Below are positions 1 to 58,128 of a stretch of 58,128 nucleotides of DNA, piece by piece. The notes beneath the pieces were generated by a model. It was given only the letters and a program-made list of their open reading frames with translations, had not been told where the DNA came from and searched no databases. Within the stretch, counting starts at the first letter, position 1; each line of letters starts with the position of its first letter. The DNA comes from Bacteroidota bacterium (GTDB lineage: Bacteria; Bacteroidota; Bacteroidia; Bacteroidales; B18-G4), in assembly GCA_013202965.1 (NCBI GenBank), contig JABMQZ010000137.1, forward strand, positions 1-58,128, read 5' to 3'. A program made the position numbers and the translations under genes.

Positions 1-51
<51 letters not shown>

Positions 52-284
52 CGGTTACTCTTCAACATTTGAATAAACGAATTAGAATTCTTATTAGAAA
101 CAGAATTTTCAAATTTGAAGCCTAATATACGATATTTTTTATTCTATTGCAACAACAAGTAGTTGATAGCAGAATTTTTTTACATTTCGGACTGATTATG
201 GTAATTGATAATTATTCGGATTTCTCCCTTCGAGAAATGACAATTAAATGTGGGGATGCTAGAAATGAACTAATTATATTTGCT

Positions 285-1049
285 TTACTTTTCTATTTCC
301 AAAACAAGAGGACAATGATCCGAATGATGAGCATCGGGAAGGATCAGGGCACGCCTGAGATTATCTTTCAAAGATTCACTTGCCATATGATAATCAATGC
401 GCCAGCCCAGGTTTTTTGCACGGGCATTGGCACGATAGCTCCACCATGTGTAATGATGAGGTTCATCATTGAAATAGCGGAATGTATCAATAAACCCGCT
501 GTCGATAAAGCCACTTATCCATTCCCTTTCTTCCGGGAGAAAACCGGAACTGCTTGCATTTCTGATTGGATCATGAATGTCGATGGGCTTGTGACAAATA
601 TTATAATCGCCTGACAGGATCAGCTTCGGGCGATCTTTTTTCAATTCATTAATGTATTGCTGAAAATCATCTAACCATGTCATTTTAAAGGCCTGCCGTG
701 CTTCGCCACTGGAACCGGAGGGATGATACACGCTCACCACGCTGATATCGCCATAATCAGCCCTGATGAACCGTCCTTCATCATCATATTTTTGAATTCC
801 CATACCGTATTCAACATGATCAGGTTCTTTTTTTGTTAGTATCGCTACCCCACTATAACCTTTTTTTTGAGCCGAATACCAATAGCTTCTGTACCCGAGT
901 TCCTCGATGTCGAACAGAGGAACCTGTTCAGGCCGGGCTTTGGTTTCCTGTATGCATACAATATCAGCATCCACTGCCCTGAGCCAGTCGGGCAAGCCTT
1001 TTCGAATAGCTGCCCGTATGCCGTTTACGTTATAAGAAACGATTTTCAT
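285..1049 (-). CDS. xth: Exodeoxyribonuclease III (AP endonuclease family 1)
   Basis: MKIVSYNVNGIRAA...IVCIQETKA...SGDYNICH...RIDYHMAS...DAHHSDHCPL are EEP-fold ExoIII motifs. Start moved to the internal Met at 1049. Confidence 0.95.
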   Translation of the reverse strand: MKIVSYNVNGIRAAIRKGLPDWLRAVDADIVCIQETKARPEQVPLFDIEELGYRSYWYSAQKKGYSGVAILTKKEPDHVEYGMGIQKYDDEGRFIRADYGDISVVSVYHPSGSSGEARQAFKMTWLDDFQQYINELKKDRPKLILSGDYNICHKPIDIHDPIRNASSSGFLPEEREWISGFIDSGFIDTFRYFNDEPHHYTWWSYRANARAKNLGWRIDYHMASESLKDNLRRALILPDAHHSDHCPLVLEIEK

Positions 1050-1083
1050 GTGATTTTGCTTTAGCAGCGAAGATACAAAAAAT

Positions 1084-1112
1084 GACCTCACAGGTAGGGG
1101 GACCTCACAGGT
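1084..1112. repeat. Direct repeat GACCTCACAGGT x2
   Basis: gacctcacaggt at 1084-1095 and 1101-1112. Confidence 0.85.
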
Positions 1113-1189
1113 CCTGTAAAAAACATATTGCCGGCTTTAGGAATATAAGCTCATTTTCCCTTAAATTCGCAGCTGTTTACCAGTAGTGT

Positions 1190-2965
1190 ATGAGAAGAAC
1201 ATCTGTATTGCGGCGTTTCCTGATCTGGCGGATAAGGCATATGAGCCAGAAGAACTTTATTATGATCCTGAGCGTGATCATTGGGGTTCTTGCAGGATTG
1301 GGTGCGGTGCTGATTAAAAACGGGGTACACCTGATCAGGGATCTGCTCACAAGTAACATTGTGACAGATTACCAGAATTACCTGTTTTTTATATTGCCTT
1401 CCATTGGGATCCTGATTGCTGTGATCTATACACGTTTTATTGTACGACGGCATGTAGGGCATGGCATACCAAGTGTGCTGTTTGCCATTTCCCGCACACA
1501 TGGAGTGATCAAGCGACATAATATATTCTCATCCATTATCACCAGTGTTTTTACAGTTGGTTTTGGAGGATCGGTTGGGCTTGAAGGCCCGACAGTTGCA
1601 ACAGGAGCTGCCATAGGTTCCAACATCGGGCAGATGTTCAGGTTGAATTACAAACAGATCACGCTTCTCTTAGGCCTGGCAAGTGCTGCAGCCATGTCTG
1701 CTATTTTCAAAGCACCTATTGCGGCGGTGGTTTTTGCCATAGAAGTGATCATGATCGACCTGACCATGGCTTCATTGATACCCCTGCTCATTGCATCAGT
1801 AATGGGCGTGCTGACCTCGTATTTTTTCCTTGGCCAGGCGGTGATGTACCCTTTTGATATCAAAGTGGGATTCGTACTGGAAGACATCCCTTATTACATT
1901 CTCCTTGGACTGTTAGCCGGCCTCATTTCAGTATACTTTACAAAAATGTACATCTTCACAGAATCCACTTTTGCAAAGGTGAAAAAATGGTACTTGAAAT
2001 GGCTTGCCGGTGGTGTGATCCTCGGTATTCTGATCTTTCTTTTTCCATCTCTTTATGGTGAAGGATATGGTGCTGTGAACGCATGTCTGAAGGGAGATTA
2101 CAGCCCACTTTTTAATAACAGCCTCTTTTACTCTTTTAATGAGGAGATCATCATGGTATTTGTCCTCTTCCTGATGATCCTGTTCTTTAAGGCCATAGCC
2201 ACTTCAGTAACATTTGGTGCCGGTGGAATTGGCGGAATATTTGCCCCTACACTATTTATGGGAGCCTATACCGGACTTTTCTTCACCACCTTCCTGAAAT
2301 ACCTGGGTATCGGCCACCTGAATGCAAGTAATTTTGCCCTGGTCGGGATGGGAGGGCTCATTGCCGGTGTGCTCCATGCCCCGCTTACTGCGGTCTTCCT
2401 TATTGCAGAGATCACTGCGGGTTACCAACTGTTCGTTCCCCTGATGATTACGGCTACCATATCATATGCAACAATAAGAATATTTGTCAAGAATTCCGTT
2501 TATACTCACCAGCTTGCAAGACGCGGCGAACTGATTACCCACCATAAGGATAAAGCCATCCTGAGCATGATGAAAGTGGATAAGCTGATTGAAAAAAACT
2601 TCAAAACGGTTAAACCTGACGATATGCTGAGAGATCTCGTGAAAGTGATCGCCGATTCAAAAAGAAATATTTATCCGGTCATTGACGAGCAAGGCCACTT
2701 TTATGGCATCATCTTTCTGGATGATATCCGCAACATCATGTTCAAACCTGAGTTATATGATACCACATCTGTCAGCAGCCTGATGTTTATGCCGTCAACA
2801 TATGTTGATCCTGAAGAGTCGATGGAGGAAGTTGCCAAAAAATTTCAGCAAACTCAGAATTATAACCTGCCGGTGCTCAAGGACGGGAAGTATATCGGAT
2901 TTATCTCAAGGGCAAATGTTTTTTCTGAATACCGTAAATTACTCAAGGATTTCAGTGACGAATGA
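1190..2965 (+). CDS. ClC-type chloride channel/antiporter with C-terminal CBS domains
   Basis: GSVGLEGPTVATGAAIGSNIG, GAGGIGGIFAPTLFMGA and tandem CBS-like C-terminus. Confidence 0.93.
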   Translation: MRRTSVLRRFLIWRIRHMSQKNFIMILSVIIGVLAGLGAVLIKNGVHLIRDLLTSNIVTDYQNYLFFILPSIGILIAVIYTRFIVRRHVGHGIPSVLFAISRTHGVIKRHNIFSSIITSVFTVGFGGSVGLEGPTVATGAAIGSNIGQMFRLNYKQITLLLGLASAAAMSAIFKAPIAAVVFAIEVIMIDLTMASLIPLLIASVMGVLTSYFFLGQAVMYPFDIKVGFVLEDIPYYILLGLLAGLISVYFTKMYIFTESTFAKVKKWYLKWLAGGVILGILIFLFPSLYGEGYGAVNACLKGDYSPLFNNSLFYSFNEEIIMVFVLFLMILFFKAIATSVTFGAGGIGGIFAPTLFMGAYTGLFFTTFLKYLGIGHLNASNFALVGMGGLIAGVLHAPLTAVFLIAEITAGYQLFVPLMITATISYATIRIFVKNSVYTHQLARRGELITHHKDKAILSMMKVDKLIEKNFKTVKPDDMLRDLVKVIADSKRNIYPVIDEQGHFYGIIFLDDIRNIMFKPELYDTTSVSSLMFMPSTYVDPEESMEEVAKKFQQTQNYNLPVLKDGKYIGFISRANVFSEYRKLLKDFSDE

Positions 2966-2970
2966 TGAAG

Positions 2971-2998
2971 GTGCCGGGTTCCGGGTACCAGGTTCAGG
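2971..2998. repeat. Heptamer array GTGCCGG/GTTCCGG/GTACCAG/GTTCAGG
   Basis: Four 7-nt units in register directly after the ClC stop. Confidence 0.75.
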
Positions 2999-3065
2999 GA
3001 GGTAGACTAAGTGATATAGAGACTTAGGGACTTAGTGAAGGTGTGGGGCGTGTGGGGAGATATGA

Positions 3066-4013
3066 TTAGAATAGTGAGAATCTGACGTAACGTTTCGGGT
3101 TAATGCGGATATCTTCCATCAGGAGGTGAAGTTGTTCAGCCGATTCCTGGAGGTCTTTATACAGTTCTTCATCGTTGATAAGCATCCCGAGAGAACCTTC
3201 CCCTTTATTGATCTTTTCAACAATCAGGGCTACGTCTCCCATGACGCGGTCAATTTTAGCAAAAGTGCGTGGAATTTCTGCCTTGGCCAGCGAATCGGAA
3301 AGTGTGGAAAAATTGGCCAGGATATTGTCGATGTTTTCTTCGTTCTTGCTAATGGTGGTGGTGATGGATTCCAAATTAGACATGATCTGCGACAGCTTTG
3401 TCTTCTGAGCTGCCACCAGTGTGTCAAGATTGTAAGAAGCGCTCTCCAGGTTGGCAAATGTTTGCTCAATACTGGCTATGCTGTTCGACAGGTTTTCTTT
3501 AGCTTTCTCGTTAAAGATGGCCTTGATCACGGTCACCACTGAGTCGATAGACATGATGAGCTCTTCGGCTTTTAATTTCAGTGGCGCGATTTGCTGGTTA
3601 ACAGCTTCCTTGAGGCTGGCCTCAACCCTGGTGTACAGGGTATCTCCGTTTCTGATAAACAGGGAGTCATCTCCCAACTTAAGATCAATGGCTTTGGATC
3701 CCATCAGGTCGGAACTGTAAATGAGCGCCACTGAATTCCTGGGGATGGGGATCTGTGTTTCCATGGTGATCTCTACGATGATATTCCCGGAAAAACCCGG
3801 TTCGAAATAAATATCGGAAACCTGCCCTACTTTAAGGCCATTGATAGAAACCGGGTTTGCTCTGTCAAGTCCGCTTACCTGCTCATAAACGGCATAGACA
3901 ATCCGTTGCTCCTTAAAAAGGTTGAATCCTTTCAGGAAGCTGAAACCCCAGATAAATAAGGCCAGGGCTATGATGAAGATCAATCCGATGCTTATTTCCC
4001 GTTTATACTTCAA
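3066..4013 (-). CDS. MCE/MlaD family lipid-transport protein
   Basis: N-terminal TM, then MCE domain (VYAVYEQVSGLDRANPVSINGLKVGQVSDI), then coiled coil. Confidence 0.9.
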   Translation of the reverse strand: MKYKREISIGLIFIIALALFIWGFSFLKGFNLFKEQRIVYAVYEQVSGLDRANPVSINGLKVGQVSDIYFEPGFSGNIIVEITMETQIPIPRNSVALIYSSDLMGSKAIDLKLGDDSLFIRNGDTLYTRVEASLKEAVNQQIAPLKLKAEELIMSIDSVVTVIKAIFNEKAKENLSNSIASIEQTFANLESASYNLDTLVAAQKTKLSQIMSNLESITTTISKNEENIDNILANFSTLSDSLAKAEIPRTFAKIDRVMGDVALIVEKINKGEGSLGMLINDEELYKDLQESAEQLHLLMEDIRINPKRYVRFSLF

Positions 4014-4109
4014 AATACAATGGTTTCACACAAAGTTAACTCATTTTACTCGGAAATATTCTTTCGGGTTACATTAATTCATAGGAAAGCAGGGGATGCG
4101 GAACAAAAT

Positions 4110-5198
4110 TTATTGCCCGCTTAACTTTCTGGCTTCCTCCACACCAATCCTTTCTCCGTCTTTAAAGGCAACGATAAAAGCATCTCGGTATTTTTTGTTC
4201 AGTCTTAGCTGGTTCTGAATCCTGATGGCTGCCCCAAAGGATGTTTCGTTACCCGAGGTGTACTTATACAAACCATTGTGCACGTATTCCATAACATCCT
4301 CCACATCCTTGAATTTAGCCAGGGATTTTTTTCTGGAGGAGGAAGTAAATTGAACCCTGAACCTGATATCGTATTTGGACAGATCCCCGGTGGTTTGGTC
4401 TGAGCTGGCCATTTTTGCACTATTCGCAGGGTCTTCAAGCATGAGTTTATATTCCTTGAATGCCCGGTAAATTGCAGAGGCCAGATAGAACTGACCATCG
4501 TCCGACATCAGGTAACGTTCATCATTTGGATTGGACAGGAACCCGGTTTCGATCAGGATACCCGGCATAGCAGTTTTATACAATACCCAGAAGCCTGCCT
4601 GCCAGACCCCGCGGTCTTTTAACTTGACCCTTTCACGAAACTGATCCTGCACATTTGATGCAAGGATCAGGCTGCTTTCAAGATATGCATTCTGGAACAG
4701 CGTTAGGGTGATATAGTCCTCATCCCTGTTTGGGTCGAAACCATCATACATATCGGAATAGTTTTCTTCTTTCAGGATCGCGGCATTCTCCAGTTTTGCC
4801 ACTTCAAGGTTGGCCTGACTTTTATGCAGTCCCATCACGTAAGTTTCAGTACCGTATGGTTTCGAAGAGTTATTTGCATTGCAATGAATGGAAATAAACA
4901 TATCAGCCTCATGGTCATTGGCAATTTGTGCACGTTTATGCAATTCAATGAATACATCGGTTTTACGGGTGTAGATCACCTCAACATCGGGGAGGTTCTT
5001 TTCAATATATTCACCTGTTTTCAAGGCTATGGACAATGCGATGTCTTTTTCTTTCACATGCTTGCCAATCGCACCCGGATCTTTACCTCCGTGCCCTGCA
5101 TCAATCACTACCTTTCTGACCTTATGCTGGGCAATGATTTCATGTGGCTGAAACAGCGCAATGCAGAGTATACCAAAAATTAAAACAATACGTTTCAC
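4110..5198 (-). CDS. N-acetylmuramoyl-L-alanine amidase (Amidase_3)
   Basis: VVIDAGHGGKDPGAIG...FISIHCNAN...ILIETGFLSNPND. Confidence 0.95.
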   Translation of the reverse strand: MKRIVLIFGILCIALFQPHEIIAQHKVRKVVIDAGHGGKDPGAIGKHVKEKDIALSIALKTGEYIEKNLPDVEVIYTRKTDVFIELHKRAQIANDHEADMFISIHCNANNSSKPYGTETYVMGLHKSQANLEVAKLENAAILKEENYSDMYDGFDPNRDEDYITLTLFQNAYLESSLILASNVQDQFRERVKLKDRGVWQAGFWVLYKTAMPGILIETGFLSNPNDERYLMSDDGQFYLASAIYRAFKEYKLMLEDPANSAKMASSDQTTGDLSKYDIRFRVQFTSSSRKKSLAKFKDVEDVMEYVHNGLYKYTSGNETSFGAAIRIQNQLRLNKKYRDAFIVAFKDGERIGVEEARKLSGQ

Positions 5199-5318
5199 CT
5201 AAGGAATAATTTAATTAGCTTTGAACCATAAAACCGGCAGTTTTCAAGTTGTCCGGCAATAAATTGACATTGCTGCAATTACAAAAATAATACTTAATTC
5301 ATAGTCAACAAACTTGAT

Positions 5319-8114
5319 TTGTTCACCAACTTATTAACAAATTACCGGCTTATATATTGCCTCCTGATCCCGGGCTTGCTACTGTATGCCAGTATCACAA
5401 CAGCACAACAGGAAGATATCCTGTATGTTTCTGACAGCCTGTCCGGTGAACAAGTGATAAATCTTCCCGATACCATATTTACAAAACCGGATAGTTTACT
5501 TACTGCCGACAGCATAATTATTTTTGATACCATCGCTGCATCTGCCGAAGGACGGGTGATCAATATTGACAGCATTCCTGCCTGGAATGAAGACCAGCCA
5601 CCTGCAATCTCCCCCAGTGCCCTTACTTACCGGGTAGATTTTAACTCAGTGGATTCTCTGCGTTTTGACATGCATGAGCAAAAAGTTTACTTGTATCAGG
5701 AAGCGAAGATCGATTATGACGACATCAGCCTGAAGGCAAATTATGTGGAGATAGATTTTAATAAAACAGAGATATATGCCCAGGGGCTTCCCGATTCCAC
5801 AGGAAAAGAACGAGGCCAGCCGATCTTTATTCAGGGAGAATCGGAATTCCGTTCCCGGACCATGAGATATAATTATGATAGCAAGAAAGGACTGATCAAG
5901 GATGTGATCACACAGGATGGAGAAGCAACGATACGGGGGCAGGTAATCAAAAAGATGCCTAACAATGAGGCCCATATCAAGGGAGGTTCTTATTCGACAT
6001 GCCCAAGCTGCGAAAACCGCGATTATGAATTCAGGTACTTCAAATCTAAGGTAATCCCCGATAAACGAATCGTTACAGGCCCGGCATACCTTGTTATTGA
6101 GGAAGTTCCCACTCCATTGTTTCTGCCATTTGGGTTTTTCCCTATACGGAAAGGGCAGCATTCGGGAATCCTTCTTCCCACTTGGGGTGAATCAGCTGAG
6201 AGAGGCTTCTACTTTGAAAACGGGGGATATTACTGGGCAGTGAGTGACTACCTTGATTTTAAACTTGTGGGGGATATCTACACCAAGGGAAGCTGGGCCA
6301 TCAAACCATCAACCCGGTATAGGAAAAAATATAAATACAATGGGAATTTCGATTTTACCTATGCCATCAACATCATTGGGGAAGAAGGCCAGTCTAATTA
6401 TCGGCGCGACAGGGATTACCAGATCAGGTGGCGGCATCTGCAAGATCCCAAAGCAAGGCCAAACAGTTCGTTTACAGCAAACGTTAACATTCGGAGCCGT
6501 AAATCGAATTACTACAACCCTACCACTGCCCAGGATTATCTATCCAATACATTTCAGTCAAGTATTGCCTACCAGACCAGTTTTGCCGGTAAGTATTTCC
6601 TGACTGTTAATGCAAGTCACAGCCAGAATACACAAACAAAACTGATGACGCTCACATTGCCGGAACTATCTTTCAATGTAAACAGGTTTAACCCGTTTCG
6701 GAAAAAAAGCCGGTCCGGAAAAATGAAATGGTGGGAAGATATCAGTGTAAACTATACCGTTAATTTCAAAAATACCGTAATAATAGAAGATAGTCTGCTG
6801 TTCAAGCCGGAAACATGGAATAAGATGCAAAATGGCTTCAAACACAGCATCCCGATAAGCAGTTCCATAAAGTTGCTGAAGTATTTTACCTGGACAAACT
6901 CTATCAGGGTGAACGACAGGATGTACTTCAGTACCATTGAAAAAAACTGGGTGGATGATACACTTTTTATGAATAATGATACGATTGTGGGTTATGTAAA
7001 AGAAGATACTTTACGGGGATTCAAAAATGCCTTGGATGCCAGCTTTTCAACATCCATCAACACAAAAATTTATGGGATGTACCAGTTTGGGAAAAACTTT
7101 CCCATAAGGGCTATCAGGCATGTTATCACACCTAAAGTGGCTTTTACCTACACACCGGATTGGGGAGACCCGAAATGGGGCTATTATAAATCTTATTATG
7201 ATCCTAATCTGGATAGGGATGTTGAATATTCCATCTTTGAGGGTGGCATTTATGGTTCTCCTCCTAAAGATAAGTCGGGGAGGGTGTCCTTCTCGCTAAA
7301 CAATAACCTGGAGATGAAGGTTCGATCGAAAAGGGACACCATTACCGGCACCAAAAAGATCAAGCTGATCGATAATTTTGCGATCCAGACAACCTACGAC
7401 GTAGCCAAAGATTCCCTGAATTGGTCAAAATTGAAACTCAGTGGCCGGACTACTTTATTCAAAGGCTTTGATATAAGGTATTCGAGCAGCTGGGATCCGT
7501 ATATCCTGGATTCAACGGGAACTCGTAATATTAACAAATTTGAGTGGGACGTGAACAGGCGCCTGTTCAGGCTTGACCAGACCAACTGGAATTTTAGTGC
7601 TAACCTGAGGCTGAACCCTGATTTTTTCAAAAAGAAAGGCGAACAAACGAGTACAAGGAAGGATGAGGTGGAAGAGAGGATGGAAGAGATGGCGGGCGAC
7701 ATAGAAATGTCCGAGGAACTGGAAAGTATTTACAATAATTATGATGATTACATCGACTGGGACATCAAATGGAACCTGAATATCACATATAACCTGGTGT
7801 ATTCAACAACGCTTAAATATACCAATCAGGTGAATAAAGAGAAGCAGGAAAATTTGGTTCAAACTCTTGGACTGAGTGGGGATTTCAACGTTACGCCAAA
7901 ATGGAAAATCGGTTTCAGGACCGGATGGGATTTTGAAGCCGCTGAGCTTTCCTACACCTCCATCAACATTTATCGCGACCTGCATTGCTTCGAGATGCGC
8001 TTTAACTGGATCCCTATCGGTGGCAGACAATCATGGAACTTTGCCCTCAACGTGAAAGCAAGTATGCTGCAGGATCTCAAACTACAACGGAAAAAAGATT
8101 TCAGAGACTATTAA
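5319..8114 (+). CDS. LptD/OstA-like LPS-assembly outer-membrane protein
   Basis: 931 aa, signal peptide, OstA-like N-terminus (LKANYVEIDFNKTEIYAQG...) and long beta-barrel. TTG start as called. Confidence 0.85.
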   Translation: MFTNLLTNYRLIYCLLIPGLLLYASITTAQQEDILYVSDSLSGEQVINLPDTIFTKPDSLLTADSIIIFDTIAASAEGRVINIDSIPAWNEDQPPAISPSALTYRVDFNSVDSLRFDMHEQKVYLYQEAKIDYDDISLKANYVEIDFNKTEIYAQGLPDSTGKERGQPIFIQGESEFRSRTMRYNYDSKKGLIKDVITQDGEATIRGQVIKKMPNNEAHIKGGSYSTCPSCENRDYEFRYFKSKVIPDKRIVTGPAYLVIEEVPTPLFLPFGFFPIRKGQHSGILLPTWGESAERGFYFENGGYYWAVSDYLDFKLVGDIYTKGSWAIKPSTRYRKKYKYNGNFDFTYAINIIGEEGQSNYRRDRDYQIRWRHLQDPKARPNSSFTANVNIRSRKSNYYNPTTAQDYLSNTFQSSIAYQTSFAGKYFLTVNASHSQNTQTKLMTLTLPELSFNVNRFNPFRKKSRSGKMKWWEDISVNYTVNFKNTVIIEDSLLFKPETWNKMQNGFKHSIPISSSIKLLKYFTWTNSIRVNDRMYFSTIEKNWVDDTLFMNNDTIVGYVKEDTLRGFKNALDASFSTSINTKIYGMYQFGKNFPIRAIRHVITPKVAFTYTPDWGDPKWGYYKSYYDPNLDRDVEYSIFEGGIYGSPPKDKSGRVSFSLNNNLEMKVRSKRDTITGTKKIKLIDNFAIQTTYDVAKDSLNWSKLKLSGRTTLFKGFDIRYSSSWDPYILDSTGTRNINKFEWDVNRRLFRLDQTNWNFSANLRLNPDFFKKKGEQTSTRKDEVEERMEEMAGDIEMSEELESIYNNYDDYIDWDIKWNLNITYNLVYSTTLKYTNQVNKEKQENLVQTLGLSGDFNVTPKWKIGFRTGWDFEAAELSYTSINIYRDLHCFEMRFNWIPIGGRQSWNFALNVKASMLQDLKLQRKKDFRDY

Positions 8115-8118
8115 TAAG

Positions 8119-8146
8119 TTTTGAATTTTGAGTTTTAAGTTTTGAA
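8119..8146. repeat. Heptamer array TTTTGAA/TTTTGAG/TTTTAAG/TTTTGAA
   Basis: Four 7-nt units directly after the lptD-like stop. Confidence 0.75.
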
Positions 8147-8264
8147 TAACTATAAACTCCATACTCACCGCTCTTCACTACCAACCTTCACTTGGATCTA
8201 ATCATTAGGATTTCATCCTCAAAAAGCCTCGCCCCCCATCCCTCACGCCCCGTACCCTCTTCTC

Positions 8265-9242
8265 CTATATCTTCACCTCCGTTCCAATCCCCTTTTCCAC
8301 AGCCTTATCATATATAAGCTTTGCTGTGGCAGTGTCCTGTATGGCCAGCCCGTTGGATTTGAATACCGTGATCTCTTTGTCATTAGCACGTCCTTTTTTC
8401 CTTCCGGTAACGATCTCTCCGAGTTCGGCATAGAAATGAGTTTCATGAATCTCTCCGGCATTTAGCGGGATGATGATGTCACCAGCTTCATTGAAGCAGG
8501 CTTCTCTGGAATCACCAATGAATTTTGACCGTTTAACGATCTCTGTATCCAGTTCCCTGGCATTGGGTGTATGACTGCCGATCCCGTTAATATGTGTGCC
8601 TTCCTTCACCAGGGAGCCGTCAAAAATTGGCGTGGGGGAAGAAGTAGCCGTACAGATAATATCTGCCTGCAGCAGTTCTCCCGGCGATGCGGCAATGATG
8701 ATCTCAATGCCAAGTTTTTCATGCATCTGTTTTGCAAATTTTTTGGCTGCTTCCTCATTGATGTCATAAGCCCATGCCTTGCTGATATCCCGAACTTCAC
8801 ATACCGCCCACAATTGCATCTGGGCCTGAACACCGCTTCCAAATATCCCGGCTGTCATGCCTTTTTCGTCGCGTGCCAGATATTTTGTGGCCACCCCGCT
8901 GGCAGCCCCGGTGCGCATGGCAGTCAGGAAACCTCCGTCCATGATGCAGATCACATCACCGGTTTCAGGGTCCTGGAGCAATACTTTCCCAATAGTAGTA
9001 GGCAAATGGTGCTTTACAGGATTATCCTTAAAAACAGTTACCACTTTGCATGCCAGGGCTTTCATCTCCTTAAGATAAGCCGGCATATAGAGGGCAAGCC
9101 CTCCGGGAGGTTTGATATTGGAACGCATAGGCATGTCTGCCGTGCCGTTGGCCAGCTCGGCAAAGGCAGCTTCAACAACATTAATGCAATCTTTCATGTC
9201 GAGGACGAAGGCCACTTCGTCGCGGTTTAAAATAAGAGTCAT
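8265..9242 (-). CDS. Ornithine cyclodeaminase / mu-crystallin family protein
   Basis: IMDGGFLTAMRTGAASGVATKYLAR...GIFGSGVQAQMQL...GIGSHTPNARELD. Confidence 0.92.
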   Translation of the reverse strand: MTLILNRDEVAFVLDMKDCINVVEAAFAELANGTADMPMRSNIKPPGGLALYMPAYLKEMKALACKVVTVFKDNPVKHHLPTTIGKVLLQDPETGDVICIMDGGFLTAMRTGAASGVATKYLARDEKGMTAGIFGSGVQAQMQLWAVCEVRDISKAWAYDINEEAAKKFAKQMHEKLGIEIIIAASPGELLQADIICTATSSPTPIFDGSLVKEGTHINGIGSHTPNARELDTEIVKRSKFIGDSREACFNEAGDIIIPLNAGEIHETHFYAELGEIVTGRKKGRANDKEITVFKSNGLAIQDTATAKLIYDKAVEKGIGTEVKI

Positions 9243-9416
9243 AATTTCTGATTATTACTAATAATATTTACAATTAAATTGAGTCAATAAATATACTAAA
9301 AATATCTTGGAACTGAATATGAACACACCAGACTTATTAATGACAGAAAAAACTTTAAATTTGCTCATTGAGTATCAATAATCCGAAGCAGATTTTTGCT
9401 TTATATCAATAAATAT

Positions 9417-9794
9417 ATGAAAAAGACCGTCAATATTTCAGATGCACCGAAGCCTATAGCACCATACAGCCAGGCCATCCTTGCAGGAGATACATTATAC
9501 ATATCAGGGCAGATCGCCATTGATCCGTATACAGGAAAGCTGGTGGAAGGAGGAGCTGCGGTGCAAACAAAAAGGGTAATGGAAAATATCCGTGCTATTT
9601 TGAAAGAGGAAGAAATGGATTTCAGCCATGTGGTCAAATGTTCTATCTTCATGTCGGATATGGAACTTTACAAGGATGTGAACGATGTTTATGGGAGTTA
9701 TTTTCAGGTCGACCCACCTGCACGTGAGGCCATCGCCGTAAAGGGGCTTCCAATGAATGTGGATGTTAAAATATCGTGTATTGCAGTAAAATAA
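9417..9794 (+). CDS. RidA family reactive enamine/imine deaminase
   Basis: MKKTVNISDAPKPIAPYSQAILAGDTLYISGQ...VDPPAREAIAVKGLPMNVDVKISCIAV. Start moved to the Met at 9417. Confidence 0.95.
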   Translation: MKKTVNISDAPKPIAPYSQAILAGDTLYISGQIAIDPYTGKLVEGGAAVQTKRVMENIRAILKEEEMDFSHVVKCSIFMSDMELYKDVNDVYGSYFQVDPPAREAIAVKGLPMNVDVKISCIAVK

Positions 9795-9815
9795 ATATCG
9801 AATATCGAAAATATG

Positions 9816-9850
9816 CCAGTAACCAGTAACCAGTAACCAGTAACCAGTAA
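9816..9850. repeat. Perfect heptamer array (CCAGTAA)x5
   Basis: Five exact consecutive copies, preceded by an ATATCGA-type heptamer pair. Confidence 0.95.
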
Positions 9851-9865
9851 CAAAATCTCAAATAT

Positions 9866-12025
9866 ATGAAACGCTTAATTCTATCTCTAACACTTATTAT
9901 AAGTATTGCCCTTACCCGTGCCGACGAAGGCATGTGGATCCCGCTTTTGCTGGAGCAGTTAAATGAAAAGGAAATGCAGGATTTGGGCTTCAAGCTAACG
10001 GCTGAGGATATATACAGCATTAATCACAGCTCCATGAAAGATGGTATTGTGATCTTCGGTCGTGGGTGCACGGCTGAGATCGTCTCGGACCAGGGCCTGA
10101 TCCTGACCAATCACCATTGCGGTTATGGAGCAATCCAACGGCATAGCTCACTGGAGCAGGATTATCTTACCGATGGCTTCTGGGCCATGAGCAGGGAGGA
10201 AGAACTTCCGAACCCGGGCCTTACGGTGACCTTCCTGGTGAGAATGGAAGACGTTACGGAGAAAATGCTCGAAGGGATCACGGCTGATATGACTGAAGCA
10301 GAACGCAGTGATAAATTAAAGGAAAATAAAGATACCATAGAGGCTGAAGCTATAGAAGGGACCCATTATCAAGCACGGGTAAAGCCTTTTTATTATGGAA
10401 ATGAGTTTTATATATTCATTACTGAAACATACAAAGATGTCAGGCTGGTGGGTGCCCCGCCATCCAATATTGGCAAATTCGGTGGTGATACGGATAACTG
10501 GATGTGGCCCAGGCATACAGGCGACTTTTCTGTTTTCAGGATCTATGCCGATTCGAATAACCAGCCTGCAAAATATTCAGAAAACAATATCCCGTTCACA
10601 CCCAAATACCATTTTCCGATCAACATACAGGGTGTGGAAGAGGATGATTTTACCTTCGTATTCGGATACCCTGGTTCAACCCAACAATATATCCCGGCTT
10701 GCCGGATAGAGCACATTTCTGAGGTGGTCAACCCGATTCGTATAAACTTTCGCCACCAGCGTTTGGATATCATCAAGAGCTATATCGACAGGGATGATCT
10801 TGTAAGACTGCAATATGCTTCCAAGTCCGCAGGGATTGCAAATGGCTGGAAAAAATGGATAGGAGAGAACAAAGGAATTGAACGTACAAAGGTTATTGCA
10901 GAAAAACAGGCCGAAGAAAAAGCTTTCACTCAATGGGCCGAGGCCGATTCTGATAGAAAAAAGCAATTCGGCGGAATCATCGATGCCTTCAATCAATTGT
11001 ATGCGGAAATTTCTCCCCTGGAAGAGGAAATGGTCCTTATGTCGGAATCTGCTTTCGGTGTGGAAATCTTACGCTATGCAAGAAGCTTTTCCAGCCTGGT
11101 CCGGCTTTGCGAAAATAAGGAAATCCCTGATGAAGAAATTACCGAAGGGATTGATAAGCTGAAAAAAGCAGCAATAAGCAATTTTAAAAATTACCATCAA
11201 GCCCTGGACAGGAAAATATTTATTGCCATGATCAGTGCATACATCACACATGCTGACCCGGCATACCGGCCGGCTGAGCTGGAGATCATTGATAAAAAGT
11301 TTGATGGAAATGTATCAGATTATGCCGATTACGTTTTTGAAAATTCTATCATGGCTTCCGAAGCATCGGTCAATGAGTTTCTTGACAATTTCAAGCGCAA
11401 GAAATATAAAAAGATCCTGCAGGATCCTGCATACACCCTTGCCACTGCTTTTGCCGATAAATATAATAAAGACATGTGGCCAATACTAAATAAATATTAT
11501 GCGGAAGACGACAGCCTGCAGAGAATTTATATGAAAGGCCTGATGGAATTTCTTCCGGAAAAACGATTCTATCCCGATGCGAATTTCACCCTCCGGGTGA
11601 CCTATGGGAAAGTTAAAGGCTATCAGCCCAGGGATGCGGTTACTTATAAGCATTACACTACACTGGAAGGGATCATGGAAAAAGAAAACCCCGATATCTA
11701 CGACTATGTGGTGGAAGACAAACTGAAGGATCTGTACGAAAGCAAAGACTACGGCCGCTATGCCGATAAGGATGGCAGCATGCATGTCTGCTTCACTGCT
11801 ACCAACCATACTTCAGGGGGGAATTCCGGGAGCCCGCTGCTGAATGATAAGGGAGAGCTGCTGGGAATTAACTTCGACCGCTGCTGGGAAGGCACCATGA
11901 GCGATATTGTCTATGATCCGGCGCAATGCAGGAATATTTCTATCGATATCCGTTATTGCCTCTTTATCATCGATAAATATGCCGGAGCAGGACACCTGGT
12001 GGAAGAAATGACCATTATAGAATAA
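9866..12025 (+). CDS. S46 family dipeptidyl-peptidase (DPP7/DPP11 type)
   Basis: DEGMWIPLLLEQLN; LTNHHCGYGAIQ; NHTSGGNSGSPLLN; GINFDRCWEGTMSDI. Confidence 0.94.
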   Translation: MKRLILSLTLIISIALTRADEGMWIPLLLEQLNEKEMQDLGFKLTAEDIYSINHSSMKDGIVIFGRGCTAEIVSDQGLILTNHHCGYGAIQRHSSLEQDYLTDGFWAMSREEELPNPGLTVTFLVRMEDVTEKMLEGITADMTEAERSDKLKENKDTIEAEAIEGTHYQARVKPFYYGNEFYIFITETYKDVRLVGAPPSNIGKFGGDTDNWMWPRHTGDFSVFRIYADSNNQPAKYSENNIPFTPKYHFPINIQGVEEDDFTFVFGYPGSTQQYIPACRIEHISEVVNPIRINFRHQRLDIIKSYIDRDDLVRLQYASKSAGIANGWKKWIGENKGIERTKVIAEKQAEEKAFTQWAEADSDRKKQFGGIIDAFNQLYAEISPLEEEMVLMSESAFGVEILRYARSFSSLVRLCENKEIPDEEITEGIDKLKKAAISNFKNYHQALDRKIFIAMISAYITHADPAYRPAELEIIDKKFDGNVSDYADYVFENSIMASEASVNEFLDNFKRKKYKKILQDPAYTLATAFADKYNKDMWPILNKYYAEDDSLQRIYMKGLMEFLPEKRFYPDANFTLRVTYGKVKGYQPRDAVTYKHYTTLEGIMEKENPDIYDYVVEDKLKDLYESKDYGRYADKDGSMHVCFTATNHTSGGNSGSPLLNDKGELLGINFDRCWEGTMSDIVYDPAQCRNISIDIRYCLFIIDKYAGAGHLVEEMTIIE

Positions 12026-12036
12026 AAGACTGCTAA

Positions 12037-12092
12037 AATCAGAAATCAGAAATCAGAGATCAGAGATCAGAGATCAGAAATCAGAGATCAGA
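12037..12092. repeat. Heptamer array (RATCAGA)x8
   Basis: Eight consecutive AATCAGA/GATCAGA units, 56 bp exactly in register. Confidence 0.95.
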
Positions 12093-12136
12093 ATTTGAAA
12101 TCCGGAACCTGGGTTTTTCACTAAATCCATTATACA

Positions 12137-13909
12137 GTGTATAAACAATTAATTATTCTGCTTATACTATTGTCCATGCAGGCACCTGCTTTCCCGCAGG
12201 CTTCTATCCACATAGAACAATCAAAACAATACCATGAGCTTGGGAATAAATCCATTGACGAATATGATGTGCTGAGTGGGTTTGAATTAATGGATAGGGA
12301 GGCTGAGACAAGGGTTGCTGTCCTTAATAAGATCGTTTTTGGCTACCATCCTTACTGGGGAGGCTCCAATTACCTGAATTATCAGTGGGACTTGCTCAGC
12401 GATCTCTGTTATTTTTCCTATGAAGTTGACCCGGCAACGGGTGATCCTGCTTCAATTCACGACTGGCACACATCACCTGCCATTGATTCTGCCCTTGCCA
12501 ATGATGTCCGTGTGCATCTTTGCGTAACACTCTTTTCTGGCCATGCCACGTTTTTTAATAATCCCGCGGCAAGGGAAACCCTGACAAATAACCTTATAGA
12601 GCTTGTTGTGCAAAGGGGAGCTCATGGTGTGAGCCTGGATTTTGAAGCGATGCCATCCTCACAGGGAAGCCATATGCTGGACTACATTGCTGAATTTTCA
12701 AATGTCTTTCACGACAGCATTCCGGAGGGCATTCTGAGTATCGCCATGCCTGCCGTAGACTGGAGTGGGATATTCGATGTATTCATCCTGGATCAGCATA
12801 TCGACCTGTTCATGATCATGGGCTATGATTATTATTGGAACGGCAGTAGCCAGGCCGGCCCGGTCGATCCGCATTACAGCATGACCTCAGGATATAATTA
12901 TAACGTATCTCGTACAGTTTCCTGGTATCAGTCGGAGGGTATGCCCCTGGAAAAAATGCTGATAGGCCTTCCTTATTATGCCAGGGAATGGCCAACTGCT
13001 TCAGGTACAGCCCCTTCATCAACCACCGGAAATGGTGATGCATATACCTGGTCCTATATCAGGAATAATGCATCCGGGCATTATATTCCTGGAAATAAAC
13101 ATACGGAACCCAATTCTTTCGGGCCATACTATGCTTACAACAACAATGGGTGGTACCAGTGTTTTGTGAATGATGATCACTCCTTTGCAAGAAAATACAA
13201 AATGGTCAACTACCGTGGCCTTGCCGGTATCGGCATTTGGGCGCTTGGCTATGATAATGGCTATACAGACCTTTGGGACATCATTGCTGAGAGCTTTACG
13301 CAAGATGTTCAGATCACCCTGCAGGATACACTTTATGACAGCGGTGGCCCTGTATGGAATTACTATAATAATGAAGATTATTCCATCAGTATTCATGGAG
13401 AGAATAATGAAAGCATCCGTTTGGAATTTACTTCTTTTGACCTGGAGATCGGGTATGATTCCTTATGGGTTTATGACGGATACTACCCCGGAGGGGAACT
13501 GCTTGGCGGATTTACCGGAAGCAGCCTGCCACCTGTGTTATACTCTTCCGATGTGATGAGTATCCGATTTGAGTCGGATCATAATACCACGGCAGGCGGA
13601 TGGACTGCACTCGTTGAAAGCTTTTTGATCTCTGTAGATGAAAAGCCTGTTTTGAATGCCCATATGAAGGTTTTCCCTAACCCTGCAAATAAAATTGTGA
13701 ATGTTGAATTCCGTTTGTTCGGTAAGGAATCCGAATATGCTGTCCGAATGTATGACATGCATGGAAAAGTGATGGCGGAAATTCCTGCCCCGGGAGGACA
13801 AAGTAAAATGCAGCTTGATGTATCCGGGTTCCCGCCGGGAATATATCTTGTAGTCCTGTCCAGGGGCCAATCTATTCTGACACAGCAAAAGGTAGTGGTT
13901 CTCCCCTAA
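12137..13909 (+). CDS. GH18 family glycoside hydrolase with CUB-like domain and T9SS type A sorting domain
   Basis: GVSLDFEAM (GH18 acid motif), CUB-like region (LEFTSFDLEIGYDSLWVYDG...), C-terminal VFPNPANKIVNVEF...GIYLVVLSRGQSILTQQKVVVLP. Confidence 0.88.
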   Translation: MYKQLIILLILLSMQAPAFPQASIHIEQSKQYHELGNKSIDEYDVLSGFELMDREAETRVAVLNKIVFGYHPYWGGSNYLNYQWDLLSDLCYFSYEVDPATGDPASIHDWHTSPAIDSALANDVRVHLCVTLFSGHATFFNNPAARETLTNNLIELVVQRGAHGVSLDFEAMPSSQGSHMLDYIAEFSNVFHDSIPEGILSIAMPAVDWSGIFDVFILDQHIDLFMIMGYDYYWNGSSQAGPVDPHYSMTSGYNYNVSRTVSWYQSEGMPLEKMLIGLPYYAREWPTASGTAPSSTTGNGDAYTWSYIRNNASGHYIPGNKHTEPNSFGPYYAYNNNGWYQCFVNDDHSFARKYKMVNYRGLAGIGIWALGYDNGYTDLWDIIAESFTQDVQITLQDTLYDSGGPVWNYYNNEDYSISIHGENNESIRLEFTSFDLEIGYDSLWVYDGYYPGGELLGGFTGSSLPPVLYSSDVMSIRFESDHNTTAGGWTALVESFLISVDEKPVLNAHMKVFPNPANKIVNVEFRLFGKESEYAVRMYDMHGKVMAEIPAPGGQSKMQLDVSGFPPGIYLVVLSRGQSILTQQKVVVLP

Positions 13910-13932
13910 CTCGGCACTCGGCACTAGGAACT
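13909..13932. repeat. Heptamer array ACTCGGC/ACTCGGC/ACTAGGA
   Basis: 7-nt units overlapping the GH18 stop and continuing into the intergenic gap. Confidence 0.7.
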
Positions 13933-14784
13933 CTAAAAGGGGTGGCCAATCAGCGTCGCGCCCAAATACTGTACCTTTAAATGCGTGTACTGGGTATAAG
14001 GAAGGTTGCCATTGAAATACTGTAGCATCACCTGGAAAGTCCTGCTTTTATTCATGTTCAATTCAATGCCGGCGCCCAGCATGGAGTTCAAACTGAATTT
14101 AGTTTCCTCCAGCACCTGGAAATCCGCCCCCGCGATATAATTGAACTTTGATCCTTCTTTTACAGGACTTCTGAACAGAAATCCAGCCTGGAATTTCCAG
14201 GTTCCCCTCTTATGCGGGGAGTTGAATGCCGCTCCGACTCCTCCGTAATAGCGTATCTTCCGGAATTGCCATGAGGCTTGCATATCCAGTGCATCGTAGG
14301 TATTCTTGTTTTCCCCGAAACCGTTAATCTCATTCCTGAAAATATATTCCTCTGAAAAATGGGAAGATACATGGTACAGACTCATGCGAAGTGCAAATCG
14401 TTTGTAGCGGTAAACAAACGGAATGCCGGTTTTAAAATCAGTGTTGATCAGGTTTACCTGGAATATACTGCTGGGCTCTACAAATTCAAATTGGAAGAAA
14501 ACTGTTGCCATAAAGCCGATCTCAAATCCATGATCACCTTTGTCCCATTGTACCACCGGGAGTTGAAATCCCAATGCAAGTGGGGAATAAATGATATCCT
14601 GCCGCTGACTTCCTTCCCAGAAGGCATACAAGGACCCAAATGACTGGCACTCGACCGGATCGAGAATAAGCGGGTCGAAATAGTGCACAAACGGCAGGAA
14701 TTCGACAGCTTTTTCCTTCTCCTGCGCAAATACGGCGCTCAGGCTAATCAAAAAAAGCAAGAATATTGCAATTCGGATTTTCAT
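13933..14784 (-). CDS. Outer-membrane/periplasmic protein, DUF1207-like
   Basis: Signal peptide; FLPFVHYFDPLILDPVECQSFGSLYAFWEG resembles DUF1207; beta-rich. Confidence 0.55.
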   Translation of the reverse strand: MKIRIAIFLLFLISLSAVFAQEKEKAVEFLPFVHYFDPLILDPVECQSFGSLYAFWEGSQRQDIIYSPLALGFQLPVVQWDKGDHGFEIGFMATVFFQFEFVEPSSIFQVNLINTDFKTGIPFVYRYKRFALRMSLYHVSSHFSEEYIFRNEINGFGENKNTYDALDMQASWQFRKIRYYGGVGAAFNSPHKRGTWKFQAGFLFRSPVKEGSKFNYIAGADFQVLEETKFSLNSMLGAGIELNMNKSRTFQVMLQYFNGNLPYTQYTHLKVQYLGATLIGHPF

Positions 14785-14860
14785 ATTAAAAGCAAATGTA
14801 AAGAAACATTCTGAACATCAAAACCCGAATCCTTCGAGGAAAGGGACAGCGGGTGAGTTC

Positions 14861-14895
14861 TTCTGACTTCTGATTCCTGACTTCTGACTTCTGAT
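14861..14895. repeat. Heptamer array TTCTGAC/TTCTGAT/TCCTGAC/TTCTGAC/TTCTGAT
   Basis: Five units in register in the divergent intergenic region upstream of mutA. Confidence 0.9.
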
Positions 14896-14962
14896 TATTA
14901 TTCGTAATTTTGAAGTTTGAATTAAGCCATATACTTGACATCTAAAGATTAAGCTGAATAAC

Positions 14963-16846
14963 ATGAGTGATCAGGAGAAAAAAAGAAATTTATTCACTGA
15001 ATTTCCAGCTATCAGCACTTCCGAATGGGAAGCGCAGATCGGGAAGGACCTGAGGGGAGCTGATTATGATAAAAACTTAGTTTGGAAAACAGACCAGGGC
15101 TTCTCTGTCAGGCCTTACTACAGGGAAGAAGACCTTGAGGAAATTCCGATAACTGACGCTCTTCCCGGGGAATTTCCTTTTGTACGTGGAAATAAGATCA
15201 ATGGGAATGACTGGTTCATCCGCCAGAATATCCGGGTAAAAAACATTCAGGATGCCAACAAAAAGGCCCTCGACATCCTGATGAAAGGAGTAAATTCCCT
15301 CGGATTTATACTTGATGACAGGAAAGAATACAGTAGAGAAGAGATTGACGGCCTGTGCAAGAACATTTTTGCCGAGATCGTTGAGCTGAATTTCGCTTGC
15401 GGTAAGCAGGCCGAAAACATTGCCGGCATCTATTATGAACTCCTCCAACAGTATAACCGTGATTTTCAAAAAGTTCACGGATCTGTAAACTTTGACCCCC
15501 TGGGCCGTCTTCTTATCAAAGGAAATTATTATGATTCCATGGAGGAAGACTTTGAAAGCTGCCGCAGGATGATCAAGCTGGCCTCCAACCTGCCTCACTT
15601 TACTGTGATCACGGTTAATGGCAGGAATTTCCACCATGCAGGTTCGTCCATTATTCAGGAACTGGCCTTCAGCCTGTCTGCCGGGGCGGAATACCTGACC
15701 CAGCTTACCGAGCGTGGCCTTTCTGTCAACAAGGTGGCTCCCGGTCTGCGTTTCAATTTTTCCATTGGCTCCGACTATTTTATGGAGATGGCCAGGATCA
15801 GGGCTGCCCGCCAGCTATGGGCCAACATTGTTAAAGCTTACGGATCGAGCAATGCAGACATTGGCAGGATGAGCATACATACTGAAACTGCTTCCTGGAA
15901 TACCACGGTTTATGATCCCTATGTGAATATACTCAGAAGCACAACAGAGTCAATGTCGGCAGTCGTTGCAGGTATTGATTCGCACATTGTTATACCTTTC
16001 GACGCTACATATTCCAGACCGGAAGAGTTCAGTGAACGTATTGCAAGAAACCAGCAGTTGCTGTTAAAAGAGGAGTCACATTTTGATAAAGTGGCTGATC
16101 CTGCTGCAGGCTCATATTATATTGAAAACCTTACTGCTTCCATGGTTGAAGAAGCCTGGAAACTCTTTCTGGAAGTTGAAGGGAAGGGAGGATATATTGA
16201 AGCAGTGAAAGCCGGCTTTATACAGGAAAAGGTCAGGGAAAATGCACTAGCCCTTGACATGGCCGTCGCGATGCGGAAAGTTAATCTTCTGGGCACTAAC
16301 CAGTACCCGAATTTTACAGAAAGAATTGAAAAATATATCCCGGCCGACACTTTTAAACCTTCGGATTTTGGCGAAAAGGATGCTATTGTGGAAACCCTTA
16401 AACTCTACCGGGGTGCACAGGCCTTTGAACTCTTGCGCAAAAAGACAGACAACTTTGCTGCAGAAAATAAGCGTCCTGCAGTGTTCCTGTTTACTTATGG
16501 TAAACTGAATATGCGCATCGCAAGGGCACAGTTTGCAAGTAACTTTTTTGCAGTGGCCGGCTTTGACCTCATCGACAATCTGGGCTTTAAAAGTCTTGAT
16601 GAGGGTGTAAAGGCAGCCATCGACAGTAAGGCTGAGATCGTGGCAATCTGTAGTTCGGATGAGGAGTATGCGGAGATCGCCCCGGAAATATATGAAAAAC
16701 TGAAGGAAAAGGCTGTGGTGGTCGTTTCAGGCTATCCAAAAGATATCCTGGATGATCTCAAAGGTGCAGGCATCGAACATTTTATCCATATGCGCTCTAA
16801 TGCCCTTGAGTCTCTGCAGGGCTTTCAGAAAGAACTGGGATTATAA
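14963..16846 (+). CDS. mutA: Methylmalonyl-CoA mutase small subunit
   Basis: MCM fold ([31 protein letters not shown]), degenerate B12 domain, followed by the large subunit. Confidence 0.94.
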
Positions 16847-16878
16847 GAATCAGATATCAATCACTGAAAGATAAAGAC

Positions 16879-19035
16879 ATGAAACCGAATTTCAGTCAGA
16901 TAAATATAAAAAACTTCAGGTCGGCCAAGGTCGATATTAAGGAATGGGAGCATAGCAAGCACATTGAAAAGGACTGGGAAACACCTGAGAAGATCGCTGT
17001 AAAACCGGTTTATACAAAAGCTGACCTTGAAGGGATGGAACATCTGCATTATGCTGCCGGAATTCCGCCATTTTTACGTGGCCCGTATTCTGCAATGTAT
17101 GTGATGCGTCCATGGACCATTCGACAGTATGCCGGTTTCAGTACCGCTGAAGAATCCAATGCTTTTTATCGCCGTAACCTTGCCTCAGGGCAGAAAGGAC
17201 TTTCGATCGCATTTGACCTGGCTACACATCGCGGGTATGACTCTGATCATGAAAGGGTAGTTGGAGATGTTGGTAAGGCAGGTGTGGCAGTTGATTCTAT
17301 CCTGGACATGGAGGTTCTTTTCGACCAGATCCCGCTGGATAAGATGTCTGTGTCGATGACGATGAATGGAGCTGTATTACCCATTTTGGCATTTTATATC
17401 GTTGCGGGTTTGGAACAGGGGGCAAAGCTGGAGCAGCTGAATGGAACCATCCAGAATGATATTCTGAAAGAATTTATGGTGAGGAACACCTACATTTATC
17501 CCCCGGAACCTTCAATGCGGATCATTGCCGACATCTTCGAATATACTTCAAAGCATATGCCTAAATTCAATTCGATCAGCATCAGTGGCTACCATATGCA
17601 GGAGGCCGGTGCAACGGCCGACATTGAACTGGCATATACCCTCGCCGATGGCTTGGAATACATCAGGATAGGAATTAATGCCGGCCTGAATATTGATACT
17701 TTTGCCCCCAGGATTTCTTTCTTCTGGGGAATAGGGATGAACTATTTTATGGAGATCGCGAAAATGCGGGCTGCCAGGATGTTGTGGGCAAAGATTGTGA
17801 AACAATTCAATCCTGAAAATCCCAAATCCATGGCCTTGCGAACACATTGTCAGACTTCGGGTTGGAGCCTGACCGCTCAGGATCCTTTTAACAATGTAGC
17901 CAGGACTTGCGTGGAAGCCATGGGGGCTGTGATGGGCCATACGCAATCACTGCATACCAATGCTCTTGATGAAGCCATTGCCCTTCCTACTGATTTTTCG
18001 GCAAGGATTGCAAGAAATACGCAGATCTACCTCCAGGAGGAAACCAATATCACCCGCAATGTGGATCCATGGGCCGGATCTTATTATGTGGAAAGTCTGA
18101 CCCACGACATCGCCCGCCGTGCATGGAAGCATATAGAAGAAATTGAAAAGCTGGGTGGGATGGCCAAAGCCCTTGAAACAGGCATACCCAAAATGCGTAT
18201 TGAGGAAGCAGCAGCACGCAAACAGGCACGCATCGATTCGCATAAAGATACTATCCTGGGGGTAAACAAATACCGTCTTGAGAAAGAGGAACCCATCGAA
18301 ACCCTGGAAGTAGATAACACAGCAGTGCGCGAAGCACAGCTCAAACGATTGAAGAAATTAAGAGATGAAAGGGATGAAGATGCTGTTCAGAAATCGCTTG
18401 CAGCCATTACCCATTCCTGCGAAACCGGTGAAGAGAACCTGCTGGGACTGGCCATAGACGCAGCACAGAAAAGAGCCAGTCTTGGAGAGATCTCTTATGC
18501 TTGCGAAAAGGTTTATGGAAGATATAAGGCTGTGATCAGATCCATTTCAGGGGTGTATTCTTCAGAATCAAGGGGTGATCCAAGCTTTCAGAAGGCTTGT
18601 GAGCTGGCAGATAAATTTGCTGAGCTTGAAGGGCGTCGCCCAAGGATCATGGTGGCCAAGATGGGACAGGACGGGCATGACCGCGGTGAGAAAGTGGTTG
18701 CCACCGGGTTTGCAGATATCGGCTTCGATGTGGATATCGGGCCTTTGTTCCAGACTCCTGTTGAAACTGCAAAGCAAGCCGTCGAAAACGATGTGCACAT
18801 CGTAGGTGTTTCCAGCCTGGCAGCAGGACACAAAACGCTTGTGCCCCAGCTTATCAGGGAATTGGGAAAGCTGGGTAGGGATGATATCATGGTTATCGTT
18901 GGAGGAGTGATCCCCCCGCAGGATTATGATTTCCTGTATAAAGCCGGTACAGTAGCCATCTTCGGTCCCGGAACAGTGATCTCCGACGCAGGAATTAAGC
19001 TGCTCGATATCCTCATCGCCAGCAGAAAAAGCTAA
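16879..19035 (+). CDS. mutB: Methylmalonyl-CoA mutase large subunit
   Basis: [18 protein letters not shown]...[14 protein letters not shown]...B12-binding [14 protein letters not shown]. Confidence 0.97.
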
Positions 19036-19074
19036 AAATTTCCTGCATCCACTTTCTTTATATATTTTTACGGG

Positions 19075-20715
19075 ATGAAAACAAAGCCCTCATTTTCCGT
19101 CTCCGGGCAGATCGTTGATATTGTCAGGCGCCGGATCTTCCCGGGAACCATTCATGTTTCGGGAACCATTATCACTTCTATAATTGAAGAATCAACAGAC
19201 AATAAAAATTATATCCTTCCCGGATTCATCGATGCCCATATCCATATTGAAAGCTCAATGCTTATTCCAAGTGAGTTTGCCCGTCTGGCCGTTACGCACG
19301 GCACGGTGGCCACTGTCTCGGATCCTCACGAAATTGCCAATGTTCTTGGTCTTGAGGGAATCAGGTACATGATCGACAATGGTAAAAAAGTACCGTTCAA
19401 ATTCTATTTTGGGGCGTCTTCCTGTGTTCCTGCTACAGCCTTTGAAACGGCAGGCGCAAAGCTGGGCCCGGAAGAGATCGAAGAACTGCTTAAGATGGAA
19501 GACATCAAATATCTATCAGAGATGATGAACTTCCCTGGCGTACTGCATGCTGATCCGGAAGTAGAGGCCAAGCTGGCTGTGGCCAGAAAATATAATAAGC
19601 CTGTAGATGGGCATGCTCCGGGGCTAAAAGGCAATGATGCAGCGAAGTATATTGCTGCCGGTATCAGTACCGACCACGAATGCTATACCTTAGAAGAGGC
19701 GCTTGATAAGGCTGCAAATGGTATGTTCATTCAGATCAGGGAAGGCAGTGCAGCAAAGAATTTCGATGTGCTTATTCCTATAATGAAGAAATACCCTGAA
19801 CTGCTGATGTTCTGCAGTGATGACCGCCATCCGAATGATCTGGCTGAAAAACATATTAACGATCATGTGAAGAGGGCAGTGGCTGCAGGCAACGACCTGA
19901 TGATAGTATTACGTGCCTGTACACTTCACCCGGTGCAGCATTACGGGCTGGAAGTAGGGCTTCTTCAGGAAGGTGACCCCGCTGACTTTATCATCCTTGA
20001 TGATCTGGAAAATTTCAATGTTTTGCAAACCTATATTGATGGGCATAAAGTTGCTGAGCACGGCAATACCCTCATCGCTTCCGTGAAAGAAAAAGTGATC
20101 AATAAATTTAACGCAAAGAAACTTTCACCCAACGATATAGAGCTTAAGGCCACTGGCAGCCACCTTGCTGTTATAAGTGCACTTGACGGGCAGCTGGTGA
20201 CCGAAGAACTTGATGCTGGCATAAAATTGCAAGATGGGTTGGTGGTGAGTGATACCGGCAATGACATTCTGAAGTTGGTGGTCTTAAACCGTTATGAGCC
20301 TGCAAAACCTGCAGTGGCTTTTATCAGGCATTTTGGATTTAAAAACGGGGCCATTGCCTCAAGCGTGGCACACGACAGCCATAACCTGATTGCAGTAGGA
20401 ACCAATGATGATGACATTTGTAAAGCAATCAACCTTCTGATCCAAAGCAAGGGAGGTATTTCGCTTGTGGATGGGCAGGAGGAGGAGGTGCTGCCCCTGC
20501 CCGTGGCCGGATTGATGTCGAACGAGGATGCGTTCCTGGTTGCTGCCGCGTACGACAAGCTTGACAAAAAAGCCAAGGTTTTGGGATCTTCTCTCGGAGC
20601 ACCCTATATGACACTTTCTTTCATGGCCCTGCTGGTAATCCCCGACATTAAACTTAGTGACAGGGGCCTGTTTGATGGCAGAAAATTTGAATTCATGCCC
20701 CTTATGACTCCATAG
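19075..20715 (+). CDS. ade: Adenine deaminase
   Basis: LPGFIDAHIHIESSMLIPSEFARLAVTHGTVATVSDPHEIANVLG and C-terminal SVAHDSHNLIAVG. Confidence 0.96.
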   Translation: MKTKPSFSVSGQIVDIVRRRIFPGTIHVSGTIITSIIEESTDNKNYILPGFIDAHIHIESSMLIPSEFARLAVTHGTVATVSDPHEIANVLGLEGIRYMIDNGKKVPFKFYFGASSCVPATAFETAGAKLGPEEIEELLKMEDIKYLSEMMNFPGVLHADPEVEAKLAVARKYNKPVDGHAPGLKGNDAAKYIAAGISTDHECYTLEEALDKAANGMFIQIREGSAAKNFDVLIPIMKKYPELLMFCSDDRHPNDLAEKHINDHVKRAVAAGNDLMIVLRACTLHPVQHYGLEVGLLQEGDPADFIILDDLENFNVLQTYIDGHKVAEHGNTLIASVKEKVINKFNAKKLSPNDIELKATGSHLAVISALDGQLVTEELDAGIKLQDGLVVSDTGNDILKLVVLNRYEPAKPAVAFIRHFGFKNGAIASSVAHDSHNLIAVGTNDDDICKAINLLIQSKGGISLVDGQEEEVLPLPVAGLMSNEDAFLVAAAYDKLDKKAKVLGSSLGAPYMTLSFMALLVIPDIKLSDRGLFDGRKFEFMPLMTP

Positions 20716-20800
20716 GTGTGAGATTAGGTGTTGGGTATCATAACTTCTTCAATCTTCTATCTCCTTCTTCAATCTTCCATCTCCTTCATCACCCGGCATT

Positions 20801-20842
20801 GAACACCGAAAACCGGGGACCGAACACCGAGCACCGAACACC
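20801..20842. repeat. Heptamer array (GAACACC-like)x6
   Basis: GAACACC GAAAACC GGGGACC GAACACC GAGCACC GAACACC. Confidence 0.92.
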
Positions 20843-20892
20843 GAACCTGCCTCTTATAAAGTTTCAGCACAAGATATCACATAACATGAAAA

Positions 20893-20931
20893 CCGGATCA
20901 TTGCAAATGTTACGCGAATGCAATGATCCGG
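20893..20931. repeat. Perfect inverted repeat, 13-bp arms, 13-nt loop
   Basis: CCGGATCATTGCA-AATGTTACGCGAA-TGCAATGATCCGG between convergent ade and arsR-type genes. Confidence 0.92.
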
Positions 20932-20998
20932 AATTGAAACTTAATACTCCTGTTTTTACGCAGGATATTGAAATAATAATGTTAAAGCAGAGAATCGA

Positions 20999-21298
20999 TT
21001 ATTCTGTGTTACAACGATTAATGCAGTCTACGATCTCCTTCAAAGTTTTGCTTTTCAGCGAATAAAAGATCTTTTTACCGTCTCTTTTTGATACAAGAAC
21101 GCTTTTGTTTTTCAGGATGTTGAGGTGGTGAGAGGCAGAGGCCTGCTCGATGCCAAGTTTCCTGTAAATTTCTGTTACGCTCATTTTAGGTTTATCATTG
21201 AGCAAATCAATGATAGCAATTCTCATGGGGTGGGCAATAGCTCTCAGCTTACTTGCAGCCATCTCCAGTTTGTTAACTTCCAACACGACTTTTTCCAT
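20999..21298 (-). CDS. ArsR-family winged-helix transcriptional regulator
   Basis: LRAIAHPMRIAIIDLLNDKPKMSVTEIYRKLGIEQASASHHLNILKNKSVLVSKRDGKKIFYSL. Confidence 0.9.
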   Translation of the reverse strand: MEKVVLEVNKLEMAASKLRAIAHPMRIAIIDLLNDKPKMSVTEIYRKLGIEQASASHHLNILKNKSVLVSKRDGKKIFYSLKSKTLKEIVDCINRCNTE

Positions 21299-21437
21299 TT
21301 TTAATTAGTTTTTGCAAATCTAAGACAAATTAACATATTAAGCAAGTAAATATGTAAATCAATAAGAATAATTGTCAAAAATAAAGTGAATTGAGAGCTG
21401 CCAATAGTATTGGAGCTTGTTTCAGAAGCTGGAGCTT

Positions 21438-23330
21438 CTATTCAAACTCAAGAACCCAGTCTTCCTCAAACTCCCAGTTAGAACGCACTTCTATCATTCC
21501 CGAAAAAAACACTACCGGTTCGGGCTGGAGGTGTTGCAGGAAGTTTCCTGTATCCCACTTCCCATTGTGATTAATATCACCGATGGCTTTGATCATATAG
21601 TTGCCGGGTTTAAGGAATGTCCAGTTAATTGTACCTGAGGTCGTGATGATCTCTTCTCTCAACACTACCTCTTTCTCATTCATCAGCTGGATCAGCAATT
21701 GATCGCAAGGAGATGCATTCACGATATGGAAGTGGTAAGTTCCGTAATCTTCCTTTGAACTGGTTTTGAAAGTGATTATGGTAGTGTCATTGCTTTTGCC
21801 CAGCATGTCTGTCAGGACCGAATCAGGAAAGAAAAGCGTGTAACTGGAGTTTTCCTTCAGGCTGTTATTCAGCCTGAACATTCTTCCGGCCTGGCCATGG
21901 ATCTCAAGATTGGGTTTCAGCGTGTCCATATTTTCTATCAGCAGGAAGCGGGAAAAATCATATGTGCTGAAGGGGTATGCTGATTGAAATACCGGTGTTT
22001 TGAAATAATCCAGGGGTGATTTGTACTTAAAGATTACCTTCAGGATTTGATTTTTTTTACGGTCTTTTTTACGCTGTGGAATTTTTTCCTCCACAAGTGA
22101 AAAGTCCACTGTATCCAGTACCAGGGTGTCGAGGGAAATCTTTAAACTGACCGTATCCAGGCTTTCATCCAGGATATAGTAACGCAGGGTATCGAAATTT
22201 TTGTTCCATTCTTCAATCATCCACCCAGGTTCCGGCAAAGGTGGCAGAGGTGTGATCAGGATATCTTCAGCCGAATAGCGGAAAATAAATCGCAGCATCC
22301 TGGCCCTGGCCTTTTCAGAACCCAGAATACGTTGAACACTATCAGTCTCTTTGAACATGAAGAGGGTATAAAACCCTTCCTCAATGCTGTCCTGTGCGAT
22401 GCTGTCGGAAACCGGCATTTCTGCTGTCAATGCTGCTGAATCAGGCTGAGGATCTTCTATCATTTCCTCACCTATATCATAGAGCAGCTCAAGCTGCCCT
22501 TCCGTTTCTTCAAATCCTGCTGTATCTGCTTCTAATATTGCCAGGCTGTCCATAAGCAGCGAATCTGATACTGGAACGGCCATGTACAGGGGAGAGACAA
22601 GGGTTCTGTAAAAAGCGACCTCTTCCTCACCCTGTTCATATGTGCTGCTCAGGTTATTATCGGCCAGGGCAAACAGCATATACTCTTTTTCTTTCAGGTT
22701 GTTCAGTATAAAGTAGCCTGCCTGTGTAGTCCTGGTCAGATAGGCCGGCTTAACCAGGTATGGAAGACTGTCGAAAGGAATGGTGTCATTATTGTCTTCA
22801 TACAGCATCACCAGCACATCCTCACGTGGTTTTAGCGTAAAGGCATCGATCACCTCTCCAAGCACACTGAGGGAATCAATCTTCTCGCCAGTTGAAAACA
22901 CATAAGTGTAATTTACCATCGCATTGCCTTCTGTGATGTCTTTGATGGCTTTTCCGAAATAAATGGAATATGTTGTGCTATCGTGCAAAGGCTCGTCAAT
23001 ACTAATAATCACCGACTTTCCCCTGGTTTTGATCTCAGGTGTGTTCTGGAAAGGCGGTGAGATAAATACTTCTGTTGAAACATCCGAAACCGCTACAAAT
23101 TCATTGAAGCTGAGTACGATCTTGTCTTCAGAAAAATTCACAGTATAATTTGGCGGGTCAGATTCAACTACTATGGGGGGGTATATGTCTTTCGGACCTC
23201 CAGTGGGTGCTTTCATGTTGGCACAGTATGCACACAGCAGCAACAATGCTCCTGCCATCATGATCCTTATTACATTCTTAATCATATTGCAAATGTATAA
23301 AACTAATTTCAAGATAATGTATAAGAACAT
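21438..23330 (-). CDS. Ig-like (Big_5) domain-containing lipoprotein
   Basis: Lipobox-like ALLLLCAYC; PTGGPKDIYPPIVVESDPPNYTVNFSEDKIVLSFNEFV. True start probably an internal Met. Confidence 0.82.
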   Translation of the reverse strand: MFLYIILKLVLYICNMIKNVIRIMMAGALLLLCAYCANMKAPTGGPKDIYPPIVVESDPPNYTVNFSEDKIVLSFNEFVAVSDVSTEVFISPPFQNTPEIKTRGKSVIISIDEPLHDSTTYSIYFGKAIKDITEGNAMVNYTYVFSTGEKIDSLSVLGEVIDAFTLKPREDVLVMLYEDNNDTIPFDSLPYLVKPAYLTRTTQAGYFILNNLKEKEYMLFALADNNLSSTYEQGEEEVAFYRTLVSPLYMAVPVSDSLLMDSLAILEADTAGFEETEGQLELLYDIGEEMIEDPQPDSAALTAEMPVSDSIAQDSIEEGFYTLFMFKETDSVQRILGSEKARARMLRFIFRYSAEDILITPLPPLPEPGWMIEEWNKNFDTLRYYILDESLDTVSLKISLDTLVLDTVDFSLVEEKIPQRKKDRKKNQILKVIFKYKSPLDYFKTPVFQSAYPFSTYDFSRFLLIENMDTLKPNLEIHGQAGRMFRLNNSLKENSSYTLFFPDSVLTDMLGKSNDTTIITFKTSSKEDYGTYHFHIVNASPCDQLLIQLMNEKEVVLREEIITTSGTINWTFLKPGNYMIKAIGDINHNGKWDTGNFLQHLQPEPVVFFSGMIEVRSNWEFEEDWVLEFE

Positions 23331-23356
23331 TGCTGTTGAGTGCCTGGTGCCTGGTG

Positions 23357-23440
23357 ATAAATCTCACCTCACCCCCTTAACCCCCCGTCCCCCTTTTCCC
23401 CCTCTCCTTGAGGAGAGGGGGCCAGGGGGTGAGGTGCTAA
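23357..23440. repeat. C-rich interspersed palindromic element, copy 1
   Basis: CACCTCACCCCCT...CCCCCTCTCCTTGAGGAGAGGGGG...AGGGGGTGAGGTG; 13-bp terminal inverted repeats plus internal hairpin. Confidence 0.92.
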
Positions 23441-23454
23441 ATACAACCCAACAC

Positions 23455-24099
23455 TCAACAACCTGTCCTGAGCTTGTCGAAGGACCCAGCATCCAACACC
23501 TTAAATTGAAACCCCGCATCCAGCGCCCTTTGCAAATAAGCCGGCAAAACATACCCCACTTTCTCCAGGGCTTTCAAATGGTTGTGAAACACAATGATCG
23601 CCCCCGGCCGTGTGTACTTCCAGGTTTTCTCCAGGCATTTTTCCTTACTCACCTTAGCATCATAATCCCTGCTGAGTACAGTCCACATGATGATACGATA
23701 ATGATCTTTCAGGGCTTTTCTCTGAGAGTATTTGATTTTTCCATAAGGAGGCCTGTAAAGATCGCCTGTCACTACCTGCCGGCACTTTTCCACATTCTTC
23801 AAGTATGTACCGATCTGTGTCTTCCACCCGTTCAGATGATTGTAAGAATGATTTCCCACTGCATGGCCTGCAGCAGTAAGCTGCTTATAGATCTCAGGAT
23901 GTTTAACAACATTTTCTCCAACGCAGAAGAAAGTGGCTTTGACACCATATTGATCAAGAATATCCAGGATGATGGAAGTGCATTCCGGCCCAGGTCCGTC
24001 GTCGAATGTCAGGTACAACTCATTATGCTCACCCGGCAATTTCCAGATAAGTCCTCTGCCGCCGAGTTTCCTGAGCAAGTATGGGGTATTGAAGAGCAC
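23455..24099 (-). CDS. Polysaccharide deacetylase (NodB homology) family protein
   Basis: LYLTFDDGPGPECTSIILDIL...HAVGNHSYNH...YRPPYGK. A GTG at 24099 avoids overlap with the upstream DUF2723 gene (ORF track start is 24180). Confidence 0.88.
   Translation of the reverse strand: MLFNTPYLLRKLGGRGLIWKLPGEHNELYLTFDDGPGPECTSIILDILDQYGVKATFFCVGENVVKHPEIYKQLTAAGHAVGNHSYNHLNGWKTQIGTYLKNVEKCRQVVTGDLYRPPYGKIKYSQRKALKDHYRIIMWTVLSRDYDAKVSKEKCLEKTWKYTRPGAIIVFHNHLKALEKVGYVLPAYLQRALDAGFQFKVLDAGSFDKLRTGC
23462..23486. repeat. Interspersed word TGTCCTGAGCTTGTCGAAGGACC
   Basis: Sequence directly present; it encodes the terminal SFDKLRTGC of the deacetylase ORF. Confidence 0.75.
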
Positions 24100-24106
24100 C
24101 GTGGTC

Positions 24107-27100
24107 TTAAAATGAAATCTGCCTGACGTAAATTTCGTAATAATCGTTGAACAGCTGCTCAGCTTCTGCCTGAAATTCAATCTGTACGTTCCGACTGGCG
24201 ATCTCTTTCACCTCGTGGGCCATGGACAGGTAATGCTTGCGCATGTCATCCACCATCATGGCCTTGTCACCCTCAAAGCGAAAGAAATATTCCAAATTCT
24301 GTTCAATAAGCTCAAGCATCCCTGTAAGTATGATCATCCCTTTTTCAGTTTCTCCGGCTTTGAGGTAAGCATCTGCTATGTTAAGGACGAAATAATTATA
24401 TGGAACACTTTCGGGGGGAATAAGTTCCATGATCTTATCACACACAATAACAGCGGAATCCTTCTTCCCCTCACGGATGAGTTCCAGCGCCAGCCTGCCA
24501 TAAATATTACGCATGCTCATCGACATCCGCAGGTTATCTTCATTCAGGTACACATCGGGATCCTGCATGCCGGTATTGAACTTGTTCACCAGGTTATTGA
24601 AGAGGATGTCCGTATCGATCCTTCCGGTATGTTGTCCACTGCTACTCTTTGTTTTTACGGGCAGCAGCCGGTAGGCCATGCCTTCTATCTGGAAATAATC
24701 CTGTAGTCCGATATAAGCCTGCTCACCCGTTGTGGAGGCAAAGTATACCGGGCGGTCCCAGTCATTGCTAGCCAAAAAATCAAGCAGGATCACATTGTTC
24801 CTTTGCAATCCCCACTTGTTGATGGTCCAGGTAATGGGTTCAATACTTCCGGCCAGGAACAAGGGTACCGTACCATTGTCAACAACTTTGGCAGAATCCA
24901 CAGTAAGCATGAAGTTCTTAGTTGGGAAGTAATCGATGCTTACCCCTTCACGGGTGAACTGCAACTTGCTTTCATCCTGTGCAATGATATCGAACAAAGC
25001 CTTCACATCCACGAAATCTTTCACCTTGTCGTTTTCGATGAGATAAACCACATCCCTGGTACCCTGCCGGTATTGTTCCTGGCTAAGTGAAATACGCATA
25101 GGCTCCGAATCGTAAGCCTTGCGCACCATCTGATCCACATACCAGTCGCCGTTCAGCAGGCTGAGATTGCACACCCTCACATCCATGCGTATGCCTTCTA
25201 CTTCCTGTGCATACCAGAGCGGAAAAGTATCATTGTCACCGTTGGTGAAGAGCACCGCATTGGGTGCACAGGAATTCAGGTAGTTTTTAGCCATCTCCAG
25301 TGCCGTATAGCGTCCCGATCTGTCATGATCATCCCAGCCCTGGGCTGCCATGATCAGAGGTACAATCAGGCAAACAGCAGTTGAACTAAGAGCGGCCACC
25401 TTTTGATCTGTGTATTTCTTCAGTTGCTCATATATTGCAATCACTCCAAATCCGATCCAGATCGCAAAGGCATAAAAGGATGCCGCATAGGCGTAATCCC
25501 TTTCCCTTGGCTGTGGAGAATGCTGGTTGAGGTAAAGGGTGATGACCACACCAGTCATGAGAAACAATAAGGAGACGACCCAGGCATCACGTGAGTTTCG
25601 CCGGAAATGGAATACCAGTCCTGCCAATCCCAATAAGAAGGGAAGCAGGTAAAATTTATTCCGGGCTTTGTTATCGAAATTGTCCGGAAGGTCTGTCTGT
25701 GGTCCTAGTCTGGCTTCGTCAAGAAAAGTAATGCCGCTGATCCAGTTGCCATTGATCACGTCGCCATAACCACCCTGGATGTCATTCTGTCTTCCTGAAA
25801 AATTCCACATGAAGTAACGCCAGTACATATGGCCGATCTGATACCTGAAGAAGTACTTCAGGTTCTGCCCGAAGGTGGGTATGCGCTTGTTTTCCGGATC
25901 GTTGGTGATGCCGGCCCAGTTCTTGTAATCTTTGATATAGCGTGTTTCGGTGTTGTTCCACATCCTCGGGAAGATGGTCATGTGCTTAGGGTTGTACACC
26001 GGCTTGGCATTTTTGCGCTCATCGATGACCACATATTTCCCGACTTTGTTGTCACGCATGTACACGGCTTTTCCATCCTCTCGTCCCACAAGTTCGGCAT
26101 TATAATACGGCCCGTAAAATTTTGGCCAGTCGCCATATTGCTCCCGGTTCAGGTAGGAGAGCAGGCTGATGGCATCTTTCGGACTGTTTTCATTGATGGG
26201 AGTGGCTGCGTTGGAGCGGATCACCAGCATGATGAATGATGAATAACCGATGAGGAGGAAAATGATGGACAGCAAAATGGTGTTTTGTATTGCCCGTTGG
26301 GTGCGGGTGAAGTAAAACAATGCCACAACAGTTCCTATGATAAGCAAGCGTAATAAAAATGATCCGAAGGATGATGACTCAAGAAGGATGAGTATAGCCA
26401 TCATGCCCCCAAGGCCATAGACCAGGAAAAGCAGTTTAGGGATTTGCCTGCGATTATACAGGATTCCACTGATAATAAGGCCTGTGATCAGCAGGGCAAA
26501 GAATACGGTTCCTGTATGGAATGGCAGGCCTAAAGCATTTACGAACAGCAACTCCGTTGAGGCAAAAAGAGTAACCACCTCAGGGATGATGCCGTACATT
26601 ATGGCTGCAAGGATGAGGATGCTCACGACAAAACTGATGACGGCCCCTTTGCGAGTAGGCTTGAATTTTTTGTAGTAATACACGAAGGTGATGGCAGGGA
26701 TGGCCAGCAGGTTCAGCAGGTGAACACCGATAGACAGGCCCATGAGGTAAGCGATAAGGATAAGCCAGCGGTCGGCATGTTTTTGATCGGCTATACGTTC
26801 CCATTTGAGGATGGCCCAGAACACGATGGCAGTGAAGAAGGAAGACATGGCATATACTTCGCCTTCCACGGCTGAAAACCAGAATGAATCTGAAAATGTA
26901 TAGGCCAGGGCACCAATGATCCCGCTGCCGAAGATGGCATACATCTGTCCGCGACTCAGTTCCTGTCCTTTCTCATAAAGCTTTCTGGCCAGCATGACAA
27001 TGCTCCAGTAGAGGAAGAGAATAGTGAAAGAAGAAGATAGCGCCGACATGGTGTTGATCATGCGGGCCACCAGGGCAGTGTCGCCGAAGGCGAAGAGGGT

Positions 27101-27292
27101 GAAAAAGCGTCCGATCAGCTGAAACAGAGGCGCTCCCGGTGGATGCCCGACCTGTAGCTTATAGGCCGTGGCGATGTATTCGCCGCAATCCCAGAAACTG
27201 GCTGTTGGCTCCGAGGTGATGATATATACCATAGATGCGATCAGAAAAATGACCCATCCGATAATGTTGTTGATTCGTGTGAAGGCATTCAT
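24107..27292 (-). CDS. DUF2723 family multi-pass membrane protein (O-mannosyltransferase-like)
   Basis: ASFWDCGEYIATAYKLQVGHPPGAPLFQLIGR, about 1060 aa, many TM segments. Confidence 0.92.
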   Translation of the reverse strand: MNAFTRINNIIGWVIFLIASMVYIITSEPTASFWDCGEYIATAYKLQVGHPPGAPLFQLIGRFFTLFAFGDTALVARMINTMSALSSSFTILFLYWSIVMLARKLYEKGQELSRGQMYAIFGSGIIGALAYTFSDSFWFSAVEGEVYAMSSFFTAIVFWAILKWERIADQKHADRWLILIAYLMGLSIGVHLLNLLAIPAITFVYYYKKFKPTRKGAVISFVVSILILAAIMYGIIPEVVTLFASTELLFVNALGLPFHTGTVFFALLITGLIISGILYNRRQIPKLLFLVYGLGGMMAILILLESSSFGSFLLRLLIIGTVVALFYFTRTQRAIQNTILLSIIFLLIGYSSFIMLVIRSNAATPINENSPKDAISLLSYLNREQYGDWPKFYGPYYNAELVGREDGKAVYMRDNKVGKYVVIDERKNAKPVYNPKHMTIFPRMWNNTETRYIKDYKNWAGITNDPENKRIPTFGQNLKYFFRYQIGHMYWRYFMWNFSGRQNDIQGGYGDVINGNWISGITFLDEARLGPQTDLPDNFDNKARNKFYLLPFLLGLAGLVFHFRRNSRDAWVVSLLFLMTGVVITLYLNQHSPQPRERDYAYAASFYAFAIWIGFGVIAIYEQLKKYTDQKVAALSSTAVCLIVPLIMAAQGWDDHDRSGRYTALEMAKNYLNSCAPNAVLFTNGDNDTFPLWYAQEVEGIRMDVRVCNLSLLNGDWYVDQMVRKAYDSEPMRISLSQEQYRQGTRDVVYLIENDKVKDFVDVKALFDIIAQDESKLQFTREGVSIDYFPTKNFMLTVDSAKVVDNGTVPLFLAGSIEPITWTINKWGLQRNNVILLDFLASNDWDRPVYFASTTGEQAYIGLQDYFQIEGMAYRLLPVKTKSSSGQHTGRIDTDILFNNLVNKFNTGMQDPDVYLNEDNLRMSMSMRNIYGRLALELIREGKKDSAVIVCDKIMELIPPESVPYNYFVLNIADAYLKAGETEKGMIILTGMLELIEQNLEYFFRFEGDKAMMVDDMRKHYLSMAHEVKEIASRNVQIEFQAEAEQLFNDYYEIYVRQISF

Positions 27293-27352
27293 GTGTGGGT
27301 AGGTGTTAAATAACGGCTGTAAAGATAGAAACTTTCGCGCTACTAAATAAAT

Positions 27353-27477
27353 GGCTACCGGTTACCGGTCAACGGCTACCGGAAATTCATAATTCATGAT
27401 TCATAATTCATAGTTTTAAACACCCAACACCCATTGCCCAACACTCAAAACTAATTCTGACTACTGACTACTGACTT
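27353..27477. repeat. Four consecutive, unrelated heptamer arrays
   Basis: (GGYTACC)x4, (RATTCAT)x4, (AACACCC-like)x4, (CTGACTW)x3. Confidence 0.93.
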
Positions 27478-27509
27478 CTTTTATTAACTTTGCACAAAAT
27501 AAACAACTC

Positions 27510-28256
27510 ATGTACAAGCTGATTTTATTACGTCACGGGCAGAGCGAATGGAATAAAGAAAACCGTTTTACAGGATGGAAAGATGTAGGGCTGTCGGAGC
27601 AGGGCGTTGAAGAAGCCAAAAAGGCAGGGCTAGTCCTGAAAGAGCAGGGGCTCAATCCGAAAGTTGCTTTCACCTCCTATCTCAACAGGGCCATCAAGAC
27701 CCTCTGGCTGGCACTGGAAGAGATGGATATGATGTGGATTCCGGTGTATAAAAGCTGGCGGCTCAACGAAAAACATTATGGTATGCTGCAGGGTCTCAAC
27801 AAAGCTGAGACTGCCAAAAAATATGGTGATGAGCAGGTGCTGCTCTGGCGCAGGAGCTTTGACAAACCTCCACCACCCATTGCCGAGGACAGCCCGCTGA
27901 ATGCCAAATATGATCCGCGCTACGCTAAACTGAACGACAAAGACATTCCACGCACGGAATCACTCAAAGAGGTAATCGACAGGATGCTGCCATACTGGGA
28001 AGAGGAGATCCGTCCCAGCCTTCAGAAACATGAAGAAGTATTGGTGGCGGCACACGGGAACAGCCTGCGGGCCATGGTCAAATACTTCAAGAATATGAGT
28101 GAGGATGAGATCCTGAAATTTAACATCCCCACCGGGATTCCATACATATTCGAGTTAGATGAGCATATGAATTTTGTAAAGGATTATTTTATTGGTGACC
28201 CGGAGGAAATCAGGAAGTTGATGGAGCAGGTGGCGAATCAAGCCAAAAAGAGATAA
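27510..28256 (+). CDS. gpmA: 2,3-bisphosphoglycerate-dependent phosphoglycerate mutase
   Basis: LILLRHGQSEWNKENRFTGWKDVGLSEQG. Confidence 0.97.
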   Translation: MYKLILLRHGQSEWNKENRFTGWKDVGLSEQGVEEAKKAGLVLKEQGLNPKVAFTSYLNRAIKTLWLALEEMDMMWIPVYKSWRLNEKHYGMLQGLNKAETAKKYGDEQVLLWRRSFDKPPPPIAEDSPLNAKYDPRYAKLNDKDIPRTESLKEVIDRMLPYWEEEIRPSLQKHEEVLVAAHGNSLRAMVKYFKNMSEDEILKFNIPTGIPYIFELDEHMNFVKDYFIGDPEEIRKLMEQVANQAKKR

Positions 28257-28257
28257 T

Positions 28258-28292
28258 TAGTGCCTAGTTCCGAGTGCCAAGTGGCTAGTGCC
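28258..28292. repeat. Heptamer array TAGTGCC/TAGTTCC/GAGTGCC/AAGTGGC/TAGTGCC
   Basis: Five 7-nt units immediately after the gpmA stop. Confidence 0.88.
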
Positions 28293-28360
28293 TAATAGAG
28301 TGAATAAGTAAATAGTGAATAATTTATAACTCATTCATCATCCATAATTTTAAAGGCCCA

Positions 28361-29080
28361 ATGCCCCAAAAGTGGATCATACCTGACATTCACGGCTGCA
28401 GCAAAACCCTGCACGCATTGTTTGACTATTATATCAAGCCATCGAAAGAGGATGAACTGTATTTCCTGGGTGATTATATCGACCGGGGGCCGGATGCCAG
28501 AGGGGTGATCGACTTTATCATGAAGCTGCAGAAGGATAATTATGCCGTACACCTGCTGAAAGGCAATCATGAGGAAACCTGCGTCAATGCATGCTGGGAA
28601 GAAGAAGGACTTAAAAGTTTTATGGGGTTCAGGGGGAAGAATGTCAGCAGGGCGGCCTGGTTACAGTTTGGGGGTAAAGAGACCATGAGAAGTTTTGGTG
28701 TCAAGGACCTGCGTGACATGCCGGGAGAATACATTGAATGGATGGACACGCTAAAAACTCATATTATACTTGATGACTTTGTGTTGGTGCATGCGGGCCT
28801 GAACTTTAGTAATCCTGACCCTTATGAGGATGAAATTGCCATGCTCTGGAGCCGGGATTTCAGCCCAGAGGCAGAAAAGATTGGCGGTCGTACACTGATC
28901 CACGGACACATGCCCATCAATTTGGAAACCATCTTCATGCTGAAAGATAATCCGGGAAAATATAAATACATCGACCTCGACAACGGTGTTTATATGGCCG
29001 GAAGGGAAGGCTTTGGTAACCTGGTGGCGCTGGAGCTTAACTCAATGGAATTGTATTCGCAGTACAATCTTGATATGTAG
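28361..29080 (+). CDS. Metallophosphoesterase / serine-threonine protein phosphatase family
   Basis: IPDIHGCSKTL...FLGDYIDRGPDARG...LLKGNHEE...LVHAGLNF...IHGHMP. Confidence 0.93.
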   Translation: MPQKWIIPDIHGCSKTLHALFDYYIKPSKEDELYFLGDYIDRGPDARGVIDFIMKLQKDNYAVHLLKGNHEETCVNACWEEEGLKSFMGFRGKNVSRAAWLQFGGKETMRSFGVKDLRDMPGEYIEWMDTLKTHIILDDFVLVHAGLNFSNPDPYEDEIAMLWSRDFSPEAEKIGGRTLIHGHMPINLETIFMLKDNPGKYKYIDLDNGVYMAGREGFGNLVALELNSMELYSQYNLDM

Positions 29081-29082
29081 TA

Positions 29083-29110
29083 ATTATGGATTATGAATTA
29101 TGGATTTTGG
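29083..29110. repeat. Heptamer array ATTATGG/ATTATGA/ATTATGG/ATTTTGG
   Basis: Four units just after the phosphatase stop. Confidence 0.85.
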
Positions 29111-29280
29111 ATTTGTGTAAAATGATTAGTGTCAGGATATGCTCATAAACAATTAAGTCCTGCTCTTCAGTAGTACCCGGGGCAGGCTTTCTAGGGGAAG
29201 GGGCCTTGGAGCTGCGTGTTCTTTGTGATAAAAAATTAACACTTAAACTCATAACTCAAAACCAATCCAACACCCACCGC

Positions 29281-29326
29281 GTCCGCCGTAGCGAAGCGAA
29301 GGAGGAACACTTAACACCCAACACTT
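29281..29326. repeat. Interspersed word TCCGCCGTAGCGAAGCGAAGGAGGA followed by heptamers AACACTT/AACACCC/AACACTT
   Basis: Words read directly; the three AACAC-type units start at 29306. Confidence 0.7.
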
Positions 29327-29371
29327 TATTCAACTATCTTTATCGCGCCAAACAAGCAGACAACCAACATC

Positions 29372-29776
29372 ATGAACACTTTTAAAAGGCTATCCCATAT
29401 TGCTTTTCTGCTTCTCATCTTCCTCCTGCTTTCCTGCCAGGGAAGTACCAACAGGGAATGGAGGGTAAATAACGCTTCTTCCACTACTATACAGGTCAGG
29501 GCAGTCCTGGTTTTAGGTACAGATAGCATATATGAAAGCATTGAAACGGGAGAGACCAGGATCATCATCATCACAAGCGAGCCCAGGGCCAACTCAGATC
29601 CCCAGCAAGCATATGAAGTATTCTCTAGTTTTCTGGTTACCAACGCCAATGGCGATACGATTGAGAAGGATTTCACAAATAACGATAACTGGGAAATTTA
29701 TATTGAACATACCAAGCACCGGCCCGATCACTTTGACCTAACATACACCCTGATAGTTAAGGATGAGGATTTTTAA
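29372..29776 (+). CDS. Hypothetical lipoprotein
   Basis: Signal peptide with lipobox LLLSC; 134 aa; no family recognised. Confidence 0.6.
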   Translation: MNTFKRLSHIAFLLLIFLLLSCQGSTNREWRVNNASSTTIQVRAVLVLGTDSIYESIETGETRIIIITSEPRANSDPQQAYEVFSSFLVTNANGDTIEKDFTNNDNWEIYIEHTKHRPDHFDLTYTLIVKDEDF

Positions 29777-29822
29777 TTTCCGCTTGCCGTTAACCATTAA
29801 GCCTTCGCCAATTTAATAGAAA

Positions 29823-29858
29823 ACGGATAACACGGATGTGACGGATTAGCACGGATTA
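29823..29858. repeat. Tandem ACGGAT repeat, 9-10 nt period
   Basis: ACGGATAAC ACGGATGTG ACGGATTAGC ACGGAT. Confidence 0.8.
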
Positions 29859-30084
29859 TGAATGGTGGGATATGATTGCTGGGTTTGAGTGTGTTTTTTA
29901 ACACAAAGTACCACGAAGTATTGTCCAAAGGAACCACAAAGAAAGATACTGAGTGGCCTTTGTAGTTAAAGAAAATTCCGAACTTCTCAATCACAATTCT
30001 CCACTACCAATCTTTGCTAATAATTATTCACCAGGATTTCATCATTCATCAAAGCTAAATATATTTCTTGAAAAAAATCAATAA

Positions 30085-30103
30085 GTTCGGATTATTTCCG
30101 AAC
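30085..30103. promoter_or_regulatory. Candidate operator of the toxin-antitoxin operon
   Basis: Perfect inverted repeat GTTCGGA-TTATT-TCCGAAC just upstream of the toxin gene, with a TAnnTTTG-type -7 element (TATGTTTG) at 30111-30118. Confidence 0.6.
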
Positions 30104-30125
30104 AATATTGTATGTTTGCAGTATA

Positions 30126-30404
30126 ATGAGATTGATTCGTAAGAATATATTAGAAAAAACTAAGCGAAAGAACAGGGGAAATATTCCTTTATCGAAAGCG
30201 ATTAATTCGCTTATTAAGGACATTGAAGAGAATAATTGGAGTAGCGCAAGTGAATTATTAAAAGTGAGGAAGGATGCAGATAAGGTGCACAGTGAGGGGG
30301 TTTACTTTTTCAACCTCAATGTACATCGGACGATGATAATGATTGAATTTGATGAAAGGGAAGCGAGTGTTGTTTGGATTGGAACGCATCAGGAATACGA
30401 TTAG
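30126..30404 (+). CDS. HigB-like type II toxin (RelE-superfamily mRNA interferase)
   Basis: YFFNLNVHRTMIMIEFDEREASVVWIGTHQEYD matches the C-terminal pattern of HigB_toxin; followed by an HTH antitoxin. Confidence 0.8.
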   Translation: MRLIRKNILEKTKRKNRGNIPLSKAINSLIKDIEENNWSSASELLKVRKDADKVHSEGVYFFNLNVHRTMIMIEFDEREASVVWIGTHQEYD

Positions 30405-30470
30405 GTTTTTAAGAATAATAAAAATACGATCAGGAAATGGTTAAGAGCAAATGAATGGATATAGGAAGAT

Positions 30471-31031
30471 ATGAAAACACAATTTGATGTAAACGAAATT
30501 ATTAAGAGTGGAAAGATTGGGAATGAGCTTGATTACGAAAGAGCTTTAATTGCCGACAGGAAGTTAAGGGTCCTTGCAAAAGATGGTCCGATGAAGAAAT
30601 CTTTGCGGAAAAAGTTAAGGGATATTATTGAGGCATATGAGCGCGAAAATTGGTCAGGACAAACCAGGATCAGTAAGAAAAAACTAAGAGAAAGTGATAT
30701 AGCTGAAGCTATAGCTGAAAAAGAGCGTTTATTTATTGAAAGAAGAAGAGAATTGATCCGTGATAAACTTAAAAAACACAATCTTACCCAGCAGGATCTT
30801 GGTGCTATCTTAGGGCATAAGAGCAAAACCTATATGTCTGAATTAATGAATGGTATCAGCCCGTTTTCATTAAAAGATCTTGTAATAATCAGCAGATTAT
30901 TCGGGCTGGATTTAACAGGCCTGATACCTACATTCTTGCCTCAAAAAGAACGATTAAAGATTAAACGCGTAATAGAAAGATTACATAATCCTGAACTTAA
31001 GCTAAGCCAGGATGATTTTGTATTGGCATAA
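30471..31031 (+). CDS. HigA-like antitoxin with XRE-type HTH
   Basis: IRDKLKKHNLTQQDLGAILGHKSKTYMSELMNGISPFSLKDLVIISRLFGLDLTGLIP; long N-terminal extension. Confidence 0.78.
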   Translation: MKTQFDVNEIIKSGKIGNELDYERALIADRKLRVLAKDGPMKKSLRKKLRDIIEAYERENWSGQTRISKKKLRESDIAEAIAEKERLFIERRRELIRDKLKKHNLTQQDLGAILGHKSKTYMSELMNGISPFSLKDLVIISRLFGLDLTGLIPTFLPQKERLKIKRVIERLHNPELKLSQDDFVLA

Positions 31032-31056
31032 CTTTGCATGATTGGTTTCTGATTAA

Positions 31057-31953
31057 TTACGATGCATCCAAAAACTCCCGATACCGTTGATCAAGCTTAT
31101 CACGGTCAGGGTGATCGATTGTGCGATTTGGGAGAATGATTTTGTTGTTTTCCAAAGACTGAAGCCCGTATTTTAGCATTGGGCCATCAATTTCTTGCAG
31201 AATGTCTTCTCTGATCTTAATCGTATAATCAGGTGTAATCCCTAAAATGTGCTTGTCGAACGCTGCATGGTGGATTTTGCACAGTGAAAGACCATTTGAG
31301 ACAATCGGTTCACCGCCTTCTTTGCTATCTGGAATAATATGAGCTGCATCAAGTAATTCGACATGTTTTAGGCGGCATAGAGCACATTGGCTTCTATAAG
31401 CGCGCAGAATCTTTTCCCGAAATGACCTCTGATGCACCCTTTGCTTTACACTAACGGTTAAATAAGATCGTCTGGAATTGTCCTCAGTTTCATCTGCAAC
31501 AAAGTTTTCTTTCCGCTCCTGAATATACTCCATTTCGTCTTTCGCAACTAGGAAACTTAGATTCTCCTGGTTTTCATTGATAATGAAAATAGGCCAAACT
31601 GCTAGGTATTTTCCTTCAACTACTCTATATAAATATACCAGAGGAATCTGCCTTTTCCACATTTCACGAAGCCTTGTATTTACTGGATGATTGGGATTTG
31701 TCCCCATATACTTGTAATTCAAAAAACCATCTTTTGTAAAAGAATCAGCATAAGGGCCATCTGGAATTGAGGTTATTGAAATGGGTAACTCCATGGCTTG
31801 AGGTTTCCAGATACCTTGTGGCCCCAGAAAGGAGATTCTATTTCCTTGATATATGAAGCCTTCTCTAAGTATGCGATAGTCTAGAACATCGCCAAAAATT
31901 TCTGTTTTTTCTTTAAGCCATTTAAATGCGGCTGCTCTGATTGCATCATCCAT
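31057..31953 (-). CDS. HNH endonuclease with PUA/SRA-like N-terminal region (predicted restriction endonuclease, COG3440-like)
   Basis: C-terminal CALCRLKHVELLDAAHIIPDSKEGGEPIVSNGLSLCKIHHAAFDKHILGI; N-terminal FLGPQGIWKPQAMELPISIT. Confidence 0.82.
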   Translation of the reverse strand: MDDAIRAAAFKWLKEKTEIFGDVLDYRILREGFIYQGNRISFLGPQGIWKPQAMELPISITSIPDGPYADSFTKDGFLNYKYMGTNPNHPVNTRLREMWKRQIPLVYLYRVVEGKYLAVWPIFIINENQENLSFLVAKDEMEYIQERKENFVADETEDNSRRSYLTVSVKQRVHQRSFREKILRAYRSQCALCRLKHVELLDAAHIIPDSKEGGEPIVSNGLSLCKIHHAAFDKHILGITPDYTIKIREDILQEIDGPMLKYGLQSLENNKIILPNRTIDHPDRDKLDQRYREFLDAS

Positions 31954-31954
31954 A

Positions 31955-32929
31955 TCAGTAATTCATTTTATTAGGAATAACTCCTCGTACTCCCCCCCTG
32001 GGATTATCTACATCTCCTTTTCGCCTTGGAATCAGATGGAAGTGAAGATGATCAATAGTTTGCCCAGCGACTTCTCCATTATTAAGCCCGATATTAAAAC
32101 CATCAATAGTTTTGTCTTCTTCTTGTAGTGATCTTTCAATAAACTTGATGAGGTCATGGCATGCAACCAATTCATATTGACTGAGTTCAAAATAGTTAGT
32201 AACATGCCTTCTTGGGATAACAAGCGTATGCCCAGCTGTTACTGGATGCTTATCCAGAATGGCAAATGCAAGTTCGTTTTCGTGAAGGACTTTTTCAGTC
32301 TTATGCACTATGCAAAATGGGCAGTCATTATTGAAACTATCTTTAATTAGATTTCTAAAATCAGTTTTGTCCTTGTTCCTTTTTGATCTATTACACTTGG
32401 AACAAAGCACCTGCAAGTTTGCATACTCAGTTTTTCCGCCCAGTGAGCGAGGTAAGATATGATCTACATCAAGAACACGCTCATTTCTTGTAGCGCCGCA
32501 TAGTGCACATCTGCCTTTTGATTCTTTCAGTACAATAAATCTCAAGGAGTCAGGAACAGGTTCTGTATCAATTAAACGATAATCCCAAACTGACAAGCCT
32601 CGTTTTGAAATATAATCCTGTATCTTTCCTTCACAGATCTTTTTCAACTCAGCTTTTTGCTCAAATGTTAGCTTACTGACTTCCAAAGTGACTAAATCGC
32701 CATCTTTTTTAATGATTCCATGTTTCGAGAGTACTTTAATAGGCATGCTCTTCAAAGTGCTTTCGTAGTACCTGATTTGACTTTCATCATAACCAAGAAA
32801 ACATAAAGCCAATTGCCTTACAGTCGCAGATCCACCGGAATCAACCAATATCTTTATCAGCAAAGGCTGATAGATATGGCTCATGCGCATTTTCTTTTCA
32901 ATAAAGCTCCTTAGGTCCTCATATTTCAT
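31955..32929 (-). CDS. wHTH-HNH nuclease-HIT hydrolase fusion protein
   Basis: CALCGATRNERVLDVDHILPRSLGGKTEYANLQVLCSKCNRSK (HNH), then CPFCIVH...HTLVIPRRHV...HLHFHLIP (HIT triad). The N-terminal ~100 aa look like a winged helix. Confidence 0.87.
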   Translation of the reverse strand: MKYEDLRSFIEKKMRMSHIYQPLLIKILVDSGGSATVRQLALCFLGYDESQIRYYESTLKSMPIKVLSKHGIIKKDGDLVTLEVSKLTFEQKAELKKICEGKIQDYISKRGLSVWDYRLIDTEPVPDSLRFIVLKESKGRCALCGATRNERVLDVDHILPRSLGGKTEYANLQVLCSKCNRSKRNKDKTDFRNLIKDSFNNDCPFCIVHKTEKVLHENELAFAILDKHPVTAGHTLVIPRRHVTNYFELSQYELVACHDLIKFIERSLQEEDKTIDGFNIGLNNGEVAGQTIDHLHFHLIPRRKGDVDNPRGGVRGVIPNKMNY

Positions 32930-33012
32930 AATGGAAGCGATCTAAAGAATATTTACTCTGCAGAATTCTTTTGGTTTTTTAAAGTTTCTCCTTCAAATAT
33001 ATAAAAATATTA

Positions 33013-33066
33013 GATAAATTCGAGTTTTTAAGATCGCAATTTGCGTCCTCAAGATGTATCAGATAA
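33013..33066 (+). pseudogene. Remnant of an ORF6N-domain gene
   Basis: Translates as DKFEFLRSQFASSRCIR*; matches DNLRSQFATSSWGGIR of the intact gene at 33386 and shares its palindromic DNA core. Confidence 0.65.
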
Positions 33067-33120
33067 GAATATGACCTTTGTATTTTCTTTGTGAAACCCT
33101 TCGTGGTTAAGATAAATTCG

Positions 33121-33148
33121 AATATCAAATATCAAATGTCGGATATCG
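33121..33148. repeat. Heptamer array AATATCA/AATATCA/AATGTCG/GATATCG
   Basis: Four 7-nt units in register. Confidence 0.8.
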
Positions 33149-33159
33149 AATTTCCTCGT

Positions 33160-33275
33160 CGTCTATATTCCACACCATTCAACTCAATCCAAAACGCCTG
33201 CTTACCAGCTTCCACCTTTACAATCCCACCCTCAAAAATCACCCAGCTTTTTCATGCTTCGCCGGGATGGCGAGT
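33160..33275 (-). pseudogene. Remnant of the 3' end of a WG-repeat gene
   Basis: Reverse strand encodes IPAKHEKAG, a 1-nt deletion, then IFEGGIVKVEAGKQAFWIELNGVEYRR, versus IPAKYEKAGHIFEGGIVQVEVNGQAFWIDLNGFEYRR* in the intact gene. Confidence 0.88.
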
Positions 33276-33385
33276 TCATTAAATCTCCCTGTAAGAAGTG
33301 GAACAAAACGTGATTATGAGTATTAATAGGTAAGGAGTGAGGTTTTTCTGATAATTTTATAATGTAAAACATCTAAACTATATCT

Positions 33386-33895
33386 ATGAAAAATTCGATC
33401 ATTAAATCTGATTATCAAACATTAATATATACATTGCGGGGGTATAAAGTAATGCTGGACTTCGATCTGGCAATACTTTATGGGGTTGAAACAAAAAGAC
33501 TGAAAGAACAAGTTCGGCGGAATATCACAAGGTTCCCGAAGGATTTTATGTTTGTGCTTAACAAAGATGAGATTGATAACTTGAGGTCGCAATTTGCGAC
33601 CTCAAGTTGGGGAGGTATAAGATATGCACCTATGGCATTTACCGAACAGGGTGTTGCAATGCTATCATCTGTTCTGAATTCTGAAAAGGCAATTAAGATA
33701 AATATTGAGATCATGCGGGCTTTTGCAGATTATCGGGCATTAATAATCAGGAATAAAGATTTTGGGAAGGAGCTTCAGTTGCTGGATGAAAAGATCAATC
33801 AAATTTTCAAATTCTTATTGGAAAAAATCGATGCATTAAGGGGTCAGCAGTTGGATGAATCACGCAACAAAATCGGGTATAAAAAAAGTGAATAA
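33386..33895 (+). CDS. ORF6N domain-containing protein
   Basis: LRGYKVMLDFDLAILYGVETKRLKEQVRRNITRFPKDFMFVLNKDE...FTEQGVAMLSSVLNS. Confidence 0.93.
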   Translation: MKNSIIKSDYQTLIYTLRGYKVMLDFDLAILYGVETKRLKEQVRRNITRFPKDFMFVLNKDEIDNLRSQFATSSWGGIRYAPMAFTEQGVAMLSSVLNSEKAIKINIEIMRAFADYRALIIRNKDFGKELQLLDEKINQIFKFLLEKIDALRGQQLDESRNKIGYKKSE

Positions 33896-33944
33896 GCTCG
33901 AATTGTTCGGTCTTCGGTGCTCGTTTTTATTGTTCGTTCTTCAA

Positions 33945-35108
33945 CTACCTCCTGTATTCAAATCCATTCAAGTCAATCCAAAATGCCTGCCCATTAACCT
34001 CCACCTGCACAATCCCACCCTCAAAAATATGCCCCGCCTTCTCGTATTTCGCCGGGATGACAATATTTCCGGAAGGATCGATATAGCCGCTGAGGCCGTT
34101 TTCCTTATACAGTGCCCGGCCTTCGTGGAAGTTTGAGACGTACTCAAAAGTGCAGGGGATCATGAGCTTGCCGCGGTCATCGATGAAGCCGTATTTTCCG
34201 TTCATCATGACCCGGGCCAGGCCTTCGTGGAAATGGTTGGCAGATTCGTATTCAAAGCGGGTCATCTCGTAACCATAAGGATCGATATAGCCCCACAGAC
34301 CGTCTTTTTTCACCGGAAACATCTCATGTAAGGAGGCGGAGATACTTTCATATTCCACCGGGATCACCATCTCATTCTCTGCATTGATATAGCCCCACAA
34401 CTCACCCAGCTGTACCCCGGCAATGCCGTTGGCAAACATCAGGGCATTGTCATATTCCGTGGGGATCACCAGCTTGCCGTCCTTGTTGATGAAGCCAAAC
34501 TTCTCCCGTACCTTAACGAAGGCATAGCCTTCGTGGAAGCTGCCGGCATATTCATATATGGGCCGCACGATCACCTCCCCTTCGCGATTTACAAAACCAT
34601 ACCTGCCCTTCTGGCCAACTTTCGCCATGCCATTGCTGAAGACATTCGTTTCGACAAATTTATAGGGTACCACCATGCGACCTGCCTTGTCGATGTAGCC
34701 AAAAAGACGTGATTGTTTCACATAGGCCATGCCTTCATAGAAGTCCGAGCTCAGGGAATATTGTGCGGAAATAACCCGAATGCCCCGGCTGTTATAAAAT
34801 CCGTCTTTTCCTGCATTGCTGTAGCGGATCATGCCTTCACGCCATTCGCCCATGCTTTCAAGGGTAATGGGCACCATGATGCGGCCGTCTTCATCGATGA
34901 GGCCGTAAAAGCCGTTCTTTTTTACTTTGGCTGCCCCATCCACAAATGTGCTTACCTCATCATATACCGCAGGGATGACCAGCTCAGCATTGGCATCGGC
35001 ATAACCGTACTTTTCGCCATCGAGGAAAGGGATACGCCTGGGGAGTTCCTGGGCGCTTAGATAAACAGACATCAGAAAGATCAAGCTTATAGAGAGGAAT
35101 GTTTTCAT
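33945..35108 (-). CDS. WG-repeat (KWG) containing secreted protein
   Basis: Repeated YGFIDDRGKLMIP/WGYINAENEMVIP units; start moved to MKTFLSISLIFLMS at 35108. Confidence 0.93.
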   Translation of the reverse strand: MKTFLSISLIFLMSVYLSAQELPRRIPFLDGEKYGYADANAELVIPAVYDEVSTFVDGAAKVKKNGFYGLIDEDGRIMVPITLESMGEWREGMIRYSNAGKDGFYNSRGIRVISAQYSLSSDFYEGMAYVKQSRLFGYIDKAGRMVVPYKFVETNVFSNGMAKVGQKGRYGFVNREGEVIVRPIYEYAGSFHEGYAFVKVREKFGFINKDGKLVIPTEYDNALMFANGIAGVQLGELWGYINAENEMVIPVEYESISASLHEMFPVKKDGLWGYIDPYGYEMTRFEYESANHFHEGLARVMMNGKYGFIDDRGKLMIPCTFEYVSNFHEGRALYKENGLSGYIDPSGNIVIPAKYEKAGHIFEGGIVQVEVNGQAFWIDLNGFEYRR

Positions 35109-35178
35109 GGTTTGGAGTTTTTCCAAAGTTAATAAATCTAAGTTCGACCCTGGATGCATTAAAAAGGGATTGGGATTA

Positions 35179-35220
35179 GATATCAGATATCAGATATCAG
35201 AAATTTGAAATCAGAAATCT
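35179..35220. repeat. Heptamer array GATATCA x3 / GAAATTT / GAAATCA / GAAATCT
   Basis: Six 7-nt units in register. Confidence 0.88.
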
Positions 35221-35233
35221 TCACTTCAAATCT

Positions 35234-36073
35234 TCACTTGGCACTCGGCACTCGGCACTCGGCACTCTTAGCCAGCATCTTCCGCATAAAATAGTCTCTC
35301 CACCGATGAGGCAAGAGCTCTGCAAGCCGCAGCTTCCAGTTATTGTTAACCTTATAATAAAACCTGGGGTTTTGCTGAGAAAGTGCCTTGACTACCACTG
35401 CAGCCACCCGTTCCGGTTCGCACAGCTTTCCTATTTGTTTCGGGGCTTTTTCGGCAAAAGCCAAAAGGTATTTTTGGTAGACGCTTTCACCAATACTGTC
35501 TTTCATATTTCGCAGCCCGTCAAGCAGTGGAGTATTGATAGCTCCGGGGCGGATAATACTGAGTTTTATCCGCTGTAGTGCCAGCTCATTGCGCATGGCC
35601 ACGCTCAGCGCTTCCATGGCGATCTTGGAGGAGGAATAGGCTTGGAATGCACCCGGCAAGCGCACGCTCTCACTGCTGATCTGTACCACGCGACCACGGG
35701 TCTCCATGAGATGTGGAAGGAATGCCCGCACCATGTTCACCGGCCCAAAGGTGTTGATGGCAAAGATGCGATCCAGCACTTCCTTTTCCTTCTCGCTCAC
35801 CGCATAAAAATCTGATATACCGGCATTGTTCACAAGCGCCCAAACCCGAAAGCCTTTCTCTTCTAATTGTCTCCGCACAGCATGGGTCGACTGTTCATTG
35901 CTCACATCCATTTGAAGAGGAATTAAGCCATCATGTTCCTTGAATAGCGAAAATACAGCAGGCGAAACATCCGTAGCCACGATGAGTTTGTCTGGAAATG
36001 TATCCAACAAGGCCCGAACGATGGCTTGTCCAAGTCCGCCTGCTGATCCGGTTATGATGATGGATTGTTTCAT
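35234..36073 (-). CDS. Short-chain dehydrogenase/reductase (SDR)
   Basis: MKQSIIITGSAGGLGQAIVRAL...ALVNNAGISDF...YSSSKIAMEALSVAMRNEL. Repeat-derived C-terminus SAECRVPSAK. Confidence 0.92.
   Translation of the reverse strand: MKQSIIITGSAGGLGQAIVRALLDTFPDKLIVATDVSPAVFSLFKEHDGLIPLQMDVSNEQSTHAVRRQLEEKGFRVWALVNNAGISDFYAVSEKEKEVLDRIFAINTFGPVNMVRAFLPHLMETRGRVVQISSESVRLPGAFQAYSSSKIAMEALSVAMRNELALQRIKLSIIRPGAINTPLLDGLRNMKDSIGESVYQKYLLAFAEKAPKQIGKLCEPERVAAVVVKALSQQNPRFYYKVNNNWKLRLAELLPHRWRDYFMRKMLAKSAECRVPSAK
35240..35267. repeat. Perfect heptamer array (GGCACTC)x4
   Basis: Four exact copies, overlapping the 3' end of the SDR ORF. Confidence 0.95.
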
Positions 36074-36173
36074 TTTAGTGCCGGGATGAGGCATAGGGCA
36101 GTGTTTTTATTTTACCACAAAGAATACCAAAGGAAATGTTTGCCGAACTATAGGACTTTCTACAAGGTAAACA

Positions 36174-36201
36174 TTTCTGATATCTGATATCTGATTTCTG
36201 A
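36174..36201. repeat. Heptamer array TTTCTGA/TATCTGA/TATCTGA/TTTCTGA
   Basis: Four units in register. Confidence 0.88.
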
Positions 36202-36213
36202 TCTCGATCTTCA

Positions 36214-37179
36214 TTAAGCATTTTTGTATACCGCAATCACCTTCTGCCCTTGTTTCTTCAGCGATCTCAGGCTGGCCTCAAAGTCTCTGGTAAATCCGAG
36301 AATAAACCCACCGCCACCGCTGCCGCAAAGCTTCAGGGAATAAAGCTGCTTATCCAGCCCGGCTTTCCAGATGCTGATCATCGATTCGGGGATCATAGGA
36401 CGGAAATGCTTGTACTGAAATGCTGATAGTTTATGCAGGGAGGGGAAGAAAATATCGGTCTGCCCTTCAAGCAATGAGTGGATGCATTTGTTATTGAGCG
36501 GGATGAGGGTTTCCTTCACGAGTTTGTCAAATACCGGATCCTGGCACTTTTCAAAGAAAAGTTTCACCAAAGGATGTGTGATGCCCGGCCTGCCTGTGTC
36601 GATAAGAAATATTGCACCCTCACGCGGGAATTTGTTGCGCGGGATGCCTACAGTCTGAATGCTGCTGCCATTGTCGATCAGCAAGGGATACTTGATATAG
36701 CAGTTCAGGGGGTCGATGCCCGAACTGATACCATGGAAATAGCTTTCCATCTGTGAAAAGATATCTTTGAGCTTAAGCACCTCTTCCTGGCTGAGGTTGC
36801 GTTGAGAACGAATTTTGTTGCGCCCGTAGCGCTCGTAAATGGCTGCACACAATGCTCCGGAGCTGCCAATGCCAAAGCCTTGCGGGATGGTTGACTCGAA
36901 AAAAAGCATACGGTCGAGATCCGTACGGAATTGCTCCAGGTCGAGTTCGCACTTCAGTTCATCTTTGTTCTGCAGATCCAAAAGGTGTCCATAATATTCC
37001 TGGAGCATCTTATTGGATTCTATGGCGAAATCATAGTCGGTATAATGGTATTTGTTGATGAAGCCGAGTTCTCCCTTGAAGTGGGCGTAGGGGATGGTGA
37101 GTCCCATGGAATCACAGATCACACTATACTCTCCGAAGAGCATGATCTTTGCGTAAAAGACTTCAGGTTTGTTGGTCAT
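36214..37179 (-). CDS. Mevalonate kinase-like GHMP kinase
   Basis: YAKIMLFGEYSVI, PQGFGIGSSGALCAAIYE, KLCGSGGGGFILGF. ATG overlaps the MVD stop (ATGA). Confidence 0.85.
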   Translation of the reverse strand: MTNKPEVFYAKIMLFGEYSVICDSMGLTIPYAHFKGELGFINKYHYTDYDFAIESNKMLQEYYGHLLDLQNKDELKCELDLEQFRTDLDRMLFFESTIPQGFGIGSSGALCAAIYERYGRNKIRSQRNLSQEEVLKLKDIFSQMESYFHGISSGIDPLNCYIKYPLLIDNGSSIQTVGIPRNKFPREGAIFLIDTGRPGITHPLVKLFFEKCQDPVFDKLVKETLIPLNNKCIHSLLEGQTDIFFPSLHKLSAFQYKHFRPMIPESMISIWKAGLDKQLYSLKLCGSGGGGFILGFTRDFEASLRSLKKQGQKVIAVYKNA

Positions 37180-38225
37180 TCCCCACCGCTGAGTTTCTCC
37201 GGACCCTTGCCAATATGGTCGTCGATCCGGCGTTTCTGCATGCAATATACTAATAATTCACGATTGATAAAGTCTTGAACTGCTTCCTTGTCAGGGGCAG
37301 GGTAGAGGAGATGAACATTGGGACCGGCATCCAGCGTAAAGCTCACAGGGATACCACTGTTTTCGCGAAAATTCCGGATCTTATCAATGATCTGAAGTGT
37401 ACCCGGTTTAATCAATATGTAGCCCGGATCGGAGCTCATCATCAGGCCGTGCAGGCTGAGGGCTTCGTTTTCCACAATACGGATAAAGGTATGCTTGTCT
37501 CCGTTCTTGAGGGCTTTCAACAGTGTGGCTACTTGTATATGGGCCTGTTCAAACCTTTGTTGTGCATAGGGATGCTTTTCCATCAGCCTGTGTCCTTCGC
37601 TGCTGCCAATGGCTTTTGGACTCTCATCTACGATGAGAATGGCATCCTGCAACTCCCTGAAGTTTTCATGTACTTCAAAGGAAAGGGGAGTAGCCCATTC
37701 ATCCGAGCTTTCCGGAATATACTGGCTTTCCCCCCAACTTACATATCCTCCGTAAACAGAACGCGAAGCGCTACCGGATCCCAATCGTGCTATATAGGAT
37801 GCTTTTTCAAGGAAATCGGCTTTGGAAAGATTTATTCCGACGATCTCTTTTTCAAGTGAACAGAGGCAGAGAGCCAGACTGCTCATGGCAGACGCAGAAG
37901 AGGCGATGCCGGCGGAGTGGGGGAAATTATTTTCGGAATTAATGTGGAGATCCAGTTCTTTCAGGAAGGGAAAATGTGGATAAAGGGAAGCAATGTATCG
38001 TTTTACCCGCAATGCAAACTTTTCATTCCGCACATCATTGAATAAGAGTTCCACCTCAGCCTTACCCGCCGTGTACGACAAGGTAGTGGTGGTATAGCTC
38101 TCGCTCAGTGTAAAGCTGAGACTGGGATTTGATGGCAACTGTACACCATGCTTGCCCCAGTATTTAATGAGGGCGATGTTGGAAGGGGATTTCCAGCGGA
38201 TGTTTTGCATAAACTTTTGGTTCAA
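37176..38225 (-). CDS. mvaD: Diphosphomevalonate decarboxylase
   Basis: SPSNIALIKYWGKHGVQLPSNPSLSFTLS; FPHSAGIASSASAMSSLAL; ARLGSGSASRSVYGGYVSW. Confidence 0.95.
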   Translation of the reverse strand: MNQKFMQNIRWKSPSNIALIKYWGKHGVQLPSNPSLSFTLSESYTTTTLSYTAGKAEVELLFNDVRNEKFALRVKRYIASLYPHFPFLKELDLHINSENNFPHSAGIASSASAMSSLALCLCSLEKEIVGINLSKADFLEKASYIARLGSGSASRSVYGGYVSWGESQYIPESSDEWATPLSFEVHENFRELQDAILIVDESPKAIGSSEGHRLMEKHPYAQQRFEQAHIQVATLLKALKNGDKHTFIRIVENEALSLHGLMMSSDPGYILIKPGTLQIIDKIRNFRENSGIPVSFTLDAGPNVHLLYPAPDKEAVQDFINRELLVYCMQKRRIDDHIGKGPEKLSGGE

Positions 38226-38228
38226 TTA

Positions 38229-38310
38229 ATAAATCTCACCTCACCCCCTGGCCCCCTCTCCTCAAGGAGAGGGGGAAAAGGGGGATGGGGGTTAAGGGGG
38301 TGAGGTGCAT
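38229..38310. repeat. C-rich interspersed palindromic element, copy 2 (core inverted relative to copy 1)
   Basis: CACCTCACCCCCTGGCCCCCTCTCCTCAAGGAGAGGGGGAAAAGGGGGATGGGGGTTAAGGGGGTGAGGTG. Confidence 0.92.
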
Positions 38311-39245
38311 AACTCACCCCCACCGCCCAAAACTATCTCCTCCCAGCTAAACACTGTCCTCAGTCCTTTTCCGCTAAAATAAGCTTTTATCCCTTCAAAT
38401 CCCATTTCACTTGAAGCCAGCAAAAAATCACCGCCCCAGGCGCCCAGGGATTTGATACTGCCGGGAAAGTCGGGGAAGCTTTCCTCTTTTACTTTTGGAA
38501 GTTGAAGCACAGCCGACATGATCTCTTCATGCTCATCCAGCAAAGCATTAAATTCCTTCAGGGTATTGGCCTTTGCGATCTCACGACTGATTGCCGATAT
38601 CCTGTTTATATCGTATTCACGGAATCCGGTACTGTTCAGGAAATGATTCACGCTGGCTTCCGAATCCTGTTTTCTCCCGGAATACACAAAAGCCAGGGAG
38701 GATTTAAAGGGAGGGTCGAAGCTGGCCTTCTCCGTTTTCGGACTGGCATTTATAAGTTGATAAAATACCGGATATTCTGCCCCGGCACAAGCAATGTCAT
38801 AGCCTGAGCCTTTTTGTGTGTTGAAGAACAACTCATAGGCATCAATGCCAAACCAGGAGGCAATATTGCTGATGAGGCTGGAGCTGCTGCCCATGCCCCA
38901 TTCCGGGTCAAAGCCGAGGATGGTTTTTACCTGTGGGGATTTATTTTTTTTCAGTATCTCCGGGTTTATCCGGTGAGCTTCGAGCAGTAACTGCTGCAGG
39001 AAAGCGGCACTGTTGGGCTTGCTGCTACGAATGATCTCAAATTCAGGAAGGGAAAATATGGCCATGAACCAGGGATCACGCTTGTATATGCTTTTCCAGA
39101 TGAGTTGCCCGGAAACCCCGGCATTGTCAACGTTCATCTTTTGCCCTGGAATAGTTGGAACAGCAAGTGCGAGGGCAGCGTGAAGGACAAGATACTCACC
39201 CGTGATCAATAATTTGCCGTTGGAATAAAATCTCTGCTTCTTCAA
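38292..39245 (-). CDS. GYDIA-type GHMP kinase (putative missing mevalonate-pathway kinase)
   Basis: FYSNGKLLITGEYLVLHAALALAVPT; GMGSSSSLISNIA; KGSGYDIACAGAEYPVFYQ. Confidence 0.87.
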   Translation of the reverse strand: MKKQRFYSNGKLLITGEYLVLHAALALAVPTIPGQKMNVDNAGVSGQLIWKSIYKRDPWFMAIFSLPEFEIIRSSKPNSAAFLQQLLLEAHRINPEILKKNKSPQVKTILGFDPEWGMGSSSSLISNIASWFGIDAYELFFNTQKGSGYDIACAGAEYPVFYQLINASPKTEKASFDPPFKSSLAFVYSGRKQDSEASVNHFLNSTGFREYDINRISAISREIAKANTLKEFNALLDEHEEIMSAVLQLPKVKEESFPDFPGSIKSLGAWGGDFLLASSEMGFEGIKAYFSGKGLRTVFSWEEIVLGGGGELCTSPP

Positions 39246-39262
39246 TATTCAAAACTTAACAA

Positions 39263-40588
39263 TCAAACTTTGCGCCTCAGGTTTGCAAGCAACTCTTTCA
39301 CATTGCTGAACGAAACCTTTTTGTTCTGGAAATAATCCACAGCTCTTTCCTTTTCTTCGTTTGTTACGCCGATATGGTTCAGGATATTGTAAAGGTGCAT
39401 CTTCATATGCCCTGTCTGTATACCTTTGGTAATGAGAGATTTTAAAGCGCTGAAGTTATTGGCCAGTCCGGCAGTAGCTGCGATCATCATCAATTGGTCG
39501 GCATTGGGATTGTTGAGCAGTTCAAGGGAGAACCTGGCCAGGGGGTGCAATGAGGTCAGTCCACCCACGGTTCCCAGTGACAGGGGAAGGGTGAGCTCAT
39601 ACCTGAACTTTCCGTCTTTGATGCTGACATTGCTCAGCGCCGAATATTTTCCATTTCGGGCGGCATAGGTATGTGCACAGGCTTCTATAGCCCGGAAATC
39701 ATTTCCGGTTGCCAGCACGACAGCGTCGATGCCATTCATCACACCTTTATTGTGTGTGGTGGCCCTATAAACATCCTCCTGTGCGATGCGGACGGATAGC
39801 TCGAACTTCCTGACAAACTGTTGTGCGCTCATGTTGCGGTCGCAATCATGAAACTCTTCAATATCGCATTCTACATAAGTTTGTACGAGGCATTCGGGGG
39901 TATAATTGGAAAGGATGGCCATCACGATCTCGTAGTTTTTTTCCTTACCGCTGAAGGATTTATCTTCCTTAAAAATCCTTTTCAACTGCATGCCGAATTC
40001 TTCCAGGCATGAGTTGATAAAATTGGCGCCCATGCTGTCGATGGTCTCAAAAGAGGCTTTAAGCTGAAAATAATTTTCCAGCTTATCCGTCATGTCGATC
40101 AGTTCGATGTCGAGGATGCCCCCACCGCGTTGCCGCATATTTTTGGTGATGTGATTCGTTTCATTGATCAGCTTCTCCTTAATAGCCGGCATGGCTTTGC
40201 GGAGTTTCTTAGTGTCACCTTCCCAGAGGAAGTGCACCTGCCCTATCTTTGTGGTGGAGATCACTTTCGCATGGAATCCGCCCCGCTCCGACCAGAATTT
40301 TGCTGCACTTGATGCTGCGGCAATCACAGAGCTTTCTTCTATCACCATGGGTACCAGGTACATATTGCCATTGATCACGAAATTAGGTGCGATCCCATAA
40401 GGAAAGATAAAGTTGGAGATGGTGTTCTCACTGAATTCATCCAGCTTCTTTTGTATGTCGAGATCCTTATGCCAGAACGACCTCAGCTTACGGGCAGCCT
40501 CTTCGGGATACTCGAAATAACTGGTTGTAAGATCAATCTTCTGATCCTTGTTCAGCTTCGAAAACCCTTTTCTGATTTGTTGTTTCAA
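39263..40588 (-). CDS. Hydroxymethylglutaryl-CoA reductase (class II-like)
   Basis: GIAPNFVINGNMYLVPMVIEESSVIAAASSAAKFWSERGGF; HNKGVMNGIDAVVLATGNDFRAIEA. Confidence 0.94.
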   Translation of the reverse strand: MKQQIRKGFSKLNKDQKIDLTTSYFEYPEEAARKLRSFWHKDLDIQKKLDEFSENTISNFIFPYGIAPNFVINGNMYLVPMVIEESSVIAAASSAAKFWSERGGFHAKVISTTKIGQVHFLWEGDTKKLRKAMPAIKEKLINETNHITKNMRQRGGGILDIELIDMTDKLENYFQLKASFETIDSMGANFINSCLEEFGMQLKRIFKEDKSFSGKEKNYEIVMAILSNYTPECLVQTYVECDIEEFHDCDRNMSAQQFVRKFELSVRIAQEDVYRATTHNKGVMNGIDAVVLATGNDFRAIEACAHTYAARNGKYSALSNVSIKDGKFRYELTLPLSLGTVGGLTSLHPLARFSLELLNNPNADQLMMIAATAGLANNFSALKSLITKGIQTGHMKMHLYNILNHIGVTNEEKERAVDYFQNKKVSFSNVKELLANLRRKV

Positions 40589-40608
40589 AGTGTTGGGTAT
40601 TGGGTTGA

Positions 40609-40629
40609 TTTCTGACTTCTGATATCTGA
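40609..40629. repeat. Heptamer array TTTCTGA/CTTCTGA/TATCTGA
   Basis: Three units, preceded by TGTTGGG/TATTGGG. Confidence 0.75.
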
Positions 40630-40630
40630 T

Positions 40631-41188
40631 CTACCATTCTTCTTCTTCCACTATCACTTCAGGAACCATATATTCCTTGAGTGATGCGGCGAAGTCATCA
40701 ATGGCGTAAACCCTGAGTTGCTTGAGGTACTGTGGCCACTGCTCGTTATAGTCACGGTGGGCGGTGTTAAGCCATCGCTCACAGGGGTACTTCGACTGTC
40801 GGGTAAGAACAAAGTTGTCGATGGTATAACGGTAACGTTGGTCTTTACATTCGATCTTGAAATAATATTTTATCAATCCGGCTCTTTTTATTGTGCCGTC
40901 TTTTTCCTCATATATGAGTTCAAATTGGTGTTTGCCCTTGATTACACCTGAGGCAGCATCTCTTACCTGTGTCACATATACCGGTTGCTTAAAATAGTGA
41001 TGTAGCCATTCGCCTGCCCGGTTAAAAAGTTCTTTCTGGGTTCCTGTTTCCTCTACCACCTCCTGGAAAGTGATCAACCCGGTATTCGGATCTACAGGAA
41101 TACTTTCCATTCCGTTGACTTCCTCTTCCTGGGAGAAAACAAATGATCCTGCTAACAATATTATGAGTAAAGAAATAATATTTTTCAT
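40631..41188 (-). CDS. DUF4468-like secreted protein
   Basis: Signal peptide; IPVDPNTGLITFQEVVEETGTQKELFNRAGEWL...YYFKIECKDQRYRYTIDNF. Confidence 0.7.
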   Translation of the reverse strand: MKNIISLLIILLAGSFVFSQEEEVNGMESIPVDPNTGLITFQEVVEETGTQKELFNRAGEWLHHYFKQPVYVTQVRDAASGVIKGKHQFELIYEEKDGTIKRAGLIKYYFKIECKDQRYRYTIDNFVLTRQSKYPCERWLNTAHRDYNEQWPQYLKQLRVYAIDDFAASLKEYMVPEVIVEEEEW

Positions 41189-41263
41189 GGCATTGCGTGT
41201 TGTTTTTGATTGAAAGAACAAATTAATACCGTAAAGTTACAAAAAAGTAAGAATAATGAAATT

Positions 41264-41298
41264 GATATTCGATGTTCTATATTCGATGTGCCATATTC
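41264..41298. repeat. Heptamer array GATATTC/GATGTTC/TATATTC/GATGTGC/CATATTC
   Basis: Five units in register between the DUF4468-like gene and groL. Confidence 0.85.
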
Positions 41299-41332
41299 GA
41301 AGGGGATAGATGAGAGAAGAAGTTAAAAAAAA

Positions 41333-41355
41333 AGCCCCGCGAAATTCGCAGGGCT
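41333..41355 (-). terminator. Intrinsic terminator of groES-groEL
   Basis: AGCCCCGCGAAATTCGCAGGGCT hairpin; a T-tract follows on the minus strand. Confidence 0.88.
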
Positions 41356-41362
41356 GTTTTTT

Positions 41363-43006
<1,644 letters not shown>

Positions 43007-43043
43007 TGTTTTATTAATTTATAGGTTATTTTTTTTTATTTCT

Positions 43044-43322
43044 TTAAATGATGGCGACGATGTCGCTTTCACGCATGATAAGATAATCTTTGTTTTCGAA
43101 GCTGATCTCAGTGCCGGTATATTTCCCGTATAATACAGCATCTCCTACTTTCACAGTGAGGGGTTCATCTTTTTTACCTGGTCCTACTGCCACAACAATA
43201 CCTTTCTGAGGTTTTTCCTTGGCTGTGTCAGGAATGATGATGCCGCCGGTGGTTTTTTCTTCAGCAGCGGATGCTTCAATGATCACCCTGTCTGCCAATG
43301 GTTTAATTTTCAACTTTGCCAT
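43044..43322 (-). CDS. groS: 10 kDa co-chaperonin GroES
   Basis: [44 protein letters not shown]. Confidence 0.99.
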
Positions 43323-43411
43323 GCTATGCTATTTTAAAATGTTTAAACATATATTTTAATATCAATTAATTATTCCCGGTCATAATTTGTGCCAAAGTGG
43401 AAAATAAAAAA

Positions 43412-43443
43412 AAATGTCAGAATAATATGACATTCTGACATTT
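43412..43443. terminator. Perfect 12-bp-arm inverted repeat between secG and groES (terminator and/or operator)
   Basis: AAATGTCAGAAT-AATATGAC-ATTCTGACATTT, flanked by T-tracts on both strands. Confidence 0.75.
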
Positions 43444-43480
43444 AATTTATTTTTTACGACCCTTCAGAATATTATTCGGG

Positions 43481-43816
43481 CTATTGCTCATCTTGTTGAT
43501 CAGGCTGTGGTATTGGGGTAGTCGGAATTGGTAAAGGATCTCCCGCCCTGTCTTCTACCTGTGTAACATTGTTTATTTGTTGATCTCCCTTGGGGATTAC
43601 AAAAATAGATGCCAGACTGAGAACCAGTAAGGCAATGGCAAGTGTCCAGGTTGCTTTTTCAAGAAAATCCGCAGTTTTCCTTACCCCCATGTATTGGTTA
43701 GAGCCAGAGAAATTTGATGCAAGACCACCGCCTTTACTATTTTGAACAAGCACAACGAGGATGATCAGTGCACTGATGATGAGGATGAAAACAGAAAGAA
43801 TAATATATAAGCCCAT
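43481..43816 (-). CDS. secG: Preprotein translocase subunit SecG
   Basis: LIILVVLVQNSKGGGLASNFSGSNQYMGVRKTADFLEKATW. Confidence 0.95.
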   Translation of the reverse strand: MGLYIILSVFILIISALIILVVLVQNSKGGGLASNFSGSNQYMGVRKTADFLEKATWTLAIALLVLSLASIFVIPKGDQQINNVTQVEDRAGDPLPIPTTPIPQPDQQDEQ

Positions 43817-43828
43817 GTGTGTAATAAT

Positions 43829-44632
43829 TTAGTTTTCAGTACTGATTTTTTTAATTTGGGCTGCAAAGTAACTACTTTTTTCCGGATATTTCAAACTTAA
43901 TTTGCGATAAATTTCAATGGCTTTATCTGTATTTCCCTGCTGAGCATGGATTTGTGCCAGGGTTTCACTCACAATATCGTCTTTTTCTTCAAGGCTGCTT
44001 TTGGCCATTTTAACGGGATCGAAAAAATCTGCTTTCAACCTGCTGATAGAAGGCTGTTCCCTGATGAATTTATCAATAAGCTCTTCTTTCGATGAGTCTG
44101 TCAGCTCAGGTTCTTCTTCTGATTCATCTTCGGGATATAATGGTTTTTTCTCACCGGATATTTCTTTCAGCCTGTCTTCAACGATCTGTTTCAAGGCCCT
44201 GAGCCTTTCTTCCTCATCCTGTTCAACTACCGGAACAATGGGATCTGGTATTGCCACAGGCTTTTCTTCATCCATCTCATCCTCAATTATTTCTCTTTCT
44301 GCCTCAGGCAAAGGAGGTTCCGGAATGCTGTCTTTTTCTTCTACTACTTCCGGTTTTAGGATCTCATCCTTGATTTCAGGAATGTCCACTGCTTCCTTCT
44401 GCAGGTCTTTTATTAATTCCTTCAGGCGTTTCCTGTCTGCAATGCGGGCTGCTGTAGACTTCAATTCTTCAGTAAACAGAACATGCTTGATCATCCTCAG
44501 GTTCAAAAGGTGCAGGATCTTCAGACTCTGGCAATAGGGAAATTCTGAAGCCAGCTTTTCAATTTCGGGCAGGGAAGACTTACTGAGTGTCTGAGGCTCC
44601 CTGATAAATGATATAAATTCCCGCTGGTCCAT
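43829..44632 (-). CDS. TPR-type hypothetical protein
   Basis: C-terminal TPR-like ETLAQIHAQQGNTDKAIEIYRKLSLKYPEKSSYFAAQI; acidic middle. Confidence 0.7.
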   Translation of the reverse strand: MDQREFISFIREPQTLSKSSLPEIEKLASEFPYCQSLKILHLLNLRMIKHVLFTEELKSTAARIADRKRLKELIKDLQKEAVDIPEIKDEILKPEVVEEKDSIPEPPLPEAEREIIEDEMDEEKPVAIPDPIVPVVEQDEEERLRALKQIVEDRLKEISGEKKPLYPEDESEEEPELTDSSKEELIDKFIREQPSISRLKADFFDPVKMAKSSLEEKDDIVSETLAQIHAQQGNTDKAIEIYRKLSLKYPEKSSYFAAQIKKISTEN

Positions 44633-44645
44633 CTTCTTAGTTTGT

Positions 44646-45179
44646 TTACCAGTTCACGACTGCTTTATCAAAAATATCCTGAATCAGCATCTCATTGATC
44701 TGGTCAATGAGCATATCCTGCACTTCACTCAGGTTTTGTGTACTCGAATAATCATCAAAGCGTGAAAATTTGCTTTTAAAATTTTTACTGTTGTCAAGGG
44801 TGTTTACGTAAACCACTTCAACAGTGATGGTCAGACGGTTCTGTGCAGCTGTTTCATTTGCCTGGATGGCTACGGGACTTGTGCGGTAGTTGGTTATTGA
44901 GCCTTCTATTTGTAAATCTCCTCCTTTATTCATGACAATCAGATTTGTCTCATTGGCGAACTTGTCACGAAGGGCATCAGTAAATTTCTGACTCAGTGTT
45001 GGCTCTACTGTCAGTGCATTGTTTGGAAATCGCTGGATAGAAATGGTTTTTGTTTCCGGTGAAATGGAAGCACCGGTGAATGAATATACTCCACAGCCGC
45101 TGATTTGCAGTAGCAGGAGTAGCAATAACAAGGGGCCTGCCTGGTATTTTACAATGTATGTGATCTTACTATTTTTCAC
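44646..45179 (-). CDS. LptE family LPS-assembly lipoprotein
   Basis: LQISGCGVYSFTGASISPETKTISIQRFPNNALTVEPTLSQKFTDALRDKF. Confidence 0.92.
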   Translation of the reverse strand: MKNSKITYIVKYQAGPLLLLLLLLQISGCGVYSFTGASISPETKTISIQRFPNNALTVEPTLSQKFTDALRDKFANETNLIVMNKGGDLQIEGSITNYRTSPVAIQANETAAQNRLTITVEVVYVNTLDNSKNFKSKFSRFDDYSSTQNLSEVQDMLIDQINEMLIQDIFDKAVVNW

Positions 45180-46412
45180 CTATTCGATATGAAATTCTTT
45201 TATCTTCCTGTACAGGGTTCTCTCCGATATTCCTAATTCTTTGGCGGCATTCTTGCGTTTGCCATTATGTCTTTTCAAGGCCTTCCTGATCATTTCTATC
45301 TCTTTTTCCTGCAAGGAGAGGGGCTCATCTATCACTTCTGATTCATGTATGGGCTCATCAAAAGACTCAATGCGGGAAGGATGATGGATCTCTACCTTGT
45401 CGCGGATATCATTCAGGCTTTCAAGGTCTGAGTCGAGGCGATCAATAAACAGTGATTCCCTTTTCTGAATTTCCGGCTTAAGCCCGTCTTCTTTCGTAAT
45501 CTCACTGATTACCTTTTTTAGTTCATGGATGTCATTTTTCATGTCGAACAATACCTTATACAACAAATCCCGTTCAGAGAATTCCTTATCCTCGCCCTCC
45601 TTTTTGTATAGTACCGGCAGCTCATTAAACTGCCCGGACGGGAGATACCCCCTGATCGTTGTTGCTGAAATATTCTTGTTTTCCTCTATGATGGAAATCT
45701 GTTCTGTAATGTTCTTCAGCTGACGGATGTTGCCGGGCCACCGGTATTCTTCAAGCAGGCGCCTGGCATCTTCATCCAGTTGTATGACCGGCATGCGGTA
45801 TCTTTCTGCGAAGTCGGAAGCAAACTTCCTGAAAAGCAAATGAATGTCTTCTTTTCTTTGGCGTAGCGAAGGAATGAAAATAGGGACAGTGTTTAAGCGG
45901 TAATACAGATCCTGCCTGAATTTTCCGGTTCGAATGGCTTCCGGGATATTAATATTACTTGCAGCTACGATCCGTACATCTGTTTTAATGACCTTTGAAG
46001 AGCCAACCTTCATAAACTCCCCGCTTTCCAGCACCCTGAGAAGCCTCACCTGGGTAGAGAGCGGTAACTCGGCCACTTCATCGAGAAAGATGCTTCCCCC
46101 GTTCACCACTTCAAAATATCCTTTTCGTGCTTCGTGGGCACCGGTAAAGGAGCCTTTTTCATGCCCGAAAAGTTCGGAATCGATGGTGCCTTCCGGGATT
46201 GCTCCGCAGTTCACTGCAATGTAAGGGCCATGTTTCCTGGAACCCATCTGGTGGATGATCTTAGGGAAAACCTCCTTGCCAACCCCGCTTTCACCGGTAA
46301 TCAGTACCGTGAGATCTGTAGGGGCAACCTGGCTTGCAATGTCGATTGCACGATTCAGTAATGTGGAATTACCGATGATCCCAAAGCGTTGTTTTATTGA
46401 TTGAATTTCCAT
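45180..46412 (-). CDS. Sigma-54 interacting transcriptional activator (AAA+ plus Fis-type HTH, no receiver domain)
   Basis: ITGESGVGKEVFPKIIHQMGSRK; GSFTGAHEARKGYFE; C-terminal RKNAAKELGISERTLYRKI. Confidence 0.95.
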   Translation of the reverse strand: MEIQSIKQRFGIIGNSTLLNRAIDIASQVAPTDLTVLITGESGVGKEVFPKIIHQMGSRKHGPYIAVNCGAIPEGTIDSELFGHEKGSFTGAHEARKGYFEVVNGGSIFLDEVAELPLSTQVRLLRVLESGEFMKVGSSKVIKTDVRIVAASNINIPEAIRTGKFRQDLYYRLNTVPIFIPSLRQRKEDIHLLFRKFASDFAERYRMPVIQLDEDARRLLEEYRWPGNIRQLKNITEQISIIEENKNISATTIRGYLPSGQFNELPVLYKKEGEDKEFSERDLLYKVLFDMKNDIHELKKVISEITKEDGLKPEIQKRESLFIDRLDSDLESLNDIRDKVEIHHPSRIESFDEPIHESEVIDEPLSLQEKEIEMIRKALKRHNGKRKNAAKELGISERTLYRKIKEFHIE

Positions 46413-46572
46413 CTCGAATTGCTTTCAGCCTCTGTGTAACGCTGTTACTTATAAAATAATATGTAAAGTTACGGAAATTTACTAAAACCACCAGAAGGCG
46501 GAAGCTAAGCGGTTGAATATCGGGAAACGAATAAGAGATTAAGAATATTGAATTTTCCGATACGCGCTGTTC

Positions 46573-48225
46573 TTATTTTTCCGATTTAGCAACTTCCTTC
46601 TTAATCCGTTGAATATGTCCCCTCCCAAGGGCTTTTACTTCACATCCGAGCTCAAAATATCGTCGGATCTGTTCATCGTTCAGTATGCCGAAACAGTCGA
46701 TAACTGCAATTGGATTTCCTGCCCATGCTACCATTTGCTCAGGATCGAGTTTCAGGTATTGTTCATGAGGGACTGCCAGGATCAAGGCATCCATGCTCTT
46801 CAGGGATGCCTGAAGATCTTTTTCAATCACTAGCTCTTCAAGTCCATCCTGGTTACGGAAAAAACGTTTCCATGAATATTCGGCACTCTCTCCATCCTGT
46901 GTTTCAAATTCATGCCAGTGGTCGACATAAGGGTCGTGTACATGCATGTCGGCACCCATTTCAGTCAGCTTCCTGACGATCATTTCACTTCCGCTGTAAC
47001 GGGTGTCGCCCACGTCCTCCCGGTAGCTGGCACCGCATAGCAGCACCTGCGATCCGGCAATATACCTCGACATGTTTCGAAGTGCATCCCGTGTAAGCGT
47101 GGCCACGTGCAGCGAGCGGGTGTCATTGATATCGATGGCGGTAGGTGTTATCTTGAAAATCCTGTCACCATCATCAAATCCAAGGATATGCTTATATGCC
47201 CAGTAGCCAAGGCCGCCGTCTTTTGGAAGGCAATAACCACCGATTCCGGGGCCGGGAAATATCATGTTGCTATGGGTCGGACGTACCTTAATGGCTTTGA
47301 TCACCTTGATCAGGTCAACACCATTGCGTTCGGCAAAGATGCTCCATTCATTCATGTAAGCCAGGATGGTGGCCCTGTATGAGTTTTCTACGATCTTGGT
47401 AGTCTCAGATTCAATGGGACGATCCATCACCGTGAGGGGGAATTCCTCAGTGTTCAGGATCTCGTGCAGGAACTTTTCTACCCTGTCGCGCGCCTCATCG
47501 TTACATCCTGAGCATACTCTCCAGAAATCACGGATAGAACTTACATATTCCTTACCCGGCATCACACGCTCAAAGCTGTGTGCGAGCAGAGGAGTTTCTT
47601 TCATTCCCCTTTTGGCAAAAGCTTTTTTCATAATTGGCCAGGCGACAAATTCAGTAGTGCCCGGAGCAACTGTTGTTTCGATCAGGGTGAGGGCGCTTGC
47701 CGGGATCTTTTCCCCAATGGTCTCCATTGTGGCTTCCAGTGCAGCCATCTCTACTTCACCGCTGCGCATGTTGCCCAAATCATTTTTGGAATAGTCACAT
47801 TGTACGTCCACCACTACGTAATCCGCAAACTGCAGACAGTTGCTGTCATAAGTAGCCACAAGAGTTTCTGATTGTAAAACACATCTTTCTATGAGTTCTT
47901 CTACTTCAGGGTCTTCGGCCTTAACCGGGGAAACTCCCCTGTTCAGGATGGGTATCTTCCAATAGCTTCGCACACTGGGCCGCTGACAACCGATCACAAA
48001 TTTAGTATTGTTGCCCTGTTCATCTTTGGCGTCGGCTACAATGGCGGCCATCACGGCTCCAACAAAACCAACACCCATGACAACAACAATTTCCTGGCCT
48101 TTTGCTTTCGCTTTTTGCACCAGTTTATCAATTCTTTCAAGTTCCCGGGCATATTCCTCCGGCTGTGGAAGTGCAAATTTTTCACCCATCGGTGTAACGG
48201 AATAAACTACCTCTTTTTCGTTCAT
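46573..48225 (-). CDS. Nucleotide-sugar dehydrogenase (UDP-glucose/GDP-mannose DH family)
   Basis: VVMGVGFVGAVMAAIVAD; ETTVAPGTTE; GPGIGGYCLPKDGGL. Confidence 0.88.
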   Translation of the reverse strand: MNEKEVVYSVTPMGEKFALPQPEEYARELERIDKLVQKAKAKGQEIVVVMGVGFVGAVMAAIVADAKDEQGNNTKFVIGCQRPSVRSYWKIPILNRGVSPVKAEDPEVEELIERCVLQSETLVATYDSNCLQFADYVVVDVQCDYSKNDLGNMRSGEVEMAALEATMETIGEKIPASALTLIETTVAPGTTEFVAWPIMKKAFAKRGMKETPLLAHSFERVMPGKEYVSSIRDFWRVCSGCNDEARDRVEKFLHEILNTEEFPLTVMDRPIESETTKIVENSYRATILAYMNEWSIFAERNGVDLIKVIKAIKVRPTHSNMIFPGPGIGGYCLPKDGGLGYWAYKHILGFDDGDRIFKITPTAIDINDTRSLHVATLTRDALRNMSRYIAGSQVLLCGASYREDVGDTRYSGSEMIVRKLTEMGADMHVHDPYVDHWHEFETQDGESAEYSWKRFFRNQDGLEELVIEKDLQASLKSMDALILAVPHEQYLKLDPEQMVAWAGNPIAVIDCFGILNDEQIRRYFELGCEVKALGRGHIQRIKKEVAKSEK

Positions 48226-48260
48226 CTACTTTTGGTTAAATTATTTTTTATGCAGGATCA

Positions 48261-50720
48261 TTAACGGATTTTAGCATCAATTTGCTTTTCAAATGCGGCA
48301 ATCAACTTTTTCATTGCTTTCTCAATGATTTTGTCGGTGAGGGTCTTCTCCTCATCCCGGAAGATAAAACTTACGGCATATGATTTCTCATCTTTCCCGA
48401 TTTTTTCACCTTCATAAACATCGAACAAGCCAATAGATCTGAGCAGGCTGGTTTCGGTTTTTATGGCAATATCCCTGATCTGTGCAAAACTGATATCTTT
48501 ATTAATAAGCAAGGCCAGATCACGCCTGACTTCAGGATATTTTGGCACAGGAAGGGATGTAATGGTATTTTTACGTAAAATACTTAGCATCATATCCCAG
48601 GAGAAGTCAGCATAGAACACTTCATGCTTGATCTCGAATCCATCTGTAAACGCAGCGTCAAGACTGCCAAAGGATACCAGTGGCTTTCCGTCCAGAAGAT
48701 AGCTCATTCCCTCGGCGAAAATCCCTTTGGTGGCCTCCCCGGTATCCATGCCGGCTGCAGGCATTCCAAGCCTGAGAATGATATTCTCCACAACGGATTT
48801 TAACTGGAAGAAGTCAGAAGGCTGGTTTGCAGTATTCCAGCTTTCCCTGTCCTTCCTGCCGCAGATGAACAGGGCCAGCCGTTTTTCTTCATGATATCCT
48901 GCCAGTAAAGCTGCTGCTTCTTTTGCAGGATTGATGGAATAGATATTTCCAAACTCAAAGAAACGAATATCGGTGATCCTGCGGTTCTGGTTGAAGGCAA
49001 TGTTTTCGAGCCCTCCGAAAAGAAGACTTTGTCTTAAAGCGTTCAGGTCATTGCTAAGCGGGTTTTCCAGAAGAACCGAATGGCTTGCTTCAAAGGCGGA
49101 AAACTTTTCAACATATGCTGATTTCATGAGAGAATTGTTCATGATCTCTGAGAAGCCCATACCGCAAAGCAGCTCAGCAAGGCTGTTTTGCAGTTTATCC
49201 GGATCAGGCCTGGGGTGATGGGCAAGAGATGAACGTATTCCATGAGGGAAAGCAACATTGTTATAACCGTATATCCTGAGGATCTCCTCGATGATATCCA
49301 CTTCGCGACGAACATCATAACGGTAGCTTGGTACCCTGACACTAAAAGCATCACCTTCTTTTTTAATGATCTCAATATCGAGGTCGGCAAAGATATTGTC
49401 GATCAGTTCTTTCCTGATCTCCTGTCCGATGAGGCGATTGATATTGCTGTATTTTACATCTACGTTCCAGCCTTCAACAGGGTGCGGGTAGATGTCTTCA
49501 AAGGCTGATGAAATAGTACCACCTGCCAGTTCTGTAATCAGTAGAGCAGCCCGTTTCATAGCGTAAAGGCATATGTTAATGTCTGAACCACGTTCAAACC
49601 TGAAAGATGCATCGGTGGAGAGGCCATGCAATTTTGCAGTCTTCCTGATGGTAACAGGATCGAAATGTGCACTTTCGAGGAAAAGATTAACAGTTTTGTC
49701 AGTAACGCCTGACTTTTCACCACCAAATACTCCGGCAATACACATACCATCTTCGGCATTACAGATCATCAGGTCGTTGGTGCTGAGTTTTCTTTCAACC
49801 CCATCCAGGGTGAAAAATTTTTCACCTTTATGTGCCTTTCTAACAAGCACTTTACCACCCTTGATGGCTGCAGTATCATAAGCATGCAAAGGTTGTCCTG
49901 TTTCCATCAGCACAAAATTGGTAATATCCACAATGTTATTAATGGGACGTATGCCGATGGCATTGAGCAAATCCTGCATCCATGCAGGTGATTCCTTTAC
50001 TTCGATTCCTGAAATGCTCAGGCCGCTGAACCTTGGACAGGCCTGCAGGTCTTCAATGATGACAGGAAATTCAGCTGCCGGGCTACCAGCTTTAAAGGCA
50101 TCTACGGAAGGGATTTGAAGCTTCTTGCTGCCTTTTCCTTCATGGCAATTAATAACGGCCATAATATCACGTGCAGTGCCGATATGGGAAGTAGCATCAG
50201 TACGGTTGGGAGTAAGTCCGATTTCGAAAACGTAATCTTCCGTGATATTAAAATAGGATTTTGCAGCTGTGCCGGGAACTGCATCTTCTTTCATGACCAT
50301 GATCCCTTCATGTGATGTGCCCAGGCCGATCTCATCTTCTGCGCAAATCATTCCTTCGGATACTTCACCGCGGATATTTGCCATTTTAATCTCAAATGAA
50401 TCTTCAGCTGAATAGAGAAAAGCACCTACGGTAGCAACGATAACTTTCTGTCCGGATGCAACATTGGGTGCCCCGCACACAATGGGAAGCAGCCGGTCTC
50501 CGCCAACATTGACGGTTGTAATGCTTAATTTGTCGGCATTGGGATGTTTTTCGCATGTGATCACTTCTCCAATTACCAATCCTTCAAGGCCGCCTTTCAC
50601 CGACTGGAATTTCTCCATTCCTTCCACCTCGAGGCCACTGTTGGTCAGCAGTATGCTCAGTTCTTCCGCTCCCATATCGAAATCAAGATACCTCTTCAGC
50701 CAGTTGTAGGATATTTTCAT
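48261..50720 (-). CDS. pheT: Phenylalanyl-tRNA synthetase beta subunit
   Basis: MKISYNWLKRYLDFDMGAEELSILLTNSGLEVEG; tRNA-binding, B3/4, B5 and FDX-ACB regions. Confidence 0.98.
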   Translation of the reverse strand: MKISYNWLKRYLDFDMGAEELSILLTNSGLEVEGMEKFQSVKGGLEGLVIGEVITCEKHPNADKLSITTVNVGGDRLLPIVCGAPNVASGQKVIVATVGAFLYSAEDSFEIKMANIRGEVSEGMICAEDEIGLGTSHEGIMVMKEDAVPGTAAKSYFNITEDYVFEIGLTPNRTDATSHIGTARDIMAVINCHEGKGSKKLQIPSVDAFKAGSPAAEFPVIIEDLQACPRFSGLSISGIEVKESPAWMQDLLNAIGIRPINNIVDITNFVLMETGQPLHAYDTAAIKGGKVLVRKAHKGEKFFTLDGVERKLSTNDLMICNAEDGMCIAGVFGGEKSGVTDKTVNLFLESAHFDPVTIRKTAKLHGLSTDASFRFERGSDINICLYAMKRAALLITELAGGTISSAFEDIYPHPVEGWNVDVKYSNINRLIGQEIRKELIDNIFADLDIEIIKKEGDAFSVRVPSYRYDVRREVDIIEEILRIYGYNNVAFPHGIRSSLAHHPRPDPDKLQNSLAELLCGMGFSEIMNNSLMKSAYVEKFSAFEASHSVLLENPLSNDLNALRQSLLFGGLENIAFNQNRRITDIRFFEFGNIYSINPAKEAAALLAGYHEEKRLALFICGRKDRESWNTANQPSDFFQLKSVVENIILRLGMPAAGMDTGEATKGIFAEGMSYLLDGKPLVSFGSLDAAFTDGFEIKHEVFYADFSWDMMLSILRKNTITSLPVPKYPEVRRDLALLINKDISFAQIRDIAIKTETSLLRSIGLFDVYEGEKIGKDEKSYAVSFIFRDEEKTLTDKIIEKAMKKLIAAFEKQIDAKIR

Positions 50721-50838
50721 TTGTATAAAAGTTTTACACGGGATTTCCCGATGATTCTGTTATTCTGAATATGATCTTCCCGCAAAAAGAAATTTACATT
50801 TGTTTATAGGGCGGTAAAGGTAGTGAATTTCCATTTTT

Positions 50839-52950
50839 CTAACCTATAGAGCCCCAATCGGGCTGATTTTTATTTATCAGTCTCAAAGTCTGATTTAAAT
50901 TTTTGTTTTCTGGCAGCTCTAGTCCGGGATCGTCTTTCAGGATATCTGTGGCCAGGTCCCTTGCATATTTGAGGATCTTTTCATCCCTGAGCAGGTTGGC
51001 GATTTTCAAGTCCAGGATACCACTTTGTTGCGTACCTGCCAAATCGCCCGGCCCACGGAGTCTGAGATCAGTTTCTGCGATCATAAATCCATCGGTGGTG
51101 TCAAGCATGGTTTTCAGCCGTACACGTGCTTCTTCACTTAGCTTATTTCCCGACATAAGGATACAATACGACTGATCGCTGGCCCTCCCAACACGTCCCC
51201 GGAGCTGATGCAGTTGCGATAAGCCAAATCTTTCTGCATTTTCAATCACCATTACACTGGCATTGGGGATGTCGACCCCAACCTCAATTACCGTGGTGGC
51301 AACCATAATCTGGGTTTCACCTTTAATGAAACGCTGCATCTCAAATTCCTTGACCTCCTGTTTCAGCTTTCCATGTACCATGCTGATTGCGTATTGGGGT
51401 AAAGGGAAAGCACGGGTGATGCTTTCAAACCCATCCATAAGATCTTTAAGGTCCAGCTTTTCAGATTCGTGGATCAGGGGATACACAATATAGATCTGCC
51501 TCCCCAGTTTGATTTGCTCTTCCATAAAGCCAAACAGGCGCAGACGCCTGGATTCAAAAAAGTGAAATGTTTTTACAGGCTTGCGACCGGGTGGCAATTC
51601 ATCAATAACGGAAAAGTCGAGGTCACCATACAAGGTCATGGCCAGAGTTCTGGGTATAGGCGTGGCTGTCATGACAAGGATATGAGGCGGTATAATATTT
51701 TTATAATACAGCCTGGCACGTTGAGCAACACCAAAGCGATGTTGTTCATCAATGACTACAAGTCCGAGATTTTTAAACTTCACATTTTCTTCGAGAAGGG
51801 CATGGGTGCCAACCAGCAGTTGCAGTTTCCCGCTTTCCAGCTCTTCATGGATATCTTTCCTTTTTGCAGCTTTAGTTGAACCTGTGAGCAAATCCACCCT
51901 GACTCCCATTGGTTCTGTCATCCTGCTAATCGTTGTGAAATGCTGCCTGGCCAGGATTTCGGTAGGTGCCATCATGCAGGCCTGAAAATCATTGTCCAGC
52001 GCAATAAGCATCGACATCAGTGCCACCAGGGTTTTTCCGCTGCCGACATCACCCTGTAGCAGGCGGTTCATTTGCCGTCTTGAGCCAAGGTCTGTCCGGA
52101 TTTCCCGTATTACCTTTTTTTGCGCTTCTGTAAGCTCAAAACTAAGGTGTTGTTTGTAAAACTCATTTACATATGGTCCGACTTTCTCAAAAACATGTCC
52201 CTGCACTTCCGCTATTCTCCCAAGGCGTTGCTTCAACAAGCGCAACTGAATAAAAAACAATTCTTCAAATTTGAGTCTGGCCTGTGCTCTTCTGAGCAGT
52301 TCATTATTTTTTGGGAAATGAATGTTCTGAAATGCTTCCTCACGGCTTATCAATCCGAGTTTGTCAATGATCCATGGAGAAAGTGTTTCAGGGATGTTTT
52401 TACTGGCTTTTAGCAACAAGGCCGTCATCAGCTTGCTGATATTTCTGCTGGAAAGGCCACGGGAACGAAGGTTTTCCGTACAGCTGTAATGTCCCTGAAG
52501 TGTCATGCCCAGGGCCTGAACATCTTTATCCGGAACATCCACCTCAGGATGTGCAATATTGTATTTGTTATTAAATATTGCTGGTTTGCCAAACACAATA
52601 TATTCCACATCAGGTTTAAATTTCCCTTCCAGCCATTTAAAGCCCTTGAACCACACCAGTTCAATGGAACCGCTTTCATCGCTGAAGATGGCGGTGAGTC
52701 GCTTTGCACGGGGCTTTCCCACAACTTTTAGCTTGCTGATGCACCCCTTTAATTGTACATAGCTCAACTCAGGGTTAATATCGGCGACCCTGTGGATCTT
52801 GCTTTTATCGATATAACGGAAGGGAAAATAATGCAGCAGGTCGTTGAATGTAAAGACATTGATTTCGGACTTCAGCAATGCGGCCCTTTTAGGCCCGACG
52901 CCTTTTAAATATTCAATTGGTGTATCAAGAAACCCGCTTGGCATGATCAC
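50839..52950 (-). CDS. recG: ATP-dependent DNA helicase RecG
   Basis: LLQGDVGSGKTLVALMSMLIAL; VIDEQHRFGVAQR; MTATPIPRTLAMTLYGDLDFSVIDELPPGRKP. Confidence 0.98.
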   Translation of the reverse strand: MIMPSGFLDTPIEYLKGVGPKRAALLKSEINVFTFNDLLHYFPFRYIDKSKIHRVADINPELSYVQLKGCISKLKVVGKPRAKRLTAIFSDESGSIELVWFKGFKWLEGKFKPDVEYIVFGKPAIFNNKYNIAHPEVDVPDKDVQALGMTLQGHYSCTENLRSRGLSSRNISKLMTALLLKASKNIPETLSPWIIDKLGLISREEAFQNIHFPKNNELLRRAQARLKFEELFFIQLRLLKQRLGRIAEVQGHVFEKVGPYVNEFYKQHLSFELTEAQKKVIREIRTDLGSRRQMNRLLQGDVGSGKTLVALMSMLIALDNDFQACMMAPTEILARQHFTTISRMTEPMGVRVDLLTGSTKAAKRKDIHEELESGKLQLLVGTHALLEENVKFKNLGLVVIDEQHRFGVAQRARLYYKNIIPPHILVMTATPIPRTLAMTLYGDLDFSVIDELPPGRKPVKTFHFFESRRLRLFGFMEEQIKLGRQIYIVYPLIHESEKLDLKDLMDGFESITRAFPLPQYAISMVHGKLKQEVKEFEMQRFIKGETQIMVATTVIEVGVDIPNASVMVIENAERFGLSQLHQLRGRVGRASDQSYCILMSGNKLSEEARVRLKTMLDTTDGFMIAETDLRLRGPGDLAGTQQSGILDLKIANLLRDEKILKYARDLATDILKDDPGLELPENKNLNQTLRLINKNQPDWGSIG

Positions 52951-52984
52951 ATAAAATTGTAAACAAAGTTAAAGATAAAAAAAA

Positions 52985-53008
52985 AGCTCTCCGGAGTTTC
53001 GGAGAGCT
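52985..53008 (-). terminator. Intrinsic terminator of the gldKLMN operon
   Basis: AGCTCTCCG-GAGTTT-CGGAGAGCT hairpin followed on the minus strand by a long T-tract. Confidence 0.92.
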
Positions 53009-53028
53009 TCTTCTTAATTCTTTTTCAT

Positions 53029-53883
53029 TTAGAATTCCCAGAGGTCATGTTCAAATTCAAATAATTCGTTCTTGATCCTTTCAGATTCATATAAAGCATC
53101 CAGACCGGTTGCATACTCTAAGATCCTTCTGTCAAAGACATTGGATTCTTTATAGATGTAACTGTTAAACATCCTTTTCCAGAAAGCATCGTCATAGGTC
53201 AGACGCATGGCGTCGTTATGGCGGTTATAGATGAGTGCTTCGGAAAAAATAGGACGTGCCTCCGGAAAGTAAATCCAGAACAATGGTTCTGTAACCTCAT
53301 CACCGTCCCTTTCTTTGATCATAACAGGGCAAATGCCAATGATCCTGACCATCATCTGTGAACGCTGCTTATCAAAGTACCAGTCTTCTTTTACCCTGAG
53401 ACGCTTCACCCTTGTCGGGTCAAACTCAGTATAGATCACAGTATCAAATTCTTCATAAGGGGGATATGGCCTAGATAGTACCTGGTGACTGGTATCTACC
53501 TGTCGGGCAATTACTTCCTGATAGGTAAGAGGAACCAGAAACTCATCAGTTGCAGAGATGTCATATGCAGTCATGGAGCCTTCTTTAAGGCCATCCATGA
53601 GGATCTGCATGAAACTTCTCCAGTGGTTATGTGGCTCAATGGGATAATAGAAATATTGATTGATCTTTTCACGAAAATCAATTTCACGCCATAAGCGTTT
53701 TTCCCACATAACATCTGCTTTCCTGAGTGGAGGATATGGAACGGGTTTCATATTGATGAAACCACTTCCATCCTCAAACAATCCGTCTGTAGGAGGGCTG
53801 TCAAGGATCTGAGCGTACGAAGATGTATTGCTTAGTCCTGTCAGCAAGGCCACAACTCCAAGGATGATGATTAGCTTTTTCAT
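53029..53883 (-). CDS. gldN: Gliding motility / T9SS protein GldN (PorN)
   Basis: VMWEKRLWREIDFREKINQYFYYP...; position after gldM. Confidence 0.94.
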   Translation of the reverse strand: MKKLIIILGVVALLTGLSNTSSYAQILDSPPTDGLFEDGSGFINMKPVPYPPLRKADVMWEKRLWREIDFREKINQYFYYPIEPHNHWRSFMQILMDGLKEGSMTAYDISATDEFLVPLTYQEVIARQVDTSHQVLSRPYPPYEEFDTVIYTEFDPTRVKRLRVKEDWYFDKQRSQMMVRIIGICPVMIKERDGDEVTEPLFWIYFPEARPIFSEALIYNRHNDAMRLTYDDAFWKRMFNSYIYKESNVFDRRILEYATGLDALYESERIKNELFEFEHDLWEF

Positions 53884-53903
53884 TGTACTAGTATTACAAG
53901 TTT

Positions 53904-55556
53904 TTATTGAATGGTAAGGTTAATGGTACCCAGGGTACGTTTTGACCCATCGGGCCCTTCTGCCTGTATATTTTCAAAGAAGAACTTCTGTCCTCTTCTT
54001 GAGTTCCTGATAATGTCCTGCATTTCGCTGGTAAATTGATTCCCGCGTCCTCTTTTCGGGAGCCAGTCACCATTGATGATCGTACCCATGATAAAGGAAG
54101 TTACGATGAAGTTCAGGTCGAATTCAAAATCATACATTTTCGGGATGATAGCATTGGCAGCAAGAAGTGTATTCCTGTTGATATTTCCTTCATTCATCCC
54201 TGCAATTTCAGCAACAGGGTCAGGTACCCTTTTAACACGGAATTCAAACGAACCCATGTTCATCATGCTTCCTTCATACTCAGCTGAAGCACTAACTGTT
54301 GCTTTGGTAGCTTCTTTTGGCATTCTGACGATCCAGTCGCCTCTGGCATCAGGATCCGGTGTAATGCTACCGATAGATATCGAAGGCCTGATCTTTTCTT
54401 TTGCGATACCCGGGGCTGATATTGATACCGGGTTGTCAACACCACGATAAAAAACATTCATTTTCTTGGCAGCCACAGTTAATGAGGGTGGGGCTACAAT
54501 ATACTCATGAGAGAAAGGATATTGTACCGGCTCGCCATCAGGATCAAGAATTTCGATAACGCCTGCAAATCTCTGCGGACCTTCTGTGTTGGCAGTCCAC
54601 TCCAGAATAACTATGCCATCCTGTCCGGGAACTTCTCTGGCACTGGAAATATTAAAACTTCCTTCGGTGGCTCCCTGCTGAATAAAAGCTTTCGGATTCT
54701 GTTTTTTGTCATAAGCCGCAACCAGAACCCTGGCTTCGTACTTTTGCCCTTTGATGATATAATTTTTTTGTGGTATGATGGCAGCAGTGACATCACCGAA
54801 TTTGAAGTCGGAAATGGTGATTTCACTAAAAAGTTCTGAGATAACGTCAGATTCGGTAATTTGAATTTCTGCAATGATCTTATTCAGGATCGTAACTTCT
54901 GCAGCCAGGATTGTATGATAAAAATGATGCCTTTCCCAGGTTTCCCTAGCACCATCTGCATTATAATACTCTTCGTTGGTATGCAATCCAATATTTACCC
55001 TCTCCCTGTAAGCTTCAGGGATCAGCTCTTCAATTTTCAGGCGGTACTCGTCAATTTTATCCTTCAAAACGCTAGCCCTGCCCTGGGTAATGAAAAAAGT
55101 AGTAGACCTGTCAAATTTATCCTTACTGTGTACAATCCGAAGGTTCAGCGTATACTTTTTTGTTGTTGACAGAGGGCGCAGTGGATCAGGTTTGTCCTCT
55201 ACAATATAATAGTTTTCAATAACACTGGCAGAATCTTCTCTTTCTGAAAATTTTACAAGATCAAAAGTAAGTTTTTTAACATACCCGATAAGCTCCTCGC
55301 TATATTCTCTTGCGAGCATTGCTTTATCGTAATGTTCTCCCACCTTTTCGGGGTTAAGCCTGTATTGTTCCGAAAACTGACTGTAAGCGGTTTCAATCTT
55401 CTCAGCAAGGATTTCATTGGTGGTAAGCATGCTTTTGTTTACCACAAGAAAAGCATCGAGGATCTGTTTGGAAACGTTCAGTGCCAGCAATGCAGTCAAC
55501 ACAAGGTACATCATCGCAATCATTTTCTGCCGCGGGGTTTCCTTATATCCAGCCAT
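53904..55556 (-). CDS. gldM: Gliding motility / T9SS protein GldM (PorM)
   Basis: KETPRQKMIAMMYLVLTALLALNVSKQILDAFLVVN. Confidence 0.97.
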   Translation of the reverse strand: MAGYKETPRQKMIAMMYLVLTALLALNVSKQILDAFLVVNKSMLTTNEILAEKIETAYSQFSEQYRLNPEKVGEHYDKAMLAREYSEELIGYVKKLTFDLVKFSEREDSASVIENYYIVEDKPDPLRPLSTTKKYTLNLRIVHSKDKFDRSTTFFITQGRASVLKDKIDEYRLKIEELIPEAYRERVNIGLHTNEEYYNADGARETWERHHFYHTILAAEVTILNKIIAEIQITESDVISELFSEITISDFKFGDVTAAIIPQKNYIIKGQKYEARVLVAAYDKKQNPKAFIQQGATEGSFNISSAREVPGQDGIVILEWTANTEGPQRFAGVIEILDPDGEPVQYPFSHEYIVAPPSLTVAAKKMNVFYRGVDNPVSISAPGIAKEKIRPSISIGSITPDPDARGDWIVRMPKEATKATVSASAEYEGSMMNMGSFEFRVKRVPDPVAEIAGMNEGNINRNTLLAANAIIPKMYDFEFDLNFIVTSFIMGTIINGDWLPKRGRGNQFTSEMQDIIRNSRRGQKFFFENIQAEGPDGSKRTLGTINLTIQ

Positions 55557-55619
55557 AATTGTTCAAATTTTAAGTTTTGTTTAGCTCAATAGTTTATTAA
55601 GTAGTGGCATAAGATGATG

Positions 55620-56633
55620 CTATGCATCAGGTTTGGAGCCCATGGCATTCAGCATATTGCCGTATACCTTGTTAAGCGCGGCGACCCTGTCGGTAAGGGT
55701 ATCCAGTTCCTGTTTGTATGCAAGGGTCTTTTCGCTGGAAGCACCGAGGTTTTCCATAAATGACTCAAATGTTTGCTGGATTTTTGCAGCTGATTCAGAC
55801 TGTTGGTTTGTAGCCTGAAGTTGCAATTCATACGCAGCATTAAGTGCTGAAAGATTGGTGGAAATTCTTTTAAGTTCGTCAGTGTAAGCAGCGCTGTCGC
55901 TGGAGGTTAAATCCAGGGCTTTTGCTGATTCCGCCAGAGCATTTGCAGAGAGCGAATATTTTTCAGACAGCTCATTGGCTGAATGTGTTGCCGCTTTTAT
56001 ACCTTCTGTGAAGTCGTTGGTCACTTCCATTTCCCTGACCAGGCTTTCGGCCGCTTTGGTGTATGAATCAGATAAACTGTTGGCACCTTCAGCAGCAGAT
56101 TTGATGCTTTTCAGGTATTGCTCGGAGGAATCGGCATCCTGTTGCAGGGCCTGTGAAGTATTTTTATAAGAATCAGTAAGTTCCGATACAGAAACTGATG
56201 CATTTTTTACGTTACTTACATATTCATTAGTAACGGAGGCAGCATCTGTAATATCAGCAAGCTTCGAAGCATTGTCGCTCATCTTTCTAAGCCCTGTCCC
56301 AAGACTAGCGATGAGTTCCGGGCCAATCTTTGCATCAGCAAGCAGGTCATCCAGTTCTTCTGTAGGCTTCTTAATTGGACCATCTGCACGATACATGCCG
56401 GCAAGTTCAGGATAAACCAGGCTCCAGTCCGGATCGACGTGTGGTGGTTCAAAAGCTGAAAAGAAAAATATGAGTGATTCGGTTCCCAGTCCTACGATAA
56501 GCATAATGTCTGCACCTGCGTAATGGTTGATTTTAAACAGGGCACCCAAGATTACTACCGAAGCTCCCAGCCCGTAAAGTTTTGCCATGAAGTTTCTAAA
56601 GCCTCTGGTCCGAACAATATTAGTTAAACCCAT
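55620..56633 (-). CDS. gldL: Gliding motility / T9SS protein GldL (PorL)
   Basis: KLYGLGASVVILGALFKINHYAGADIMLIVGLGTESLIFFFSAFEPPH. Confidence 0.97.
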   Translation of the reverse strand: MGLTNIVRTRGFRNFMAKLYGLGASVVILGALFKINHYAGADIMLIVGLGTESLIFFFSAFEPPHVDPDWSLVYPELAGMYRADGPIKKPTEELDDLLADAKIGPELIASLGTGLRKMSDNASKLADITDAASVTNEYVSNVKNASVSVSELTDSYKNTSQALQQDADSSEQYLKSIKSAAEGANSLSDSYTKAAESLVREMEVTNDFTEGIKAATHSANELSEKYSLSANALAESAKALDLTSSDSAAYTDELKRISTNLSALNAAYELQLQATNQQSESAAKIQQTFESFMENLGASSEKTLAYKQELDTLTDRVAALNKVYGNMLNAMGSKPDA

Positions 56634-56688
56634 GATAAATAGTTTTTGTTGTTAGTTAATGTTCTCTGATTTAGTTATGTTTATTTGG

Positions 56689-58071
56689 TTAGTTGTATAC
56701 CCTTGAAGCCTTGGCAGGGTTGTCATCCTTGTTTCTGCCGAGGAATGGCTGCATGGTACGGAACCCAATATAGGCTTTCGCAGTATCCTGAAATTCATAT
56801 GCCCTGGTTTGTACCTGCAGATAATATGCAATGTCTTTCCATGATCCGCCTTTTACGACTTTTCTTTTCATGGCAGGAGGGTCATCTTCCTTGGCATTGT
56901 ATGTATAGTTAGGATTCATATCCCATGTAAAATTATATGATACAGGATCGAAAGCACTAACAGTCCATTCTGCAACATTACCTGACATATCATAAAGACC
57001 CCAACGGTTTGGCGGATAATGCCCTACGATCACGGTTCTCAGACCACCGTCATCAATATAATTTCCGCGAATTGGTTTGAAGTTTGCAAGGAAACAGCCC
57101 TTGTCATTACGTACATATGGGCCACCCCATGGATAAGGGCTGTTTTCATATCCACCACGTGCTGCCCATTCCCATTCTGCTTCAGTGGGAAGGCGGAATT
57201 CAGCTACGCTGGTTTCATTTTTCTCTGATCTGAGGTATGAGTTTCTTAATTCAGTTCTCCATACGCAGAATGCCCTGGCCTGCATCCAGTTCACTCCGAC
57301 TACAGGATAATGGTCAAAGGCAGGATGCCAGAAATATTTCTCGGTCATTGGATCATTGAAGGAGTAAGTATAATCATGGATCCAGCAAAGTGTATCAGGA
57401 TAAACGCTGATGATCTCTTTCCGAACGTATACTGAACGGTCTCTCATACCCTGTGGACGATTGGCAAAAGCAGCATTTTCGTAATTACCATCTTCTGTCC
57501 AGTCTTTTTTCGCAGCAGCGTGAAGATCCACCCAATAATATTCATAAAATAGTTTTCTTGTGTCGATTTCCCTTCTTCTGAAATACCTTTCATGCTCTGG
57601 CAGATACATTTCTTCCAGGGCATCTTTTATTGCCTGATCATCAGAATCCCAGGGAACATCTTCTTTCCAATTGACCGCCGGTGGGTCAATGATCTGTCCT
57701 TTTTTTGTCTCGGTTCTGACATATGGCGGATCAGTGATGCCATTATCATAAAGCATCCAGCGTGCGATTGAGTCCTTTACCCAGAAAACGAACTGGCGGT
57801 ATTCATTATTGGTAATTTCAGTTTCGTCCATATAATATGCGGCTACTGAAATGGTTTTTGGCTGGTGCAGGTTGCTGAAGATAAAGTCCTCATCTCCTGT
57901 TCCCATCGTAAAACTTCCCTGCGGAATGAACACCATGCCATAAGGATCCGGCTGATAGAAATGTTTAGATTTTATTCTTACACCAACGAGTTCACCATTG
58001 CCTGAATTACTGCAACTGTCAAGAATAATCAAGGCGATTAGTAGTGCCAGATAGAATGGTAACTTTTTCAT
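56689..58071 (-). CDS. gldK: Gliding motility / T9SS lipoprotein GldK (FGE-sulfatase fold, PorK)
   Basis: Lipoprotein signal IILDSC; MVFIPQGSFTMGTGDED; LPTEAEWEWAARGG; MSGNVAEWT; VVKGGSWKD. Confidence 0.95.
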   Translation of the reverse strand: MKKLPFYLALLIALIILDSCSNSGNGELVGVRIKSKHFYQPDPYGMVFIPQGSFTMGTGDEDFIFSNLHQPKTISVAAYYMDETEITNNEYRQFVFWVKDSIARWMLYDNGITDPPYVRTETKKGQIIDPPAVNWKEDVPWDSDDQAIKDALEEMYLPEHERYFRRREIDTRKLFYEYYWVDLHAAAKKDWTEDGNYENAAFANRPQGMRDRSVYVRKEIISVYPDTLCWIHDYTYSFNDPMTEKYFWHPAFDHYPVVGVNWMQARAFCVWRTELRNSYLRSEKNETSVAEFRLPTEAEWEWAARGGYENSPYPWGGPYVRNDKGCFLANFKPIRGNYIDDGGLRTVIVGHYPPNRWGLYDMSGNVAEWTVSAFDPVSYNFTWDMNPNYTYNAKEDDPPAMKRKVVKGGSWKDIAYYLQVQTRAYEFQDTAKAYIGFRTMQPFLGRNKDDNPAKASRVYN

Positions 58072-58128
58072 ACGGTTTTTATATTGATTAAGTAGCTAAC
58101 GATCTAGTATTACAATTATTATTTAAGA

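Follow-up and report, generated by a model that had tools for sequence, protein, structure and literature searches.

The known enzymes in which a winged helix or a PUA domain is joined to an HNH nuclease domain are modification-dependent and are classed as type IV restriction enzymes (PMC11037411, PMC10101028, PMC7897488). Of the enzymes characterised so far they are the closest to the proteins of the present locus, and they usually occur by themselves, with no methyltransferase beside them (PMC11037411, PMC10101028). VcaM4I is a modification-dependent enzyme of the EVE-HNH type (PMC7897488).

The locus analysed here is in a 58,128 nucleotide stretch of a Bacteroidota bacterium genome (GenBank assembly GCA_013202965.1, contig JABMQZ010000137.1, positions 1 to 58,128, forward strand), referred to below as the window. 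It includes two adjacent genes for HNH proteins, the first of which also carries a HIT domain. The known place of HIT enzymes in defence is, to our knowledge, mainly that of a minor Thoeris accessory with an unproven role. The features of the locus are as follows.

32929..31955, minus strand: gene 1, ORF of 324 aa with an ATG start
Gene 1 domains, in order: winged helix (aa ~1-85), helical linker, HNH (aa 141-192), HIT (aa ~200-307) and clade tail RGGVRGVIPNKMNY (aa 311-324)
31953..31957, minus strand: gene 1/gene 2 junction, TGA (31957-31955), one base (T, 31954), ATG (31953)
31953..31057, minus strand: gene 2, ORF of 298 aa with an ATG start
Gene 2 domains, minus strand: N-terminal domain (aa 1-~155) and HNH_2 (aa 190-239)
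~29500..34000, no strand: AT-rich island, supported by GC and flank synteny, containing the operon, a convergent toxin-antitoxin-like pair and an ORF6N gene
30108-30404 and 30471-31031, both plus strand: toxin-antitoxin-like pair, HigB_toxin (4.2e-15) and HTH_3 protein
33386-33895, plus strand: ORF6N-domain protein

The two ORFs and the single base between the TGA and the ATG had been reported in the initial annotation, and are borne out by the ORF calls and the sequence. From the TGA-T-ATG junction, translational coupling of gene 1 to gene 2 is probable. The initial annotation also predicted a winged helix, an intact HNH and a complete HIT domain in gene 1, and all three were recovered. Pfam matches gene 1 to HIT (5.9e-21, aa 211-304), and to HNH_5 (1.3e-13) and HNH (2.3e-11) over aa 141-192. 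Relatives of gene 1 from Bacteroidota, Neomarinimicrobiota, Thaumarchaeota and Pseudomonadota, with 44-70 % identity, were compared; six aligned sequences from these four phyla show no variation in the HNH motif (DVDHI...N...LCxxCN, with two CxxC pairs) or in the HIT triad H294/H296/H298. The HIT superfamily feature, an HxHxH triad in a HIT fold, was found in gene 1 by Pfam, by conservation and by Foldseek, which matched the domain to the HIT structures 1y23 and 3o0m at ~5e-8, and the end of the HIT carries PRRKGDVDNPRGGVRGVIPNKMNY. HNH superfamily features (a beta-beta-alpha metal motif with catalytic His and Asn) were found in both genes by Pfam, with key residues invariant; the zinc-binding CxxC pairs are invariant in gene 1 but not across the wider family of gene 2. 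In the AlphaFold2 model of gene 1, residues 3-82 are mostly of high confidence (block pLDDT 62-92) and are arranged in the order H-H-E-H-H-H-E-E, which supports a predicted winged helix in the N-terminal ~85 residues.

The HIT domain of gene 1 is similar to general enzymes of the Fhit/Ap4A and HinT types, and an analogy with aprataxin, drawn in the initial annotation, gained no specific support. Membership of the aprataxin type, in which the HIT is followed by a C-terminal DNA-binding zinc finger, is not supported, as Pfam detected no zinc finger outside the HNH and aprataxin was absent among the PDB matches listed. An m6A-sensing winged helix was also considered and rejected: when the gene 1 profile was compared with HHPV4I using hhalign, only the HNH aligned, so that m6A sensing by this winged helix is not implied.

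For gene 2, a second HNH had been predicted and was confirmed (Pfam HNH_2, 5.7e-10), whereas the PUA/SRA-like N-terminus predicted with it was not. This N-terminus (~150 aa) matched no Pfam family in any of eight relatives, and the PDB profile search and profile comparisons (HHPV4I, the VcaM4I homologue and the SBD group) gave no assignment. It did not align with the EVE domain of the VcaM4I homologue in hhalign, and the structure model of gene 2 (AlphaFold2, mean pLDDT 38.6) was unusable. The C-terminal region of gene 2 is common to PT-DNA-binding and m6A-dependent HNH enzymes. HHPV4I (6.6e-17) and the SBD-like HNH group (2e-20) align in hhalign with the HNH half only, and the match to NF045808 (2.4e-19 over aa 150-285) scores 69.6 bits, compared with a curated cut-off of 180 bits. 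Relatives of gene 2 are often located beside restriction or defence genes, including annotated hsdR/hsdM genes at one locus, and further neighbours, identified by reading the sequence only, are SBD-like HNH, Mrr-like, SIR2-like and PLD/ATPase genes.

Within the ~4-kb island (about 29.5-34 kb), GC content falls to 0.34-0.40, compared with 0.45-0.49 outside it, and the island and the operon that it bears were therefore probably acquired. The right flank of the island (mevalonate kinase, SDR and WG genes) retains synteny in a genome from the same genus, the contig of which stops within the WG-repeat gene. As the initial annotation had noted, a methyltransferase is not adjacent; a scan of the genes on either side of the operon (30.1-35.2 kb; ORFs, Pfam) detected none. 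The toxin-antitoxin-like pair is convergent to gene 2 and ends ~25 bp from the gene 2 stop, and its HigB_toxin protein is also like PADLOC PD-Lambda-2_A (5e-9). The ORF6N-domain protein is a strong PADLOC match to the phage-defence candidate PDC-S05 (1.4e-53). Beyond the ORF6N gene, the 3' end of the WG-repeat gene is repeated over ~108 bp at 79 % identity (33163-33269 versus 33952-34059). The ORF6N gene is thus flanked by two diverged direct copies, possibly the trace of an insertion or duplication.

Full-length winged-helix-HNH-HIT genes were present in 14 other genomes from four phyla, and these were used to examine how often the two genes occur together. Gene 2 adjoins gene 1 in one of the 14, a Neomarinimicrobiota bacterium (L004), where the order is as in the window, the gap is 7 bp, and the identities are 59 % (gene 1) and 50 % (gene 2). 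Gene 2 is absent from the whole assembly in seven of the remaining genomes, and absent at the locus in the others. Among 13 gene-2 loci inspected outside the window, gene 1 adjoins gene 2 in one. The pairing therefore recurs, once, in another phylum, but is rare from either side. Rare co-occurrence had been named beforehand as an outcome that would count against a specific two-gene system, and the case for such a system is weak. An obligate two-gene system is ruled out by these counts, and the partnership is optional.

Gene 2 was found at E <= 1e-40 in 5/299 Bacteroidota (including the genome of the window) and 2/299 Pseudomonadota. Gene 1 was found in 2/397 other Bacteroidota and 5/299 Pseudomonadota (including the seed). 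Because gene 2 is rare, even a single independent adjacency is far beyond chance (about 3e-4, a rough estimate). Gene 1 frequently stands by itself, as it does in Thaumarchaeota (L005 and L006), and its patchy distribution fits horizontal spread. The adjacency of genes 1 and 2 could instead reflect incidental stacking in a defence island of independent, solitary enzymes, with the HIT as the sole functional partner of the gene 1 HNH. This would account for the 13 of 14 other genomes where gene 2 does not adjoin gene 1, the 12 of 13 other gene-2 loci where gene 1 is missing, and the closest relative of gene 1 (L003, 69 %), which is not accompanied by gene 2. However, the order and tight spacing recur in L004, and gene 2, present in about 2 % of genomes, is very unlikely to be a neighbour there by chance; we regard incidental stacking as improbable.

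The conserved unit is an HNH nuclease together with a HIT of one clade, and not the specific gene 1-gene 2 pair. When 398 Bacteroidota genomes were searched, the same HIT was found outside the winged-helix-HNH fusion in 26 further genomes, and 25 of these loci were readable. An HNH gene on the same strand directly adjoins the non-fused HIT gene in 20/25, with gaps that are mostly -4 to +5 bp, such that the gene ends overlap or abut. Pfam confirmed the HNH in all 20 partners (16 HNH_4 and 4 HNH_2). In the control, an HNH gene was found beside an ordinary HIT gene in 0/28 loci from the same phylum, using for detection a profile of the 20 HNH partners with genes 1 and 2, which other HNH types could escape. 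A methyltransferase-like domain is fused N-terminally in 15 of the 20 HNH-paired HITs, and in the one representative scanned, 76 residues of this domain match TIGR04096 (DNA phosphorothioation-associated putative methyltransferase) at 2e-14, which falls short of the cut-off. The HNH/HIT pair is also found on plasmids of Hymenobacter, Persicobacter, Polaromonas and Aromatoleum, in both gene orders, and the same HIT is fused to the winged-helix-HNH in the 14 other genomes already described.

In a tree of 80 HIT domains, this clade is apart from 27 of the 28 controls; one control with a very long branch falls inside it, and the branch dividing off the clade is weakly supported (54/93). The methyltransferase-HIT fusions form one clade (96/94). 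The tail signature of the clade is RGGVRxVIPxKxxY, and its GG[VI]R portion is shared by 49 of the 51 clade members and by none of the 28 controls. Some members, L017 and L031, adjoin non-nuclease genes, and the clade is therefore not exclusive to restriction. Further settings of the HIT were noted. In a Pseudomonadota locus (L070:2367-5945), a restriction-type PLD-DEAD helicase protein of 1192 aa begins with a HIT of the same clade. In two Neomarinimicrobiota loci (L084:2253-3380 and L085:4656-5798), solo clade HIT genes follow a gene for a DnaQ-like 3'-5' exonuclease (RNase_T, 1.4e-5, in L084), another nuclease partner. Phage-borne relatives were sampled through annotated phage records, and in Streptomyces phage phiSASD1 (L118:3129-4456) the HIT gene directly follows a PAPS-reductase-family gene, a possible link to DNA sulfur modification.

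The winged-helix-HNH portion of gene 1 is not always joined to a HIT. Two Bacteroidota genomes (L021:1210-2112 and L025:1501-2409) have this chassis with a different C-terminus in place of the HIT, and that of L021 is 38-43 % identical, over nearly the full length, to plasmid proteins annotated as nucleoside triphosphate pyrophosphohydrolase. That one chassis is joined to two unrelated nucleotide hydrolases argues that the nuclease needs nucleotide hydrolysis, and not one DNA-end chemistry.

Relatives of gene 1 are found in several restriction and mobile settings. At L064, a gene-1 homologue is 20 bp downstream of a full-length VcaM4I homologue (3.7e-92), and the contig also carries an integrase-like gene (sequence reading). 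The initial annotation had proposed that a modification-sensing partner acts with gene 1; at L064 the layout is comparable and the reader is of a proven type, but gene 2 is not the obligate partner. Elsewhere, a gene-1 relative is back to back with genes for a ResIII/DEAD helicase and an AAA_23 protein and a DUF262-like gene (L067), or adjoins HsdM- and DUF262-like genes (L008, sequence reading). One genome has two copies (L065/L066), which adjoin a ParB-like/DNA-methylase gene; the prophage in which they lie also has a GpA terminase. In a Methylococcaceae locus (L007:4855-7060), the gene and that for an integron integrase (TIGR02249, 443 bits versus a cut-off of 265) point away from each other, and the motifs GTTAGGT (5977) and ACCTAAC (6990) mark the two boundaries of the former. 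The 73 bases at 6988-7060 are attC-like, in that the bottom strand folds better (z -2.3) than the top strand (z -0.7). Given the integrase, the boundary motifs and the bottom-strand fold, this winged-helix-HNH-HIT gene is probably a (first) integron gene cassette.

For the operon in the window, the reading that we prefer, and hold at about even chances, is of a small operon that moves horizontally and encodes HNH restriction of a type IV-like, modification-dependent kind, together with a nucleotide hydrolase as an accessory. Gene 2 would be an orphan restriction-type HNH nuclease, the N-terminal domain of which probably reads a DNA feature. Gene 1, which has the architecture of a winged-helix-guided HNH nuclease, would have its HIT hydrolase acting in cis, consistent with the intact active-site residues. 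The winged helix of gene 1 and the N-terminus of gene 2 may select the DNA, and both HNH proteins would cut when foreign DNA enters. From general HIT chemistry, the HIT would hydrolyse a nucleotide or a nucleotide adduct, and this may either remove an inhibitory or pro-repair nucleotide or gate the nuclease by nucleotide state. The modification-reading partner would be exchangeable, the HNH and the clade HIT being the constant part. The role of the HIT is the weakest step of this mechanism, and we favour action on a small nucleotide over action on DNA-5'-AMP because an NTP pyrophosphohydrolase takes the place of the HIT on this chassis in other genomes.

A broader proposal, which we put forward tentatively and with somewhat less confidence, is that 'HNH-HIT' is an undescribed, widespread and coherent restriction-type class. 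The clade HIT would be an accessory shared by many unrelated HNH (and PLD-helicase) nucleases, fused to them or in tight operons, and carried on plasmids, prophages and integrons, with the nuclease gated or potentiated by nucleotide hydrolysis.

Alternatively, the HNH may break invader DNA and the HIT, acting like aprataxin, may strip 5'-AMP from ligase intermediates, such that neither phage nor host ligase can reseal the ends. The ties of the clade HIT to several kinds of DNA-cutting proteins, and its fusion, with the triad intact, to a probable DNA-binding winged helix, are consistent with this. We nevertheless think it unlikely, as aprataxin did not appear among the PDB matches listed and the pyrophosphohydrolase, which is the alternative partner of the chassis, is not expected to act on DNA-5'-AMP. 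It is very doubtful that the HIT works with DNA phosphorothioation or its restriction (e.g. on adenylylated intermediates) and that gene 2 is a PT-reading HNH, since gene 2 matches NF045808 in the HNH half only and every score is below the curated cut-offs, despite the TIGR04096 resemblance of the methyltransferase-HIT fusion, the HNH partners in L029 and L036, which are similar over nearly their full length to the PT-DNA-binding restriction enzyme of NF045808, and the PAPS-reductase-family gene adjoining the phage HIT gene.

None of the parts of the preferred operon model (HNH, HIT, winged helix) is new, nor is type IV restriction as a kind of system, but the HNH-HIT combination is undescribed in the open-access papers searched. 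No description of an HNH-HIT module or system, of a HIT with restriction, or of DUF3427 with a HIT was found in these papers, subscription papers and preprints being outside the scope of the search. The partnership of an HNH with a nucleotide enzyme recurs across distant bacteria and archaea. The clade HIT is consistently tied to restriction-type HNH proteins and is swapped for an NTP pyrophosphohydrolase, which points to an unstudied nucleotide-processing step in restriction. The RGGVRxVIPxKxxY tail can serve as a sequence signature in searches for further systems of this kind and, as gene 1 is small (324 aa), the idea is directly testable on one gene.

The initial annotation knew of no characterised system with this pair, and no match to a known named system was found. 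Membership of Thoeris, Septu or retron systems was rejected, as the partner genes are absent at the locus. Among the matched PADLOC families, HIT is represented solely by ThsC of Thoeris type II (PMC8565338), which is the best PADLOC match for the gene 1 HIT (1.5e-12). However, neither ThsA nor TIR is found among the scanned neighbours of gene 1, and a TIR-adjacent HIT (L014) is without the clade tail motif and falls outside the clade in the HIT tree. The HNH proteins of Septu (PtuB) and retrons have a similar HNH domain (PtuB match, 1.7e-10), but PtuB is without a HIT and the PtuA ATPase gene is absent among the scanned flanking genes. The SBD-HNH phosphorothioate-DNA restriction enzymes (NF045808) look like four of the Bacteroidota HNH partners of HIT genes and have the HNH half in common with gene 2, which differs in not having the PHKPxLLL N-terminal region and in scoring far below the family cut-off. 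The m6A-dependent type IV enzymes of the HHPV4I group have, like gene 1, a winged helix and an HNH in one chain, and are mostly stand-alone with no adjacent methyltransferase, as here, and the HNH of HHPV4I aligns with that of gene 2. However, gene 1 differs in its winged helix, which has no detectable homology to that of HHPV4I, in its HNH, which belongs to the HNH_5/IscB-like sort, and in its C-terminal HIT, a term not found by searching PMC11037411 and PMC10101028. With VcaM4I, for which no HIT partner is mentioned (PMC7897488) and the EVE domain of which does not align with the N-terminus of gene 2, gene 2 nonetheless shares a similar plan (an N-terminal domain followed by HNH_2), and at L064 it is a VcaM4I homologue that precedes the homologue of gene 1.
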